Shown here piece after piece: positions 1 through 44,364 of a stretch of DNA of 44,364 nucleotides. The stretch covers positions 1-44,364 of the forward strand of contig JAJZVO010000036.1 in assembly GCA_021845665.1 (NCBI GenBank), in the 5' to 3' direction. The notes under the pieces were generated by a model. The model was not told the origin of the DNA and did not search any database. It saw only the letters and a list, made by a program, of their open reading frames with translations. The position numbers were made by a program, and so were the translations under genes. This DNA comes from Bacteroidota bacterium (GTDB taxonomy: Bacteria; Bacteroidota; Ignavibacteria; Kryptoniales; JAKASW01). Numbering within the stretch: the first letter of the stretch is position 1; every line of letters starts with the position of its first letter.

Positions 1-1
1 C

Positions 2-70
2 GAGGGTTATTTCGTCACGAAAGAAAGAGAAGTCGCCATGAAGCTTTATGACTTGGAAGGGGAGGAGTAA
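2..70 (+). CDS. C-terminal end of an unidentified protein (partial)
   Basis: An open frame enters from the left edge and ends at TAA 68-70, giving 22 residues ending in ...KLYDLEGEE. The stop sits next to the ATG at 72, and GGAGGAG inside its last codons serves as ribosome binding site for the next gene, which argues that it is the tail of a real upstream gene in the same operon. Nothing can be said about function from so short a piece. Confidence 0.5.
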   Translation, partial: EGYFVTKEREVAMKLYDLEGEE

Positions 71-71
71 G

Positions 72-566
72 ATGACAAAACGGGATTTCACAACACTAAT
101 GAGCTATGCACGAATCTTCGCACATACCGAGGACGATTCCGACGAGCTGCTCCTGCTGGCATACCAGGAAAGTCTCCGCTTGGGTTCGAAATGTACTATC
201 GCGTTGCTGATCAACTATATGCGACTTACTGCGAAAAGCATCCATCAAAGGAGCTTTCTTACTCTTGATGAAGTAGGGAAAAGTCGGCTTGATGCTTTCA
301 GCAAAGGGAAAAGCTATTTGTCCGAGCCTGTCGCGGATGATTCTACCTTTGAGAATCTAATCGCATCGGATTCAGTTAACCCTTTTGACGATCACGTAGC
401 AGATGAATTTGTTTGTTCTCTGAATGGCTGCGAGAAAAAGGTCCTGACCGAACTGACGGCCGGTTACTCTGTAAGGGAGATCTGCAAGGACCTCAAGATG
501 TCTTCAAAGACCTTTGAGAAGGTTCGCATCTCGCTGCAAGAGAAGGCCGGAAAACATCTTCTCTGA
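72..566 (+). CDS. Sigma-factor-like / LuxR-like helix-turn-helix protein
   Basis: A 164-residue protein. The start is ATG 72 rather than ATG 48, because GGAGGAG at 61-67 lies just in front of it and the previous frame stops at 68-70. The N-terminal two thirds are mostly helical and look vaguely like a sigma region 2-type bundle. The C-terminal segment (EKKVLTELTAGYSVREICKDL...) has the spacing of a sigma region 4 or GerE-type HTH: the first helix after EKKVL, a turn at GYS, and the recognition helix near MSSKTFEKVR. Such short sigma-like proteins are common as regulators on phages and integrated elements. It is probably a DNA-binding regulator of the neighbouring accessory genes. Function is inferred from the HTH only; no specific family is recognised. 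Confidence 0.6.
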   Translation: MTKRDFTTLMSYARIFAHTEDDSDELLLLAYQESLRLGSKCTIALLINYMRLTAKSIHQRSFLTLDEVGKSRLDAFSKGKSYLSEPVADDSTFENLIASDSVNPFDDHVADEFVCSLNGCEKKVLTELTAGYSVREICKDLKMSSKTFEKVRISLQEKAGKHLL

Positions 567-585
567 TTTTCTGCATAGTAGTATA

Positions 586-607
586 GGGACGGGTTCTCGA
601 CCCGTCC
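586..607. repeat. Short palindrome (perfect 8-bp stem, 5-nt loop)
   Basis: GGACGGGT at 587-594 and ACCCGTCC at 600-607 pair perfectly around TCTCG. It lies between the stop at 566 and the next ribosome binding site, and is preceded by TAGTAGTATAG. There is no T-run behind it, so it is a poor intrinsic terminator. It looks like one of the REP-like palindromes scattered through the accessory part. Confidence 0.6.
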
Positions 608-641
608 AGGATAGGTATCAACAAAAACAATGGAGGCTGTC

Positions 642-1145
642 ATGTTACAGCAAATTGAGAAAAAGACTTCGAAGGTTCCGGTTAGTGGAACAATCGAGAG
701 AGTGAACGAGAAGGGCATCAAGGTCAACGGCGAGTGGTTCAATTTCAGCAAGTTCATCCCAAGCGTCCCGACTCTCCATGAAGGTGACCTGATTGAGTTC
801 AAGTCCTCGAAGAATTTCATCAACGAGGTTTCCAAAGTCAGTCCGGCGAACGGCTCCGCTAAGTTCGCCACCGCTGCGCCGAAAGCTTCTGAGGCACCGG
901 AGATCCCGAAGAGCGAGAGCAAGGTGGACGGACCTGGTCCGTCAAATGCCCCACCTTCTCCGGAGGATCCTCCGCAGAAACAAGCGCCGGACGCAGACTC
1001 CGGTCATGGTGAGAGCGATCGCGAAGAGCTCTTCAAGTGCCTCAAGGATGCAGTCCACATCACAGAGCAGCTTGAAACCGTAAGGTTCTCTACACAGGAC
1101 ATATTGAAGCTGGCCCTGACACTTTTCATCCACCGGACAGCGTAG
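642..1145 (+). CDS. OB-like small protein with proline-rich linker, unknown function
   Basis: A 167-residue protein. ATG 642 is chosen over ATG 630 because GGAGG at 632-636 sits five bases in front of it. Residues 10-60 (SGTIERVNEKGIKVNGEWFNF... then EGDLIEFKSS) read as a small five-strand OB-like barrel with the pattern GxI..VN.KGIKVNGEWFN. This is followed by a disordered stretch of about 55 residues rich in A, P, S, E and D, and then a C-terminal helical segment (EELFKCLKDAVHITEQL...). Proteins with this layout occur among phage and plasmid accessory genes and may bind nucleic acid, but that is inference. The stop codon TAG is also the first three bases of the long hairpin repeat at 1143-1230, so the native C-terminus may have been altered by insertion of that repeat. 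Confidence 0.6.
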   Translation: MLQQIEKKTSKVPVSGTIERVNEKGIKVNGEWFNFSKFIPSVPTLHEGDLIEFKSSKNFINEVSKVSPANGSAKFATAAPKASEAPEIPKSESKVDGPGPSNAPPSPEDPPQKQAPDADSGHGESDREELFKCLKDAVHITEQLETVRFSTQDILKLALTLFIHRTA

Positions 1146-1230
1146 TGCCATTCCAACCGAACTTAGCGAACGAAGTGAAGCTAAGTCGGATTTGGAATGA
1201 GCATCCCGCCATGTGATAATTGGCGGGATC
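1143..1230. repeat. Double-hairpin dispersed repeat, copy A
   Basis: The first hairpin has arms CATTCCAA..ACTTAGC and GCTAAGT..TTGGAATG with a 12-nt loop. The second is ATCCCGCC (1203-1210), loop, GGCGGGAT (1222-1229). A diverged copy lies at 11746-11830. The two share the flanks (TAGTGCCATTCCAAC and TTGGAATGAGCATCCCGCC) but differ in the inner arm, where both sides have changed together so that the stem is kept. The first three bases form the stop codon of the preceding gene. There is no T-run, so it is not an ordinary terminator. Confidence 0.75.
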
Positions 1231-1243
1231 AATTGAGGAAACC

Positions 1244-1275
1244 CAGGGTACGTCAGATCCAACCGGCGTACCCTG
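1244..1275. promoter_or_regulatory. Perfect 9-bp inverted repeat upstream of the 1297 gene
   Basis: CAGGGTACG (1244-1252) and CGTACCCTG (1267-1275) are perfect reverse complements with a 14-nt spacer. The right arm ends 21 bases before ATG 1297. It could be an operator, or an RNA hairpin in the leader of the next gene. It is not accompanied by a T-run. Confidence 0.45.
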
Positions 1276-1296
1276 AAATCATAAGGAGTAATCATC

Positions 1297-1647
1297 ATGG
1301 AAGTCACCACAATCACACAGGGAGCGGACACTGAGACCAGACTTCAAATTGCTTTCGAGCGGTTAATTGAAATCAAGCATCAGAGAACCATACTCGATGC
1401 GGAAGAGCAGCTCATTAAGGATGATGCCTTCGATTACCTCACCGGTGTCGCACATACGACCTCCGGCCGCTTCGTCGCGAACGATGTCACCGCCGACGTC
1501 TACGTTTCTTACCGCCCGCAACGTGAGTACGACACAGACCAACTTCAGAAGATCAAAGACCTCGACGAGCAGCTGAGCCGGGCGAAGAAAGCCGGAGTCA
1601 TCATCCATCAGACACCGTACCTCGTTGTAAAAATTGTCCCCTCCTAA
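1297..1647 (+). CDS. Hypothetical small accessory protein
   Basis: A 116-residue protein with a good AAGGAG (1283-1288) eight bases before ATG 1297. The N-terminal half (about residues 14-45) is a charged helix (LIEIKHQRTILDAEEQLIKDD). The middle has a short beta segment (TADVYVSYRP), and a second helix (YDTDQLQKIKDLDEQLSRAKKAG) may pair with the first in a coiled coil before a final beta strand (YLVVKIV). No family is recognised. It lies in line with the sigma-like and OB-like genes and probably belongs to the same mobile element. The hairpin at 1676-1703 follows its stop. Confidence 0.5.
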   Translation: MEVTTITQGADTETRLQIAFERLIEIKHQRTILDAEEQLIKDDAFDYLTGVAHTTSGRFVANDVTADVYVSYRPQREYDTDQLQKIKDLDEQLSRAKKAGVIIHQTPYLVVKIVPS

Positions 1648-1675
1648 GCAGCGCACACCTTACACGAAATACTAT

Positions 1676-1703
1676 CCCGCCTTCGATGGCCGTTGAAGGC
1701 GGG
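1676..1703. repeat. CCCGCC-type palindrome behind the 1297 gene
   Basis: CCCGCCTTC (1676-1684) and GAAGGCGGG (1695-1703) pair perfectly over 9 bp with a 10-nt loop. It lies 28 bases after a stop codon and could slow transcription, but only GTT follows instead of a T-run. The core ATCCCGCC is shared with other palindromes in this island (1203, 10490, 11807). Confidence 0.55.
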
Positions 1704-1734
1704 TTGCGGCCCAATCCGTTGCGCTCTTTGCGCG

Positions 1735-1766
1735 TTTGACATATTCCGGTAATAATCATAATTTTG
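1735..1766 (+). promoter_or_regulatory. Bacteroidetes-type promoter of the first AbiE-like operon
   Basis: TTTG at 1735-1738 is followed after 20 bases by TAATTTTG at 1759-1766, a full match to the Bacteroidetes -7 element TAnnTTTG with its -33 TTTG. A sigma70-like reading (TTGACA 1736-1741, then TAATTT 1759-1764 after 17 bases) also fits. Transcription would start near 1772, inside the inverted repeat described next. Confidence 0.55.
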
Positions 1767-1807
1767 TAAAGGTTTGTGGAAACCCGGCAACTTTCCACAT
1801 ACCTTTA
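1767..1807. promoter_or_regulatory. Large inverted repeat, probable antitoxin operator
   Basis: TAAAGGTTTGTGGAAA (1767-1782) and TTTCCACATACCTTTA (1792-1807) are reverse complements with one mismatch in 16, separated by 9 bases. The repeat lies directly on the expected start of transcription and ends at the ribosome binding site. AbiEi antitoxins are known to bind inverted repeats in their own promoter and repress it, so an autoregulatory operator is the likely role. An RNA hairpin covering the leader is an alternative. Confidence 0.6.
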
Positions 1808-1825
1808 AAGGAGCAGAGGAACACC

Positions 1826-2596
1826 ACGGCAGACAAATATCTCGACAAATATTACGACGAAATTAAACGCGGACTCGGCAAGGAAAAGCTGTTTTCCGTG
1901 CGAGAAGTCGAGAGGTTGCTGGGACTCAAACCAACTTCAGTCTGGCAGATCCTAAGCCGCCTGACCAGGGAAGGAAGAGTCCATCGGATCAGCAGGGGCA
2001 GATACACGATATCCCCTCAACCTCGACGCAATCCTCCGGTTCCGGAAAGCTCAAGGAAGATTGTCGCCCTTCTCCAGGCAGAAGGCATTCAGTTCACGCT
2101 GACCGGCTTGGATTTGCTTCTGGACTTTGTCCAGCATCAACCAGAAACCCTGTTTCATCTTATCTACACTCCCAGGGGAGCGGGTGAATGGGCACAAAGC
2201 ACTCTCCGTAGCAGCACACTCATGCCTCTATTGGAACCCGGTACCCATGAAATAGAAAATTCAATAGCATCTTCAGAACGGGAGATAATTATCATCCGAG
2301 AACGGCAGAGTCCTGTTGCGTCACAAGAAAATCTGGCGACTAAAGAAAGAGCGTTTGTGGACCTGTACTTTGAATCAACAAGAAGGCTCATTCCCTTTCC
2401 AGTTCAGGAGGTCGCCTATATCTTCGAGAACATGCGATCCACATCCACCCTGAATCAGCCTCAGCTGATAAGGTACGCACATGAACGGAAGATAGACGGA
2501 GAAATAGAAGCTATACTTGAATATCCTAGGGGCAGACTTGCAAGAAGGAATCCAAGGCTTTCATTATTCCTTAAGAGCTTGAAGGCAATTAGATGA
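1826..2596 (+). CDS. AbiEi-like antitoxin / winged-helix regulator, start codon ACG or lost
   Basis: A protein of about 256 residues. An N-terminal winged helix (EKLFSVREVERLLGLKPTSV...LTREGRVHRISRGRYTI) is the pattern of AbiEi-type antitoxins and related regulators paired with nucleotidyltransferase toxins. The rest is a mixed alpha/beta domain of the kind that fills the remaining part of these antitoxins. Its stop overlaps the ATG of the nucleotidyltransferase gene by four bases (ATGA). No ATG, GTG or TTG lies in a sensible place: the only upstream in-frame TTG (1736) is part of the promoter. The best-placed codon is ACG 1826, six bases behind AGAGG (1815-1819), so the gene either uses ACG or has lost its ATG by one T-to-C change. 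The family call is fairly sure; the state of expression is not. Confidence 0.65.
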   Translation, partial: TADKYLDKYYDEIKRGLGKEKLFSVREVERLLGLKPTSVWQILSRLTREGRVHRISRGRYTISPQPRRNPPVPESSRKIVALLQAEGIQFTLTGLDLLLDFVQHQPETLFHLIYTPRGAGEWAQSTLRSSTLMPLLEPGTHEIENSIASSEREIIIIRERQSPVASQENLATKERAFVDLYFESTRRLIPFPVQEVAYIFENMRSTSTLNQPQLIRYAHERKIDGEIEAILEYPRGRLARRNPRLSLFLKSLKAIR

Positions 2597-3765
2597 CCTA
2601 CAAACTGGATAAGCTTGTTCACTCAGAAGAACACTTCGCGGAGGAATACCTGAAGAGCCGGCAGAAAGAATATGGTTTCACACAGCTGACAAAGGTAAAG
2701 ACTTTCCTCTGGGATTTCGAATTACTTGCTCAACTCCAACGAAAGCTCGGTTCCAAGGTTGTCCTTAAAGGTGGTGCAGCTGCTCAACTGTTCTTTCCTC
2801 CAGAGAAGCAGAGAACGAGTGTTGACATTGACGTGATCTATTCAGGCAACGAAGACGAAATGCAACAAGTGTTAGACTCGATTCATTCGGATTTTGGTGA
2901 AGACGACGTATTCTTCAAATTCACGAAGTATATCCCAAAGAGACCAACGAAAGTTCTTCCGCTCCAGACATTCTACGTTGCGGTTCCCGGCGTTCTCGGC
3001 GAGGAAACAAATCAAATTAATATCAAGCTGGACTTTCACATGATCCGCGACACCAAGGTGAAGGTTATCGATCTCAAAGGTGCTGTTGCATTAGGGGTAC
3101 CGTTGGCTTTTGCTCCAAGATGTTTAACTGTCGAGAGCCTGGTAGGTGACAAACTCCTCACGCTGGCAAGGGGAAGTGTCGGTATTCCTCCCGGACGCGA
3201 AGCGGACATTCCAAAGCAGCTATACGATCTGAATGCATTGACGTCGCTGCAAAGGTTCGAGAATTTGGCGCACCTATGGTTAGCCTCCGGCGAATTCTTA
3301 CAGCTTGAGATTTTAAATACTGGCCAGGCAATCGATGAACGGACCGTTTACAGTCAGATCGTTGACACACTTCGGAGATATTCAACTGTGGCAGGGAACG
3401 AGCCTGACAGTGAGGCGCTCAAGGTGCTGAAGGAATTCAGAGGCAACTATGAGCCGCGGCCATTTATGAACATGATCCAATGGGAGACAGTGTGCAAGAG
3501 GCTCGAATACTTTTCCTGGTGCCTCAGAGAGAAATCAGCTGAGGCCATTCGCTTACTAAAACAAGCCGACGCTATGGCCGATCAGATTTCCAGCACGAAG
3601 GATCGTCAGAGCCAGACTAAGAAACTGTTCAGTATTCTCCAATCCCTCAGTCCCTCAGGAAAGATTGGGAGGTTTCGGAATGTCACACCTGAAAGGATCT
3701 TCTGGGAAATCATATCGCTGGATAAAATCACCATCGAAGAAATAAGGTCCGCTCTCACTTCATAG
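2593..3765 (+). CDS. AbiEii-like nucleotidyltransferase (type IV toxin)
   Basis: A 390-residue protein. Residues 55-82 carry the nucleotidyltransferase signature: LKGG (58-61), then about ten residues, then RTSVDIDV with the acidic pair D78 and D80 of the DNA polymerase beta-like fold. A later beta strand (INIKLDFHM) has the third acidic residue. Residues 170-190 (LTVESLVGDKLLTLARG) match the AbiEii helix that contains a conserved Lys, and the DLNAL segment follows. The C-terminal 150 residues are helical and longer than in classical AbiEii. Toxins of this family transfer nucleotides to tRNA ends or other RNA and block growth, in phage defence or element maintenance. It is co-translated with the HTH gene before it (overlap 2593-2596). 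Confidence 0.75.
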   Translation: MTYKLDKLVHSEEHFAEEYLKSRQKEYGFTQLTKVKTFLWDFELLAQLQRKLGSKVVLKGGAAAQLFFPPEKQRTSVDIDVIYSGNEDEMQQVLDSIHSDFGEDDVFFKFTKYIPKRPTKVLPLQTFYVAVPGVLGEETNQINIKLDFHMIRDTKVKVIDLKGAVALGVPLAFAPRCLTVESLVGDKLLTLARGSVGIPPGREADIPKQLYDLNALTSLQRFENLAHLWLASGEFLQLEILNTGQAIDERTVYSQIVDTLRRYSTVAGNEPDSEALKVLKEFRGNYEPRPFMNMIQWETVCKRLEYFSWCLREKSAEAIRLLKQADAMADQISSTKDRQSQTKKLFSILQSLSPSGKIGRFRNVTPERIFWEIISLDKITIEEIRSALTS

Positions 3766-4225
3766 TTCACCTCCTGGGCCCAGACTTTCGGTCGACAACT
3801 GGGCAGCTAATCCTCGAATTCTCCGTGGCACGAATATGGCACTATGGTCATACACTTTCATACTAACCGATACCTCTCCTTGTCAGGCATTTCAGCGAAA
3901 TCAACAAGAAAACGGGTGAATTGATCCCTCTGAAAGCATTGCAGATACCTGTCGCGCAGGAGGCCACAGGCCTTATCCCTTGACACTGTGCGTAACGCCG
4001 AAATCCCGCAATGCATGGTGGATTTTCGCTTATCGCTTATCGACGCCACGACAAACTTACTTAAGCTTATTGATTTCGATAGGTAAAATTGTCGCTGATG
4101 AATTAAACTCAGGAAAGCGTCAGGCGCGTCCCGTGCATTTCGGAGATTGTGACGCCGACAGTTGACGATTGGTTCAAAACCGCCGCACATATTGATAAAG
4201 TGCGGAGGAGCAGAACCAAGGCGTC
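3766..4225. other. Non-coding or decayed stretch between the two defence modules
   Basis: Several short frames exist on both strands, the longest being 110 codons on the minus strand (3858-4190), but none has a ribosome binding site, family signature or convincing codon pattern. No hairpin terminator is visible for either neighbouring gene. It probably holds remnants of an older gene. Confidence 0.4.
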
Positions 4226-4256
4226 CACTTCATGCCCGTTATATGCCCGGTCGCGG
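4226..4256. repeat. 31-bp direct repeat, left copy
   Basis: The block CACTTCATGCCCGTTATATG followed by CCCGGTCGCGG recurs at 8861-8891 with two mismatches in 31. It contains the short tandem ATGCCCG-TTAT-ATGCCCG. It lies 46 bases beyond the stop of the helicase gene, which reads towards it. Confidence 0.8.
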
Positions 4257-4302
4257 ACGGAAAAGTATATCTGAGCTATCCTCCAATCGACCCTGCGCTA
4301 GC

Positions 4303-7272
4303 TCAAAGCCCGACGCTCTTCAACAACTCACTTGCAATGTTGGAACTCTCCAGCCTCATCATGGTCTCCTCAGAAGTGCCGAAGCTCAGAAGGTTTATGC
4401 TTCCATACCAGACAATGCGTTCATCTATGACTGCAAATTTCTGGTGCACACCGGATTTGAATAGCAGATTGACACCATCGTTTCGCAAAATATCTAAGGT
4501 TTCACGCAATTGCGGCCTATCCTTTTCCTTGAAGTCTTCGCATGGCCTCGTCATGATCGCCACCTTGATGTTCTTATCAATCGACCTTCTGAAGTGTTCA
4601 TGGAACTTCATTATCCGCCTTCTCATAACGAAAGGGCTGATTATGAAAATGTTCCCGTATGCATTATCAATGTCGCCGCAGTAAACCGGATAGAAACTGC
4701 TCGTGTCGAAAATGAAATTCGCGGCTTCCGGCGCGGCCGCGCCACCTTTGATTTTATATCCGAAGGAAGCATATCCGTTGAGTCGTTTGTTGTACATCTT
4801 TTCAAACATTCGCACATGCGTGTCGACATAGTCATAGACTTGAACCTCTTTCTTGTTTTCATGTGTTCGGTGTAACCTGCCGACGTATTGTTGTAAAGTC
4901 CCTCTCCAGGAAATTGGCATGGCCAGGAACAGTGTATCGAGACGGGGCTCATCAAAACCTTCACCTATATATTTCCCCGTTGCGACTATAGTCAAAGGAT
5001 TCTGTTGAGGTACATCGGAAATCTTTCTAAGTGCTTCTCTGGTTTGCCTGACCCCGTATTTGCCTGTCAGAGGAATTACATCCGCCATCTTCTCTCTTAT
5101 CTTGCCTGCAAGTGTTTCAACATGGGAGGTCCTTTCAGTCAGCACAAGCGAACTCCTGCCAGCCTCGTAATTCGCAATCACGTCATTGGCTATGAGCCTG
5201 TTCCGCATTTCGCTGGCTGCTAACTCAGAATAGAGCTCTTGGATGCCAGGTTCTTTTCTGTCCGAAACCGATACGTTACTATCAACTGGAATTATAAAAC
5301 TTGTGAATCTTGGAATCACATAATGATCGAACGGCGACTGCTCCAACTGTGTCCTTGTATCCGCTTTGTACCTCATCGGTCCGCAGTGCATGAATATAAT
5401 TGGATGATGCCCGTCCAATCTCACCGGCGTCGCAGTCAACCCGTAAACGTATCTGGCGTGAAGGTTCTTGAGAACCTGCTCAAAAGTGAAGGCAGGGACA
5501 TGGTGGCACTCATCCACAATGACCATTCCATAATACCTTACCCGCTCGGAGATCTCATAGTTTCTGTGCAGAGATTGCATGATTCCGACGTCGACTATAC
5601 GGGTTGGACTATCTATGTCTCCACCAATTTCGCCTATTAGTGAGACTTGCTTCGGTCTCCCGCGCCTCTTCTCCGGTTGAGGGACTTCTTCTTTGATGGT
5701 TAGGAACTCTGATAGCTTCTTTACCCACTGCGAAAGGAGTTGTTTTCTGTGGACTATTACGAGTGTGCTCGTTTTCCTCTCTGCAATCAGTTTTGCAGCT
5801 ACTACAGTTTTGCCGAATGCGGTCGCAGCAGCCAACACGCCGTTATCAAATTTCATTAACTCATTTACTGCCGGAAGCTGTTCATCTCTCAGCGTCCCAT
5901 TAAACCCGATATCGATACTCCTGCCAGGATTGGTTTCGTCTGAAATGGTCGGTTCGACATTAAGTTTGCTCAATAAAGCCTGCACCTCTGCCAAGCAACC
6001 CCTCGGCAGGCAGAGATACTTGTCCGTCTCGTCGGAGCATGAGATGATTCTTGGCTTGTTGTACGTTGGCAAGCGCATCGCCTGGGCTTTATAAAACTCA
6101 GGGTTCTTAAATGCCGCCAACCTTTTTAACGCGTTCAATCCCCTCTGGGAGATGCCCTCCTTCAAAACATAAATCATATTTGCCTTTACAACGCTTGGCT
6201 TCTCTGGGAAATCGTCCTTCTTCAACGAAATTGTCGGCGTTCTCTGCCATGGTCTTTGTGTCTCCGTGTCGTCTCTTCTTAATACCCCAAGATCGTTTCC
6301 GATTCCGAAGATAGAAAGTCTTTTCGTCAATGAACCGATTTCGTCTTCGGATAGTTTCCTCATCGAACTCAAGAAATCCCACTGGTCTGGATACGGTTTC
6401 AATTGCTCATCGATGAAAACGCTGTTCCCCTTCTTCCGCGGTTCCATCTGCAAGGGAAGTGCAATCAGATTTTCGAACCCTCCCTTCGGCATAGTATCCT
6501 GATTGGGAAAGAATCTGTCGTATGACTTGAACCCGATTTCATGCCTCTTGTTCATCGAGTAGGTCAGCAGGGCCGAGCCGAACTTTCGGGCCGAAGCTGC
6601 CGGTATTGGTTCTTCAAAGAAGAACCAGAGGTGAGCGCCGTCGCCTGAACGTGACCGTTCCGCCGCAATGGGGATGTTCAACTCGGAACACACGTTTCTC
6701 AACACCGATATGTCTTTTTGCCAACCGTCATCGTCGAAGTCGATTGCCAGCAAGTAACACGTGTCATCCTGGCACATAGGATATAGTCCGGCTGTGATCT
6801 TTCCACTGAGATGCTCTTCAACGACACTGTCATTCAAAATCTCGAACGACTTGTTACTGCACTCATAGCATTTGATTCGCGGCTTGTTGCAGATGCCGGA
6901 CTTCCATTCGTTGAGGCAGGCAGGCGAGTATCCGGATTTTCCATTTGAATTTTGCCATCTCTTCGCATAGACATCGGTTCTTCCTCTAAAGAGTGACATG
7001 AAGAGATCGATCTTTGCTTCAGATCTACTTTGCTGATTCACTCTTCGATTCGGATTCGTCCTGACTGCGTCGGTTAGAGCATCGTTGGGGATACCGGTTA
7101 TGTTTTCGGGACTCGCCTTTTCAACTTTCCTTGGTGCCAAGTCATTTGGATGATCGAGCGCCGCGAGCTGGGCTTTGAGTGTCTCGACCTCCGCCCTCAG
7201 CCTATCGTTCTCGATTAGCAGGGCCTGATACTTATTCAGAAGCGACAGGACATTTTTCTTGTCAGTCGTCAT
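4303..7272 (-). CDS. TOTE-type conflict protein: archaeo-eukaryotic primase + SF2 helicase + phospholipase D domain
   Basis: A 989-residue protein. Residues 1-45 form a coiled coil. Residues 88-305 match the primase domain of TOTE conflict systems: FRGRTDVYAKRW, a Cys cluster C119, C128, C135, C138 that could bind zinc, catalytic AIDFD with D178 and D180, SGDGAH with H214, and SYDRFFPNQDT..GGFENLIALPLQ. Residues 455-830 are a superfamily 2 helicase: TAFGKT Walker A (K488), VDECHH (587-591), GLTATP (611-616) and YVGRLHR. The C-terminal 110 residues hold a single phospholipase D motif, HQKFAVID (H943, K945, D950). Primase-helicase-nuclease fusions of this sort are placed among anti-phage or anti-plasmid systems. 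It is transcribed away from the divergent AbiE pair 98 bases off, and both lie between direct repeats. The domain call is firm; the defence role is family-based inference. Confidence 0.85.
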   Translation of the reverse strand: MTTDKKNVLSLLNKYQALLIENDRLRAEVETLKAQLAALDHPNDLAPRKVEKASPENITGIPNDALTDAVRTNPNRRVNQQSRSEAKIDLFMSLFRGRTDVYAKRWQNSNGKSGYSPACLNEWKSGICNKPRIKCYECSNKSFEILNDSVVEEHLSGKITAGLYPMCQDDTCYLLAIDFDDDGWQKDISVLRNVCSELNIPIAAERSRSGDGAHLWFFFEEPIPAASARKFGSALLTYSMNKRHEIGFKSYDRFFPNQDTMPKGGFENLIALPLQMEPRKKGNSVFIDEQLKPYPDQWDFLSSMRKLSEDEIGSLTKRLSIFGIGNDLGVLRRDDTETQRPWQRTPTISLKKDDFPEKPSVVKANMIYVLKEGISQRGLNALKRLAAFKNPEFYKAQAMRLPTYNKPRIISCSDETDKYLCLPRGCLAEVQALLSKLNVEPTISDETNPGRSIDIGFNGTLRDEQLPAVNELMKFDNGVLAAATAFGKTVVAAKLIAERKTSTLVIVHRKQLLSQWVKKLSEFLTIKEEVPQPEKRRGRPKQVSLIGEIGGDIDSPTRIVDVGIMQSLHRNYEISERVRYYGMVIVDECHHVPAFTFEQVLKNLHARYVYGLTATPVRLDGHHPIIFMHCGPMRYKADTRTQLEQSPFDHYVIPRFTSFIIPVDSNVSVSDRKEPGIQELYSELAASEMRNRLIANDVIANYEAGRSSLVLTERTSHVETLAGKIREKMADVIPLTGKYGVRQTREALRKISDVPQQNPLTIVATGKYIGEGFDEPRLDTLFLAMPISWRGTLQQYVGRLHRTHENKKEVQVYDYVDTHVRMFEKMYNKRLNGYASFGYKIKGGAAAPEAANFIFDTSSFYPVYCGDIDNAYGNIFIISPFVMRRRIMKFHEHFRRSIDKNIKVAIMTRPCEDFKEKDRPQLRETLDILRNDGVNLLFKSGVHQKFAVIDERIVWYGSINLLSFGTSEETMMRLESSNIASELLKSVGL

Positions 7273-7369
7273 GCCGGGAGTCCGTTTGAAATTTAACGTT
7301 TCCTTCGGGAAGAACGCGAATTTGGCGCAATTGGTTGCAATAATATGTCGATGATGCTAAGTTATTGCC

Positions 7370-8011
7370 ATGGAATTTAAACGACTCGTCAATATTGTCG
7401 ACGATGAACCGGTCTTTGAGACGGGATTTCTGCTGGCAGGAAATGCAGATCCAAAGGATGTGATCCTGCAGCTCTCCCGGTGGACAAAGGCCGGCCGAAT
7501 TTACCAGATTCGGCGTGGACTTTACGCGCTCGCGCCACCGTACCGAAAGGTAAAACCGCATCCGTTCCTCGTGGCGAATCGCATGGTCAGGGCATCCTAT
7601 GTAAGCTGCCAGTCAGCTCTCGAGTTCCACGGATTGATCCCTGAACACACTCCGGTTGTAGTGAGCGTCACGACCTCGCGACCCGGCCGCTGGAAGACGC
7701 CGCTCGGTGTCTTTGAGTTCCGCCATATCAAGAAGACATTATTCTCGGGATATCAATCGGTCGAAGTGGGCAGTGGACAGAACGCCTTTGTTGCCTCTCC
7801 GGAAAAAGCTCTCCTTGACCTTGTCTACCTGCAGCCTGGTGCTGACGACGAATCTTACCTGAGCGAGCTCAGGCTCAAGAACTTCGAGAAACTCGATCCC
7901 GGAATTCTACAAGAATTAGCCGCAAAGTCGGAGAGCCCAAAGCTGGTCAGGGCTGCCAACCTGATTACAGCATTGGCGCGCAAGGAAGCGGAGGAGTACA
8001 GGATGCTATGA
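7370..8011 (+). CDS. abiEi: AbiEi-type antitoxin (type IV toxin-antitoxin)
   Basis: A 213-residue protein with the usual two domains: an N-terminal winged helix (about 15-60; VILQLSRWTKAGRIYQIRRGLYAL) and a C-terminal domain with the family landmarks YVSCQSALEFHGLIPE, VVSVTTSRPGRWKTPLGVFEFRHIK and ASPEKALLDLVYL. AbiEi antitoxins neutralise the partner toxin without stable binding and repress their own promoter. The start ATG 7370 has no clear Shine-Dalgarno sequence, so a short-leader mRNA is possible. Its stop overlaps the ATG of the toxin gene (ATGA, 8008-8011). It is divergent from the TOTE gene and shares a 97-bp promoter region with it, which may coordinate the two. Confidence 0.88.
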   Translation: MEFKRLVNIVDDEPVFETGFLLAGNADPKDVILQLSRWTKAGRIYQIRRGLYALAPPYRKVKPHPFLVANRMVRASYVSCQSALEFHGLIPEHTPVVVSVTTSRPGRWKTPLGVFEFRHIKKTLFSGYQSVEVGSGQNAFVASPEKALLDLVYLQPGADDESYLSELRLKNFEKLDPGILQELAAKSESPKLVRAANLITALARKEAEEYRML

Positions 8012-8820
8012 AAAACTATGTCGCTCAAATCATCCGTGGTGCCGTGACTCCGCTTCAGGCTAGGAACATTGTCAGGGAGTATTTGCAAGCAAGAATCCTT
8101 GGTGCCATGCAACGGTCGGGGGCGATGATACCGCTCTCCTTTCATGGTGGAACAGCATTGCGCTTTCTCTATTCCACTGGCCGCTACTCAGAAGACCTTG
8201 ACTTCACCCTGGAAAAGAACAAGGAGGAATATGACTTCCACAAGTACCTTAACAGCATCAGAAGCGAGCTGACAGCGGAAGGATATGATGTTGGATTCAA
8301 GGTGAGTGACAAAAAAATCGTCCATGCGGCTTTTGTTAACCTGCGTGGACTGTTATTTGAGCTCGGCGTCTCGCCACACAGGGATGAAACCCTTGCTATT
8401 AAGCTCGAAGTCAATACGAATCCACCCGAAGGCGCTGTACTGGCAACCACTGTCATTCGTCGCTATGTGATGCTCCAGCTTCAGCATCACGACAAAGCGT
8501 CCTTTCTCTCCGGAAAACTGCACGCCGTCCTTCAGCGATCTCATCTCAAAGGACGCGACCTTTACGATTTGCTTTGGTATCTGAGTGATCCCAATTGGCC
8601 TTCTCCCAATCTCATCTTACTGAACAATGCCCTGCGACAGACAGGGTGGTCGGGACCTGAATTGTCGGAAGATAATTGGCGCAGTTTAGTGCGGGAAAGA
8701 ATCGACACGATGAGCTGGCAGGCTGTTGTCGACGATGTCCGCCCCTTCCTCGACACGACAGCTGATGCACATTTGCTCACGAGAGAGAATCTGGATCGAT
8801 TGCTGTCTATAAACAGTTGA
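8008..8820 (+). CDS. abiEii: AbiEii-type nucleotidyltransferase toxin
   Basis: A 270-residue protein, close to the usual family length. The signature HGGTALRFLY..GRYSEDLDF runs over residues 46-66, with GG 47-48 and acidic residues D63 and D65. It continues with IKLEVNTNP (third acidic residue) and the helix LSGKLHAVLQRSHLKGRDLYDLLWYL with the conserved Lys and the KGRDLYDLLW block. Toxins of this group are cytosolic nucleotidyltransferases that modify tRNA or related targets. It is translationally coupled to the antitoxin gene and is a canonical member, unlike the longer 2593-3765 protein. A 31-bp direct repeat starts 41 bases beyond its stop. Confidence 0.9.
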   Translation: MKNYVAQIIRGAVTPLQARNIVREYLQARILGAMQRSGAMIPLSFHGGTALRFLYSTGRYSEDLDFTLEKNKEEYDFHKYLNSIRSELTAEGYDVGFKVSDKKIVHAAFVNLRGLLFELGVSPHRDETLAIKLEVNTNPPEGAVLATTVIRRYVMLQLQHHDKASFLSGKLHAVLQRSHLKGRDLYDLLWYLSDPNWPSPNLILLNNALRQTGWSGPELSEDNWRSLVRERIDTMSWQAVVDDVRPFLDTTADAHLLTRENLDRLLSINS

Positions 8821-8860
8821 AGGGTCACGGTTAATGCTGGATCAATCCCGTATGGTGGTA

Positions 8861-8891
8861 CACTCCATGCCCGTTATATGCCCGGTTGCGG
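8861..8891. repeat. 31-bp direct repeat, right copy
   Basis: Matches 4226-4256 in 29 of 31 positions and in the same orientation. The stretch between the copies (about 4.6 kb) contains exactly the TOTE gene and the AbiE pair. Beyond the block similarity fades to a few scattered matches. Confidence 0.8.
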
Positions 8892-9813
8892 GGAGAGAAG
8901 TCCCTATCGCTCACCTCTGACTCTTCCTCAACTAATCCCAAGCTCCACCCGGAAAATAACCACTGTTACTTTACTCGCTCACTCCTACCGGGTGAAGATC
9001 CTTCCAACAAAATGCAACGTGAGATCTTTGGCGCGGGATACCTTACTCTTTCAGGGAGTATCACAAAACGCGGACCTCCGTTGCGAATCATCGCGACTCA
9101 AGGATTTAATCTCCTTCCAGGGTGCTCCATCATTGGTCCTGTCGCCATCTACTCAGCTGATTCGGTTTCGATCCCCTCCGGTGTCAATCTCGTCAACACA
9201 GTTATTTTTTCACCCGCAAGCATTTCGCTTCGACGCGGTGCGAACGTAACTGCCCAACTCTTTTCACCCGTGATACGGTGCGAACCGAACTCTGTAGCGA
9301 ACTATCCCTCGCTATTTGTCTCTGTCAGTCTTTCTGACACTTCAGGTGTGGAGCAGCTCGTGGATATTGCCAGCAATGCGAAGGTATCGGGAGCGATTGT
9401 CTTGCGCGCTGGTCGTGGTATATCCTTGCGGGAGGCACTCATTATGTATCGATGCGATAAACTCTGCCGCTCTGTACTCGAGCAGTGACTCAGCCCTTGT
9501 CCTCGGGACAAGTTCAGGTGACACAACCACGTACAAGTTTTCTCAAAGCAACGTTTGGAGAGACGGCGTCTCTTTCCTGCCCTCGGATTCATCGGGCCAC
9601 GACATTGCAGGTGAAGCGGCCTTGCGTATTACGGCATTCATTGCCTCCTCACTGGATACGGCAACGGGACTTGGATTGCGGGCCAGGCAATGGTACATCC
9701 GCGTCAACGGCAGGCTGGGAGACTTGGCCGATTCATCCATCGTTCGGACGGTATCGATCTTGTCGTCAAGCGATCTGGTCCGGACAGATTTGGCGGAAAC
9801 TCCCACGCAGTGA
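8886..9813 (+). pseudogene. Frameshifted surface or secreted protein, unknown
   Basis: Two open frames appear to be parts of one gene. The first (8886-9488) reads as successive short beta strands rich in V, I, S, G and N (LTLSGSITKRG, SIIGPVAIYSADSVSIPSGVNLVNTVIFSPASISLRRGANVTAQLFSP), a pattern seen in beta-helical or bactofilin-like proteins. The second, in another frame (about 9430-9813), goes on with NSAALYSSSDSALVLGTSS..TYKFSQSNVWRDGVSFL. There is no ribosome binding site, and the frame changes near 9420-9480. No family is recognised. Given the decayed neighbours it is best read as a gene remnant. Confidence 0.4.
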
Positions 9814-10023
9814 GTTTGTGGACTCCTCGCTCCATCTCTTCTAAAGGGAGGAACGAGTTGGCCCACATAGCCACGATAGGTATGGGTGCCTTCAAGAGCC
9901 TGTGATCTGTGGCGCCCGGCAGTGGTGCTCTGTGACTCAGTTGGCGAAGCTATGCAGATTTGGAAAATGTTATAAATGGGAATTGTGAATTGAGCAAACA
10001 GCTTAACTTAGAATTGTTGTTAA
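9814..10023. other. No gene seen
   Basis: Only short frames without signals. The stretch joins the frameshifted gene to the first Rhs fragment and is probably debris of the same locus. Confidence 0.4.
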
Positions 10024-10226
10024 CAACACGTAGCAGCTCCAGCAGAACGCAATCATCACTGGACTGCAGACAGCAAAACGACGACGACTTCCTCGACAAT
10101 AAATTGCCCATATTCGGAGGATGGCACGTACCAGGTCGCGGTGAGGTACTGGGACAATGACGGCCAGGCGGGCAATGTGGTGGTGATGACGGTTACAATC
10201 GGTCCGGGCCCGACATATTATTATCT

Positions 10227-10251
10227 GTCGAAGATCCCGCGCTTCGCGGGA
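10227..10251. repeat. 25-nt palindromic insert, copy 1
   Basis: GTCGAAG followed by the hairpin TCCCGCG-CTT-CGCGGGA (10235-10251). Read through in the Rhs frame it adds SKIPRFAG in front of KDHLGSVR. A near copy (23 of 25) lies at 10554-10578. Confidence 0.7.
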
Positions 10252-10386
10252 AAAGACCACCTGGGAAGTGTGAGGATGACGATCGACGCAAAGGGTAACG
10301 TGGCCAGCTATGACAACTACTACCCGTTCGGCGAGATAATGCCCGGACTGAGCAGCAACACCGCCATTGCCGATGCAAAGTATAAA

Positions 10387-10440
10387 TTGAGGCATCAATA
10401 TTATGAAATATATGTTGCCGAAATCCATCTTCGAAGCGGA
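10387..10440. repeat. 54-nt in-frame insert in Rhs, copy 1
   Basis: Exactly 18 codons between Rhs residues YK and TSKE, read LRHQYYEIYVAEIHLRSG. The same-length, related insert occurs at the same Rhs codon position at 12440-12493; 38 of 54 bases match, including a 22-base identical block around the GTTGCC core. Confidence 0.75.
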
Positions 10441-10490
10441 CTCACCTCCAAGGAACTCTATTCAGAGACCGGCCTCTATTACGGAGTTTA

Positions 10491-10527
10491 TCCCGCCGGA
10501 GACCGCCAAAGGCGGCCTTTGGCGGGA
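10491..10527. repeat. Compound CCCGCC/GGCGGG palindrome in Rhs
   Basis: The outer arms TCCCGCC (10491-10497) and GGCGGGA (10521-10527) enclose an inner hairpin CCGCC-AAA-GGCGG-type (10503-10515). It splits the Rhs motif YYG/ARYY and causes the frameshift of this fragment. Confidence 0.7.
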
Positions 10528-10553
10528 GCGCCCGCTACTACAACGCCTGGGCC

Positions 10554-10578
10554 GTCGAAGATCCTGCGCTTCACGGGA
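10554..10578. repeat. 25-nt palindromic insert, copy 2
   Basis: Matches 10227-10251 in 23 of 25 bases; the two differences are C to T and G to A in the stem (TCCTGCG-CTT-CACGGGA). In the frame used by the Rhs tail it is read EDPALHG, a different frame from copy 1. Confidence 0.7.
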
Positions 10579-10700
10579 GCCGCTGGATGAGCGTAGACCC
10601 GCTGGCAAATAAGTACCCGGGGTGGATCCCGTCATAAAGGGCATCATTGACAATGAGCTTCGCTTGTGAATCGATTTGGGAATAGGTAATTTCATGAGAA

Positions 10701-11009
10701 ATGATGGCGGAAATTCGGCAGAAGATTTCTGCGGGCAAGTTCGAGTTTTCTAAACATGGCGTGGACCAGAGTATCATACGCAACATCGGAGTCGAAGAAA
10801 TCCGCGAAGCGGTTTCAACGGGAGAGATTATCGAAGATTATCCTGATGACAAATACGGGCCGAGCTGCCTGGTCTACGGAAGGACTAATCTTGGGAGACC
10901 GATTCATATCCACTGCAGCTATCCGGCAAGGGATTATTTGAAGATAATGACCGTATACGAACCCGACGCGGAATCATGGGAGGGTTTTAAAGCAAGGAAG
11001 AATGTATGA
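10701..11009 (+). CDS. DUF4258 protein, probable RNase-like toxin
   Basis: A 102-residue protein with the DUF4258 pattern: KFEFSKHGVDQSIIRNIGVEEIREAVSTGEIIEDYPDDKYGPSCLVYG near the N-terminus, then RPIHIHCSY and YLKIMTVYEPD. DUF4258 proteins share the fold of RelE/MqsR-type toxins and are normally followed by a YgiT-type antitoxin, as here (stop and start overlap in ATGA, 11006-11009). An adjacent second ATG at 10704 could also be used; the ribosome binding site is weak (GAGAA). The pair lies between two Rhs fragments, so it may be a toxin-antitoxin cassette that landed in a decaying Rhs locus. The family call is good; activity is inferred. Confidence 0.75.
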   Translation: MMAEIRQKISAGKFEFSKHGVDQSIIRNIGVEEIREAVSTGEIIEDYPDDKYGPSCLVYGRTNLGRPIHIHCSYPARDYLKIMTVYEPDAESWEGFKARKNV

Positions 11010-11233
11010 AAGCTTACGAGGAACATCTCGTGGATAAGCGTGTGACTTACACACTGGAGATCGAGGGCAAATTCTACGTTGTAGAGAATGTGCCTGCCAG
11101 GGTCAACGAAGAGACCGGTGAACAGTACTTCGCGCCATCGACTGTGGAGCAACTTCGCGAGAAGGTAAAGGGGCAACAGAAACCTGACAAGGTGATTGAA
11201 ACGCCCGTCTATATATTCGACGACTTGGCATGA
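11006..11233 (+). CDS. YgiT-like antitoxin lacking the zinc-finger cysteines
   Basis: A 75-residue protein starting inside the stop of the DUF4258 gene. The segment VTYTLEIEGKFYVVENVPARVNEETGEQYFAPSTVEQLREKV matches the core of YgiT-type zinc-finger antitoxins, in which the corresponding part reads VENVPARVC..CGE.YF. In this protein the second Cys pair is replaced (NEETGE), and the N-terminal Cys pair is also absent; no cysteine is left at all. The tail ends in KVIETPVYIFDDLA and carries no DNA-binding HTH. It probably still binds the toxin through the beta hairpin, but cannot coordinate zinc. Identification rests on the core motif and on its position. Confidence 0.65.
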   Translation: MKAYEEHLVDKRVTYTLEIEGKFYVVENVPARVNEETGEQYFAPSTVEQLREKVKGQQKPDKVIETPVYIFDDLA

Positions 11234-12071
11234 TGGTCCGCACTTGCCGCGTTTGACCTCCAAGGATCTCGACGCCGAAACCGGCCTGTACCACTTGGGC
11301 GTGAGGTCCTACGATCCGTGGAGCGGAAGATTCATTGGCGTCGACACGTTCGCAAGCGACAGCACGCTTGCTCCATGGTCGCCTTAACAGTATTCGTTCG
11401 ATAATCCCATCAGGTTCAAGGATCCTACAGGAAAGTGGCCGGGATTTGCAGCCAATCTTGCGAATGCTTTTACCAGCTGGATGTACAACGAGATTCACGG
11501 TGCCACCAGCACATTGTTTAGTGCAATGAAGGCCAACTACACAGCTAATTTTTCACCGTCGAATTCCGCGGCGACGAAGGCAGTATACGAAAGGGTGGGC
11601 CCAGTCGCAATGGCAACAGCGCCTTCTTCGATATCTGCGATGCAGCTGAACGTGTTTTCAGACTTCTCGTACGCAGAAGGTCTTGGGGCCGCCACGGGCG
11701 CAGGCGTTGCGATTACTGCCGGAGTTCTGTCGGCTGATCCACTGCTAGTGCCATTCCAACTAATTTTACCAAACAACGTGCAGGTAAAATTATCGTTGGA
11801 ATGAGCATCCCGCCCGCTTTTGGCGAGACCAAGTTAGCAAATGATAGTTGGATGGGCACTAGGTATAGGTGTAGCAGACGTGAAAGGGAGTTACCAGCTG
11901 TTCAATGACGTGAAATCAGGCTCCGGTACCTTGAATGTTCAAGTGACTAGTGGACTTGGCCTCACCTCTTATTTCACTAAGGTACCCATAGGTCCTCTCT
12001 ACGGCGGCGCGAATTGGGGTAGCGAACTGTTCCAGCACTTCGTTCCGCCACCAAAACCCTCAAACTTCTAG
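11230..12071 (+). pseudogene. Rhs C-terminal fragment 2 with toxin-like tail, nonsense and repeat insertion
   Basis: One frame carries LTSKDLDAETGLYHLGVRSYDPWSGRFIGVDTFA...APWSP, a stop TAA at 11385-11387, then QYSFDNPIRFKDPTGKWPGFAANLANAF. The expected sequence at the stop is WSPYQYS, so it looks like a Tyr codon changed to TAA. The tail is a variable Rhs tip with small hydrophobic stretches (GLGAATGAGVAITAGVL, VGWALGIGVADVKGSYQLFNDV) and no recognised toxin domain. Hairpin repeat copy B (11746-11830) sits inside this tip and brings stops at 11802 and about 11835, after which the same frame runs on to TAG 12069-12071. Confidence 0.65.
11746..11830. repeat. Double-hairpin dispersed repeat, copy B
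   Basis: Same flanks as copy A at 1143-1230. Arms CATTCCAACTAATTTTACC and GGTAAAATTATCGTTGGAATG pair over 19 bp with two bulged bases on the 3' arm, and the loop is 12 nt as in copy A. The second hairpin (ATCCCGCC..GGCGAGA) is imperfect. It interrupts the Rhs tip. Confidence 0.75.
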
Positions 12072-12083
12072 GAGCACCCTACA

Positions 12084-12359
12084 TTGGAACCTCAGGACAA
12101 GAAACTGTTGATCGGGTATATCATTGCATTTACGGAAGTTGGGATCACATTTGCAATGGTCTTCACGCTTTACCGTTTTGGTGGATACTCATTCATCGTC
12201 GGAGGAATACTGTTCTTTCTCCTGAGGTTATTCATTCCCGATGGGTTCCCAGAAACATCGTGGCTGTGGAGCTCGGACGTTCTGCGATCAAGAACTCTGC
12301 AGGGAGCCATCTTATTTGTCGCGGTTGGTTTACTGAGTCTGATCCTCCACGGATTTTAG
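12084..12359 (+). CDS. Small three-TM membrane protein, possible immunity protein
   Basis: A 91-residue protein beginning with TTG 12084, nine bases behind AGGAG (12070-12074) that overlaps the end of the Rhs fragment. Three hydrophobic segments are visible: LIGYIIAFTEVGITFAMVFTLY, FIVGGILFFLLRLFIP, and GAILFVAVGLLSLILHGF. No family is recognised. In Rhs loci the gene directly behind the toxin tip is usually the cognate immunity gene, and membrane immunity proteins are common, so that is the leading guess. The frame is intact although its presumed toxin partner is broken. Confidence 0.5.
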   Translation: MEPQDKKLLIGYIIAFTEVGITFAMVFTLYRFGGYSFIVGGILFFLLRLFIPDGFPETSWLWSSDVLRSRTLQGAILFVAVGLLSLILHGF

Positions 12360-12430
12360 GCCGATTCTTTTCTCTGAATCGAAAGTGACTTGCCAGACCA
12401 CTCGTTAGGAGGTGGCCTGCCAAGTGCGGC

Positions 12431-12577
12431 AGGTATAAATTGAGGCATCCATAAATGGAAATATATGTTGCCGAAATCCCGTCCTTGGCGGGATTCACAG
12501 GCAAGGAGCGTGATGTCGAAACGGGGTTGGACTATTTTGGCGCCCGGTACTACGATTACTACCGCTTGAATCATTAG
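12431..12577 (+). pseudogene. Rhs fragment 3 (FTGKERDVETGLDYFGARYYD)
   Basis: A short piece with the hallmark Rhs string: RYK, an 18-codon insert, then FTGKERDVETGLDYF and GARYYDYYRLNH before TAG 12575-12577. The insert carries a TAA, so the frame is dead. A GC palindrome (CCTGCC-aagtgc-GGCAGG) lies just in front, at about 12417-12434. No further Rhs sequence follows. Confidence 0.7.
12440..12493. repeat. 54-nt in-frame insert in Rhs, copy 2
   Basis: Eighteen codons between RYK and FTGKE, at the same Rhs position as 10387-10440. It is read LRHP-stop-MEIYVAEIPSLAG. The end forms a hairpin (ATCCCGTC-ctt-GGCGGGAT). Confidence 0.75.
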
Positions 12578-12914
12578 CTTATTTCTTGTCGGCACCTGGG
12601 TAGACGTCTTACGAGACGGTTGATTCAATAAACATGATTCTACGTGGACTGTGACTATTTAATAAGCCTCCTCACCTCCTCCCAAAGAATGCGCCCTGTG
12701 CTCGCAATCTTGAATTAAAGCGTGCCTACCTGGTCAAATATCTTCATTAGGTGCAGCGAGAATTATCTGGATTTGATTTCTCGTTTGGCTTTGGCGTATC
12801 GGTAGCCGGAAATTTGGAGTTTTCACCGAAGTCAGATAAGCACATTCCAACATCGAGCGAATTTTAGCCGCGTGAAACAATAGTACTGATTAAGCACACT
12901 GTAGGAATACCGGT
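12578..12914. other. No gene seen
   Basis: AT-rich stretch without a credible frame, tRNA or strong hairpin. It separates the Rhs debris from the small gene at 12915. Confidence 0.4.
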
Positions 12915-13163
12915 ATGAAAATTAAGAATTGGATCAAATACGAGCATGATGTTTACAGCGCATCCCTGGCCGACATCAGCTTCGAGCAGGATTCACTCGT
13001 TACTCAGGGCGGCCGGGCCAGATATGAAATCTCCATCGTCTCAGCCGATGCCAAGAGTTTCCTTGCCGAAGCCACTGCTGTCGTCGACTTCAACGGCGAC
13101 GGCCGATACAACGTGTGGTCTGTCGACCAGACTGGCGACATCGTGCAGAAAGTGCCGGACTGA
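12915..13163 (+). CDS. Small protein resembling the C-terminal half of a type IV pilin-like protein
   Basis: An 82-residue protein. AGGAA (12907-12911 region) precedes ATG 12915. The tail ATAVVDFNGDGRYNVWSVDQTGDIVQKVPD matches the last strand and loop of type IV pilin or pseudopilin-like proteins, in which a D-x-D-G-D-G/FNVW..D motif ends the globular head. The hydrophobic N-terminal pilin helix and prepilin cleavage site are absent, so this is either a truncated copy or a free head domain. Nearby sequence shows no upstream half. The assignment rests on the tail motif alone. Confidence 0.45.
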   Translation: MKIKNWIKYEHDVYSASLADISFEQDSLVTQGGRARYEISIVSADAKSFLAEATAVVDFNGDGRYNVWSVDQTGDIVQKVPD

Positions 13164-13196
13164 GAAAAGGTATGCGCCGTGCAAAAACAAGTAAGA

Positions 13197-13252
13197 AGTC
13201 ATTGCGAGGGGTCCGCCCGTAGATGAAATGGGCGGACGACGTGGCCATCCCC
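13197..13252. repeat. Dispersed palindrome of the GTCATTGCGAGG type
   Basis: GTCATTGCGAGGG (from 13198) leads into a perfect stem GTCCGCCC (13211-13218) / GGGCGGAC (13230-13237) with an 11-nt loop, followed by GACGTGGCCATCCCC. Palindromes opening with GTCATTGCGAGG and closing with GCAATCCC-like ends are widespread intergenic repeats in several bacterial phyla. It lies between the small pilin-like gene and the tRNA. Confidence 0.6.
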
Positions 13253-13720
13253 GCCATTTTTCCACTAACCTTGGGATCGCCACTCCCGATCTCGCTGACG
13301 CGTGGCCGGGATCGCGATGATAGGTACTCTTGGGACGGCCTCAAGGAGCTCTGTCATTGAATTTTCTTATTGAGATTCTGTTGTGCCTTTCGCTCGGTAG
13401 CTTCGCCAACGTCTGCATCTATGGGATTCCCGGGATCTCCGCCGATATTCCGCGAGCTGAGTCGAGCCTTGAAACCAGCGGTCTGTGTCGAGTATATTGG
13501 ACGTGATGCATGAGGGATTGATCGGAGGGCTCGATTCGCAAAGTCGTGTCCATATCCGACGGCGGTTGCGCCGGAGCATGCTGGATTTGCCTGAGAAGGG
13601 AAACATGGACAAGGTGACTCTTTCTTCCGATTATCTTCCGATGCCGAAAGACAAATTCGCATCGAAGAGCCCCTGCTGTAGGGTCACGAAGTCGAATCGA
13701 AATGAAGTGGGGGATTATTG
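13253..13720. other. No gene seen between the palindrome and tRNA-Lys
   Basis: Frames up to about 100 codons occur on both strands but have no signals and no recognisable product. This is the stretch next to the tRNA 3' end where an integration junction would be expected. No second copy of the tRNA 3' end was found in the window. Confidence 0.4.
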
Positions 13721-13793
13721 TGCATCACCGGGGACTCGAACCCCGAACCCACTGATTAAGAGTCAGTTGCTCTACCAATTGAGCTAGTGATGC
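13721..13793 (-). tRNA. tRNA-Lys (anticodon CUU)
   Basis: On the minus strand all four arms pair: acceptor GCATCAC/GTGATGC, D stem GCTC/GAGC with AATTGGTA loop, anticodon stem ACTGA/TCAGT with loop CTCTTAA giving anticodon CTT, and T stem CGGGG/CCCCG with loop TTCGAGT. The discriminator base is A (13721). CCA is not encoded. The 3' end points to the accessory region on the left. Confidence 0.95.
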
Positions 13794-13802
13794 AGGGCTT
13801 AC

Positions 13803-13831
13803 AATATAGTTTTCGGGAGGCGTAAAATCAA
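13803..13831 (-). promoter_or_regulatory. Sigma70-like promoter of tRNA-Lys
   Basis: On the minus strand TTGATT (13831-13826) and TATATT (13808-13803) are separated by exactly 17 bases. The -10 box ends 9 bases before the mature tRNA 5' end (13793). Confidence 0.6.
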
Positions 13832-13894
13832 TCTGAAAAAATCTTCTGTGCGTGTCCCAGAAGGATGGCATGGCAAACTTCAGAAAGGAATAGT

Positions 13895-15247
13895 ATGAAA
13901 AAGACTAAGGCAAAACCGAAAGTCGAGAGGATGTCGCGGGTAACTCGAATGCACTCCGTCAATGATTACAGCACCGAAACCCATCTGATTTACGGAAAGG
14001 GGTACACCGACAAATGGGATTATTCTCACCATCTCGTCCCGCCTATGACGACGAGCGCAACATTCAGACTTGAGTCGGCACAACGAGGCGCGCAGGGCTT
14101 TGTGGAATTCGCGCACACCGTGGAAGGTAAAGAGGTTTCCAAACAGGCTCCCATATACATCTATGACCGACTTGGCGAGCCGAATAAGGATTTGCTTGAA
14201 GATAACCTTGCCATGGCCGAGTCGGGTGACGCGTGTGTTACTTTCAGCAGCGGCATGGGCGCGGTATCGGCCGCGCTTGGAATACTATCGGCGCCCGGCG
14301 ACCAGGTCATTGCTCACAGGACGATGTATGGTTGTACTTACGAGCTGCTGACGCTGTGGTATCCCAGATACCAGATCGACGTGAAGTTCCTCGACCTCGT
14401 CAATCCGGATAACCTTCGGAAGGCCATCACGGAATCAACGCGGGTTGTCTATTTCGAAACGCCTGTGAACCCGACTCTCGATTTAATCGACATCGAAGCG
14501 ATTTCGAAGATTGTCAAAGAAGAGAACAGCAAAAGACACAAGGCAAACAGAATAAACATCGTTGTCGACAACACCTTTGCGACTCCCTTTTGCCAGAGGC
14601 CGATAGAACTTGGCGCGGATTTCGTGGTACATTCGCTCACGAAAAATATCGGCGGGTTCGGAACCGATGTCGGGGGTGCCGTAATAGGACCGATGTGGAG
14701 CAAGGACCGGCTCCTACTCTACAGGAAAGACTTCGGGGCAGTCCTCGGAACAAAGAACGCCTGGGACGCGCTTGTCTACGGACTCCCAACGCTTTCACTT
14801 CGCCTTCGTCAGGAGCAGAAGACCGCCGGCGAGATAGCGAGATTTCTCTCCGGCAATCCGAAAATAAAAAAAGTAAATTACCCCGGCCTTGAAGAATCGC
14901 CTCAGCACCTTCTTGCTCAGAAGCAGATGAGAGATTTCGACGGGAACTTTGCACCCGGTTCCATGATTTATTTTGTGGTACGAGGTAAATCGCCGGAAGA
15001 AAGCCGGTGTAACGCAGAGAAGCTGACTAACATTCTTGCTAAAGAAGCATATACCTTGACTCTCGCGGTCAGTCTAGGGAACATAAGATCCCTTGTCGAG
15101 CATCCGGGAAGCATGACGCACGCTGCAATCCCCGCCTCCGAACAGGTGAAGAAGGGAATTGACCCCGGCGGTATCCGAATGTCCATCGGACTCGAAAAAG
15201 TGGATGACATTATCAGAGACTTGCAAAAAGCACTTAGCAAAATTTGA
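13895..15247 (+). CDS. Trans-sulfuration family PLP enzyme (methionine gamma-lyase / cystathionine gamma-synthase type)
   Basis: A 450-residue protein. ATG 13895 is preferred to ATG 13865 because AAAGGA (13884-13889) lies just before it. The fold-type I PLP landmarks of the Cys/Met metabolism family are present: PPMTTSATF, IYDRLGEPNKDLLE, the cofactor-binding loop TFSSGMGAVSAAL, RTMYGCTYELL with the stacking Tyr, YFETPVNPTL, VVDNTFATPF, and VVHSLTKNIGGFGTDVGG with the Schiff-base Lys. The C-terminus has SLGNIRSLVEHPGSMTHAAIP and GIRMSIGLE with the carboxylate-binding Arg. Members catalyse C-S bond making or breaking with Met, Cys or homoserine esters. The insert around residues 70-90 and the sequence RLGEP instead of RxxNPT make the exact substrate uncertain. 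It overlaps the next gene by four bases. Confidence 0.85.
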   Translation: MKKTKAKPKVERMSRVTRMHSVNDYSTETHLIYGKGYTDKWDYSHHLVPPMTTSATFRLESAQRGAQGFVEFAHTVEGKEVSKQAPIYIYDRLGEPNKDLLEDNLAMAESGDACVTFSSGMGAVSAALGILSAPGDQVIAHRTMYGCTYELLTLWYPRYQIDVKFLDLVNPDNLRKAITESTRVVYFETPVNPTLDLIDIEAISKIVKEENSKRHKANRINIVVDNTFATPFCQRPIELGADFVVHSLTKNIGGFGTDVGGAVIGPMWSKDRLLLYRKDFGAVLGTKNAWDALVYGLPTLSLRLRQEQKTAGEIARFLSGNPKIKKVNYPGLEESPQHLLAQKQMRDFDGNFAPGSMIYFVVRGKSPEESRCNAEKLTNILAKEAYTLTLAVSLGNIRSLVEHPGSMTHAAIPASEQVKKGIDPGGIRMSIGLEKVDDIIRDLQKALSKI

Positions 15248-15969
15248 AAACACATTATGTACAATCTGGGCTCCTCGCACGGGCAGGGGCGATCAATGCG
15301 GTCAGTGTGAGAGTCGAAGGCAAACCCGCGGCGTTCAGCATGAAAAGAAACGGGTCGATGGACGGTCCGGAGACGGAGAATAGAAAAGAGTTCTTCGCCT
15401 CCCTTGGTTTCGATGAATCGTCGGTGGTGCGTGGTGACCAGGTCCATGGTGACAACATTGAAGTCGCGAATTCCGCGCTTACATTCCCGGAAACCGACGG
15501 CTTGTTAACTCGCAGCAAAAAGTTACTCCTTCTAATCTCAGTTGCCGATTGCGTGCCCGTTCTACTATTCAACCGCAAGTTGGAAATTGCTGCTGCGGTT
15601 CATTCGGGTTGGAAGGGAACAGTGAAAAATATCGCGGGTAAAGCAATCGACTTAATGAGTAATGAATTAAATTCTTCTCCAGAAGATGTTGTTGCCTTCA
15701 TTGGTCCATCCGCAGGAGTGTGCTGCTATGAGGTGGGAGAAGACGTCGCGAAATATTTTTCACCGAAGTTTCTCCAACCGACATTCACTGCCGGGAAATC
15801 TAAATTGGACCTTAAGTCGGCGATTGCATCGCAACTAATAGAGAAAGGAATCCCGAAAGGGAATATCGAACTAAGTGAATACTGTTCGATATGTAATCCG
15901 AATTTTCACTCTTTCAGACGCGAGGGAGAATCGAGCGGCAGGATGCTCGCGGCAATCGCAATCAAGTAG
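15244..15969 (+). CDS. pgeF: YfiH/PgeF family protein (multicopper polyphenol oxidase domain; purine nucleoside phosphorylase-like)
   Basis: A 241-residue protein. The start is TTG 15244, overlapping the stop of the PLP enzyme gene (TTGA), which implies translational coupling; no better in-frame start covers the N-terminal strand. Family motifs are all visible: GDQVHGDNI, TDGLLT, SVADCVPVLL, AAVHSGWKGTVKNI, GPSAGVCCYEVGEDV, and the C-terminal CSICNPNFHSFRREGESSGRMLAAI. The Cys and His residues of these blocks form the metal site. Members were named laccase-like, but purified ones act on purine nucleosides, and the family also affects cell-wall composition fidelity in E. coli. It is followed after 12 bases by glmS, an amino-sugar gene. 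Confidence 0.88.
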   Translation: MKTHYVQSGLLARAGAINAVSVRVEGKPAAFSMKRNGSMDGPETENRKEFFASLGFDESSVVRGDQVHGDNIEVANSALTFPETDGLLTRSKKLLLLISVADCVPVLLFNRKLEIAAAVHSGWKGTVKNIAGKAIDLMSNELNSSPEDVVAFIGPSAGVCCYEVGEDVAKYFSPKFLQPTFTAGKSKLDLKSAIASQLIEKGIPKGNIELSEYCSICNPNFHSFRREGESSGRMLAAIAIK

Positions 15970-15981
15970 GAGAATTTCTTA

Positions 15982-17814
15982 ATGTGTGGGATTGTGGGTT
16001 ACATCGGTGACAAGGATGCACGTGAAGTCCTCGTCGAGGGATTGAAGAGACTTGAATACAGGGGGTATGATTCTGCTGGTGTCGCTCTTCTTGCCAACAA
16101 CCGTATCGATGTGCTTAAGACGCCGGGCAAGGTGACGAAGCTGGAAGAGATGGTATCCGGCGTCCAGCAGGCGAAGATCGGGATCGGCCACACCCGGTGG
16201 GCAACACACGGTGAGCCGACCACGGTTAACGCGCATCCTCACATGGATTGCACCGGTAATATCGCCATAATCCACAACGGGATAATCGAGAACCATTCTG
16301 CGCTCAAAACAAAATTGACCTCTCTTGGGCACACGTTTAGGAGCCAGACCGATACGGAAGCTCTTGTACATCTGATTGAAGAGTTTTACTCTCGCACGAA
16401 TAATCTGGAGATGGCTGTTCGGTTCGCTCTTAAGGATGTGGATGGAACTTTCGGGCTGGTCGTGATGGCGGCATCCGAGCCGGATATCCTTGTTGCTGCG
16501 AGGCGAGGAAGCCCGCTGGTAATAGGCCTCGGCGAGTCCGAGAATCTCATTGCCTCCGATGCGTCAGCTCTCATAAGGCACACGAGGAACGTCATTTACC
16601 TTCACGACAATGAAATCGCGGTCATTACCCGAAATGACGTAGCTCTTAAGAATCTGGACGACGAGACCATCGAGCGTGAAGCGGAGCACCTGACTTTCGA
16701 CTTAGAGCAGATCGAGAAGGGGGGCTTCGACCATTTCATGCTCAAAGAGATAAACGAGCAGCCTGAGACGATAAGGAACGCCTTCCGCGGCAGGCTCATC
16801 GAAGAAACCGGCATATCGAACATGGGCGGTCTGCACGAGGTGGACGACAAGATTACCAACGCAAAACGCTTCGTGATTCTCGCGTGCGGGACTTCATGGC
16901 ACGCCGCGCTGGTGGGGAAGTATATACTCGAACAATATGCCAAGATTCCGGTCGAAGTCGATTACGCTTCCGAATTCAGGTACCGTAATCCCGTCCTCAT
17001 GGAAGGAGATGTCGTCTGGGCGATCAGCCAGAGCGGTGAAACCCTCGATACGCTTGCCGCTCTTCGCGAAGCGAGGAAGTCGGGCGTACCTGTCTACGGC
17101 ATTGTGAACGTGGTCGGCAGCACCATCGCAAGGGAGACTGATGCCGGTGTGTATATACATGCCGGGCCCGAGATCGGTGTCGCGTCGACAAAGGCTTTTA
17201 CTTCGCAGCTCGCCGTGCTCAATCTTATCAACCTCCTCGTGGCCAGGAAGAGAAAGACGATAAGCGAGGAACAGGGACGCGAAATTGTTGCCGAGATGCG
17301 GAAGCTTCCCGGCAAGATCCAGCAGATACTCGATAACACCGGAGTCATCGAATCGATCGCCGAGGAGTTTAAGGATTCGCGCAATTTTCTCTACCTCGGA
17401 CGTGGCGTCAACTTCCCGGTTGCACTCGAGGGCGCGCTTAAGTTGAAGGAAATTTCCTATATCCACGCCGAAGGATACCCCGCCGCCGAAATGAAGCACG
17501 GACCGATTGCGTTGATAGACGACAATATGCCTGCAGTGTTCATTGCACTTGGCGACTCGACTTACGACAAGATCCTGAGCAACATACAGGAGGTCCGTGC
17601 ACGTAAGGGGAACGTGATCGTGATTGCGAACGAACCGGACAGTCGGCTCAAAGAGCTTGCCAGGCACATAATTCAGATCCCCAAGACAATCGACATATTG
17701 AGCCCGATCCTTTCGGTAATTCCGCTTCAACTTCTTTCGTATTACATCGCAGTGAAGCGCGGCTGCAACGTAGATCAGCCCCGGAACCTTGCTAAAAGTG
17801 TGACGGTGGAGTAG
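15982..17814 (+). CDS. glmS: Glutamine-fructose-6-phosphate aminotransferase (isomerizing)
   Basis: A 610-residue protein of the usual length, with AGGAGAA eight bases before ATG 15982. It starts MCGIVGYIG, so Cys2 becomes the N-terminal nucleophile of the glutaminase domain. RGYDSAG, HTRWATHGEP and the N-terminal amidohydrolase core follow up to about residue 240. Two SIS domains come next: CGTSWHAALVGKY and SQSGETLDTLAALREA in the first, LGRGVNFPVALEGALKLKEISYIHAEGYPAAEMKHGPIALI in the second. It ends DQPRNLAKSVTVE, the standard C-terminal tail. It makes glucosamine-6-phosphate for peptidoglycan and lipopolysaccharide. It lies in line with the PLP enzyme and YfiH genes, probably one transcript. 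Confidence 0.97.
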   Translation: MCGIVGYIGDKDAREVLVEGLKRLEYRGYDSAGVALLANNRIDVLKTPGKVTKLEEMVSGVQQAKIGIGHTRWATHGEPTTVNAHPHMDCTGNIAIIHNGIIENHSALKTKLTSLGHTFRSQTDTEALVHLIEEFYSRTNNLEMAVRFALKDVDGTFGLVVMAASEPDILVAARRGSPLVIGLGESENLIASDASALIRHTRNVIYLHDNEIAVITRNDVALKNLDDETIEREAEHLTFDLEQIEKGGFDHFMLKEINEQPETIRNAFRGRLIEETGISNMGGLHEVDDKITNAKRFVILACGTSWHAALVGKYILEQYAKIPVEVDYASEFRYRNPVLMEGDVVWAISQSGETLDTLAALREARKSGVPVYGIVNVVGSTIARETDAGVYIHAGPEIGVASTKAFTSQLAVLNLINLLVARKRKTISEEQGREIVAEMRKLPGKIQQILDNTGVIESIAEEFKDSRNFLYLGRGVNFPVALEGALKLKEISYIHAEGYPAAEMKHGPIALIDDNMPAVFIALGDSTYDKILSNIQEVRARKGNVIVIANEPDSRLKELARHIIQIPKTIDILSPILSVIPLQLLSYYIAVKRGCNVDQPRNLAKSVTVE

Positions 17815-18023
17815 TAAAAGGATTGATCGGCAGGACTGGGGGAAGAATCCCAACGAATGGGATGCCACTCGACAAAACGGTGAACTTCGTATCTCTCATG
17901 AAGCGAGTTCCGCTTCCAACACATTAATGCGACGGAAACTGAGACAGCGCATCACTCATCCGACGCATCATCACCGCTAAGCATCCACAAAGAATGTTTC
18001 CGTGACGCTCAAAGCGCCGCCGG

Positions 18024-18440
18024 CTATCTAAGGAAAAGGCTGTATGTCAATACGAGAAAAACAAATCCGGTAAAGACCGTGTATCTTCCGTTTCGTTCCG
18101 CAAATGCGAAATATATCATGGATGCGGACACGCGAACGTACGGTGTCAACATCAGGGTAGCGATACCGAAGTTTACGAGAAGTCGTGGATGCAGTGGCAG
18201 ATGCACAGCCTGTGAAAAGTCGTTCAGCACGAAGCGATACAGGTTCATACCGGAAATGGAATAAACGAGTCCCAGCTTGCCGGTTGCGGCATAATGCCAG
18301 ACGACGCCGATGCCGATTAGGGTGATGCTTAGCAAAACCCCGACAAGAAGTATATACCCGACAAGCGTTTCCATTCTGGACGCAGGACTCTTCACATCCT
18401 GCTCCTTCACATCATTCATCCGGATCTCTTTAGCTTTCAT
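18024..18440 (-). CDS. DUF1634 membrane protein, partner of a TauE/SafE permease
   Basis: A 138-residue protein with three hydrophobic segments (GYILLVGVLLSITLIGIGVVW, LLVNFGIATLMLTPYVRVSAS, YTVFTGFVFLVLTYSLFL) and the DUF1634 signature around LTPYVRV. This family is usually encoded next to TauE/SafE exporters and is taken to be an accessory subunit. Its ATG overlaps the stop of the upstream permease gene (ATGA at 18437-18440), so the two are translationally coupled. Biochemical function is unknown. Confidence 0.85.
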   Translation of the reverse strand: MKAKEIRMNDVKEQDVKSPASRMETLVGYILLVGVLLSITLIGIGVVWHYAATGKLGLVYSISGMNLYRFVLNDFSQAVHLPLHPRLLVNFGIATLMLTPYVRVSASMIYFAFAERNGRYTVFTGFVFLVLTYSLFLR

Positions 18441-19267
18441 GCGATCATTCCTATCCCGCGAACGATCATCTCGACGCCCAGGATTGCCAAAACGATTAGG
18501 AAAAAAAGCCGCACCGACTTGTTCGTGAGACGCACAAGGAGCCGCGTGCCAAGAAAGGCCCCCGCCAGGATTCCGATGATCACCGGCGCAGCGAGTGCCG
18601 GGTTGATCATACCCGCCGCGAGATAAACACTTGTCCCCGCGAGCGCGGTCACGCCGATAATGAGGTTGCTCGTCGTCGTGGATACTTTTGGAGGGAGGCC
18701 CATTACGAGGTCGTGGATCAAGACTTTCAATGCTCCCGCTCCGATGCCGAGCAGGCCAGCGATCATTCCCGCGCCGAACATCAGCGGTCCCCCGAAATAT
18801 GCCCGCCTTCCCTTGTACGCAATAGTCTCGTGTGAGGCCTGGTCATAATATTGTCCTTCGAGCTGAAGCCATTTCGAGATTCGGTCCTGGTGTACGACCG
18901 GGTGCCAATCCTCGGTGCTTCGCAGAAGCAGCGTGAGCCATGATCCGAGGAGCACGACTCCGAATACTATGAAGAGCGGGGCCTGCGCGGTGACTAAAGT
19001 GATGCCGGCTCCGACGATAGCCCCGGTGATTGTGAACATTTCGAGGAACATTCCGACCTTGAGATTCGTGATGCCGTCGCGTACGTATGCGGATGCCGAG
19101 CCTGAAGAAGTCGCAATTACAGATACTATGCTTATCGCAATTGCGTGTTTGATGTCCATACCGAGCAGTGTGAGTGCCGGGATGAGAACGACTCCTCCTC
19201 CCATTCCGCTCATTGCTCCGACGAAACCGGCAACGACGGAGATCAAAAGTAATATTTCAAAAGACAT
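18437..19267 (-). CDS. Sulfite exporter TauE/SafE family protein
   Basis: A 276-residue integral membrane protein with the two internal repeats of the family. GFVGAMSGMGGGVVLIPALTLLGMD at the N-terminus and GAGMIAGLLGIGAGALKVLIHDLVMGLPPKVSTTTSNLIIG in the second half are the paired G-rich signatures. About eight hydrophobic segments are visible, with a charged cytoplasmic loop around residues 120-160 (DWHPVVHQDRISKWLQLEGQYYD). Members export sulfite, sulfoacetate or related anions. The substrate cannot be read from sequence. First gene of a two-gene operon with DUF1634. Confidence 0.88.
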   Translation of the reverse strand: MSFEILLLISVVAGFVGAMSGMGGGVVLIPALTLLGMDIKHAIAISIVSVIATSSGSASAYVRDGITNLKVGMFLEMFTITGAIVGAGITLVTAQAPLFIVFGVVLLGSWLTLLLRSTEDWHPVVHQDRISKWLQLEGQYYDQASHETIAYKGRRAYFGGPLMFGAGMIAGLLGIGAGALKVLIHDLVMGLPPKVSTTTSNLIIGVTALAGTSVYLAAGMINPALAAPVIIGILAGAFLGTRLLVRLTNKSVRLFFLIVLAILGVEMIVRGIGMIA

Positions 19268-19534
19268 TCGCCTCTCTCAGTTCTGGTGATGTCAAACGCG
19301 TGTGAAAGTGATTCTCGGGCATGAGCCGCACTCCGATTGGTTATTCAGGATTGACTAGCAATATATCAATCTTGAAAATGGCGAGCCTGTCCTGGATTCC
19401 AGCCGCTCATTCCGCAGATAGACATAATAACAACATTGCGACTGAAAAGTTTCATGGATACAGACGCCATAATTAGCCAGGCCCTTTGAAGTGTTGAATC
19501 GTTCCGCTTGCCCATATCCCGGATTACCGACAAT
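19268..19534. other. Divergent intergenic region, no gene seen
   Basis: Lies between the minus-strand TauE gene and the plus-strand barrel gene. It must hold the TauE promoter, but no clear box was picked out. The conserved block shared with the kdp leader begins at about 19537. Confidence 0.4.
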
Positions 19535-19565
19535 CATCTTTATGTATCCTTTATGGAGCACACCA

Positions 19566-19617
19566 ATCTCTTTACGGCTCTTTGATTGCAGTGCAGGTGC
19601 GTGCCCGGCATATTTTA
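19566..19617 (+). promoter_or_regulatory. Putative KdpE-type operator/promoter of the barrel gene
   Basis: CTCTTT occurs at 19568-19573 and again at 19578-19583, one helical turn apart, followed by ATTGC and then CATATTTTA (19609-19617). The block 21669-21720 in front of kdpF has the same parts at the same spacing (32 bases between TTTACG and CATATTT). Ten-base direct repeats are the usual target of OmpR/PhoB-class response regulators such as KdpE. Upstream T-rich sequence (TTTATG..CTTTATG) is also partly shared. The regulator assignment is inference. Confidence 0.6.
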
Positions 19618-19623
19618 GGCACT

Positions 19624-20742
19624 ATGAAAAGAATCTCTGTGTGTTCAAGCATCTTTACGATCCTGTTTCTATCTGTATCTGCCCGCGCTGCCGATTCAAC
19701 TTCAACAGGCACTAAGTGTGGCATCATATGGAGCGGATTTCTCGATGTCTACTACAGCAAGAATTTTAATGACCCTTTGAACCAAATGAATCAGCTCCGC
19801 AATTTCGATATTTACGAGAACCAGTTCAGCCTAAACCTCGCTGAGCTTAGCGTTGAAGAGCAGGCAAAGCCGGTCGGCTTTCACATCGATCTCGGTTTCG
19901 GAACGGCCAATGACGTTGTCCAGGGATTACTAAATCCACAGACCGGGGCAGTTTCGCCTATGACCAGCACGATGGATTTGCTGGAGCAGGCATACCTCAG
20001 CGCGTTGATTCCAATAGGCTCAGGCCTGACGATCGACATAGGGAAATTCTCGACGCTCATGGGATATGAAGTGATCGAGACTCCGGGAAACTGGAATTAC
20101 AGCCGGTCACTCCTTTTTTCATGGGCTGTTCCTTACTATCACACCGGAATCCGTTTAACATATCCGGTGGAGAATAATTTCACTGCCACCCTCTGCCTGG
20201 TCAACGGCTGGAACAACGTCGTGGAAAATAATCGGTCGAAGACGGTTGCGCTGGGACTGAATTACTCTCCCTCTTCTGCTACCACTATTACACTCAACGG
20301 GATAAGCGGGTTTGAACAGCCCGAGGGCGTACCGTATGGAAAGACAGATGTCGGCGAGCTGATTGTTACTCAGAAGGTTGGTGAGAAACTTGCGCTTTCC
20401 TCCGATGCTGTTTATGGGAGGGAGCGTGTGGGAGGCGTACTCAATATATGGAAAGGTGTTGCTCTATATGCCAAGTACGATTTGAGCGAGGAGTCGGATA
20501 TTGCACTCCGCGGGGAAGTGTATTACGACCCGCAGGGATACACGACGGGCGTAACGTTCCCGAAAGCGACTTTCAAGGAGATTACCGCGACGTACGAATA
20601 CCGTCCCTGGAGCCACCTCATACTTATGCTCGAAGCGCGGGATGACTTCGCCAACGGCAAGACCTTCCTCTCTGCCGGTTCGCCGATTCCGGCAAGAACA
20701 TCGCAGCCGACGTTGTTGCTTGGAGCTATTGCAACATTCTGA
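19624..20742 (+). CDS. Outer-membrane beta-barrel protein, BBP2 (OmpL-like) type porin
   Basis: A 372-residue protein. ATG 19624 gives a clean signal peptide (KRISVCSSIFTILFLSVSARA, cleavage before ADS); the -10-like box at 19609-19617 implies a very short leader. The mature part has the BBP2 pattern: GFLDVYYSKNFNDP near the N-terminus, LNLAELSVEEQAKPVGFHIDLGFG, YLSALIPIGSGLTIDIGKFSTLMGYEVIETPGNWNYSRSLLFSWAVPYYHTGIRLTYP, alternating beta strands, and a last strand ending in the aromatic QPTLLLGAIATF. Barrel proteins of this kind are often encoded in or beside kdp operons of Bacteroidota, and the shared upstream block supports a role in potassium entry across the outer membrane. That role is inference. 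Confidence 0.8.
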   Translation: MKRISVCSSIFTILFLSVSARAADSTSTGTKCGIIWSGFLDVYYSKNFNDPLNQMNQLRNFDIYENQFSLNLAELSVEEQAKPVGFHIDLGFGTANDVVQGLLNPQTGAVSPMTSTMDLLEQAYLSALIPIGSGLTIDIGKFSTLMGYEVIETPGNWNYSRSLLFSWAVPYYHTGIRLTYPVENNFTATLCLVNGWNNVVENNRSKTVALGLNYSPSSATTITLNGISGFEQPEGVPYGKTDVGELIVTQKVGEKLALSSDAVYGRERVGGVLNIWKGVALYAKYDLSEESDIALRGEVYYDPQGYTTGVTFPKATFKEITATYEYRPWSHLILMLEARDDFANGKTFLSAGSPIPARTSQPTLLLGAIATF

Positions 20743-20854
20743 GCTTGCTGGACTGATCACGCCCCGACAAGGCTGCCGATTTATAATTCGGGTTGATATT
20801 TAGTGGCGACGCAGATAGATTTATCTAAGATGTTTGGAAGGAAAAGGTGAACAC

Positions 20855-21529
20855 TTGAAGTATCCCGCGGCAAAAATGTGGTTCGGCCTTGTGGTCGCCT
20901 TTATTGTGATTGCTTTGGCGGAATTCCTATCGGCCGGGACTCTGAACTATTGGCAAGGGTGGCTCTATTTAGGAGTTGGAGTAGTCTCGAGTGTTCTTCT
21001 GACTTTGTATATAGTGAAAGACCCGGCCTTTCTCGAAAGACGAACGAAATTTGGGCCTGCTTCAGAGGAGCGGCCTGCACAGAAGGTCATAGTTGCTTTC
21101 GCAGGAATTCCTGTCATCGGTGCGTTCATCGTTCCGGGGCTCGATCGGCGCTTCGGATGGTCGAGTGTGCCGCCATGGCTTTCCATTTTCGGTGATGTCC
21201 TGATAATGGCAAGCATTTGGATGGTGTATCGGGTGTTCAAAGAAAACTCGTTTGGCTCCGCGACTGTGGAGGTGGACGTGGACCAGAAAGTCATCTCAAC
21301 CGGTCCATATTCGGTCGTACGGAACCCGATGTATGCGAGCGCGGCTTTGTACTTTGTGGGATTGTCTTTGGCGCTTGGATCATACTGGGGGCTCATCGCT
21401 GCCTTCCTCACAATTCTCGGCCTTGTCTGGCGGCTTTTAGACGAAGAGCGATTTCTCTCAGAGATCCTTCCCGGCTATAAAGAGTACTGCTCGAAAGTGC
21501 GTTGGCACCTGATCCCTGGGATATTCTAG
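20855..21529 (+). CDS. Isoprenylcysteine carboxyl methyltransferase (ICMT)-like membrane protein
   Basis: About 224 residues from TTG 20855, which has AAAGGTGA directly before it; TTG 20834 is a longer alternative. The N-terminal half has four hydrophobic segments (MWFGLVVAFIVIALAEFL, GWLYLGVGVVSSVLLTLYIV, VIVAFAGIPVIGAFIVPG, LSIFGDVLIMASIWMVYRVF). The C-terminal half carries the SAM-binding ICMT/PEMT motif VISTGPYSVVRNPMYASA and LLDEERFLSEILPGYKEYCSKV with the catalytic-type His replaced by the usual bacterial pattern. Bacterial members are mostly unstudied methyltransferases. It lies between the barrel gene and kdpF on the same strand, 112 bases behind the former; its link to potassium is not evident. 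Confidence 0.8.
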   Translation: MKYPAAKMWFGLVVAFIVIALAEFLSAGTLNYWQGWLYLGVGVVSSVLLTLYIVKDPAFLERRTKFGPASEERPAQKVIVAFAGIPVIGAFIVPGLDRRFGWSSVPPWLSIFGDVLIMASIWMVYRVFKENSFGSATVEVDVDQKVISTGPYSVVRNPMYASAALYFVGLSLALGSYWGLIAAFLTILGLVWRLLDEERFLSEILPGYKEYCSKVRWHLIPGIF

Positions 21530-21668
21530 ATGCCGGGCCGAAAACCCGCTGCAAAACTATTTAACCACAAAGCGTCCTGTTCGCCGTTTTCAGGCAAATT
21601 CCGAACTTTCAGGTTCGAGCGTGAGTCTTTTTCTTCCCGCTTTTATATTTTCCTTATAACTATCGTCC

Positions 21669-21720
21669 ATCTCTTTACGACTCCTTAATTGCCGCCGCGC
21701 CGCACTCCTGCCATATTTAA
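21669..21720 (+). promoter_or_regulatory. Putative KdpE operator/promoter of the kdp operon
   Basis: CTCTTT (21671-21676) and CTCCTT (21681-21686) form a 10-bp-spaced direct repeat inside ATCTCTTTACGACTCCTTAA, and CATATTTAA lies at 21712-21720. The arrangement equals that at 19566-19617. The kdpF start is 28 bases downstream. Confidence 0.65.
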
Positions 21721-21748
21721 CAGCAAAAAAATGAGGTCGTAAGATCAA

Positions 21749-21826
21749 ATGATAATCGGACTTCTAATCTCGATAGGTCTTTTGGTGTACCTGGTTTATA
21801 CCCTGATTAAGCCGGAGAAATTCTGA
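21749..21826 (+). CDS. kdpF: Potassium-transporting ATPase small subunit KdpF
   Basis: A 25-residue peptide reading MIIGLLISIGLLVYLVYTLI followed by KPEKF: one membrane segment and the short KPEKF tail typical of KdpF. It is directly followed by kdpA, whose ATG overlaps its stop (TGATG at 21824-21828). KdpF stabilises the KdpFABC complex in the inner membrane. GAGG at 21733-21736 may serve as ribosome binding site. Confidence 0.9.
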   Translation: MIIGLLISIGLLVYLVYTLIKPEKF

Positions 21827-23541
21827 TGCTCATCGCGACGTTTGGTATATTCGGCATGCGCGACGTTTTGCAGATCGGCGTGTTCCTGATCGCTTTGATC
21901 GTGCTTACCCCGCTGCTCGGTTCGTTCATGGCGAAAGCGCTGAACGGCGAAAGGAATTTTCTTACGCCCATCTTCGGCGGTTTGGAGAGATCTTTCTACA
22001 GAATTTGCCGGATCGACCCTGAACAGGAGATGGATTGGAAAGAGTACCTTCTCGCGGTCATCGCTTTCAGCCTTGTCGGCCTGGTCGTGCTCTGGCTCCT
22101 CCAGGTGACTCAGGCTTACCTTCCGCTGAACCCGCAACATCTCCCTAATGTGTCGTGGGATCTCGCGTTCAACACAGCGGTCAGCTTCATGACAAACACG
22201 AACTGGCAGTCTTACGCCGGCGAAACGACGCTGAGCTATTTCGTTCAGATGGCCGGACTCACAGTCCATAATTTCGTCAGCGCTGCGGCAGGCATGGCGG
22301 TACTTCTCGCACTCGTCCGTGGGATCACCCGGAAGTCGAAGGAAGGTCTCGGAAATTTCTGGGCCGACCTTGTTCGCATGACGCTGTATGTTCTTCTTCC
22401 GCTTTCGGTCATACTCACCCTGGTGCTTGTCGGTCAGGGAACGGTGCAGACTCTATCGGGCTATGCTCACGCCACGACTCTCGAAGGCCAGAAGCAGGTG
22501 ATAGCCGTCGGACCCGCAGCATCGCAGATTGCGATCAAACAATTAGGCACGAACGGCGGCGGCTTCTTTAACGCAAACAGCGCGCACCCGTTCGAGAACC
22601 CGACCCCGCTGACCAATTTCCTGGAGCTGCTGTCGATTATTCTCATCGCTTCCGCCAGTGTTTACATGTACGGTAAGATGGTCGGGTCGACGCGCGAGGG
22701 CTGGGTGATCTGGGGAGTCATGCTCTCAGTATTTTGCATCATGCTGACGTTCTCACTTTACTCTGAATACAGCTTCCATCCTCCCTATGTGACGGCTCCA
22801 TCGATGGAGGGGAAGGAGACACGATTCGGGAACACGAACAGCATATTGTGGGAGGTTACCACAACGGTAACTTCAAACGGCTCCGTGAACTCGATGCACG
22901 ACAGCCTAACCCCGCTTTCAGGCATGGTAGGAATTGTCGACATGATGTTCGGCGAAGTTATTTTCGGCGGCATCGGTTCCGGACTTGCGAGCATGCTCCT
23001 TTTCGTCCTGCTGACTGTATTCATCGCGGGTCTTATGGTCGGTAGGACGCCGGAATACCTGGGGAAGAAAATCGAAGCCTACGAGGTGAAGATGTCGGTC
23101 ATCGGTGTCCTCGCTCCCGGTGCGGCGATACTGATATTCACTGCGATTGCATCAATTACAAAGGTCGGGTTATCCTCTTTGGGAAATAACGGCCCTCATG
23201 GCCTCTCCGAAATTCTATATGCGTTTACTTCCGGTGCGGCCAACAACGGGAGTGCATTCGCCGGACTGAATGCGAATACCGTGTTCTACAATGTCACGCT
23301 TGGAATCGACATGCTCATCGGGAGGTTTGTGCCGATAGCCGCTTATCTATCCGTGGCCGGCAGTCTCGCGAAGAAGAAAGCAGTGCCACCGTCAGCGGGT
23401 ACTTTCCCGACCGACTCCACACTCTTTGGCGTGCTTTTAGTCGGCGTGATAATAATAGTCGCGGCGCTTACCTTCTTCCCGGTTCTCGCACTCGGCCCGA
23501 TAGTGGAGCACTTCCTGATGCTGGCGGGAAAAACGTTTTAG
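21826..23541 (+). CDS. kdpA: Potassium-transporting ATPase channel subunit KdpA
   Basis: A 571-residue protein of normal length. It has about ten membrane segments and the four selectivity-filter regions of the SKT superfamily: NTNWQSYAGE, LGTNGGGFFNANSAHPFENPTPLTN, TVTSNGSVNSMHDSLTPLSG and FTSGAANNGSAFAGL. KdpA binds potassium on the outside and passes it through the inter-subunit tunnel to KdpB. Some residues before MRDVLQIG might not be translated if the later ATG is used. It follows kdpF with a one-base overlap. A 255-base gap separates it from kdpB, which is unusual for this operon. Confidence 0.97.
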   Translation: MLIATFGIFGMRDVLQIGVFLIALIVLTPLLGSFMAKALNGERNFLTPIFGGLERSFYRICRIDPEQEMDWKEYLLAVIAFSLVGLVVLWLLQVTQAYLPLNPQHLPNVSWDLAFNTAVSFMTNTNWQSYAGETTLSYFVQMAGLTVHNFVSAAAGMAVLLALVRGITRKSKEGLGNFWADLVRMTLYVLLPLSVILTLVLVGQGTVQTLSGYAHATTLEGQKQVIAVGPAASQIAIKQLGTNGGGFFNANSAHPFENPTPLTNFLELLSIILIASASVYMYGKMVGSTREGWVIWGVMLSVFCIMLTFSLYSEYSFHPPYVTAPSMEGKETRFGNTNSILWEVTTTVTSNGSVNSMHDSLTPLSGMVGIVDMMFGEVIFGGIGSGLASMLLFVLLTVFIAGLMVGRTPEYLGKKIEAYEVKMSVIGVLAPGAAILIFTAIASITKVGLSSLGNNGPHGLSEILYAFTSGAANNGSAFAGLNANTVFYNVTLGIDMLIGRFVPIAAYLSVAGSLAKKKAVPPSAGTFPTDSTLFGVLLVGVIIIVAALTFFPVLALGPIVEHFLMLAGKTF

Positions 23542-23796
23542 GAAACTCTGAACAGTAATTTCTAAATCCTAAACAAATTCAGAGATCAGAAGATTTAAAT
23601 GAGAAATTCCGTTAGGATAAGCAGATCGGAGCAACAAGAAAAGCGGCTATCATCGTCTGGATGCATGGCGCCAACTGTCGGCGGAAGGGTTTCTCCGAGG
23701 GTTTTGAATCTCGGATTTATTTAGAGTTTAGGATTTCGGATTTAGAATTTTAAATGAGGCTCGAATAGTAATCCGCGACTTTAAGGAATTAGAGAG
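23542..23796. repeat. kdpA-kdpB spacer with inverted AT-rich repeat
   Basis: TTTCTAAATCCTAAA (23559-23573) is largely complementary to GTTTAGGATTTCGGATTTAG (about 23726-23745). A middle portion of about 150 bases shows no gene. The arms resemble degenerate AAATCC/GGATTT runs. AAGGAATTAGAGAG leads into the kdpB ATG. Confidence 0.5.
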
Positions 23797-25899
23797 ATGG
23801 ACAAGAAATCAGATTATAGACTAGCATCGACGTTCGACAGAAAAATAGTTGTTCAGGCGCTGGTGGATTCGGTGAAGAAATTGAATCCGAAAACGCTTGT
23901 CAGGAATCCTGTAATGTTCGTCGTCGAAGTGGTCGCGCTTATCTCCACTTATATCGTGATTCGCGAGATCGCGATCGGCCGCGAGTCGCTCTTCAACATA
24001 CAGATAACTCTGTGGCTGTGGATCACCGTTCTCTTCGCCAATTTTGCCGAGGCGATTGCCGAAGGGCGAGGGAAAGCGCAAGCAGAGGCGCTGAGAAAGG
24101 CAAGATCCGAAACGACCGCCAGGAGAATCGAAGACGGCAAGGAAACTAAAGTAAATGCCCTCGATTTGAAGAAGGGCGACATCGTCGTTTGCGAAGCGGG
24201 CGATGTAATACCCGTCGATGGAGTTGTCATAGAAGGTATCGCGAGCGTTGACGAGTCGGCAATAACCGGCGAGTCGGCCCCGGTCATACGCGAGAGCGGT
24301 GAGGAGAGAAGTGCGGTGACCGGCGGCACAAGAGTGCTCAGCGACCGCATAGTCGTACGGGTTACCGCCGAACCGGGCGGGACTTTCATGGACAAGATTA
24401 TCGGTCTCGTCGAAGGGGCTAAGCGCCAGAAGACACCGAATGAAATAGCGTTGACGATACTCCTTTCGGCGCTGACTATCGTGTTCCTTCTTGCAGTTTC
24501 GACCTTTCCTGCATTCATGATGTACAGCGGAAAGGCATCGGGGATTTCCGTAAGGCCATATATAACTCTTCCGATTCTCGCGTCGCTCCTGGTTTGTCTC
24601 ATTCCTACGACGATTGGTGGTCTCCTCAGTGCAATCGGGATCAGTGGTATGGACCGGCTGATCAGGAAGAACGTTATCGCGACCAGTGGACGGGCTGCAG
24701 AGGCGGCCGGAGACGTCGACGTCCTCCTCCTCGATAAGACCGGCACCATAACTCTCGGGAACAGGATGGCGAGCGACTTCGTACCCGCCCCCGGGATCCC
24801 AGTCGAGCGCCTCGCGGATGCGGCGCAGCTCTCCTCGGTCGCAGATGAAACCCCGGAGGGAAGATCAATAGTGGTTCTCGCGAAGGAGAAGTACGGAATG
24901 CGGGCGAAGAAGGTGCGGGACGTCGGCGCTACGTTCATACCATTTTCGGCGCAAACGAAGATGAGTGGCGTGGAAATCCCTGCAACCGATGGGCTCGGGC
25001 CGCGCTCTATAAGGAAAGGATCGGGAGAGGCGATAAAAAAGTATGTGACGGAACTGGGAAAGAACTTCCCGCAGTCGGTGCAGAAGAATCTTGAAGAAAT
25101 AGCCCGAGCGGGCTCCACACCGCTCGTCGTCGTCGAGAACGGAGACGTGCTCGGAATCGTACAGCTGAAAGATATCGTGAAGGGTGGAATAAAGGAGAGA
25201 TTTGCCCAGCTCAGAAAGATGGGAATCAAAACCGTCATGATAACCGGCGACAATGCTTTGACAGCGGCGGCCATTGCGGCAGAAGCCGGTGTCGACGACT
25301 TCATTGCCGAGGCGAAGCCGGAAGATAAACTCGGCAGGATCCGCGCGGAGCAGGCCAGCGGACACCTTGTCGGAATGATCGGCGACGGTACGAACGATGC
25401 CCCCGCGCTCGCACAGGCCGATGTCGGTATCGCCATGAACAGCGGAACGCAGGCAGCTCGGGAGGCTGGCAATATGGTCGACCTCGACAGCAACCCAACG
25501 AAGCTCATTGAAGTGGTGGAGACGGGGAAGAAGCTTCTCATGACTCGCGGCGCGCTTACGACCTTCAGCATCGCGAACGACGTGTCGAAATATTTCGCGA
25601 TAATACCTGCCATGACCGCGGCACTTTATGCTTTCGGCAAACCGGTCGGGCCGCTCGCGGCATTGAACATAATGCACCTGGGCTCACCCCAGAGCGCCAT
25701 ACTCAGTGCGGTCATCTTCAACGCGATAATCATTATCCTCCTCGTCCCCCTGGCGCTTAAAGGTGTAAAGTACAGACCGGTCGGTGCCAGTGCAGTGTTA
25801 AGAAGGAATCTCCTTATCTACGGCCTCGGCGGACTCGTAGCGCCGTTCATAGGAATCAAACTCATAGACATGCTGATCAACGCTCTCAAGATTGTTTGA
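23797..25899 (+). CDS. kdpB: Potassium-transporting P-type ATPase subunit KdpB
   Basis: A 700-residue protein. All motifs of an active enzyme are present: [11 protein letters not shown] at the N-terminus, [16 protein letters not shown], the actuator-domain loop [25 protein letters not shown] in membrane helix 4, the phosphorylation site DKTGTIT with D313, nucleotide-domain sequence including FSAQTKMSG and [21 protein letters not shown], and the hinge [19 protein letters not shown] (G529-D534). D595 and K598 in [13 protein letters not shown] are the membrane-helix-5 charges that link transport to ATP use. It is the energising subunit of KdpFABC. The comparison with the second KdpB-like protein downstream makes its intact motifs useful as a reference. 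Confidence 0.97.
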
Positions 25900-25909
25900 T
25901 GGTGACAAA

Positions 25910-26485
25910 ATGAAAACGCATCTTTGGAATTCATTAAAAATGCTTCTCGTGATGACTGTCTTCACTGGACTCATTTATCCGCTCGTGATGACTGCGATAG
26001 CTCAAATAGTCTTTCCGAAGCAGGCGAACGGGAGCATGATCGGGATAAACGGCAAGCTCGTCGGTTCGAAGCTGATAGGACAGAATTTCACCAGCGACAA
26101 ATATTTCTGGCCGCGTCCTTCGGCGATCGGTTATAATCCGCTGCCTTCCGGAGGGAGCAACTACGGTCCGACGAGCGACACATTGAAAAAGCTGGTGGAA
26201 ATGAGGAGGAGAGAATTTATCCGGCTGAACGGCCTTCCAGCGAACGCGAATGTTCCGCCGGACATGCTTTACGCATCTGGCAGCGGTCTTGATCCGGACA
26301 TCAGCCCCGAGTCGGCAGAGCTCCAAATCGATCGCGTCGCCCGCGCGAGAGACTTTGACAGCCTGCAGACCGCGGCGTTACGGAAACTTGTGAAGTCTCA
26401 CATAGAAAAACCTCAGCTTGGTTTCCTGGGAGATCCGAGAGTCAATGTTCTTGAACTTAACATCGCGCTGGACTCGCTTCGCTGA
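25910..26485 (+). CDS. kdpC: Potassium-transporting ATPase subunit KdpC
   Basis: A 191-residue protein starting at ATG 25910, ten bases after the kdpB stop, with GGTGA before it. One N-terminal membrane segment (LLVMTVFTGLIYPLVMTAIAQIVFP) is followed by the periplasmic domain with the family blocks NGSMIG, GSKLIGQNFTSDKYFWPRPSAIGYNPLPSGGSNYGPTS, GSGLDPDISPESAELQIDRVARAR, and the ending RVNVLELNIALD. It is a full-length, standard KdpC, which stabilises the complex. The pseudo-KdpB gene begins 16 bases beyond its stop. Confidence 0.96.
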   Translation: MKTHLWNSLKMLLVMTVFTGLIYPLVMTAIAQIVFPKQANGSMIGINGKLVGSKLIGQNFTSDKYFWPRPSAIGYNPLPSGGSNYGPTSDTLKKLVEMRRREFIRLNGLPANANVPPDMLYASGSGLDPDISPESAELQIDRVARARDFDSLQTAALRKLVKSHIEKPQLGFLGDPRVNVLELNIALDSLR

Positions 26486-26501
26486 AACGTTCGCGGGGAA
26501 A

Positions 26502-28196
26502 ATGAAACGAATCGTTGCGGAGTGCCTGTCCGGACTGACTCCCGGGAAAGTAGCAGGCGACCCTGTCCGGCTTGCTCTTCTGTTAGGCGCGGTAGCATCT
26601 ACGGCCTCCCTTGTCTTTACTTCAAAGCATTTAACGGGTTTCAATGTCGCTTTGACTTTTCTGATCTGGCTTATTCTATCTGAGACAATTGTTTCGCACG
26701 CCCTTGTGAAAATACATTCAGGCGTATCCGTAAACGGAACAGCCCGTGGTGCCAATTTGCCGTTGGCACGGAAGCTCGTTAATGGGCTTGAGGATCAAGT
26801 CCCGGTTAGCTCACTCCGAAATGGCGATCTGGTGTTATGTGAGACTAATGAATTGATACCTGCGGACGGTGTAATCGTCCAGGGAACGGCCATTGTCGAT
26901 GAATCGGCGATTACTGGTCAGTCCCCGCCGGTACTGCGCGAAAGCGGAGGAGGTGGGAGTGCAGTGTTCGCCAAGACGACGGTGCTTGGGGGCCGAATCA
27001 TAGTTAGTGTGACCGCGAAAGAACGGAAAGTTGTTATCGACCCAGTAGCTTCGGCCGTCGAGAGAATAAAATACCAGATGACATCGGATGAAAGGAAAAT
27101 GGCCATTCCTCTCTGGCTCCTGGTTGTCGGCTTCTCGGTCGCGTTCGTGGCACTCCCGTTTCTTACAGTTGACAGGATGAATTCGGCTGAATATTTTATG
27201 AGGGCCCTGATGAAAACGCCGGCGGTCATCTCCATCCTGGTATGTGCCCTCCCGCTGACAGCTGCAGAACTTCTAAATATCGCCGCCCTGTGCGCGGTGT
27301 CTCGCCTTGTGCGGAAGAAGATAATTCCTGCGAGCATGAATGCCGTAGAGATTTCCGGGCTTGTGGATGTACTCCTGCTCGATGAGGAGGAAGTGATAGC
27401 ATTCAACAGGCAAAGTGCGAAAGGGAGTGTGATGAGCAATGAAGCCGTGTCCGATGATGATTGCGACGGAAGCGATTATCAAAGTGCAGTCCGGTTATTT
27501 CCTTCGGAGAAAATTCACGAACTCGGATTGAGAACCGTGCTTTCGGCCGACTCGGACCGAGGGGAAGGGTTTGCCGCGGCGATAGGAGCCGTAAGCTGCT
27601 TATCCGGCGGGAGACCGGAAAACAAGCTCGCGACAATCCAAAGCGAGCGTTCGTCCGGCGCTATAGTGGCCGTCGTTGGAGATCACGATGACATCGCGCC
27701 TCTGGCAAGGGATGCGAATCTCTGTTTCATAGTCGACGGCGGTGCAGAGGTGCCGGACGGAAATCCGAATTCCATCGGACTGAACGGAAGGCCGAACAGG
27801 CTGATAAACGCAATTGAGACAGGCAGACGTCTGTGCCAGGTTGAAAACCGGCTTACTCATTTTTCAGCTGGCGTGACCTTGTCAATGGCTCTTCTCTCTC
27901 TGTTTCCTCTTCTCGCGACATTATGTGGGAGCAGGGAAGTCGCATCCATCTCTCCATATCTGAATTTCCTTGGACTGTCGTCGGCACATGCGGCAATATT
28001 AGATATGTCGGTCTTTACGGCAATCTCGTTCGCCACGCTTTGTTCCATGACCGCAAGATCTCTAAACGGCAGCGCTTTCAGGTCGGGACTCCTAACCAAT
28101 GCGGACCCAAGTCTGATCGCAACGGCTGGATTCGTCGCCCCGTTGGTCACCGTGAAGATGATAGATTTGATCTTCGTTGCTTTCAGATTAATCTAA
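26502..28196 (+). CDS. KdpB-like pseudo-ATPase lacking all catalytic motifs
   Basis: A 564-residue protein. ATG 26502 follows GGGGAA and the kdpC stop; a TTG at 26418 would overlap kdpC and is less likely. It aligns to KdpB end to end: seven hydrophobic segments in the same order, [23 protein letters not shown] (Kdp[21 protein letters not shown]), LVCALPLTAAELLNIAALCAVSRLVRKK (Kdp[14 protein letters not shown]..), VDVLLLD, ETGRRL, and the ending GFVAPLVTVKMIDLIF. Yet TGES is TGQS (Q140), DKTGT is D294-[12 protein letters not shown] is GDHDDIAP (393-400), TGD is SAD, the helix-5 D and K are gone, and roughly 100 residues of nucleotide-binding domain are missing. It cannot be an ion-pumping ATPase. 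The frame is open throughout, so a non-catalytic role in the Kdp complex or its control is likely. Confidence 0.85.
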   Translation: MKRIVAECLSGLTPGKVAGDPVRLALLLGAVASTASLVFTSKHLTGFNVALTFLIWLILSETIVSHALVKIHSGVSVNGTARGANLPLARKLVNGLEDQVPVSSLRNGDLVLCETNELIPADGVIVQGTAIVDESAITGQSPPVLRESGGGGSAVFAKTTVLGGRIIVSVTAKERKVVIDPVASAVERIKYQMTSDERKMAIPLWLLVVGFSVAFVALPFLTVDRMNSAEYFMRALMKTPAVISILVCALPLTAAELLNIAALCAVSRLVRKKIIPASMNAVEISGLVDVLLLDEEEVIAFNRQSAKGSVMSNEAVSDDDCDGSDYQSAVRLFPSEKIHELGLRTVLSADSDRGEGFAAAIGAVSCLSGGRPENKLATIQSERSSGAIVAVVGDHDDIAPLARDANLCFIVDGGAEVPDGNPNSIGLNGRPNRLINAIETGRRLCQVENRLTHFSAGVTLSMALLSLFPLLATLCGSREVASISPYLNFLGLSSAHAAILDMSVFTAISFATLCSMTARSLNGSAFRSGLLTNADPSLIATAGFVAPLVTVKMIDLIFVAFRLI

Positions 28197-28219
28197 TTCT
28201 GGCATTGATTCGGGTCAGA

Positions 28220-28237
28220 TGCCGGATAGCTCCGGCA
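28220..28237. terminator. Short hairpin between pseudo-kdpB and kdpD
   Basis: TGCCGGA (28220-28226) and TCCGGCA (28231-28237) pair perfectly with a 4-nt loop TAGC, 24 bases behind the stop. There is no T-run, so it may only weaken read-through or protect the mRNA end between the structural and regulatory parts of the operon. Confidence 0.35.
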
Positions 28238-28347
28238 CATTCTAAGTCCAATTCACCCGGTTTGAATTTAGCACTCTCGGAGACGTCATGGTACACGGTG
28301 TGAGGTGGACGTGTGATTATAGGGAAAACAATCTATATTGAGGTGTC

Positions 28348-31035
28348 ATGTCAGAGTATGAAGATAACAGACCGAATCCCGACGAACTTCTGAAGGCCTT
28401 GAAGAAGGAGGATGAAAGAAGCGGAAAAGGCAAGCTCAAGATATTCTTCGGGATGTGCGCAGGCGTCGGGAAGACGTACGCCATGCTCAGTGAAGCAAGA
28501 GACGCGGTGGCCAAGGGCGTAGACGTTGTCGTGGGATATATAGAAACTCACAAGCGGATGGAGACGGCGGAGCTGGTCCTGGGCCTGGAGGTGGTTCCAC
28601 GAAAGAAGGTCGAGTACCGAGGCGCGGAACTGGAGGAGATGGATATCGATGCTATCCTTGCGCGGAAGCCGAAGGTTGTTCTGGTCGACGAGCTCGCTCA
28701 CACGAATGCACCGGGGAGCCGTCATGCCCGCCGCTATCAGGATGTGCAGGAAATACTTGCCAACGGGATAGATGTTTATACGACACTGAATGTCCAGCAT
28801 CTCGAAAGCAGGGCCGATACAGTTGCCCAAATTTCTGGCAGTATAGTCAGGGAAACGGTGCCCGATTCAATCTTCGACGCCGCCGATGAGATCAAGATAA
28901 TCGACATATCGCCCGACGAACTTCTCAAGCGGCTGAAGGAAGGAAAAGTCTATGCGGCTGAGCGCTCCAGACAGGCCGTCGAGAACTTCTTCAAGGAGGG
29001 GAATCTTTCGGCCTTACGCGAAATGTCTTTGAGGGTGACGGCAGAGCGCGTGGATCACCAGATTCGTGAATACAGACGCGGACAGAATATCTCCAGTCCC
29101 TGGAAGTCCGGTCAGAGACTCGTCGTGGCCATAAGCCCGAGTCCGCATTCAGTCTCCGTTATCAGGTGGGCGAGGCGAGTCTCTCACACGATGGACGCGA
29201 CTTGGGTTGTTGTTTACGTAGACAGGTCGGACAAGCTATCCGAGGAACAGCGCGACCAGCTTGCGAAGAATATAAAGCTGGCGAGGGAGCTGGGCGCAGA
29301 GGTCGTGACGACGTCCGGAGTCGATATCGCGAACGCGCTTATTCGTGTCGCGCGCGAACAGAACGCCAGCCAGATCCTTGTGGGCAAACCTGATCGCTAC
29401 ATCTTCTCCCGGGCTGCGCGGCTTATAGACAACCTGATGCAAAGAAGCACCGACCTCGATATCTACATAGTCGGTCAGGAGGGGAGCCGCTCAAAGCGGA
29501 AAATCCAATCCGTCATTCCCTGGCCGCAGTCGAGTGCGGTTCAGTATCTTACAGCCGTTCTGCTTGTCCTTCTTGCGGCGATCGTAAGTTTTCCTTTCCA
29601 GGGTTATATCGGTTATAGGACCGTTTCGTTTATCCTCCTTCTTGTCGTGTCGCTTCTCCCGCTGAAGTTCGGGCCCGGGCCTACCGTATTGGCTGCTGCA
29701 TTTGGTGCCCTATCGTGGGACTTCCTCTTCATCCCGCCGCGCTTTACGTTCTCAATAGGGAACCTTGAGGACACGCTCCTTGCAGCCATGTTCTTCGTGG
29801 TAGCAACGGTGACGGGCGTCCTTTCCGCACGAGTGAGGAAGAGAGAGAAGATTATTCGTCAGCGCGAGGCGAGGACATCGGCACTGTTCGGCCTGACAAA
29901 GGATTTGTCTTCGGCTCATTCACAGGACGAGGTAATTACGACCGCCGTCTCGAACATCAAGAAGTATTTCGATGCAGATGTTGCCTTCATCCTCGGCGAT
30001 GCCGAAGGAGAGATGGCCAATACTCCTCACCCTGCCAGCTCCTTCAAGCCGGATGTGAAAGAGTCCAGTGTTGCTGCCTGGGTCTACTGGAATGAGAAGA
30101 AAGCCGGCAAGAATACGGATACGCTTCCTTCTGCCCACGCTACCTATTTCCCGATGTCCGGACCGCGCTATCCGCTCGGTGTCATCGGCGTGAAGTTTCC
30201 CGACGATGCGGAACTCTCTAACGACCAGGAGTCCCTCCTGGAAAATTTCATATCCCAGATCACTTCAGCTATTGAACGGGAGCTCTTGAACGATGTCAAC
30301 AGGAAATCAATTGTTGTTGCCGAATCGGAGCGTTTGTACAAGACTCTCTTCGACTCGATCTCCCATGAGTTCCGAACGCCCATCGCGACGATTCTGGGCG
30401 TGTCGGAGAATCTCCTCGGGCACGAGTCCGAACAGCGTACAGGCCTGAGGGAACAGAGCGTAAAAGAGATCCATGTCGCGGCCGAGAGGCTTAACAGGCT
30501 TGTAGCCAACCTGCTCGATATGACAAGGCTGGAATCCGGCATGATCCAGCCGAAACTCGATTGGTGCGATCTTCGGGATGTGCTCAATCATGCATTGAAG
30601 AATTTGGAAAGGGAGCTTGAAGGGCGCAATGTATCGGTAGACGTCTCGGATGATGTCCCGCTCATGAAGCTCGACTTCGGGCTTGTCGAGCAGGCGTTGA
30701 CAAATCTCATACATAACGCGGCGCTTCACACTCCTTCAGGCACCGGCATGATGATCAGATCGTATCTTGAAGAGGGGGAAACGTGTGTAATCTCGGTAGC
30801 CGACAATGGGCCGGGCCTTCCGCGCGAGGACATCAACAGAGTGTTCGAAAAATTCTACAGAGCCCAAAACGGAAAGTCAGGAGGTACAGGCCTCGGCCTG
30901 ACTATCGCCAAAGGTTTCGTTGAAGCTCACCACGGCACGATTACGGCGCGAAACCGTACCGAGGGCGGCGCGGAGTTCGTCATCAGGCTCCCCATAACTG
31001 AGACCGTGAGTAAAGACAGCGAGGAGACACTCTGA
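28348..31035 (+). CDS. kdpD: Potassium sensor histidine kinase KdpD
   Basis: An 895-residue protein with TGAGGTG before ATG 28348. The domain order is standard. An N-terminal KdpD domain with Walker A GMCAGVGKTYAML and VLVDELAHTNAPGSRH..RYQDVQEIL..GIDVYTTLNVQHLES comes first, then a universal-stress-like domain (about 250-370; VVAISPSPHSVSVIRWARR, GKPDRYIFSR), then four clustered membrane segments (about 395-500; YLTAVLLVLLAAIVSFPFQGY and onward). A GAF-like region, a HisKA domain with H673 in SISHEFRTPIATILG, and a HATPase with NLIHNAALHTPSG, DNGPGLP and GGTGLGLTIAKGFVEAH follow. It senses potassium or ionic stress and phosphorylates KdpE. Its stop overlaps the kdpE start. Confidence 0.97.
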   Translation: MSEYEDNRPNPDELLKALKKEDERSGKGKLKIFFGMCAGVGKTYAMLSEARDAVAKGVDVVVGYIETHKRMETAELVLGLEVVPRKKVEYRGAELEEMDIDAILARKPKVVLVDELAHTNAPGSRHARRYQDVQEILANGIDVYTTLNVQHLESRADTVAQISGSIVRETVPDSIFDAADEIKIIDISPDELLKRLKEGKVYAAERSRQAVENFFKEGNLSALREMSLRVTAERVDHQIREYRRGQNISSPWKSGQRLVVAISPSPHSVSVIRWARRVSHTMDATWVVVYVDRSDKLSEEQRDQLAKNIKLARELGAEVVTTSGVDIANALIRVAREQNASQILVGKPDRYIFSRAARLIDNLMQRSTDLDIYIVGQEGSRSKRKIQSVIPWPQSSAVQYLTAVLLVLLAAIVSFPFQGYIGYRTVSFILLLVVSLLPLKFGPGPTVLAAAFGALSWDFLFIPPRFTFSIGNLEDTLLAAMFFVVATVTGVLSARVRKREKIIRQREARTSALFGLTKDLSSAHSQDEVITTAVSNIKKYFDADVAFILGDAEGEMANTPHPASSFKPDVKESSVAAWVYWNEKKAGKNTDTLPSAHATYFPMSGPRYPLGVIGVKFPDDAELSNDQESLLENFISQITSAIERELLNDVNRKSIVVAESERLYKTLFDSISHEFRTPIATILGVSENLLGHESEQRTGLREQSVKEIHVAAERLNRLVANLLDMTRLESGMIQPKLDWCDLRDVLNHALKNLERELEGRNVSVDVSDDVPLMKLDFGLVEQALTNLIHNAALHTPSGTGMMIRSYLEEGETCVISVADNGPGLPREDINRVFEKFYRAQNGKSGGTGLGLTIAKGFVEAHHGTITARNRTEGGAEFVIRLPITETVSKDSEETL

Positions 31036-31718
31036 GCGAGAAACCGATTATACTCGTCATAGACGACGAGACACAGATACGCCGTCTGTTGGAGCTCACT
31101 CTCGAGTCGGATGGCTATTCAGTCCGTTTGGTCGGAGCGGGTAAAGAGGGAATTGCCAAAGCAGCATCAGAGCGGCCCGAGCTGATAATCCTCGATCTCG
31201 GTCTGCCGGACATCGACGGCGTCGAGGTCCTCAGGAAAATTCGCGATTGGTCTGAAGTTCCCGTGCTCGTCCTTTCGGTCCGCGACGCGGAAACCGATAT
31301 TGTGGCGTGTCTTGACGCCGGTGCCGACGATTATCTGACGAAGCCCTTCCGGACAGGCGAACTCCTCGCGCGTGTCCGCAACGCCCTGAGGCATCGTCCC
31401 TCCCAGCAGGATACAGCGGTATTCAGCGTGCACGACCTGCAGATCGATCTGACCGCGAGGACTGTAAAAAAAGGGAAGGAATACGTGAAGCTCACCGCAA
31501 CTGAGTATGCGCTCCTCTCGCTTTTTGTAAGGAATGCCGGGCGGGTTCTGACTCACAACTTCATTCTCGAACAGGTCTGGGGACCCGCATTTTCAGATGA
31601 GACGCAATATACACGGGTGTACGTCGGACAACTGCGGAAGAAGATCGAAGACGATCCTTCAAAACCGAAGATCATACTTACCGAATCGGGTATAGGTTAC
31701 AGGCTCAGTTCTGAGTAA
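31032..31718 (+). CDS. kdpE: Response regulator KdpE, apparently with a CTG start
   Basis: A protein of about 228 residues. The receiver domain has EKPIILVIDDETQIRRLLELTLE at the N-terminus (acidic pair DDE), phosphoacceptor D55 in LIILDLGLPDIDG, and YLTKPF with the conserved Lys. A C-terminal OmpR-type winged helix follows (LTATEYALLSLFVRNAGRVLTHNFILEQVWGP..YTRVYVGQLRKKIE). The first strand of the receiver lies upstream of any ATG, GTG or TTG. CTG 31032 sits five bases after GAGGAG (31021-31026) and overlaps the kdpD stop, so it is the best start candidate; starting at TTG 31089 would delete the active-site acidic residues. It should activate kdp and perhaps the barrel gene through the shared blocks. 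Confidence 0.92.
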   Translation: MSEKPIILVIDDETQIRRLLELTLESDGYSVRLVGAGKEGIAKAASERPELIILDLGLPDIDGVEVLRKIRDWSEVPVLVLSVRDAETDIVACLDAGADDYLTKPFRTGELLARVRNALRHRPSQQDTAVFSVHDLQIDLTARTVKKGKEYVKLTATEYALLSLFVRNAGRVLTHNFILEQVWGPAFSDETQYTRVYVGQLRKKIEDDPSKPKIILTESGIGYRLSSE

Positions 31719-31752
31719 ATTTTCCAACCGTGATTAAATAGAAGGTCCGTCT

Positions 31753-34095
31753 TTGAATAACCGTCTCAGACTTCTCAGAGCATTCTCATTATTCCTAATT
31801 GTCGTTTTTCCTGGAGCGAGCGAAGCTCAGTCGCCGGTGAAGTTCAAGCTCTCCGGCTCGGTCCGCGGCGTCGAAGGTCTCGGACCTCTCTCAGGTGCCA
31901 CGATACGTATCATGGGGACTTCTCTGGGCACGACGACAAACGCCGACGGTGTGTACAGACTCCTCCTACCAAGGGGAAATTACAGGATTGTGTTCAGCTA
32001 TGTCGGCTTTCGCTCGGATAGCGTTTCGATTGCAATCGGGTCGGAGGATGCGACATTGAATGTCTCCCTCCCGAGAGGCGAAGTGTCGCTACCGGAAGTT
32101 GTCGTTTATCCTGAATCATTTAATCAGGCTGATGAGATTATCCGGCGTGCGATCGCGGCCAAGGAAAAGTGGACAAAGAAGCTCGACTCATATGAGTTTG
32201 ATGCGTACACGAAGACCGTGTTGAGAGTCGACACCGGCAGAAAGTCGCCTCCGATTGCCGGCATTCTTGAAACACAGACGAAAGGTTATTGGCAATACCC
32301 CGACCGCTACAGAGAGGTGATAACCGCCAAGAGACAGACCGCAAACTTCACATCAAATCAGAATGTATTCACGGTGGGCAGAGTTCTCAACTTCAACGAC
32401 AACATTGTAAGAATAGACCGCTATTCAATACCAGGCCCGACGTCGCCTTCGGCGTTCAAACGTTACAGGTTTGTCATGCTCGATACATTAGGGGAGGGCG
32501 ATAACCGGGTCTTTCGAATCGAGGTTGTACCGAAAGACAATCCTTCGCCTGTCTTCAAAGGCATTATCGAAATATCCGGTAGTAGCTACGCCCTTCTTCA
32601 CTCCAGGCTTACACTTTCCGATCCTGTCGCGCTTGACCCGATAGAAGATGTGGTATACGACGAGGAGTTCGCTGAGTATGACAACCTTTGTTGGCTCCCG
32701 ATCGACATCAAAACGTCTTTCGCTGTCAAGTTCGTCTTTCCTCCGGTGCCTACGGTATTCTTTCAGAACACTTCAGTCCTTTACGATTACAGGATAAATG
32801 AGGCAATGCCGAAAGGAGTCTTCAGCCGGGATTTTGTTTTCGCACATCCAAGAGACGTATCTGCCGATTCGTCGGCCTGGAAGGATCAGCAGGTCCTTCC
32901 GCTTACAAGGGAAGAAGTGCGGGCGTACGAAAGGCTGGATAGCCTGACGCGGAATCTTCCCGTCTTCTGGAAAGTGTTATTGTATCTTACACGTTTGCCC
33001 GACCAATCTTTCTCGCTTCCATTTACATCGTTCTCGGATTTCTATCACTTCAACAGGGTCGAAGGCAACTATTTGGGCGTCGGTCTGACGAGCGGGTCGT
33101 ATCTTGGACCGGTCGGGCTGAAGGCGATAACAGGGTACGGTTTTGCAGATAGGATGTGGAAATATGATTTTCGGGCGGACTACGACTTTCCATTAGCGGA
33201 TGGCTTGACCGTCGGTGGAAGCGTCTTCAGACGGCTTTCAAACAGGGAGGAGGAAGATATCTACAGCCGTTTCGAAGTGACGGTCGGCGCGCTCCTCTAT
33301 CGGGATGATTATCGCGATTACTATTTGTCAAGAGGGTGGAGTGGGAATGTCAAGCTGAGACTCAATTCGAGTTTGGACGCAGGCGTGCGTTATGAAAATG
33401 CGGAACAAACAAGCGTCACCACGAATACTGACTACAGCATCTTCTCAGAAAATCATAGTTATCGCCCGAATCCATCCATTGATGAAGGCATGATGAGAAG
33501 CCTGGAGCTGTCGTTGAGTCTCGACACGCGAAAGCGTTTTGACTCGGACATGTCTATGCAGTCAAACCAGGGATCGAGCTACTGGGTCTGTAATGCTTCG
33601 CTGGAGGTGTCTTCACCACGTTACCTCAGCTCTTCATTTTCCTTCGAGCGTTATCATGCTGGCGCGATGAGACACCAGATGACGTTCGCGTCCAGCTTCG
33701 TCGACGTCTGGCTGATCGGGGGTTTCTCTCGGGGGAATCTGCCGATTCAGAGGATGTTTGAAATACAAACGGCCTACGGAGGATATGCGGAACAGCAGGT
33801 GTTGTCTACGCTGGCCATCCATCGGCTCCTCTCCGGCCGCACAATAGTGGGCGGAATTGAGCAGGATTTCCCGAGCAATCTCTTCAGGTGGTCAAATCTT
33901 CCGGTCATTAGAGATATATGGTTTGATCTGACGCTTTTTGCTCATGGCGCCGTGGCTGCCGGCTATCAGCCGATGGGCGAGGTCGGGTTCGGACTCCTCA
34001 ACGTTATCCCATTCATCCGGACCGACTTTACCTGGGGAGTCGCAGGGCTGTGCAAAGGGTTTGCCTGGACCGTCGAGACTACACTCGATCTATGA
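31753..34095 (+). CDS. DUF5686 family outer-membrane protein with carboxypeptidase-like regulatory domain
   Basis: A 780-residue protein starting at TTG 31753 with a signal peptide (LLRAFSLFLIVVFPGASEAQS). Residues 30-120 are a carboxypeptidase D regulatory-like domain (KLSGSVRGVEGLGPLSGATIRIMGTSLGTTTNADGVYRLLLPRGNYRIVFSYVGF), as found before TonB-dependent and related outer-membrane proteins. The rest matches DUF5686: ADEIIRRAIAAKEKWTKKLDSYEFDAYTKTVLR, NFNDNIVRIDRYSIPGPTSPSAFKRYRFVMLDTL, and a C-terminal barrel-like part with alternating aromatic strands ending GFAWTVETTLDL. The family is typical of Bacteroidota and relatives; its function is unknown. It is 34 bases behind kdpE and could be read through from it. 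Confidence 0.85.
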   Translation: MNNRLRLLRAFSLFLIVVFPGASEAQSPVKFKLSGSVRGVEGLGPLSGATIRIMGTSLGTTTNADGVYRLLLPRGNYRIVFSYVGFRSDSVSIAIGSEDATLNVSLPRGEVSLPEVVVYPESFNQADEIIRRAIAAKEKWTKKLDSYEFDAYTKTVLRVDTGRKSPPIAGILETQTKGYWQYPDRYREVITAKRQTANFTSNQNVFTVGRVLNFNDNIVRIDRYSIPGPTSPSAFKRYRFVMLDTLGEGDNRVFRIEVVPKDNPSPVFKGIIEISGSSYALLHSRLTLSDPVALDPIEDVVYDEEFAEYDNLCWLPIDIKTSFAVKFVFPPVPTVFFQNTSVLYDYRINEAMPKGVFSRDFVFAHPRDVSADSSAWKDQQVLPLTREEVRAYERLDSLTRNLPVFWKVLLYLTRLPDQSFSLPFTSFSDFYHFNRVEGNYLGVGLTSGSYLGPVGLKAITGYGFADRMWKYDFRADYDFPLADGLTVGGSVFRRLSNREEEDIYSRFEVTVGALLYRDDYRDYYLSRGWSGNVKLRLNSSLDAGVRYENAEQTSVTTNTDYSIFSENHSYRPNPSIDEGMMRSLELSLSLDTRKRFDSDMSMQSNQGSSYWVCNASLEVSSPRYLSSSFSFERYHAGAMRHQMTFASSFVDVWLIGGFSRGNLPIQRMFEIQTAYGGYAEQQVLSTLAIHRLLSGRTIVGGIEQDFPSNLFRWSNLPVIRDIWFDLTLFAHGAVAAGYQPMGEVGFGLLNVIPFIRTDFTWGVAGLCKGFAWTVETTLDL

Positions 34096-34252
34096 GCAGC
34101 GGTCGAGTGAGTGGGGACATATTTTCGGGCTTGATTACTGAAGTGCATTCGATAACATTTATGGCGGTTACAGCTTGGGGGCTTCGAATTTCCGAGAAGT
34201 TTTGCGGACTTCTGAATGAATACCGACCAAAAGACTTTTAGTGGAGACGACG

Positions 34253-34849
34253 ATGAAGACTCTGATCAGAAACGAAGCCGTTCGATTAGGCCTGGCCATC
34301 CTAATGTGTCTATCTGCCGACGCCTACGCACAGGGGAGTAGAACTATCAGATTGGCGCGAAAAGGCGATGTGATAAAGAAGTCGCTCCCAAACGCCACGA
34401 ACTTCTTCGTGAAGAAAGTAATTCTGAGCGATCATGACAAGGCCAAGATCAAGGCGCAGGGAAGTTTCTCTCCGCAGGTATCGCAACTGAAATTTTTCTA
34501 TGGCGAGGACGCTGCGCAGGAACTGGTCGGAACGGTGCTGTTCAACCGGATGATAACGCGCAATGGACCAGTTGAAGTGGGTATCGCTTTTACCCCCGCC
34601 GGTACTATCTCGAATGTCGTGGTCACACGCGCGTCCGCTCGAATGAAACCGTGGATCGAAACAGCGATTAGCGAAGGGGTTCTGAAGAATCTGATCGGGA
34701 TCGGGAGTGATGCTTTGTCAGACCCTATGAAGAAAGTTTCCGAGAGCGACCTCGGGCCGCATGCGTACCAAATTGCAAAGGTTGTCACCGCTGCGGTTAT
34801 TCAGGGAGTGGTGTATTACGATATTCTCTTCAAGCCGCTACAGAGGTGA
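34253..34849 (+). CDS. Secreted protein of unknown function
   Basis: A 198-residue protein. GGAG (34244-34247) precedes ATG 34253, which gives a clear signal peptide (LIRNEAVRLGLAILMCLSADAYAQG). The mature part (about 170 residues) has alternating strands and helices: FFVKKVILSDHDKAKI, LKFFYGEDAAQELVGTVLFNRMITRNGPVEVGIAFTPAGTISNVVVTRAS, KPWIETAISEG. The layout GPVEVGIAFTPAGTISNVVV is reminiscent of FMN-binding domains that ride on periplasmic redox proteins, but the conserved Thr of covalent flavinylation is not evident. It may belong with the DUF5686 gene 157 bases upstream. The family is uncertain. Confidence 0.55.
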   Translation: MKTLIRNEAVRLGLAILMCLSADAYAQGSRTIRLARKGDVIKKSLPNATNFFVKKVILSDHDKAKIKAQGSFSPQVSQLKFFYGEDAAQELVGTVLFNRMITRNGPVEVGIAFTPAGTISNVVVTRASARMKPWIETAISEGVLKNLIGIGSDALSDPMKKVSESDLGPHAYQIAKVVTAAVIQGVVYYDILFKPLQR

Positions 34850-35045
34850 TGGCTGGACTTTCGGGGAGAGCACCTTGCTTGTCAGTAAGACAAGACTACC
34901 TTCGTGAAAGGTCCCACCTGAATCTTCATCGGCGGACACCGTCAAAGACTCTTCGTTTGCGAACTCGCTTAGAGTAACCATGAATTCCTTGAGGCGCAGC
35001 GAGTGTTTCAGTCGATTCACATCTTCACGTATGAGGAAAACACAG

Positions 35046-36170
35046 ATGAAACAAAAGCTTCAGCTTGTCCTTGTGATTACCACATGCCTGGTCTTCTCTT
35101 TCCAATTAACCTCTTGTTCTTTCCTTGTTACCAAACCCGAGACGGTCAGCAGCGGCATAATCGATGCGGATAACTCGGACATTCAATATATAGGCAGATT
35201 TGATTTCTCAAATCCGAAAAGAGTCGTCTTTGACTGGGCCGGGGTCTACATCTGTGCGAAGTTCACCGGAACGAGCTGTGCAGTGAGGCTGAAGGATTCT
35301 ACCGACGAATACGCGGTCATCATCGACCATCGTGCACCGAGACTCTTTATACCCGACAGTAATGGAATCACGACCGTCGCCGCAGGACTGTCCGATTCTG
35401 TGCCGCACACGATCATGATTCAGAAGAGAACCGAGCCTCTTGTGGGACGTGGTGTGTTCATTGGATTTGTGCTCGACAAGGGGGCCATGCTTTTGCCGCC
35501 GGGTCCGCGTCCGGAAAGGAGAATAGAGTTCATCGGAAACTCGATAACTTCGGGGTTCGGAGTGCTCGGAGATTCTGCAAATTGCAATTTCAGTCCGCAG
35601 ACGGAGGATGCCGGGATGTCGTACGCATCGCAGGTGGCGAGGGACCTCCACGCCGATTACCACCTGATTTCCTATTCAGGCAGAGGCGTGGTTCGCAATT
35701 ACGGTGACAGCAACAGAACTTCGGTCGATCCGATGCCCGCCCTTTACGACAGGACCTGCTGCTTCGACTCGACTCTGAAATGGAATTTCAGCTCATGGGT
35801 GCCGCAGGTCGTCGTGATCAACCTCGGCACGAACGATTATTCTACTCATCCATATCCGGACTCGTCCGTATTCAAAGAAGGCTACGAAAGACTGATCGAC
35901 CGCGTGCGGGCATATTATCCGGGAGTGACGATCTTCTGTGTCAGCGGTCCCATGATTGGCCAGCCATGCACCGGTTACGTGCGCGATGTCGTGGAGCATG
36001 AGCGAAGACTCGAGGGCCGCGATAAGGACGTCTACTTCATCGATATTCGGAGGTCGATAATGAATGACCACGATTGGGGCTGCGACATGCATCCGAACGT
36101 GTATGGGTCGATGAAGATGGCGGAAGTTGTAGTGCCGATCATCAGACTCTGGATGAATTGGCAAGTTTAA
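35046..36170 (+). CDS. SGNH-fold esterase lipoprotein (carbohydrate esterase family 2 type)
   Basis: A 374-residue protein from ATG 35046, preceded by AGGAAAA. The N-terminus is a lipoprotein signal (LQLVLVITTCLVFSFQLTSC) with the lipid-bearing Cys in LTSC. Residues 40-150 look like the jelly-roll domain of CE2 esterases (IGRFDFSNPKRVVFDWAGVYICAKFTGTSCAVRLKD). An SGNH hydrolase follows, with block I GNSITSGFG (Ser nucleophile), SYSGRG, block III NLGTNDYS and the Asp-His end DWGCDMHPNVYG. CE2 enzymes remove acetyl groups from xylan or other polysaccharides. It is probably anchored in a membrane and faces the periplasm or outside. It stands alone; a strong hairpin covers its stop. Confidence 0.88.
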   Translation: MKQKLQLVLVITTCLVFSFQLTSCSFLVTKPETVSSGIIDADNSDIQYIGRFDFSNPKRVVFDWAGVYICAKFTGTSCAVRLKDSTDEYAVIIDHRAPRLFIPDSNGITTVAAGLSDSVPHTIMIQKRTEPLVGRGVFIGFVLDKGAMLLPPGPRPERRIEFIGNSITSGFGVLGDSANCNFSPQTEDAGMSYASQVARDLHADYHLISYSGRGVVRNYGDSNRTSVDPMPALYDRTCCFDSTLKWNFSSWVPQVVVINLGTNDYSTHPYPDSSVFKEGYERLIDRVRAYYPGVTIFCVSGPMIGQPCTGYVRDVVEHERRLEGRDKDVYFIDIRRSIMNDHDWGCDMHPNVYGSMKMAEVVVPIIRLWMNWQV

Positions 36171-36201
36171 TAGGGCTTCTCTAAAAGCCTTTTAAACTTG
36201 C
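36161..36201 (+). terminator. Strong hairpin at the end of the esterase gene
   Basis: GCAAGTTTAA (36161-36170, includes the stop codon) pairs perfectly with TTAAACTTGC (36192-36201). Inside it GGCTT (36174-36178) pairs with AAGCC (36185-36189), and TTTT follows the inner stem. A likely transcription terminator, possibly in both directions. Confidence 0.7.
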
Positions 36202-36359
36202 AGCCGAAGGGCGAATGAATTATACTATCGAAAACAAGGTGGGACAGCAAGATCGGGAGCGATCAGTTGTCGTGTTCATTGAGTATACCAGAGACTAATC
36301 TCCGAAAAACAGAGAGCTGCATCAGCACTTATTACCATAATTAATAAACAGGAGACACA

Positions 36360-36950
36360 ATGGACGGTACTTCTCAGATAGAAATAAAAGACGGGACGGG
36401 TAATCCCGCGCCGCTCGGACTTCTTGCTTTCGGCATGACGACAGTCCTTCTGAACTTTCACAACGCAGGATTCTTCGGACTCGGTTCGATGATACTGGCG
36501 ATGGGGATTTTTTACGGGGGGATTGCACAGGTCATTGCCGGGGCGATGGAGTGGAAGAAGGGGAATACTTTCGGCCTCGTTGCTTTCTCTTCCTACGGCC
36601 TGTTCTGGCTTACATTCGTGGGTCTTATTGTGATGCCGAAGCTCGGCTGGATCGGTGCAGTCAGTGGTGCAGGTCTGGCTTGGTACCTCGCCATGTGGGG
36701 GCTGTTTACACTCCTGATGTTTTTCGGAACGCTTAAGCTGAACAGAGCCCTCCAGATCGTCTTTGCAACTTTGACCATTTTGTTTTTCCTCCTCGCGATT
36801 TCGACAGCCACCGGAAGCGCGGGTCTCGGTACATTTGCAGGCTACGAAGGAATCCTGTGCGGTGCGTCTGCTATATATACCGGCATTGCCCAGGTACTGA
36901 ACGAAGTGTATGGAAAAACCGTCCTCCCGCTCGGAGTGATTACCAGGTAA
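36360..36950 (+). CDS. Acetate/succinate transporter of the GPR1/FUN34/YaaH (SatP) family
   Basis: A 196-residue protein with ACAGGAGACACA just in front of ATG 36360. It carries the family signature [23 protein letters not shown] at residues 15-37 and six hydrophobic segments spaced evenly to residue 185, ending in [14 protein letters not shown]. Members take up acetate, succinate or related small acids, or ammonia. It stands alone, with the esterase terminator upstream and a convergent M28 peptidase gene downstream. Acetate released by the esterase could be a substrate, but this is only suggested by adjacency. Confidence 0.9.
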
Positions 36951-37088
36951 AGTTCTCCGGCCGGCCCGGCGAAGACAACAGACGGAGTTTATCGTGCCCA
37001 TCGCAATATATTTTCCCTGGGAGCTTGCTTAATAGCGGCTTGAAAAGCATGTTATCGAAAATGTCGATAAAAGAATAGTCGGCTCGCG

Positions 37089-39428
37089 TCAGAAAGTATA
37101 ACTCCTGAATACCAGCGACGCGTCGGTTGTGACGAATGGCTGACGCATTATCGATGCCGGTCGCGGATATTTCGGCAGCCTTCCGGCTTCGGGAAGTCCG
37201 GCGACGACTTCCACCGCGGTGAGCTTCAGTCTCTGTCCGACCGGGATGACAAATGAGATTGCGCTTCCGCTATCGGGGATTCCGTAGTAGTGCAGGACCC
37301 ACCTGTTCCTTTTGCCGATGGGGAAGATAGCCGAAGAGTCCGAAATTACCTTGCCGTTTAGGGCGGAAGAGAGTATCTGTGCCCCTTGTTCGGCGGTTAG
37401 CGTGACGTTCCTTGTGCCAGGCGTAGGTTTGAGAAGGAGCTGCATGAACTGAGCTCCCCTGAAAGTCGAATCGACCGTCATAGTGATCGAGGCCGGCTCT
37501 ATGCTCAAGGGTCGGGCCTTGCCCACCATGGCCGGTTTCCGCCACCAGTCGGGGAAGAAATCGGGCAGTGTGTCGGCAAAGACGCGGTACTTCATAAACT
37601 GTGACGTCCATTCGTCCGGCGAACTGTCGAATGATATCCAGTACGCAGTCGAGTCGTTTGTGTCGAGCGCGTAGTCGATGCTGTCGGCTTTCGGATGCCT
37701 GGCATCAAGGTGGTGATTCAGGAGCGCGACTCCCGCGAATATGACGGCGGCAGCAAACGTCGCGACAGGGAGGATCCACTTGTTCGGGGCTGTCACAATG
37801 GCGATATGAGGAAGGAGTATCTCGACCGTAAGCGTAACGAGAACCTCGATCCCAACGATGATGCCTGGTAAGACGCCAGTCAGGTATAGAAGGTAAGAGG
37901 TCGATGTCGTTAGATAAACGCCGGGTATGGCACAGATGAGCAGGGCCAGCATAATCATCGGAGACCTGAAGTCCGACTTCGGACCGAAAAAGAAGAACAA
38001 TAGCGCAAGGAGACTGAAGATGAGGGGCCACTGAAAAAGGTAGGCTCCCTGCGGCGCATAATATGTCGCGGCTACGGCGGCAACCAGCCACCAAAAGAGG
38101 GCGCCGACAGCCATTTCGGACGACCTGAAGTACTTTCGTAGAAAGACGTAGTACGCCGCGGTCAGCGCTATTGCCGTCAGAATAATTGCGCAAAGGAAAA
38201 GCCAGTCACCGTAGAACGCCCCGAAGTAGAAATGCTCTGCCTCCGGATAAGTTGACTGTAATGCCTTCCAAAAAAAATAAGTTCCGACCCCGAGCAATCC
38301 CGGCGGAATCATCGTTAAGATTACACTCACGATAGCTTTAGGAAGTTTGATGACCTTCTTCGCATTACCGACATACACTGCAAATATGAAAAGGATCAAG
38401 GCCAGGATCGTAATCGCGGTTATCATGGTCGACGGGTAAATAATGAACGTCGGCCAGAAGAAATTGAAGTAAGTATAATCCACATACTTTGGCCCGGGGA
38501 GAGAATCGCTGCCGAATGTCCTGGCAAGCGAGAGTGCATACGAACCGTCGTGCTGGATACTCGATTCATGAATATTCGGGTAGTTGTCCATCTCGCTGTG
38601 GTAATGCTCGCAATCTCCAATGAAGGCGAAGTTGAGCCCGGCTACACCCCTTGCCTTCAGCCATGTGAAATCTGTATTGTTAGGGAGATGTTTATAGGCT
38701 TCCTCAGAAATTGAAGTAGCGACTGGGTTGGAAACCGACGAGGCGAGTTGACTGATCAGCCATCCATTCCCATTGCCGGAAGAGCTGTCCGGGCTTGTCT
38801 CGAACATAATGGAAGGTCCGCTCGTACCGCGCGCCTCGAAGTTGAGAGCGACGCCGATCTGGTGAACGAGTCTCTTGTTGTCGGCTACAGCCTGCCCACC
38901 CATCATCCCATTCTCTTCGCCATCTGTGAATATGGCTATCACATCGTTCTTCAGAGGATGCGAAGCTCTCAGCGCACGGAGAGTTTCAAGAAGTGTTGCG
39001 ACGCCTGAACCGTCGTCACTGGCTCCCGGCCCCGTCGGCACGGAGTCGTAATGCGCCATCAAGAGAACTGCCTTTGTATTTGCGGTCCCTGCAATGCGAG
39101 CGACGATGTTTACGACGTATGCGGCGTAATGAATTCCCGAGTATGACCCTGTAACGAGTGCCGTGTCGAGCTTCGGGTCGAGACCGATCCCTTTCAATTC
39201 CCTGACAATGTAATTGCGGACGCTGACGTTCGCGGCAGAACCGAGCGGATGGGGCACCCGAGCCATTTCCTTTATGTATCCAGCAGCCCTATCTGCCGAG
39301 AAAAGGGAGTCCGGCGCCGTGGCCGGAAGCGGTCCCGGCGGCTGAAGGTCGTAAAGTGCCGATATGACAATGGCGACGATGAATAGGAACGTCACCAGCG
39401 CCGCGTTATTTGGTCTTACACTGTTCAT
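37089..39428 (-). CDS. Membrane-bound M28 family zinc metallopeptidase
   Basis: A 779-residue protein. One N-terminal membrane anchor (ALVTFLFIVAIVISALYDL) precedes a peptidase domain (about 50-300) with the M28 metal ligands: LMAHYDSVPTGPGASDDGSG (His, Asp), FTDGEENGMMGG (Glu-Glu), FEARGTSGPSIMFET (Glu-Ala-Arg-Gly) and CEHYHSEMDNYPNI (His). A second block of eight or so membrane helices (about 330-560) and a C-terminal extracytoplasmic beta domain of about 190 residues follow. This resembles the endoplasmic-reticulum Fxna-type aminopeptidases and their bacterial relatives. Its cellular substrate is unknown. It converges on the SatP gene, with about 140 bases between the two ends. Confidence 0.88.
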   Translation of the reverse strand: MNSVRPNNAALVTFLFIVAIVISALYDLQPPGPLPATAPDSLFSADRAAGYIKEMARVPHPLGSAANVSVRNYIVRELKGIGLDPKLDTALVTGSYSGIHYAAYVVNIVARIAGTANTKAVLLMAHYDSVPTGPGASDDGSGVATLLETLRALRASHPLKNDVIAIFTDGEENGMMGGQAVADNKRLVHQIGVALNFEARGTSGPSIMFETSPDSSSGNGNGWLISQLASSVSNPVATSISEEAYKHLPNNTDFTWLKARGVAGLNFAFIGDCEHYHSEMDNYPNIHESSIQHDGSYALSLARTFGSDSLPGPKYVDYTYFNFFWPTFIIYPSTMITAITILALILFIFAVYVGNAKKVIKLPKAIVSVILTMIPPGLLGVGTYFFWKALQSTYPEAEHFYFGAFYGDWLFLCAIILTAIALTAAYYVFLRKYFRSSEMAVGALFWWLVAAVAATYYAPQGAYLFQWPLIFSLLALLFFFFGPKSDFRSPMIMLALLICAIPGVYLTTSTSYLLYLTGVLPGIIVGIEVLVTLTVEILLPHIAIVTAPNKWILPVATFAAAVIFAGVALLNHHLDARHPKADSIDYALDTNDSTAYWISFDSSPDEWTSQFMKYRVFADTLPDFFPDWWRKPAMVGKARPLSIEPASITMTVDSTFRGAQFMQLLLKPTPGTRNVTLTAEQGAQILSSALNGKVISDSSAIFPIGKRNRWVLHYYGIPDSGSAISFVIPVGQRLKLTAVEVVAGLPEAGRLPKYPRPASIMRQPFVTTDASLVFRSYTF

Positions 39429-39688
39429 CTTGAAATCAAACTATTTTAGCAAATAAATCCGTGATTTCACAGGGCGAAAGAAAACCATTTTCTCCTCAAC
39501 CGCGAGGGATGCAAAGAACGTACTGAGGCTACGAGAAGGAAGCGTGCTCCCCCTCGGTCGGACATGCGTCATGTCTCCGTTTGTAGTCGAGACACTGCGT
39601 TGCCCGGGAGAAACCGAAACGGGAGTGCCGGGTGAAGACGAATGCGGAGAGCTCAACAGTACTCTCCTGTTTCGACGGCGGTTCCGTC

Positions 39689-40309
39689 TCAATCGAAATC
39701 GGCGGGCAGATCGGGATTGCGATGGTGCTCGAAGAATCTTCTCAGCTGACTAATGGTAGTACGCGCGGAGGAAAGTGCGGGTATGTCGTCTTCCAGGAAC
39801 CAATCGACGCCATCCGTTTCAATGCTCGTCGTCTTCTTTCCTCCCTTGAGTTCGCATAAGAAGAATAGCTTGTATACATGATAAGGGAAGGGAGGGGTGT
39901 GCCCCTGTTTTGCGCGGTCGAAGATGGCCAGCACCTTGGTGGTCTTCACTTGAAATCCGGACTCCTCAAATACTTCGCGCTCGACCGACTGCGAGGGCGT
40001 TTCATTCGGATCGGCCCACCCCCCGGGAAGAGTCCATCCTCCGTCGGATTTTTCTTTAACCAGGAGGACTTTATCGTCCTTGAAGACCACTCCACGAACG
40101 TCGACTCTCGGAGTCATGTAACCTTCGACATCCTGGAACAAACCCTTGATGTAACCGAAGTCGGCATCCGAATTCGATGCCATCATCTCGGCCGCTATGT
40201 CCAGGATGTGATTATATCGTTCTCTCTCGAAATCGTTCTGAGAAAAAGTGAGTCCGTTCTGAGCTTCCGCCTGAAGGCTCTTCGCCCATTTCAACCATTT
40301 CGGTTCCAT
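39689..40309 (-). CDS. Nudix hydrolase with N-terminal NUDIX_N domain
   Basis: A 206-residue protein. The N-terminal 60 residues (KWAKSLQAEAQNGLTFSQNDFERERYNHILDIAAEMM) match the helical NUDIX_N domain found in ADP-ribose or nucleoside-diphosphate-linked hydrolases. The Nudix box is complete: GGWADPNETPSQSVEREVFEESGF (G-x5-E-x7-REVxEExGF), preceded by DVRGVVFKDDKVLLVKEKSDGGWTLPGG. It hydrolyses a nucleoside diphosphate derivative, with magnesium bound by the Glu residues. The substrate is not readable. It is followed after 12 bases on the same strand by... it lies downstream of the ICMT-like gene (40322-40909), and the two are probably one transcript. Confidence 0.9.
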   Translation of the reverse strand: MEPKWLKWAKSLQAEAQNGLTFSQNDFERERYNHILDIAAEMMASNSDADFGYIKGLFQDVEGYMTPRVDVRGVVFKDDKVLLVKEKSDGGWTLPGGWADPNETPSQSVEREVFEESGFQVKTTKVLAIFDRAKQGHTPPFPYHVYKLFFLCELKGGKKTTSIETDGVDWFLEDDIPALSSARTTISQLRRFFEHHRNPDLPADFD

Positions 40310-40321
40310 TCGTGCTCCTTG

Positions 40322-40909
40322 TTACCAGATGAATGGGATGAGTGCTTTCGTCCTGCTCCTATAAGCCGGGTATGTGTCCGGAAATGTTTGCATCATAATC
40401 TCCTCTTCGATATTTATCCGGTGAACGAATGTAATCGCCATCAAGACGAAGAGATAAACCCAGAAGGCGTCCATGGTAGCGAAAACGGATCCGACGAAAG
40501 CTGCCAACACACCCGTGTAAATCGGGTGACGGATGGTGCCGTAAGGGCCGGTCGTGATGAGTTCATGATTCTCCTTGAGTGCAGGGTGGGAGCTCCAGTT
40601 CTTCCCAAGATGACTCCTTGCCCAGATGGCTAACGCTATCCCTGCCAGCACAAGTACCAATCCGGCCGTTCGCATAGTCACATCTTGCGGCGTCGTTCTT
40701 GACTGGCCGAATATCTTTGTCGTGACGGCCGGAAAGAAGTAAGTGAGCGCCAGTGCGACTATCAATCGCACGAGAGTCAAGGATCGACCGCGCAGGCCGG
40801 TTGCCTTTCTAATGTCCCTCTTGACGTCTATGGCGGAGAGGAACCAAAAGAGCACCAGGACCAGCCATGCACCCATCACTATATTGTTCATGTCTTTCAG
40901 ATTTGGCAT
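40322..40909 (-). CDS. ICMT/PEMT-like membrane methyltransferase
   Basis: A 195-residue protein with four or five hydrophobic segments (GAWLVLVLFWFLSAI, LVRLIVALALTYFFPAV, TAGLVLVLAGIALAIWA, FWVYLFVLMAITFV). The SAM-binding motif is ELITTGPYGTIRHPIYTGVLAAF, and the C-terminal Glu pair with YPAYRSRTKALIPFIW matches the isoprenylcysteine carboxyl methyltransferase/phospholipid methyltransferase group. It is a paralogue at family level of the protein at 20855-21529. Substrate unknown. It heads a likely two-gene unit with the Nudix gene. Confidence 0.85.
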   Translation of the reverse strand: MPNLKDMNNIVMGAWLVLVLFWFLSAIDVKRDIRKATGLRGRSLTLVRLIVALALTYFFPAVTTKIFGQSRTTPQDVTMRTAGLVLVLAGIALAIWARSHLGKNWSSHPALKENHELITTGPYGTIRHPIYTGVLAAFVGSVFATMDAFWVYLFVLMAITFVHRINIEEEIMMQTFPDTYPAYRSRTKALIPFIW

Positions 40910-40952
40910 ATATCCATTGATCCACTATTTCTTCACGGCATTGTTGCTTTGC

Positions 40953-41702
40953 TCAAGCCTGTATTCGCTCGAACAGCTTGCTTCCGAGGGCAAGGAGTAC
41001 CGTCGTAAGAATGACCAAGACGAGCATGTCCGTGGTAAATCCGAATACCGATTGTGCACCGATGAATGCGAACCTAAGACCGTCGACACCGTAGCTCAGC
41101 GGGTCAAGTGCCGCAATGACATTCATGACTTTCGGCAGTCCTTCCAAAGGGAAGAGGGCACCAGAGAGGAAAAAGATGGGCATCACCAGGAAGTTCATGA
41201 TAAGCTGGAACCCCTGCATGTCTTCCATCGTCGATGCGAGGCCGATCCCGAGCGAAGTGAAGAGGAGCGCGACGAGGAAGACAACGACCGCGCCGACAGG
41301 GAGGAGAATCAAGTCGTGTGGCCTGAAGCCGACGATGATGGTCAGTACGAAGACAATCACTCCCTGAATTGCCGCGACCGTTGCGCCGCCAAGAGTCTTG
41401 CCGAGCATTATTTGAAGTCGGGAGACCGGCGCGACCATCGTTTCTTTCAGGAAGCCGAACTGTCTGTCCCAGATAAGGTCGATGCCGGAAAATATGGCCG
41501 TGAATAGGACGCTCATGATTATAATTCCCGGCGCGAGGAATTGTATATAGTTTCCTGCTCCGGCTTTCTTGAAGATTGCACCAAAGCCAAATCCGAACGC
41601 GAGAAGAAAGAGAAGCGGCTGTCCCAGCGAGCCGATGATTCTCGATTTCGACCTGAAGTATTTCTTAAGCTGTCTTAGCCACATTATGTATATAACATTC
41701 AC
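40953..41702 (-). CDS. ABC-2 type export permease (DrrB-like)
   Basis: A 249-residue membrane protein with six hydrophobic segments and the ABC-2 pattern: YIMWLRQLKKYFRSKSRIIGSLGQPLLFLLAFGFGFG, FLAPGIIIMSVLFTAIFSGIDLIWDRQFGFLKETMVAPVSRLQIMLGKTLGG, MNFLVMPIFFLSGALFPLEGLPKVMNVIAALDPLSYGVDGLR. It forms the membrane part of a drug, lipid or polysaccharide exporter and should work with the ATPase encoded upstream (41913-42752, same strand, 210 bases away). The gap contains repeats. Confidence 0.9.
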   Translation of the reverse strand: MNVIYIMWLRQLKKYFRSKSRIIGSLGQPLLFLLAFGFGFGAIFKKAGAGNYIQFLAPGIIIMSVLFTAIFSGIDLIWDRQFGFLKETMVAPVSRLQIMLGKTLGGATVAAIQGVIVFVLTIIVGFRPHDLILLPVGAVVVFLVALLFTSLGIGLASTMEDMQGFQLIMNFLVMPIFFLSGALFPLEGLPKVMNVIAALDPLSYGVDGLRFAFIGAQSVFGFTTDMLVLVILTTVLLALGSKLFERIQA

Positions 41703-41753
41703 GCTTACTTTACCAACCTCTCCTGAGATTTAAGTTTTTTGATATTGAGTAGG

Positions 41754-41782
41754 TTAAATGCATAGCGCAGATGGCAAAGCGC
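41754..41782. repeat. 29-bp repeat, copy 1 (flank of the ABC genes)
   Basis: TTAAATGCATAGCGC and ARATGGCAAAGCGC form a block that recurs at 44091-44119 with two mismatches in 29. A shorter inverted copy (GGCATAGCGCAGAGC on the minus strand) lies at 44211-44225. Confidence 0.7.
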
Positions 41783-41854
41783 GGGGTGACGAATAAGGTT
41801 GAATGGTTACGGAGACCCGCAGTGTGTGTTCTAACTTCACTCCCGCATCCTTCC

Positions 41855-41909
41855 CACTAATCCAATAATCCATGAATGCATGAATCCATCAATCCAGTAT
41901 TCCACCATT
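41855..41909. repeat. AATCCA-type degenerate repeat behind the ATPase gene
   Basis: Starts with CACTAATCCAATAATCCAT and ends with ATTCCACCATT. The same two blocks in the same order lie at 42822-42870, behind the FtsX permease gene. Both are directly downstream of stop codons of minus-strand genes. Confidence 0.55.
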
Positions 41910-41912
41910 CCA

Positions 41913-42752
41913 CTATCTTCGTTTTCCTCTCCACATCTGTCCCATCCTTCGCATCCTGTCGAGGCCGGTCGCCTCTTCTTCCCGGATCACGTGGCCGGTG
42001 AGACTGAGGAACGCGTCCTCAAGTGTTCCTGAGTTCGTTTGTTTCTTCAGCTCGTCCCCTGTTCCCATAGCGATGATCTTTCCGTGGTCGATGACCGCGA
42101 TTCTTTCGGCAACCCTGTCTGCTTCTTCCATGTAGTGAGTGGTGAAAAAGACAGTCATCCCTTCCTTCTTGTTGATGTCTCTCACGTAGCTCCACATATG
42201 ATTCCGGGTTTGCGGGTCGAGACCGAGTGTCGGCTCGTCAAGGAAGAGGACCGTCGGATGGTGCAGAAGTCCTCTCGCGATCTCGAGCCTCCGCTTCATT
42301 CCACCGGAGAAAGTTTTTACAAGATCGTTCTTCCGGTTCCACAGCTCGACGAACTTCAGTAGTTCTTCTATTCTCGACGACCTGATATCCGTCGGCACCT
42401 TATAGCACACCGCATGGAACTGCATATTCTCGAACGCCGTAAGATCGTCGTCGAGGCTCGGATCCTGGAAGACAATTCCCAGAGATTTCCTGACGCCGTC
42501 TTTATCATGCGAAGGGTTGAAACCGTTCAGAATAATCTGACCGCTTGTCGGATGAAGAAGCGTAGTCAGCATCTTAATGGTCGTTGACTTGCCCGCGCCA
42601 TTTGGACCCAGGAAGGCAAATATCTCCCCTTTCTTGACTTCGAATGAAATACCGTCAACTGCGGTAAAATCGTCGAACTTCTTTACCAGCCCGGAGACTG
42701 TAATTATATTATCGTTTGCCTGAATTACGTTCAAATGGTTCTCCTTCTGCAT
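41913..42752 (-). CDS. ABC exporter ATP-binding protein (DrrA/CcmA-like)
   Basis: A 279-residue protein with every nucleotide-binding motif: Walker A GPNGAGKST, Q-loop VFQDPSLDDDLT, signature SGGMKRRLEIARGLL, Walker B VLFLDEPTLGLDP and the switch His in FFTTHYMEEADR. The C-terminal extension (GTLEDAFLSLTGHVIREEEATGLDRMRRMGQMWRGKRR) has the DAFLxLTG ending of the DrrA-type exporter ATPases. It energises export by the ABC-2 permease encoded downstream. The start gives a 16-residue leader before IITVSGLVKKF; an internal start is possible. Confidence 0.93.
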   Translation of the reverse strand: MQKENHLNVIQANDNIITVSGLVKKFDDFTAVDGISFEVKKGEIFAFLGPNGAGKSTTIKMLTTLLHPTSGQIILNGFNPSHDKDGVRKSLGIVFQDPSLDDDLTAFENMQFHAVCYKVPTDIRSSRIEELLKFVELWNRKNDLVKTFSGGMKRRLEIARGLLHHPTVLFLDEPTLGLDPQTRNHMWSYVRDINKKEGMTVFFTTHYMEEADRVAERIAVIDHGKIIAMGTGDELKKQTNSGTLEDAFLSLTGHVIREEEATGLDRMRRMGQMWRGKRR

Positions 42753-42821
42753 TGTATTACTATGTTAGACAGAATTTCCGTCAACTTAGTTCTCTATCAA
42801 TTGCCGAAAACTTCATTAATT

Positions 42822-42870
42822 CACTAATCGAATAATCCATCGTCAGTTCACCATTCATCATTCCACCATT
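42822..42870. repeat. AATCCA-type degenerate repeat behind the FtsX permease gene
   Basis: CACTAATCGAATAATCCAT (42822-42840) and ATTCCACCATT (42860-42870) repeat the arrangement at 41855-41909. It lies just beyond the stop of the 42884-44056 gene and in front of the ATPase gene. Confidence 0.55.
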
Positions 42871-42883
42871 TCATCCCCTCCCC

Positions 42884-44056
42884 TCATCCTCCTCTCAGCG
42901 CGCTGACAATGTTGAGTCTAGCCGCTCTTGCCGAAGGAAGGAATCCACCGACGAATCCCATAATAATTGCGAAGATGATCGAAGCCTGGACTGTCGACGC
43001 CGTCATTGCAAACGAGAATGTCAGGTCTGAGAAACTCGAGTAGTTCAATGTCGTGATTGAAATAAACTGCAGGAATGAAGAGAGTACTATACCTATGGCT
43101 CCTCCGATTAGCGAAATGAGGATTGCCTCCAGCAAGAAAACTGTGAGTACGCTTCTTCGTCCGAAACCGAGCGCGCGCATCGTGCCGATCTCGACGGTGC
43201 GATTGGCAACTTCAGAGTACATCGTAATCATTGCCCCGATCGCCGCCCCGATGCTGAAAATGACCGTCACGAAAATCCCAAGCACCTTGATGAAGGTCGT
43301 CAGTGACTGCGATTGTTCGGCGAAATATTCTGGCTCCGGCGTGGCTTGGTATTCGCTTAACCTTTTATCCAACGAGAATGCTTCTTTGAATTTCTGGAAA
43401 TCTGAAGCTTTGTCCAATTTCAAAGTGATCGAAGAAACATAATTGCCCCGGTCGAAGGCCTGCTGCACCTGCCGGTAGTCGCCCCAGATCTCCGAGTCGA
43501 ACCCGCTTCCATGCGCATCGAACACTCCTACGACTGTCCAATGGCCGCCGGCCAATTTGATGGATCCGCCGATTCGGGCTTGCGGATATCTCTTAGCAAC
43601 GGATTCTCCGACGATTACTTCGTGCAGGGAGGGATTGAACATCCTGCCCTGAACGATCTCTATGTTCGGATGCAGCTCGAATATCGTTCGAGCGTTCACG
43701 CCGCGAAGCGTGACGTTGTTCAGCGCTCCATCGGGCGTTGTGAGGTTGATAACCACCACGGGCTGGGCCGAGATTATCGACGCCCCGGAAGTATCCCTGG
43801 CGATGTAGGGAAGCGTGGCGACTACATCCTGGATTTCTCCGCCGATGATGCTCGATATTTCTCCGTTTGCTCCTTTGCGCGTGACGACCACGTTGTCGGG
43901 TGAACCGGTCGATGCGAGTGTCTTCCTGACACCGTTCGCAAGCATGAGTACGGCGGAAAACACGAAGATCACCAGGGTAATTCCCGCTACGGTTATGATG
44001 GTGGAAGTCTTCCTGTTTCTGAAATTCTTTATCATATACTTCAACGGAACTTTCAC
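42884..44056 (-). CDS. MacB/FtsX-type ABC transporter permease
   Basis: A 390-residue protein. It begins with a cytoplasmic stretch and one membrane helix (TIITVAGITLVIFVFSAVLMLANGV), followed by a periplasmic MacB-like domain of about 220 residues (VVVTRKGANGEISSIIGGEIQDVVATLPY through ATPEPEYFAEQSQ). The FtsX core has three helices, including IFVTVIFSIGAAIGAMITMYSEVANRTVEIGTMRALGFGRRSVLTVFLLEAILISLIGGAIGIVLS, and ends FLPSARAARLNIVSALRG. Such permeases export lipoproteins or peptides, or act as mechanotransmitters. A second permease of the same type lies upstream (44229-44364) and the ATPase downstream, which suggests one efflux locus. Confidence 0.92.
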   Translation of the reverse strand: MKVPLKYMIKNFRNRKTSTIITVAGITLVIFVFSAVLMLANGVRKTLASTGSPDNVVVTRKGANGEISSIIGGEIQDVVATLPYIARDTSGASIISAQPVVVINLTTPDGALNNVTLRGVNARTIFELHPNIEIVQGRMFNPSLHEVIVGESVAKRYPQARIGGSIKLAGGHWTVVGVFDAHGSGFDSEIWGDYRQVQQAFDRGNYVSSITLKLDKASDFQKFKEAFSLDKRLSEYQATPEPEYFAEQSQSLTTFIKVLGIFVTVIFSIGAAIGAMITMYSEVANRTVEIGTMRALGFGRRSVLTVFLLEAILISLIGGAIGIVLSSFLQFISITTLNYSSFSDLTFSFAMTASTVQASIIFAIIMGFVGGFLPSARAARLNIVSALRGG

Positions 44057-44090
44057 GGATTCTACTCCTCACTATAAACTTCTGAATGAA

Positions 44091-44119
44091 TTAAAGGCAT
44101 AGCGCAAATGGCAAAGCGC
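44091..44119. repeat. 29-bp repeat, copy 2 (flank of the ABC genes)
   Basis: Matches 41754-41782 in 27 of 29 positions, same orientation. It lies in the gap between the two FtsX-type permease genes. Confidence 0.7.
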
Positions 44120-44228
44120 ACAGCTGTGTGAGAGCTTGCTACTGTGACAGACCCGAAACTGGAGTGGGCTTGCTCTTCGATCCCTCCATTTTCGGCGCAA
44201 TGCTCAACTCGCTCTGCGCTATGCCTTC

Positions 44229-44364
44229 TCACCCGACAAACCGGATTCCGTCGGCAATTCTTGTATTCATGGCACGCTGGATTGGAAACACAGCCGCGGC
44301 GATTCCGACAAAGACGACCGCGGCGGATGCCGTTATGAGTGTGATTGATTGAATTGATAGCTGT
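44229..44364 (-). CDS. C-terminal end of a second FtsX-type ABC permease (partial)
   Basis: On the minus strand an open frame enters from the right edge and runs 44 residues to TGA at 44231-44229. It reads as a last membrane helix (TLITASAAVVFVGIAAAVFPI) and the usual FtsX/MacB ending P-x-x-RAMNTRIADGIRFVG, matching the last residues of the 42884-44056 protein in kind (PSARAARLNIVSALRG). The bulk of the gene is outside the window. It is probably the first permease of the same ABC locus. Confidence 0.75.
   Translation of the reverse strand, partial: QLSIQSITLITASAAVVFVGIAAAVFPIQRAMNTRIADGIRFVG

Follow-up and report, generated by a model that had tools for sequence, protein, structure and literature searches.

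The TOTE gene and AbiE gene pair of the window, by which we mean the whole 44,364-bp stretch of DNA analyzed, probably form a 4.6-kb passenger module that lacks an integrase, is flanked by attachment (att) sites and, in the manner of a CIME, lies beside an integrase element, with the direct repeats at its two ends serving as the att cores of an integrase. Copies of the repeat mark a recombination site that related genomes have at several chromosomal places, either unoccupied or holding other toxin-antitoxin genes, and the trio therefore resembles a passenger inserted by a phage-type integrase. The original prediction had taken the repeats for possible attachment or recombination sites, which the empty sites and the other cargo at the same core support. 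It had also proposed a small defence cassette, which holds for an att-bounded module but not for a self-contained one; an integrase-less module beside an integrase-type element end is the better description.

Direct Repeats Enclose the TOTE and AbiE Genes

The window is contig C18 of a draft genome of 4.64 Mb (G000, the own genome below). The features in and around the module are the following.

1736–3765, plus strand: second AbiE-like pair, a DUF6577/AbiEi_4 protein and an AbiEii, forming a neighboring module (profile searches)
3956–4230, minus strand: remnant of an integrase-bearing element's end, with no integrase gene left (DNA comparison)
4171–4217, minus strand: predicted two-part hairpin, GGTTC/GAACC and CCGCAC/GTGCGG, conserved
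4226–4256, minus strand: repeat A, putative attachment-site core at the TOTE end of the module (exact part 4231–4251)
4303–7272, minus strand: TOTE protein, 989 aa (PF22548, E 2e-103; PF04851; PF13091)
7273–7369, no strand: 97-bp intergenic region between the divergent TOTE gene and AbiE pair (ORF coordinates)
7370–8011, plus strand: AbiEi-type antitoxin, 213 aa (PADLOC AbiEi, E 4e-57)
8008–8820, plus strand: AbiEii nucleotidyltransferase toxin, 270 aa (PF08843, E 2e-23; PADLOC AbiEii, E 5e-63)
8861–8891, minus strand: repeat B, putative attachment-site core at the AbiEii end of the module (exact part 8866–8886)

Repeats A and B lie in direct orientation and match at 29 of 31 positions, as first reported, with a longest exact run of 21 bp (4231–4251 and 8866–8886; CATGCCCGTTATATGCCCGGT) and 84% identity over a 44-bp stretch. 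The distance from the stop codon of TOTE, the helicase of the original prediction, to repeat A is 46 bp, in agreement with the earlier figure, and that from the AbiEii stop to repeat B, earlier given as 41 bases, measures 40 bp. The ORF list and profile searches place exactly three genes between the repeats (TOTE, AbiEi, and AbiEii), again as predicted. With up to three mismatches allowed, an 18-mer of the core matched twice in the window and never in 100 dinucleotide shuffles; the chance expectation of the repeat core in the window is zero.

Read along the minus strand, the order is decayed RHS-like DNA, repeat B (8891–8861), AbiEii, AbiEi, the divergent intergenic region, TOTE, repeat A (4256–4226), a match of ∼275 bp to an element end, and the second AbiE-like pair, with AbiEii and AbiEi transcribed towards repeat B. 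This second pair, with its DUF6577 antitoxin-like protein, lies directly beyond repeat A. At 10141–12560 the window contains repeated fragments resembling the C-termini of RHS/YD-repeat proteins (families D3 and D9, apparently decayed as judged by eye), and at 11742–11862 a repeat of ∼120 bp with arms CCATTCCAAC...GTTGGAATG, of which a divergent version lies at 1143–1210. More than 10 copies of the ∼120-bp repeat, 96–98% identical, are present in the own genome, and several members of the genus have additional ones.

The Cargo Genes Are Under Purifying Selection

TOTE combines an AEP primase domain (residues 87–313), an SF2 helicase and a C-terminal PLD nuclease, the fusion that characterizes TOTE conflict systems. 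It scores 345 bits against PF22548 (cut-off 27), also matches ResIII and PLDc_2, and retains intact SF2 helicase motifs (AATAFGKT and DECH) and the HxKxxxxD motif of the C-terminal phospholipase-D nuclease. The AbiEii start overlaps the AbiEi stop by 4 bp (8008–8011), the gene overlap typical of AbiE type IV toxin-antitoxin systems. Purifying selection acts on all three cargo genes: dN/dS is 0.14–0.19 for TOTE against relatives, where calculable, and, against full-length relatives in genomes having repeat B, ∼0.14 for AbiEi and ∼0.06–0.07 for AbiEii.

From its domains and Pfam family name we infer that TOTE is an anti-invader nuclease-helicase-primase, which would attack invading DNA, while AbiE may add abortive-infection or addiction functions. 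AbiE pairs have been reported to confer phage resistance and to stabilize mobile elements (PMC3985639), and the ICE SXT carries a toxin-antitoxin pair that limits loss of that element (PMC2654960). Given these reports of stabilization, the suggestion of the original prediction that the AbiE pair may help to hold the module in place is, by analogy, a reasonable one.

The Core Is a Low-Copy Sequence Found Empty and Filled

We searched for the core in 13 genomes of the genus, all Candidatus Kryptoniota MAGs, and in seven sister-family genomes; all are draft MAGs. In the own genome a 20-mer core with up to three mismatches matched four times and a reversed control pattern not at all; two matches are the window repeats and two are single “empty” copies, each on another contig. 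Across the genus there are 20 clear copies, spread over 8 of the 13 genomes with at most four in any one; the core was not found in G008 or G006, both nearly complete, and the seven sister-family genomes contain none. With only four copies in its genome, the core is not a high-copy repeat, and the many scattered copies that the original prediction had named as counter-evidence hardly apply. The repeat and its left arm matched no Rfam family. A phage- or plasmid-like vehicle was rejected: a search of the IMG/VR viral contigs gave neither the exact core nor a close integrase.

Two chromosomal sites can be followed between genomes. Site 1 is flanked on the left by dehydrogenase-gene DNA and on the right by a gene for a protein of 157–163 aa and two response regulators. 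It is empty, with a single core between these flanks, in the own genome (G000:C49) and in G001:C45; in G012 the contig begins immediately left of the core. The site is split in G011: the left flank, which over 3.8 kb shares 95% identity with its G000 counterpart, leads through the core into an AbiE pair on C8, and on C4 the right flank is preceded by a core with slight decay and, before it, foreign DNA. This right junction recurs in G005:C216, whose left side has a 57-bp element end (...GCTCGAACTCGCG) in common with G011:C4 but different cargo, judged by eye to be methyltransferase- and ATPase-like genes. At site 2 the own genome shows the empty state, with a single degenerate core on G000:C60; in G001:C45 a tyrosine integrase gene follows 0.5 kb after the core, and in G010:C61 the core forms the right junction. 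When the attB, attL and attR versions of site 1 are aligned, CGCGACCGGGCATATAACGGGCATG is common to them, with a few substitutions in some copies, and the arms differ on both sides, as expected for integrase attachment sites. The original prediction had pointed to lone copies and to other cargo as telltale signs; single-copy sites do occur, the own genome alone having two, and in relatives different cargo adjoins the same site.

For the insertion in the window itself, an empty counterpart did not turn up, because repeat B is flanked by decayed RHS-like DNA and position 1 is the contig end. The right-hand flank (8890–13400) consists of lineage-specific debris and yielded no ortholog beside B. 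In these draft MAGs we saw no circle, excised form or attP junction; excision would be expected to yield a circle.

Homology Between Modules Breaks at the Core

On the AbiE side, homology between the window, G003, G005:C195, and G001:C41 starts at the core and continues at 84–98% identity over 1.6–4.9 kb, whereas left of the core the DNA is unrelated beyond ∼20 bp. A PIN-toxin module of G002 starts at the core in two unlinked places (96% identity over 1.0 kb). The DNA before the integrase-side end varies, being TOTE in the window, G003, and G010, an AbiE-like pair in G002, site 1 in G011, and site 2 in G001. Locus L059 of G002, with cores at 3912 and 10100, contains a further core-bounded module of 6.2 kb whose cargo is a PIN-domain toxin, an AbiE-like pair and a 986-aa protein that by eye resembles a helicase.

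The interior of the module also varies. G003 has the complete repeat-AbiE-TOTE-repeat unit; in G001 and G005 the repeat is followed by AbiE alone or by AbiE and half of TOTE, G001 having AbiE without TOTE, and G010 has lost AbiEii and repeat B. TOTE also occurs away from cores, beside an AbiE decayed by deletions in G002, at 71% identity and in a different gene order in G004, and in other Bacteroidota; its close homologs are in MAGs of Candidatus Kryptoniota or Bacteroidetes. G003, with its complete unit, speaks for the att-flanked reading. Relatives with the genes but without the repeats had been named as a sign against the cassette; this sign does not weigh heavily here, but G002 and G004, with TOTE but no repeats, limit any claim that the genes always travel with the repeats.

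Ordinary short repeats dispersed in the genome could in principle give such a pattern if genes turned over by RecA-type homologous recombination between copies and no integrase took part. Several copies do share a left arm of 100–176 bp, including the 3′ half of a tRNA-Asp gene, which is long enough for homologous exchange. However, in G005:C216, G011:C4, G001:C41, and the two window copies the stretch in common with most others is only ∼20–45 bp long, and homology breaks there all the same. Integrase genes or fragments, moreover, lie within 3 kb of 5 of the 20 cores where ∼0.24 would be expected from match density, a figure that is only indicative since integrases cluster in islands. We therefore regard this explanation as unlikely for the system as a whole, although homologous recombination could account for some of the rearrangement at those cores that have the common arm.

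A Candidate Integrase and Its Element End

The reading as integrase att cores has a candidate enzyme in a subfamily (subfamily 1) of tyrosine integrases that, within the genus, occurs only in G001 (368 aa) and G002 (357 aa; Phage_integrase family). The two proteins are 69% identical to each other, and all other full-length matches in the genus are at most 43% identical to them. Their genes lie 0.5 kb (G001) and 2 kb (G002) from a core, and from this position only we infer that the integrase acts on the core. The core has no clear dyad of integrase arms (best 7/10). The own genome contains no close integrase gene (best match 40%), and the module is accordingly best seen as a passenger.

The core-side ends of the G001 and G002 integrase elements match the window DNA next to repeat A, where the remnant at 3956–4230 shares 77–78% identity with the core-integrase stretch of G001:C45 and with the G003 A-side. 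The predicted hairpin at 4171–4217 is kept in all six integrase-side element ends compared, with no covariation or compensatory changes among the six loci.

Two site-specific systems other than a phage-type integrase were weighed against these data. In the first, each defence module would be an independent, integron-like cassette, and the core a cassette recombination site through which a dedicated integrase shuffles modules. It would account for the AbiE-TOTE, PIN toxin-helicase-AbiE, and AbiE-integrase modules that lie between cores in one orientation, and for the mixing of left and right partners between genomes. But the conserved core lacks a partner inverted repeat and forms no folded site of the attC type with R″ and R′ boxes; the repeat strands fold no better than shuffles (around B, z is 0.72 and 1.02; a lower value around repeat A comes from the neighboring hairpin); the G002 integrase scores 86.8 bits against the NCBIfam integron model integrase_gron, far from its cut-off of 265; and module interiors vary, so that the units are not fixed. 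True integron gene cassettes are thus rejected, and we consider this explanation very unlikely. In the second, the modules would be of the Xer/dif type and recombined by XerC and XerD of the host, as the toxin-antitoxin content and short end sites of the modules, reminiscent of Acinetobacter dif modules (PMC13141974), might suggest. Yet the core matches a dif consensus at 12 of 27 positions at best, and dedicated integrase genes lie at cores; an XerC/XerD-type site at the module ends is rejected and the explanation is scarcely credible.

Relics of tRNA-Asp Accompany Many Cores

Many cores are accompanied by the longer left arm (100–176 bp) with the reverse-strand tRNA-Asp 3′ half; this arm is 98.5–98.9% identical between two loci of G010. 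The common arm suggests that the core site descends from a tRNA-Asp attachment site. The tRNA-Asp 3′ half lies ∼100 bp left of the core at loci L059, L065, L068, L071, L073, L077, and L078, and at L068, L077, and L078 differing short hairpins replace the T-loop. The sequence GGGCATATAACGGGG, which echoes the core, occurs ∼100 bp beyond a tRNA-Asp gene in the own genome (L070:5031–5050) and beside a truncated tRNA-Asp 3′ half in G002 (L060, near 955).

Discussion

In the mechanism that we propose for the att-flanked passenger module, the core of ∼25 bp, CGCGACCGGGCATATAACGGGCATG on the minus strand, would be the attachment site at which a phage-type tyrosine integrase, encoded beside the core in two sister genomes, recombines its element with the chromosome at several sites, attP × attB recombination taking place within the core. 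Repeated insertion at an occupied core would build tandem modules, each bounded by cores, and loss of the integrase genes would leave them fixed. The module in the window abuts the end of an integrase-type element, from which the integrase gene is missing as well. Because neither the module nor the adjoining end has an integrase, it would move only through one supplied from elsewhere or when carried along by its neighbor, as a CIME is. A variant that we consider possible but rather improbable is that a genus-specific tyrosine integrase shuffles individual defence and toxin-antitoxin modules among a few dispersed tRNA-Asp-relic sites, much like an integron with double-stranded att sites.

In this module, the turnover of TOTE and AbiE genes has a concrete vehicle that can be put to the test. 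Now that the site is defined, empty and filled loci are named and there is a candidate integrase, gain and loss of defence genes become trackable, and a TOTE gene can evidently sit on a very small att-bounded module beside an AbiE pair, a possible addiction or abortive-infection partner. In the literature on TOTE conflict systems and on Kryptoniota mobile elements we found no paper describing such a module; the kind of system is known, and the present family, site and cargo appear undescribed.

Among known systems, the module is best placed with CIMEs, as defined in PMC5704250, that have accreted to a second element. It has direct repeats of the attL/attR type (29/31), whose core forms both junctions of filled sites elsewhere; between them are only TOTE, AbiEi, and AbiEii, with no integration or transfer genes of its own; and, as in tandem ICE/IME accretion, it stands in a tandem of modules and abuts an integrase-type end that probably uses the same core. 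Unlike the CIMEs and ICE/IME islands described there, it measures only 4.6 kb, carries pure defence and toxin-antitoxin cargo, uses a site that occurs at several chromosomal places with tRNA-Asp relics instead of an intact target gene, and has no conjugation genes that we could identify.

The ssrA-specific islands of Dehalococcoides (PMC3146451) resemble it in their tandem arrangement, direct repeats of ∼20 bp, strain-varying cargo and an integration module present in some only, but they use CcrB-like serine recombinases at one ssrA locus, as opposed to the putative tyrosine integrase and several sites here. PAISt of Streptomyces turgidiscabies (PMC4057263) has a tyrosine recombinase, as we propose for the present system, and excises in modules through internal and flanking direct repeats; it differs in being a large conjugative island with an 8-bp palindromic site in bacA. 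The Acinetobacter dif modules (PMC13141974) share the shuffling of toxin-antitoxin modules between short recombination sites, but there the host XerC/XerD act on pdif sites, mostly on plasmids, whereas the present core does not match the dif consensus. Finally, the AbiE pair has the bicistronic organization of AbiE type IV toxin-antitoxin systems, an antitoxin followed by a nucleotidyltransferase toxin (PMC3985639), and differs from those described in that the predicted pair diverges from a TOTE gene inside an att-bounded module.

Follow-up and report, generated by a model that had tools for sequence, protein, structure and literature searches.

Passage of potassium through the outer membrane is usually regarded as unregulated diffusion via general porins. 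On the porin genes ompF and ompC, the winged-helix response regulator OmpR occupies arrays of tandem half-site pairs. The E. coli response regulator KdpE recognizes TTTATA-N5-TTTACA in the kdpFABC operator, with a footprint from -72 to -50, and requires residues R193, R200 and T215 for DNA binding (PMC3264566). For Leptospirillum, a BBP2 porin gene that adjoins the kdp cluster has been described, with a suggested association with potassium regulation (PMC7231039). These half-sites and the kdp-BBP2 linkage are already known. Our literature search, in which most subscription papers were beyond reach, returned no report of a four-half-site array, of a KdpE-controlled porin or KdpE regulon in Bacteroidota, or of the use of a KdpE operator on an outer-membrane channel.

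The stretch of DNA analyzed here (the window, 44,364 nucleotides from a Bacteroidota bacterium) carries a kdp operon preceded by a BBP2 porin gene. The features are listed in Table 1. As the first-pass annotation had stated, kdpE lies in the operon. Its product aligns with E. coli KdpE (4kny) over its length (E=1e-66), and R193, R200 and T215, mapped assuming a two-residue offset in the deposited 4kny chain, are all conserved. The kdpE frame contains no ATG, GTG or TTG before the receiver domain; it opens at a CTG that overlaps the kdpD stop codon (CTGA, 31032-31040). Between kdpC and kdpD lies a KdpB-like gene (26418-28196) that has LLDEEEVIAF in place of the phosphorylation motif DKTGT. Related paralogues are found in G004 (63%), G007 (78%) and probably G012, and none was seen in G002 or G009; the product is a conserved KdpB paralogue that is apparently inactive.

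Table 1. Coordinates of genes, half-sites and promoter elements in the window.
Feature	Position	Strand	Remarks
KdpE-type half-sites 1+2, porin promoter	19538..19555	+	CTTTATG-TATC-CTTTATG; 11-bp spacing; matches E. coli TTTATA-N5-TTTACA
Half-sites 3+4, porin promoter	19570..19586	+	CTTTACG-GCT-CTTTGAT; 10-bp spacing; the block of the first-pass annotation
Putative -33 element, porin promoter	19585..19588	+	ATTG; overlaps half-site 4; 20 nt to -7 element
Putative -7 element, porin promoter	19609..19616	+	CATATTTT; predicted +1 ~19621
BBP2 (OmpL-like) outer-membrane porin	19624..20742	+	Signal peptide; PF07642 E=9.9e-84
PEMT-type methyltransferase	20834..21529	+	PF04191; probably co-transcribed with the porin gene
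KdpE-type half-sites 1+2, kdpF promoter	21641..21658	+	TTTTATA-TTTT-CCTTATA
Half-sites 3+4, kdpF promoter	21673..21689	+	CTTTACG-ACT-CCTTAAT
Putative -33 element, kdpF promoter	21688..21691	+	ATTG
Putative -7 element, kdpF promoter	21712..21719	+	CATATTTA; predicted +1 ~21724
kdpF	21749..21826	+	MIIGLLISIGLLVYLVYTLIKPEKF
kdpA	21826..23541	+	PF03814 E=4.6e-242
kdpB and kdpC	23797..26485	+	
kdpD, sensor kinase	28348..31035	+	PF02702
kdpE, response regulator	31032..31718	+	Frame open from CTG at 31032

Two copies of a block are present where the first-pass annotation had located them, ATCTCTTTACGGCTCTTTGATTGC before the porin gene (19566-19589) and ATCTCTTTACGACTCCTTAATTGC before kdpF (21669-21692). 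Each contains CTCTTT/CTCYTT repeats spaced by 10 bases, with ATTGC after them. The block belongs to an array of 52 bases per promoter that comprises four half-sites of the type YTTTAYR at offsets 0, +11, +32 and approximately +42. The consensus common to both promoters reads YTTTAYR-N4-YYTTAYR-N14-CTTTACG-N3-CYTTRATTGC, followed by CATATTT at a fixed distance. The annotation had taken the 10-base repeats for the site of an OmpR-class regulator. They are real and form the second, promoter-proximal half-site pair, but the main KdpE-like element is the TTTAYR pair at 11-bp spacing in the partly shared, TTTAT-rich sequence upstream, which turns out to be the better half of the site. This first pair reads TTTATG-TATCC-TTTATG at 19539-19555 in the porin promoter and TTTATA-TTTTC-CTTATA at 21642-21658 in the kdpF promoter. 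Both promoters thus display the 6-bp, TTTAYA-like direct repeats with 5-bp spacing that characterize a KdpE operator; the deviations are a G for A at the last base of the porin copy and one T-to-C exchange in the second kdpF half-site. The two copies agree in 25/31 half-site columns and in 11/25 spacer positions, and their flanks in 28/120 positions upstream and 36/120 downstream (23-30%). Because identity is concentrated in the half-sites and not in the spacers or flanks, the pair of arrays is unlikely to represent a copied segment.

The array resembles the E. coli kdpFABC operator in half-site sequence, in its 11-bp repeat and in its place upstream of the kdp promoter, and the regulator shares the DNA-contact residues of E. 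coli KdpE. It differs in having four half-sites, in the overlap of the second pair with the -33 element and in the presence of a second copy before an outer-membrane porin unit. As in OmpR control of ompF and ompC, several tandem half-site pairs suited to a winged-helix response regulator precede a porin gene, but the regulator, the signal (potassium) and the porin family are different. As in Leptospirillum, a BBP2 porin gene is linked to kdp; there, however, the gene lies downstream of kdp and no operator is described in the passage concerned (PMC7231039), whereas here the porin unit stands apart from kdp and has a KdpE-type box to itself.

The CATATTT box had been placed 32 bases downstream of the block. 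Its offset is indeed identical in both copies, with CATATTTT starting at 19609 and CATATTTA at 21712, each 43 bases past the first base of the block; the value of 32 is not reproduced from the end of the block. We positioned the predicted +1 from the -7 box of Bacteroidota, for which the flavobacterial TAnnTTTG-type box covers -12 to -5 (PMC9723704). On this basis, the half-sites of both promoters start at approximately -83, -72, -51 and -41, the fourth merging into ATTG at approximately -33, and the 20-nt distance from ATTG to the -7 element is kept in nearly all aligned promoters. Leaders of the kdp units measure ~25 nt. In 7/9 porin units the first ATG, of either the porin or a P-II-like gene, lies only 15 nt past the C of CATATT (19609-19626 in the window), from which the messages of these units, including the porin mRNA of the window, should be leaderless or nearly so. 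Leaderless messages account for only 5.5% of those examined in F. psychrophilum (PMC9723704). A riboswitch is reported for B. thuringiensis kdp (PMC6488665). Here, an Rfam search revealed no RNA element at the site, and transcription is predicted to start downstream of the box, so that a riboswitch is not supported.

The array is specific within its own genome. With up to three mismatches allowed, a search of all 4.64 Mb finds the block at two places (reversed control, 0). The pattern YTTTAYR-N4-YYTTAYR-N14-CTTTACG has exactly two matches, the two promoters, in window and genome alike; shuffled windows gave 0.00 matches, or 0.02 with three mismatches. A position matrix trained on ten kdp promoters recovers porin promoters that are absent from its training set. 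The later sequence-only profile R1, built from 14 kdp promoters and no porin promoters, yielded 20 matches with E<0.05 over 13 genomes, every one at a kdp or kdp-linked porin promoter. In the own genome it found two sites (7e-14 and 1e-7; next best 0.21). The box precedes kdp in 12/12 genus genomes having kdp, and the kdp-less G008 (no KdpA) contains no R1 match below 0.37. Scored with the 14-promoter matrix, the box is also found before the porin unit in 9/9 genomes with a kdp-linked BBP2 porin. The scores are 45.4 (own), 45.6, 39.2, 36.4, 33.1, 28.8, 28.6, 19.3 (G002) and 13.5 (G006); the last two boxes are weak, and each of the nine scores exceeds every one of 1000 shuffles of the respective region. 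Ten further BBP2 genes from the genus all lack the box (0/10; coding-strand scores of -2.8 or less). The first-pass annotation had named two observations that would refute it, a common repeat before unrelated genes and absence of the block before kdpF in relatives. Neither was made: the block is no common repeat, and it recurs before kdpF in relatives.

Within the genus the box stays with its transcription unit, as seen from G007, G011 and G012, in which a P-II-like gene is inserted between box and porin, and from G003 and G004, in which the upstream neighbor of the unit is different and the box is retained. The three P-II-like genes (weak PF00543 matches; L033:9962-10351, L037:2619-2972 and L038:9614-10003) open their kdp-linked porin units, which suggests a connection between potassium uptake and a regulator of the P-II type. 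G011 harbors several kdp clusters, one of which has kdpA in two pieces yet an intact box (L037:4123-10503).

For a link with KdpE, we inspected the surroundings of kdp in a further 32 genomes, from other families of the class, excluding three loci cut by contig ends. At a cut-off score above 6, which was set after the scores were seen, the box is present in 18/21 loci with KdpE and in 0/8 without it (Fisher 3.8e-5). The eight KdpE-less loci have a shortened kdpD and no OmpR-type KdpE. Among the loci with KdpE, G140 and G158 keep only the first pair (18.2 and 17.4 versus a random 99th percentile of 13.5), and G155 has no recognizable box, first pair included. Over 197 class genomes, the strongest R1 matches beyond the genus lie before kdp (G075, G173, G137 and G049), and G183 has a strong match before kdpD-kdpE. 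Weak partial matches include G018, G140:C78 and G154; two in G123 fall inside coding sequence and are chance matches. The boxed kdpD-kdpE pair of G183 (L178:5320-7637) resides in a genome without a KdpA match and may reflect autoregulation of an orphan pair.

Many members of the class have BBP2 genes within or adjoining their kdp clusters. G041 and G190 carry the box ahead of a BBP2 gene located before kdpA, with a small ORF in between in G190. In G050 a PF13557 barrel preceded by a box is situated upstream of kdpA; G059 has two boxes, one ahead of such a barrel and another between barrel and kdpA. These KdpE-type boxes beside PF13557 (Phenol_MetA_deg) barrels adjoining kdp occur in another family of the class (L133, 8692 and 10082; L131, 6603). 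That barrels of an unrelated family take up this position too suggests that selection favors a partner for Kdp in the outer membrane.

The porin of the window matches PF07642 over its full length (281.9 bits versus a curated cut-off of 26.2). The structure model predicts a 16-strand barrel at moderate confidence (pLDDT 75.5); its Foldseek matches are general and substrate-specific porins, a likeness that does not settle selectivity. The methyltransferase gene is found in some relatives only (G003, G004 and G007). It is conceivable that the porin lets potassium cross the outer membrane and reach the pump.

Several other explanations of the shared sequence were weighed. A promoter for a special sigma factor common to both genes, in place of an activator site, would account for the ATTG and CATATTT elements that belong to it. 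What is conserved, however, is an array of direct repeats at helical spacing that extends from approximately -83 to -35 and matches KdpE half-sites. Strong matches to it are confined to kdp, to barrel genes linked with kdp and to kdpDE, and its presence follows that of KdpE; such a sigma-factor promoter is very improbable. Direct half-site repeats are widespread in the OmpR family (PMC3264566), and a different member, for example a PhoB- or RstA-like regulator, could in principle bind the array. We give this little credence, given that the half-site sequence fits KdpE, that the array is missing from all eight kdp loci without a linked KdpE and that it precedes kdpDE in G183. The two genes adjoin, as expected if a recent promoter duplication had left a non-functional copy before the porin gene. 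Against this stand the confinement of identity to the half-sites and the -7 box, with the flank values given above, and the retention of the porin-unit box in nine genomes despite P-II-like insertion or a changed upstream neighbor, which render such a duplication exceedingly unlikely.

A more serious alternative, compatible with the operator, concerns the barrel itself, which may be controlled by KdpE and yet be a general or nitrogen-type porin serving a wider adjustment, not potassium entry. The other BBP2 genes of the genus that were examined have as neighbors either a permease gene and glutamine-synthetase-like genes, or P-II and Amt-like genes (assigned by inspection only). The kdp-linked and the other BBP2 proteins cannot be told apart by net charge, three kdp-porin units contain P-II-like genes, and in Kuenenia a BBP2 gene is responsive to limiting ammonium (PMC7438415). 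The location of BBP2 genes inside or beside kdp operons in other lineages speaks against it, as does the Leptospirillum gene downstream of kdp (PMC7231039). We regard this role as somewhat less likely than not.

Taken together, the array with its geometry, conservation and specificity, its occurrence alongside KdpE, and the retention of the contact residues in KdpE are established at the level of sequence, and the shared block is very probably a KdpE operator on both the kdp operon and the porin unit. That KdpE controls both pump and porin, as proposed in the first-pass annotation, is well supported at the level of comparative genomics by the kdp-only profile, the KdpE co-distribution and the match to E. 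coli half-sites. Because the same four-part, KdpE-matching site precedes both, pump and outer-membrane pore are probably switched on together at low potassium. From established KdpDE biology we infer binding, activation and low-potassium co-induction as follows. KdpD would sense potassium limitation and give rise to phosphorylated KdpE, two dimers of which would occupy the four tandem half-sites. The first would sit on YTTTAYR-N4-YTTTAYR from approximately -83 to -66 and the second at approximately -51 to -35, overlapping the -33 element. Bound KdpE would then recruit polymerase to the ATTG-N20-CATATTT promoter of two units, the kdp operon from kdpF and the BBP2 porin gene together with the methyltransferase gene that follows; the porin unit of three relatives starts with the P-II-like gene.

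Tentatively, many Bacteroidota with KdpDE may share a single conserved KdpE operator in which four half-sites are fused to the -33 element. They may also have recruited outer-membrane barrels from the unrelated families BBP2 and PF13557 as channels that are induced by KdpE and dedicated to potassium entry, a generalization we hold to be possible rather than probable. If true, a KdpE-controlled porin would extend the potassium response to the outer membrane and offers a directly testable case. The defined operator permits the mapping of KdpE regulons across Bacteroidota.

Follow-up and report, generated by a model that had tools for sequence, protein, structure and literature searches.

KdpB is the catalytic subunit of KdpFABC, a P-type ATPase for which E. 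coli structures are available (5MRW, 7LC6 and 7NNL). Its regulator KdpD has been described as a tandem serine/histidine kinase (PMC11018627, Nat Commun 2024), and in E. coli it phosphorylates KdpB directly at S162 through an N-terminal domain with Walker A and B motifs. That report states that the KdpB substitution E161Q lowers phosphorylation by KdpD by 64%, the glutamate being helpful without being strictly required, and that S162T abolishes it, and that KdpB unable to bind ATP or to be phosphorylated at D307 is still a KdpD substrate (see also PMC7535926). It presents the regulation of the serine-kinase arm as still to be characterised; in the sections consulted the substrates are KdpB and laboratory mutants of it, and a second substrate or decoy is not described. 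Catalytically dead paralogues that are kept beside an active relative have been described elsewhere. For instance, the abstracts on the trypanosome AdoMetDC prozyme (PMC5201418) and on a dead deoxyhypusine synthase paralogue (PMC3663545) report that both activate a soluble enzyme as a heteromer.

Here we analyzed a 44,364-nucleotide stretch of Bacteroidota DNA (the window) that encodes, beside a normal KdpB, a catalytically dead KdpB paralogue for which we coined the name KdpX. KdpX resembles KdpB in its predicted fold, domain order and membrane helices, in an actuator (A) domain with a TGxS motif, in the helix-4 residues P264 and T266, and in its place in the kdp operon. Unlike KdpB, it has neither the nucleotide-binding (N) domain nor the D583/K586 pair, it is encoded next to a normal kdpB, and its dN/dS is ten times higher. 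With the E. coli system of KdpD and KdpB S162, as set out in PMC11018627, it shares the A domain and the serine used, and its neighbour KdpD shares the serine kinase's Walker A and B motifs. Like the AdoMetDC prozyme and the deoxyhypusine synthase paralogue, KdpX stands beside an active relative, but it is a bacterial membrane protein encoded in an operon, and its partner is putative. Searches of the open-access literature brought up neither an inactive paralogue of KdpB nor a comparable pseudo P-type ATPase.

The kdpX frame within the kdp operon

The + strand of the window carries a full kdp operon in the order kdpF-like peptide, kdpA, kdpB, kdpC, kdpX, kdpD and kdpE. The kdpF-like peptide (21749-21826) is 25 residues long (MIIGLLISIGLLVYLVYTLIKPEKF) and is followed by kdpA (21826-23541), an intact kdpB (23797-25899) and kdpC (25892-26485). 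Beyond kdpX lie a full-length kdpD (28348-31035) and kdpE (31089-31718), all on the + strand. The window KdpD reads GMCAGVGKT and VLVDELAHTN, the Walker A (G-X5-GKT) and Walker B (DE) sequences of the N-terminal serine-kinase domain. The 255-nt spacer between kdpA and kdpB (23542-23796) is A+T-rich with repeated words (GAATTTAGGATTTCGGATTTAGAATTT-like); it is partly conserved in two genomes of the same genus (G007 and G004), with an extra insertion in G004. A promoter-like site lies inside kdpX (27169-27197; TTGACA-17-TATTTT, 10 of 12 positions), which could serve kdpD or could be due to chance. When the window was searched for known RNA elements, one distant tRNA was returned and nothing else.

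The preliminary description placed an open frame of 564 codons between kdpC and kdpD (26502-28196), and this frame indeed has no internal stops. The ATG at 26502 is less likely to be the start: three close orthologues have no ATG there, and all read M[FY][LS]N at the position corresponding to 26445. From this sequence comparison, the most likely start is ATG 26445, so that kdpX runs from 26445 to 28196 on the + strand, overlaps kdpC by 41 nt and encodes 583 rather than 564 residues. KdpX residue numbers refer to the 583-residue protein. Because the two genes overlap by 41 nt, co-translation of kdpC and kdpX is likely.

As had been proposed, KdpX aligned with the same-operon KdpB: its first half, comprising helices 1-4 and the A domain, did so at 32% (E 1e-42), and its second half at 24% over a remnant of the P domain and helices 5-7. 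The homology to KdpB spans the A domain, the P domain and the membrane helices. The TIGR01497 kdpB profile matched with an E-value of 5e-54 and 183.5 bits, below its curated cut-off of 527.9, and the sole Pfam match of the frame at E up to 1 was the A domain (PF00122). KdpX is a relative of KdpB by descent and, by the features tested, not a functional KdpB. A recent duplication of the same-operon kdpB was rejected, as KdpX is only 28-32% identical to that KdpB and groups with other KdpX. The membrane helices are retained by hydropathy, and the predicted structure is a KdpB fold minus the N domain, in which the A domain is one of the best-modelled regions. The best solved match of the model is 7lc6_B (Z 26.9, 488 residues, rmsd 9.4), to be read with the middling pLDDT of the models (65.6 and 64.2) and with input alignments that held KdpB rows and lean the models to the KdpB fold.

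Distribution and genomic linkage to kdpD

Following the suggestion that a KdpB-like protein of this kind might recur in related species, we searched for orthologues and found that four further species of this Bacteroidota genus have an intact KdpX at the same place, upstream of kdpD. The genus sample comprises 13 genomes, of which 11 have kdp genes and 5 have KdpX. Identity to the window protein is 79% in G007, 65% in G003, 63% in G004 and about 30% in G012; the G007 match also occurs on contig JAKAGT010000020.1, a Bacteroidetes MAG. In all five genomes kdpX lies directly upstream of kdpD, with a small gene intervening in G007 and G004. KdpX is absent from the six other kdp-bearing genomes of the genus, where kdpD is preceded by kdpC (G001, G002, G005, G009 and G010, with gaps of 11-19 nt) or by kdpB (G011).

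Outside the genus, no KdpX was found in samples of 391 genomes of the class and 395 of the phylum; KdpB scored above the cut-off in 111 of the 391 class genomes. An overall view of the matches in the class genomes, of which many short ones reach contig ends, showed no second family of intact truncated KdpBs. An origin from a mobile element was rejected, given that no relative above 60% identity occurred in the plasmid collection and none in the viral contigs. Because its constraint is much weaker than that of kdpB and its presence within the genus is patchy, kdpX is an accessory and not a core part of the operon.

Some neighbouring genes also vary. A gene for a 107-residue membrane protein lies between kdpX (or kdpB) and kdpD in G007, G004 and G011 (about 9213-9535 on the + strand of locus L026, about 4305-3982 on the - strand of L028, and 6422-6745 on the + strand of L033). 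This protein has weak matches to UPF0060/YnfA and EamA, and within the genus its gene is found next to kdpD only. An apparent decayed remnant lies behind kdpX in G012 (L029, 8605-8806), and the gene is wholly absent from the window and G003. Two additional pump loci were noted (L030, L093): a second kdpABC on a separate contig of G007, and in G011 a second kdpB, of a third type, about 10 kb upstream of its kdpD-linked pump.

The pump genes of G011 and G012 are ordered C-A-B, unlike those of the other genomes. The KdpB proteins of these two genomes do not group within the genus KdpB branch (support 98), whereas their KdpD proteins fall inside the genus clade (support 100). At the level searched, no other KdpB was found in G012. 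Thus in G012 kdpX has stayed beside kdpD, and not with its parental pump, although the pump lineage is foreign, an argument for linkage to kdpD that is only suggestive because it comes from a single lineage. No KdpD residues separate the kdpX-bearing from the kdpX-less genomes. The position of E. coli KdpD W39, which according to PMC11018627 helps hold ATP, is Y in both groups alike.

Motif loss, origin and selection

We mapped the five KdpX onto E. coli KdpB positions. Each of the motif losses listed in the preliminary description was found again in the window protein: TGQS (T157-S160; 26913-26924) aligns with TGES162, DEEEV (D313; 27381-27395) replaces DKTGT, SAD stands for TGD, GDHDDIAP (27678-27701) replaces GDGTNDAP, and TLSM in membrane helix 5 (27876-27887) replaces D583-x-x-K586 with T and M at the two charged positions (all on the + strand). 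The loss of most of the N domain was likewise evident from the alignment with KdpB. The broader statement that every catalytic motif has gone needs to be narrowed, as the aspartate is retained in four of the five KdpX and TGES in two; for the other listed losses it stands.

DKTGT as a whole occurs in none of the five, the position of D307 being D in four and E in one. All five lack T265, the TGD motif, K357, R363, F377, D583 and K586. The N domain, including the ATP-binding residues F377 and K395, is almost wholly deleted. The helix-5 positions of D583 and K586 are T and M in four KdpX and I and G in G012, and in E. coli KdpB mutations of these two residues are generally not tolerated (PMC12629597). 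P264 and T266 of helix 4 are retained in all five. Because the N domain, DKTGT, TGD, GDGTNDAP and the helix-5 D/K pair are absent, the P-type cycle should not run in KdpX, with neither phosphorylation from ATP nor KdpB-like K+ movement to be expected. The canonical K+ site has lost its charged pair.

In two trees the five KdpX formed one side of a branch (support 95/96 and 97/93). Because the KdpX branches are long, we added two further tests of origin. In the first, 22 residues absent from every sampled KdpB proved common to the G012 KdpX and the remaining four, versus 10 in shuffled data, and none of 5000 shuffles reached a count as high. Derivation of the G012 KdpX from the KdpB of its own operon was rejected by an AU test (p 0.002) and is also contradicted by the shared derived residues; this KdpX is 33-36% identical to the genus KdpBs versus 31% to its own-operon KdpB. 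A signature, D-E-x-x-M-A-x-P-x-W, is newly fixed in all five at the linker between the A domain and helix 3. The trees and both tests indicate that KdpX arose once from a KdpB, and the placement of KdpX with a parent KdpB lineage has a tree support of 17/0.

To assess whether the gene is decaying, as a comparison of orthologues had been suggested to reveal, we computed dN/dS and counted stop codons. Pairwise dN/dS of KdpX is 0.21-0.32 (bootstrap limits 0.16-0.41); synonymous distances are high in places, and the KdpX sequences number only five. For kdpB in the same species pairs it is 0.01-0.03, about ten times lower, and the constraint on KdpX is weak relative to kdpB. The orthologues contain no stop codons versus 7-11 expected under neutral change; across the five genomes there are no frameshifts, and the gaps are in frame. 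With orthologues at the same place, these values favour the original proposal of a maintained pseudoenzyme over a decaying copy, and on this sequence evidence KdpX is very probably such a pseudoenzyme. Since the main motif losses are common to all KdpX, this selection acted largely after the motifs were lost.

The constraint is concentrated in the A domain (26760-27053, + strand), the best-conserved part of KdpX. Residues that are invariant in KdpB are kept by all five KdpX at 24 of 50 positions in the A domain versus 27 of 290 elsewhere (Fisher p 7e-10), and the excess persists when the P/N region is left out (Fisher p 2e-6). Five of the six close-orthologue pairs likewise have their lowest dN in this domain. 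The sixth, formed by the window and G007, includes an exchanged tract. This tract of about 840 nt (26970-27810, + strand) is 95-100% identical between the two, while its flanks are about 52-80% identical, a pattern that points to recent between-species recombination within the gene. The flanking kdp genes show high synonymous divergence between the window and G007 (dS 1.5-2.3).

Possible roles of KdpX

Three roles had been offered for KdpX: replacement of KdpB in the complex, inhibition, and a link to KdpD. Of these, the last is the one that the evidence favours, although it does not settle the matter. All five KdpX have an A domain with the serine equivalent to S162, in the context TGQS in three (Q before the serine) and TGES in two (E before the serine). 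As far as the sequences indicate, KdpX keeps the parts known to be needed for serine phosphorylation by KdpD. Because it keeps these parts and the neighbouring KdpD keeps its Walker motifs, the simplest role that fits is that of a substrate for the KdpD serine kinase, acting as decoy or in feedback; we give this tentative reading a probability of about 0.4. KdpX would offer a membrane-anchored A domain to the N-terminal serine-kinase domain of the neighbouring KdpD. By serving as decoy or as an alternative phospho-acceptor, it would absorb some of the inhibitory serine phosphorylation by KdpD, and the shut-off of the real pump would be delayed or softened. Alternatively, KdpX might feed pump abundance back to KdpD. 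In its most specific form, in which KdpX is a membrane-bound pseudosubstrate that vies with KdpB for the serine kinase and thereby determines the speed of K+ pump shut-off, the proposal is somewhat more tentative. We infer the expression of KdpX, its binding to KdpD, its phosphorylation at S160 and its effect on the pump. The same facts also fit a KdpX that docks on KdpD without being phosphorylated. TGES, including its serine, is widely shared among P-type ATPases, and the retained TGxS serine may for this reason reflect the A-domain fold alone.

KdpX could instead act as a dead subunit of a membrane complex, either replacing KdpB alongside KdpA and KdpC (and KdpF) or paired with KdpFABC. This would yield a complex that does not pump or is regulated, or else make KdpX an assembly factor or a dominant brake. 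In favour of such a subunit, the membrane helices are retained by hydropathy, the model is a KdpB fold without the N domain, kdpX overlaps kdpC by 41 nt, and P264 and T266 persist in helix 4. However, the membrane part is poorly conserved, with KdpB-invariant residues kept at 2 of 30 positions in helices 1-2, 6 of 42 in helices 3-4 and 10 of 65 in helices 5-7. In addition, KdpX remains in G012 where the pump is foreign, whereas a protein that partners KdpA and KdpC would be expected to match the pump it joins. The weak membrane conservation and the G012 case agree less well with a KdpA/KdpC partner, and we consider the dead subunit possible but rather unlikely.

Most of what argues for a substrate of KdpD, namely the linkage to kdpD, the bias of constraint to the A domain and the evidence from KdpD, would equally suit a membrane module that senses, for instance, turgor, membrane state or K+ on behalf of KdpD and works by protein contact without serine phosphorylation, with the A domain as no more than the docking surface. 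The signature fixed in all five KdpX at the linker between the A domain and helix 3 also agrees with a module of this kind. However, no ligand site was recognised in KdpX and the K+ site is lost, and such a sensor seems improbable.

A duplicate in slow decay, with selection relaxed and the frame kept open by between-species recombination, would fit a dN/dS about ten times that of kdpB, the patchy presence, the tract of about 840 nt exchanged with G007 and the decay in G012 of the small gene behind kdpX. It is difficult to reconcile with an upper bootstrap limit of 0.41, with five genomes free of stops and frameshifts, with new residues fixed in all five, and with an uneven constraint that is strongest in the A domain. 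The sequence data already largely refute it, and we consider it very unlikely. That the frame is an ordinary kdpB copy distorted by assembly or sequencing error, the kind of error which the preliminary description had raised as a possible source of the lost motifs, had no observation in its favour and is refuted to the point of having practically no chance of being right, as four further genomes carry intact frames and all five share the same motif losses.

If the decoy reading is true, KdpX would be a pseudoenzyme turned pseudosubstrate for a sensor kinase in bacteria, and it would act as a natural check on KdpD's recently discovered serine-kinase arm. It would also place a bacterial P-type ATPase scaffold in a non-transport use, of which we found no description. 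Because a dead copy of KdpB has been kept intact by selection next to KdpD, our results suggest that a dead enzyme is used to tune the KdpD sensor or the pump.
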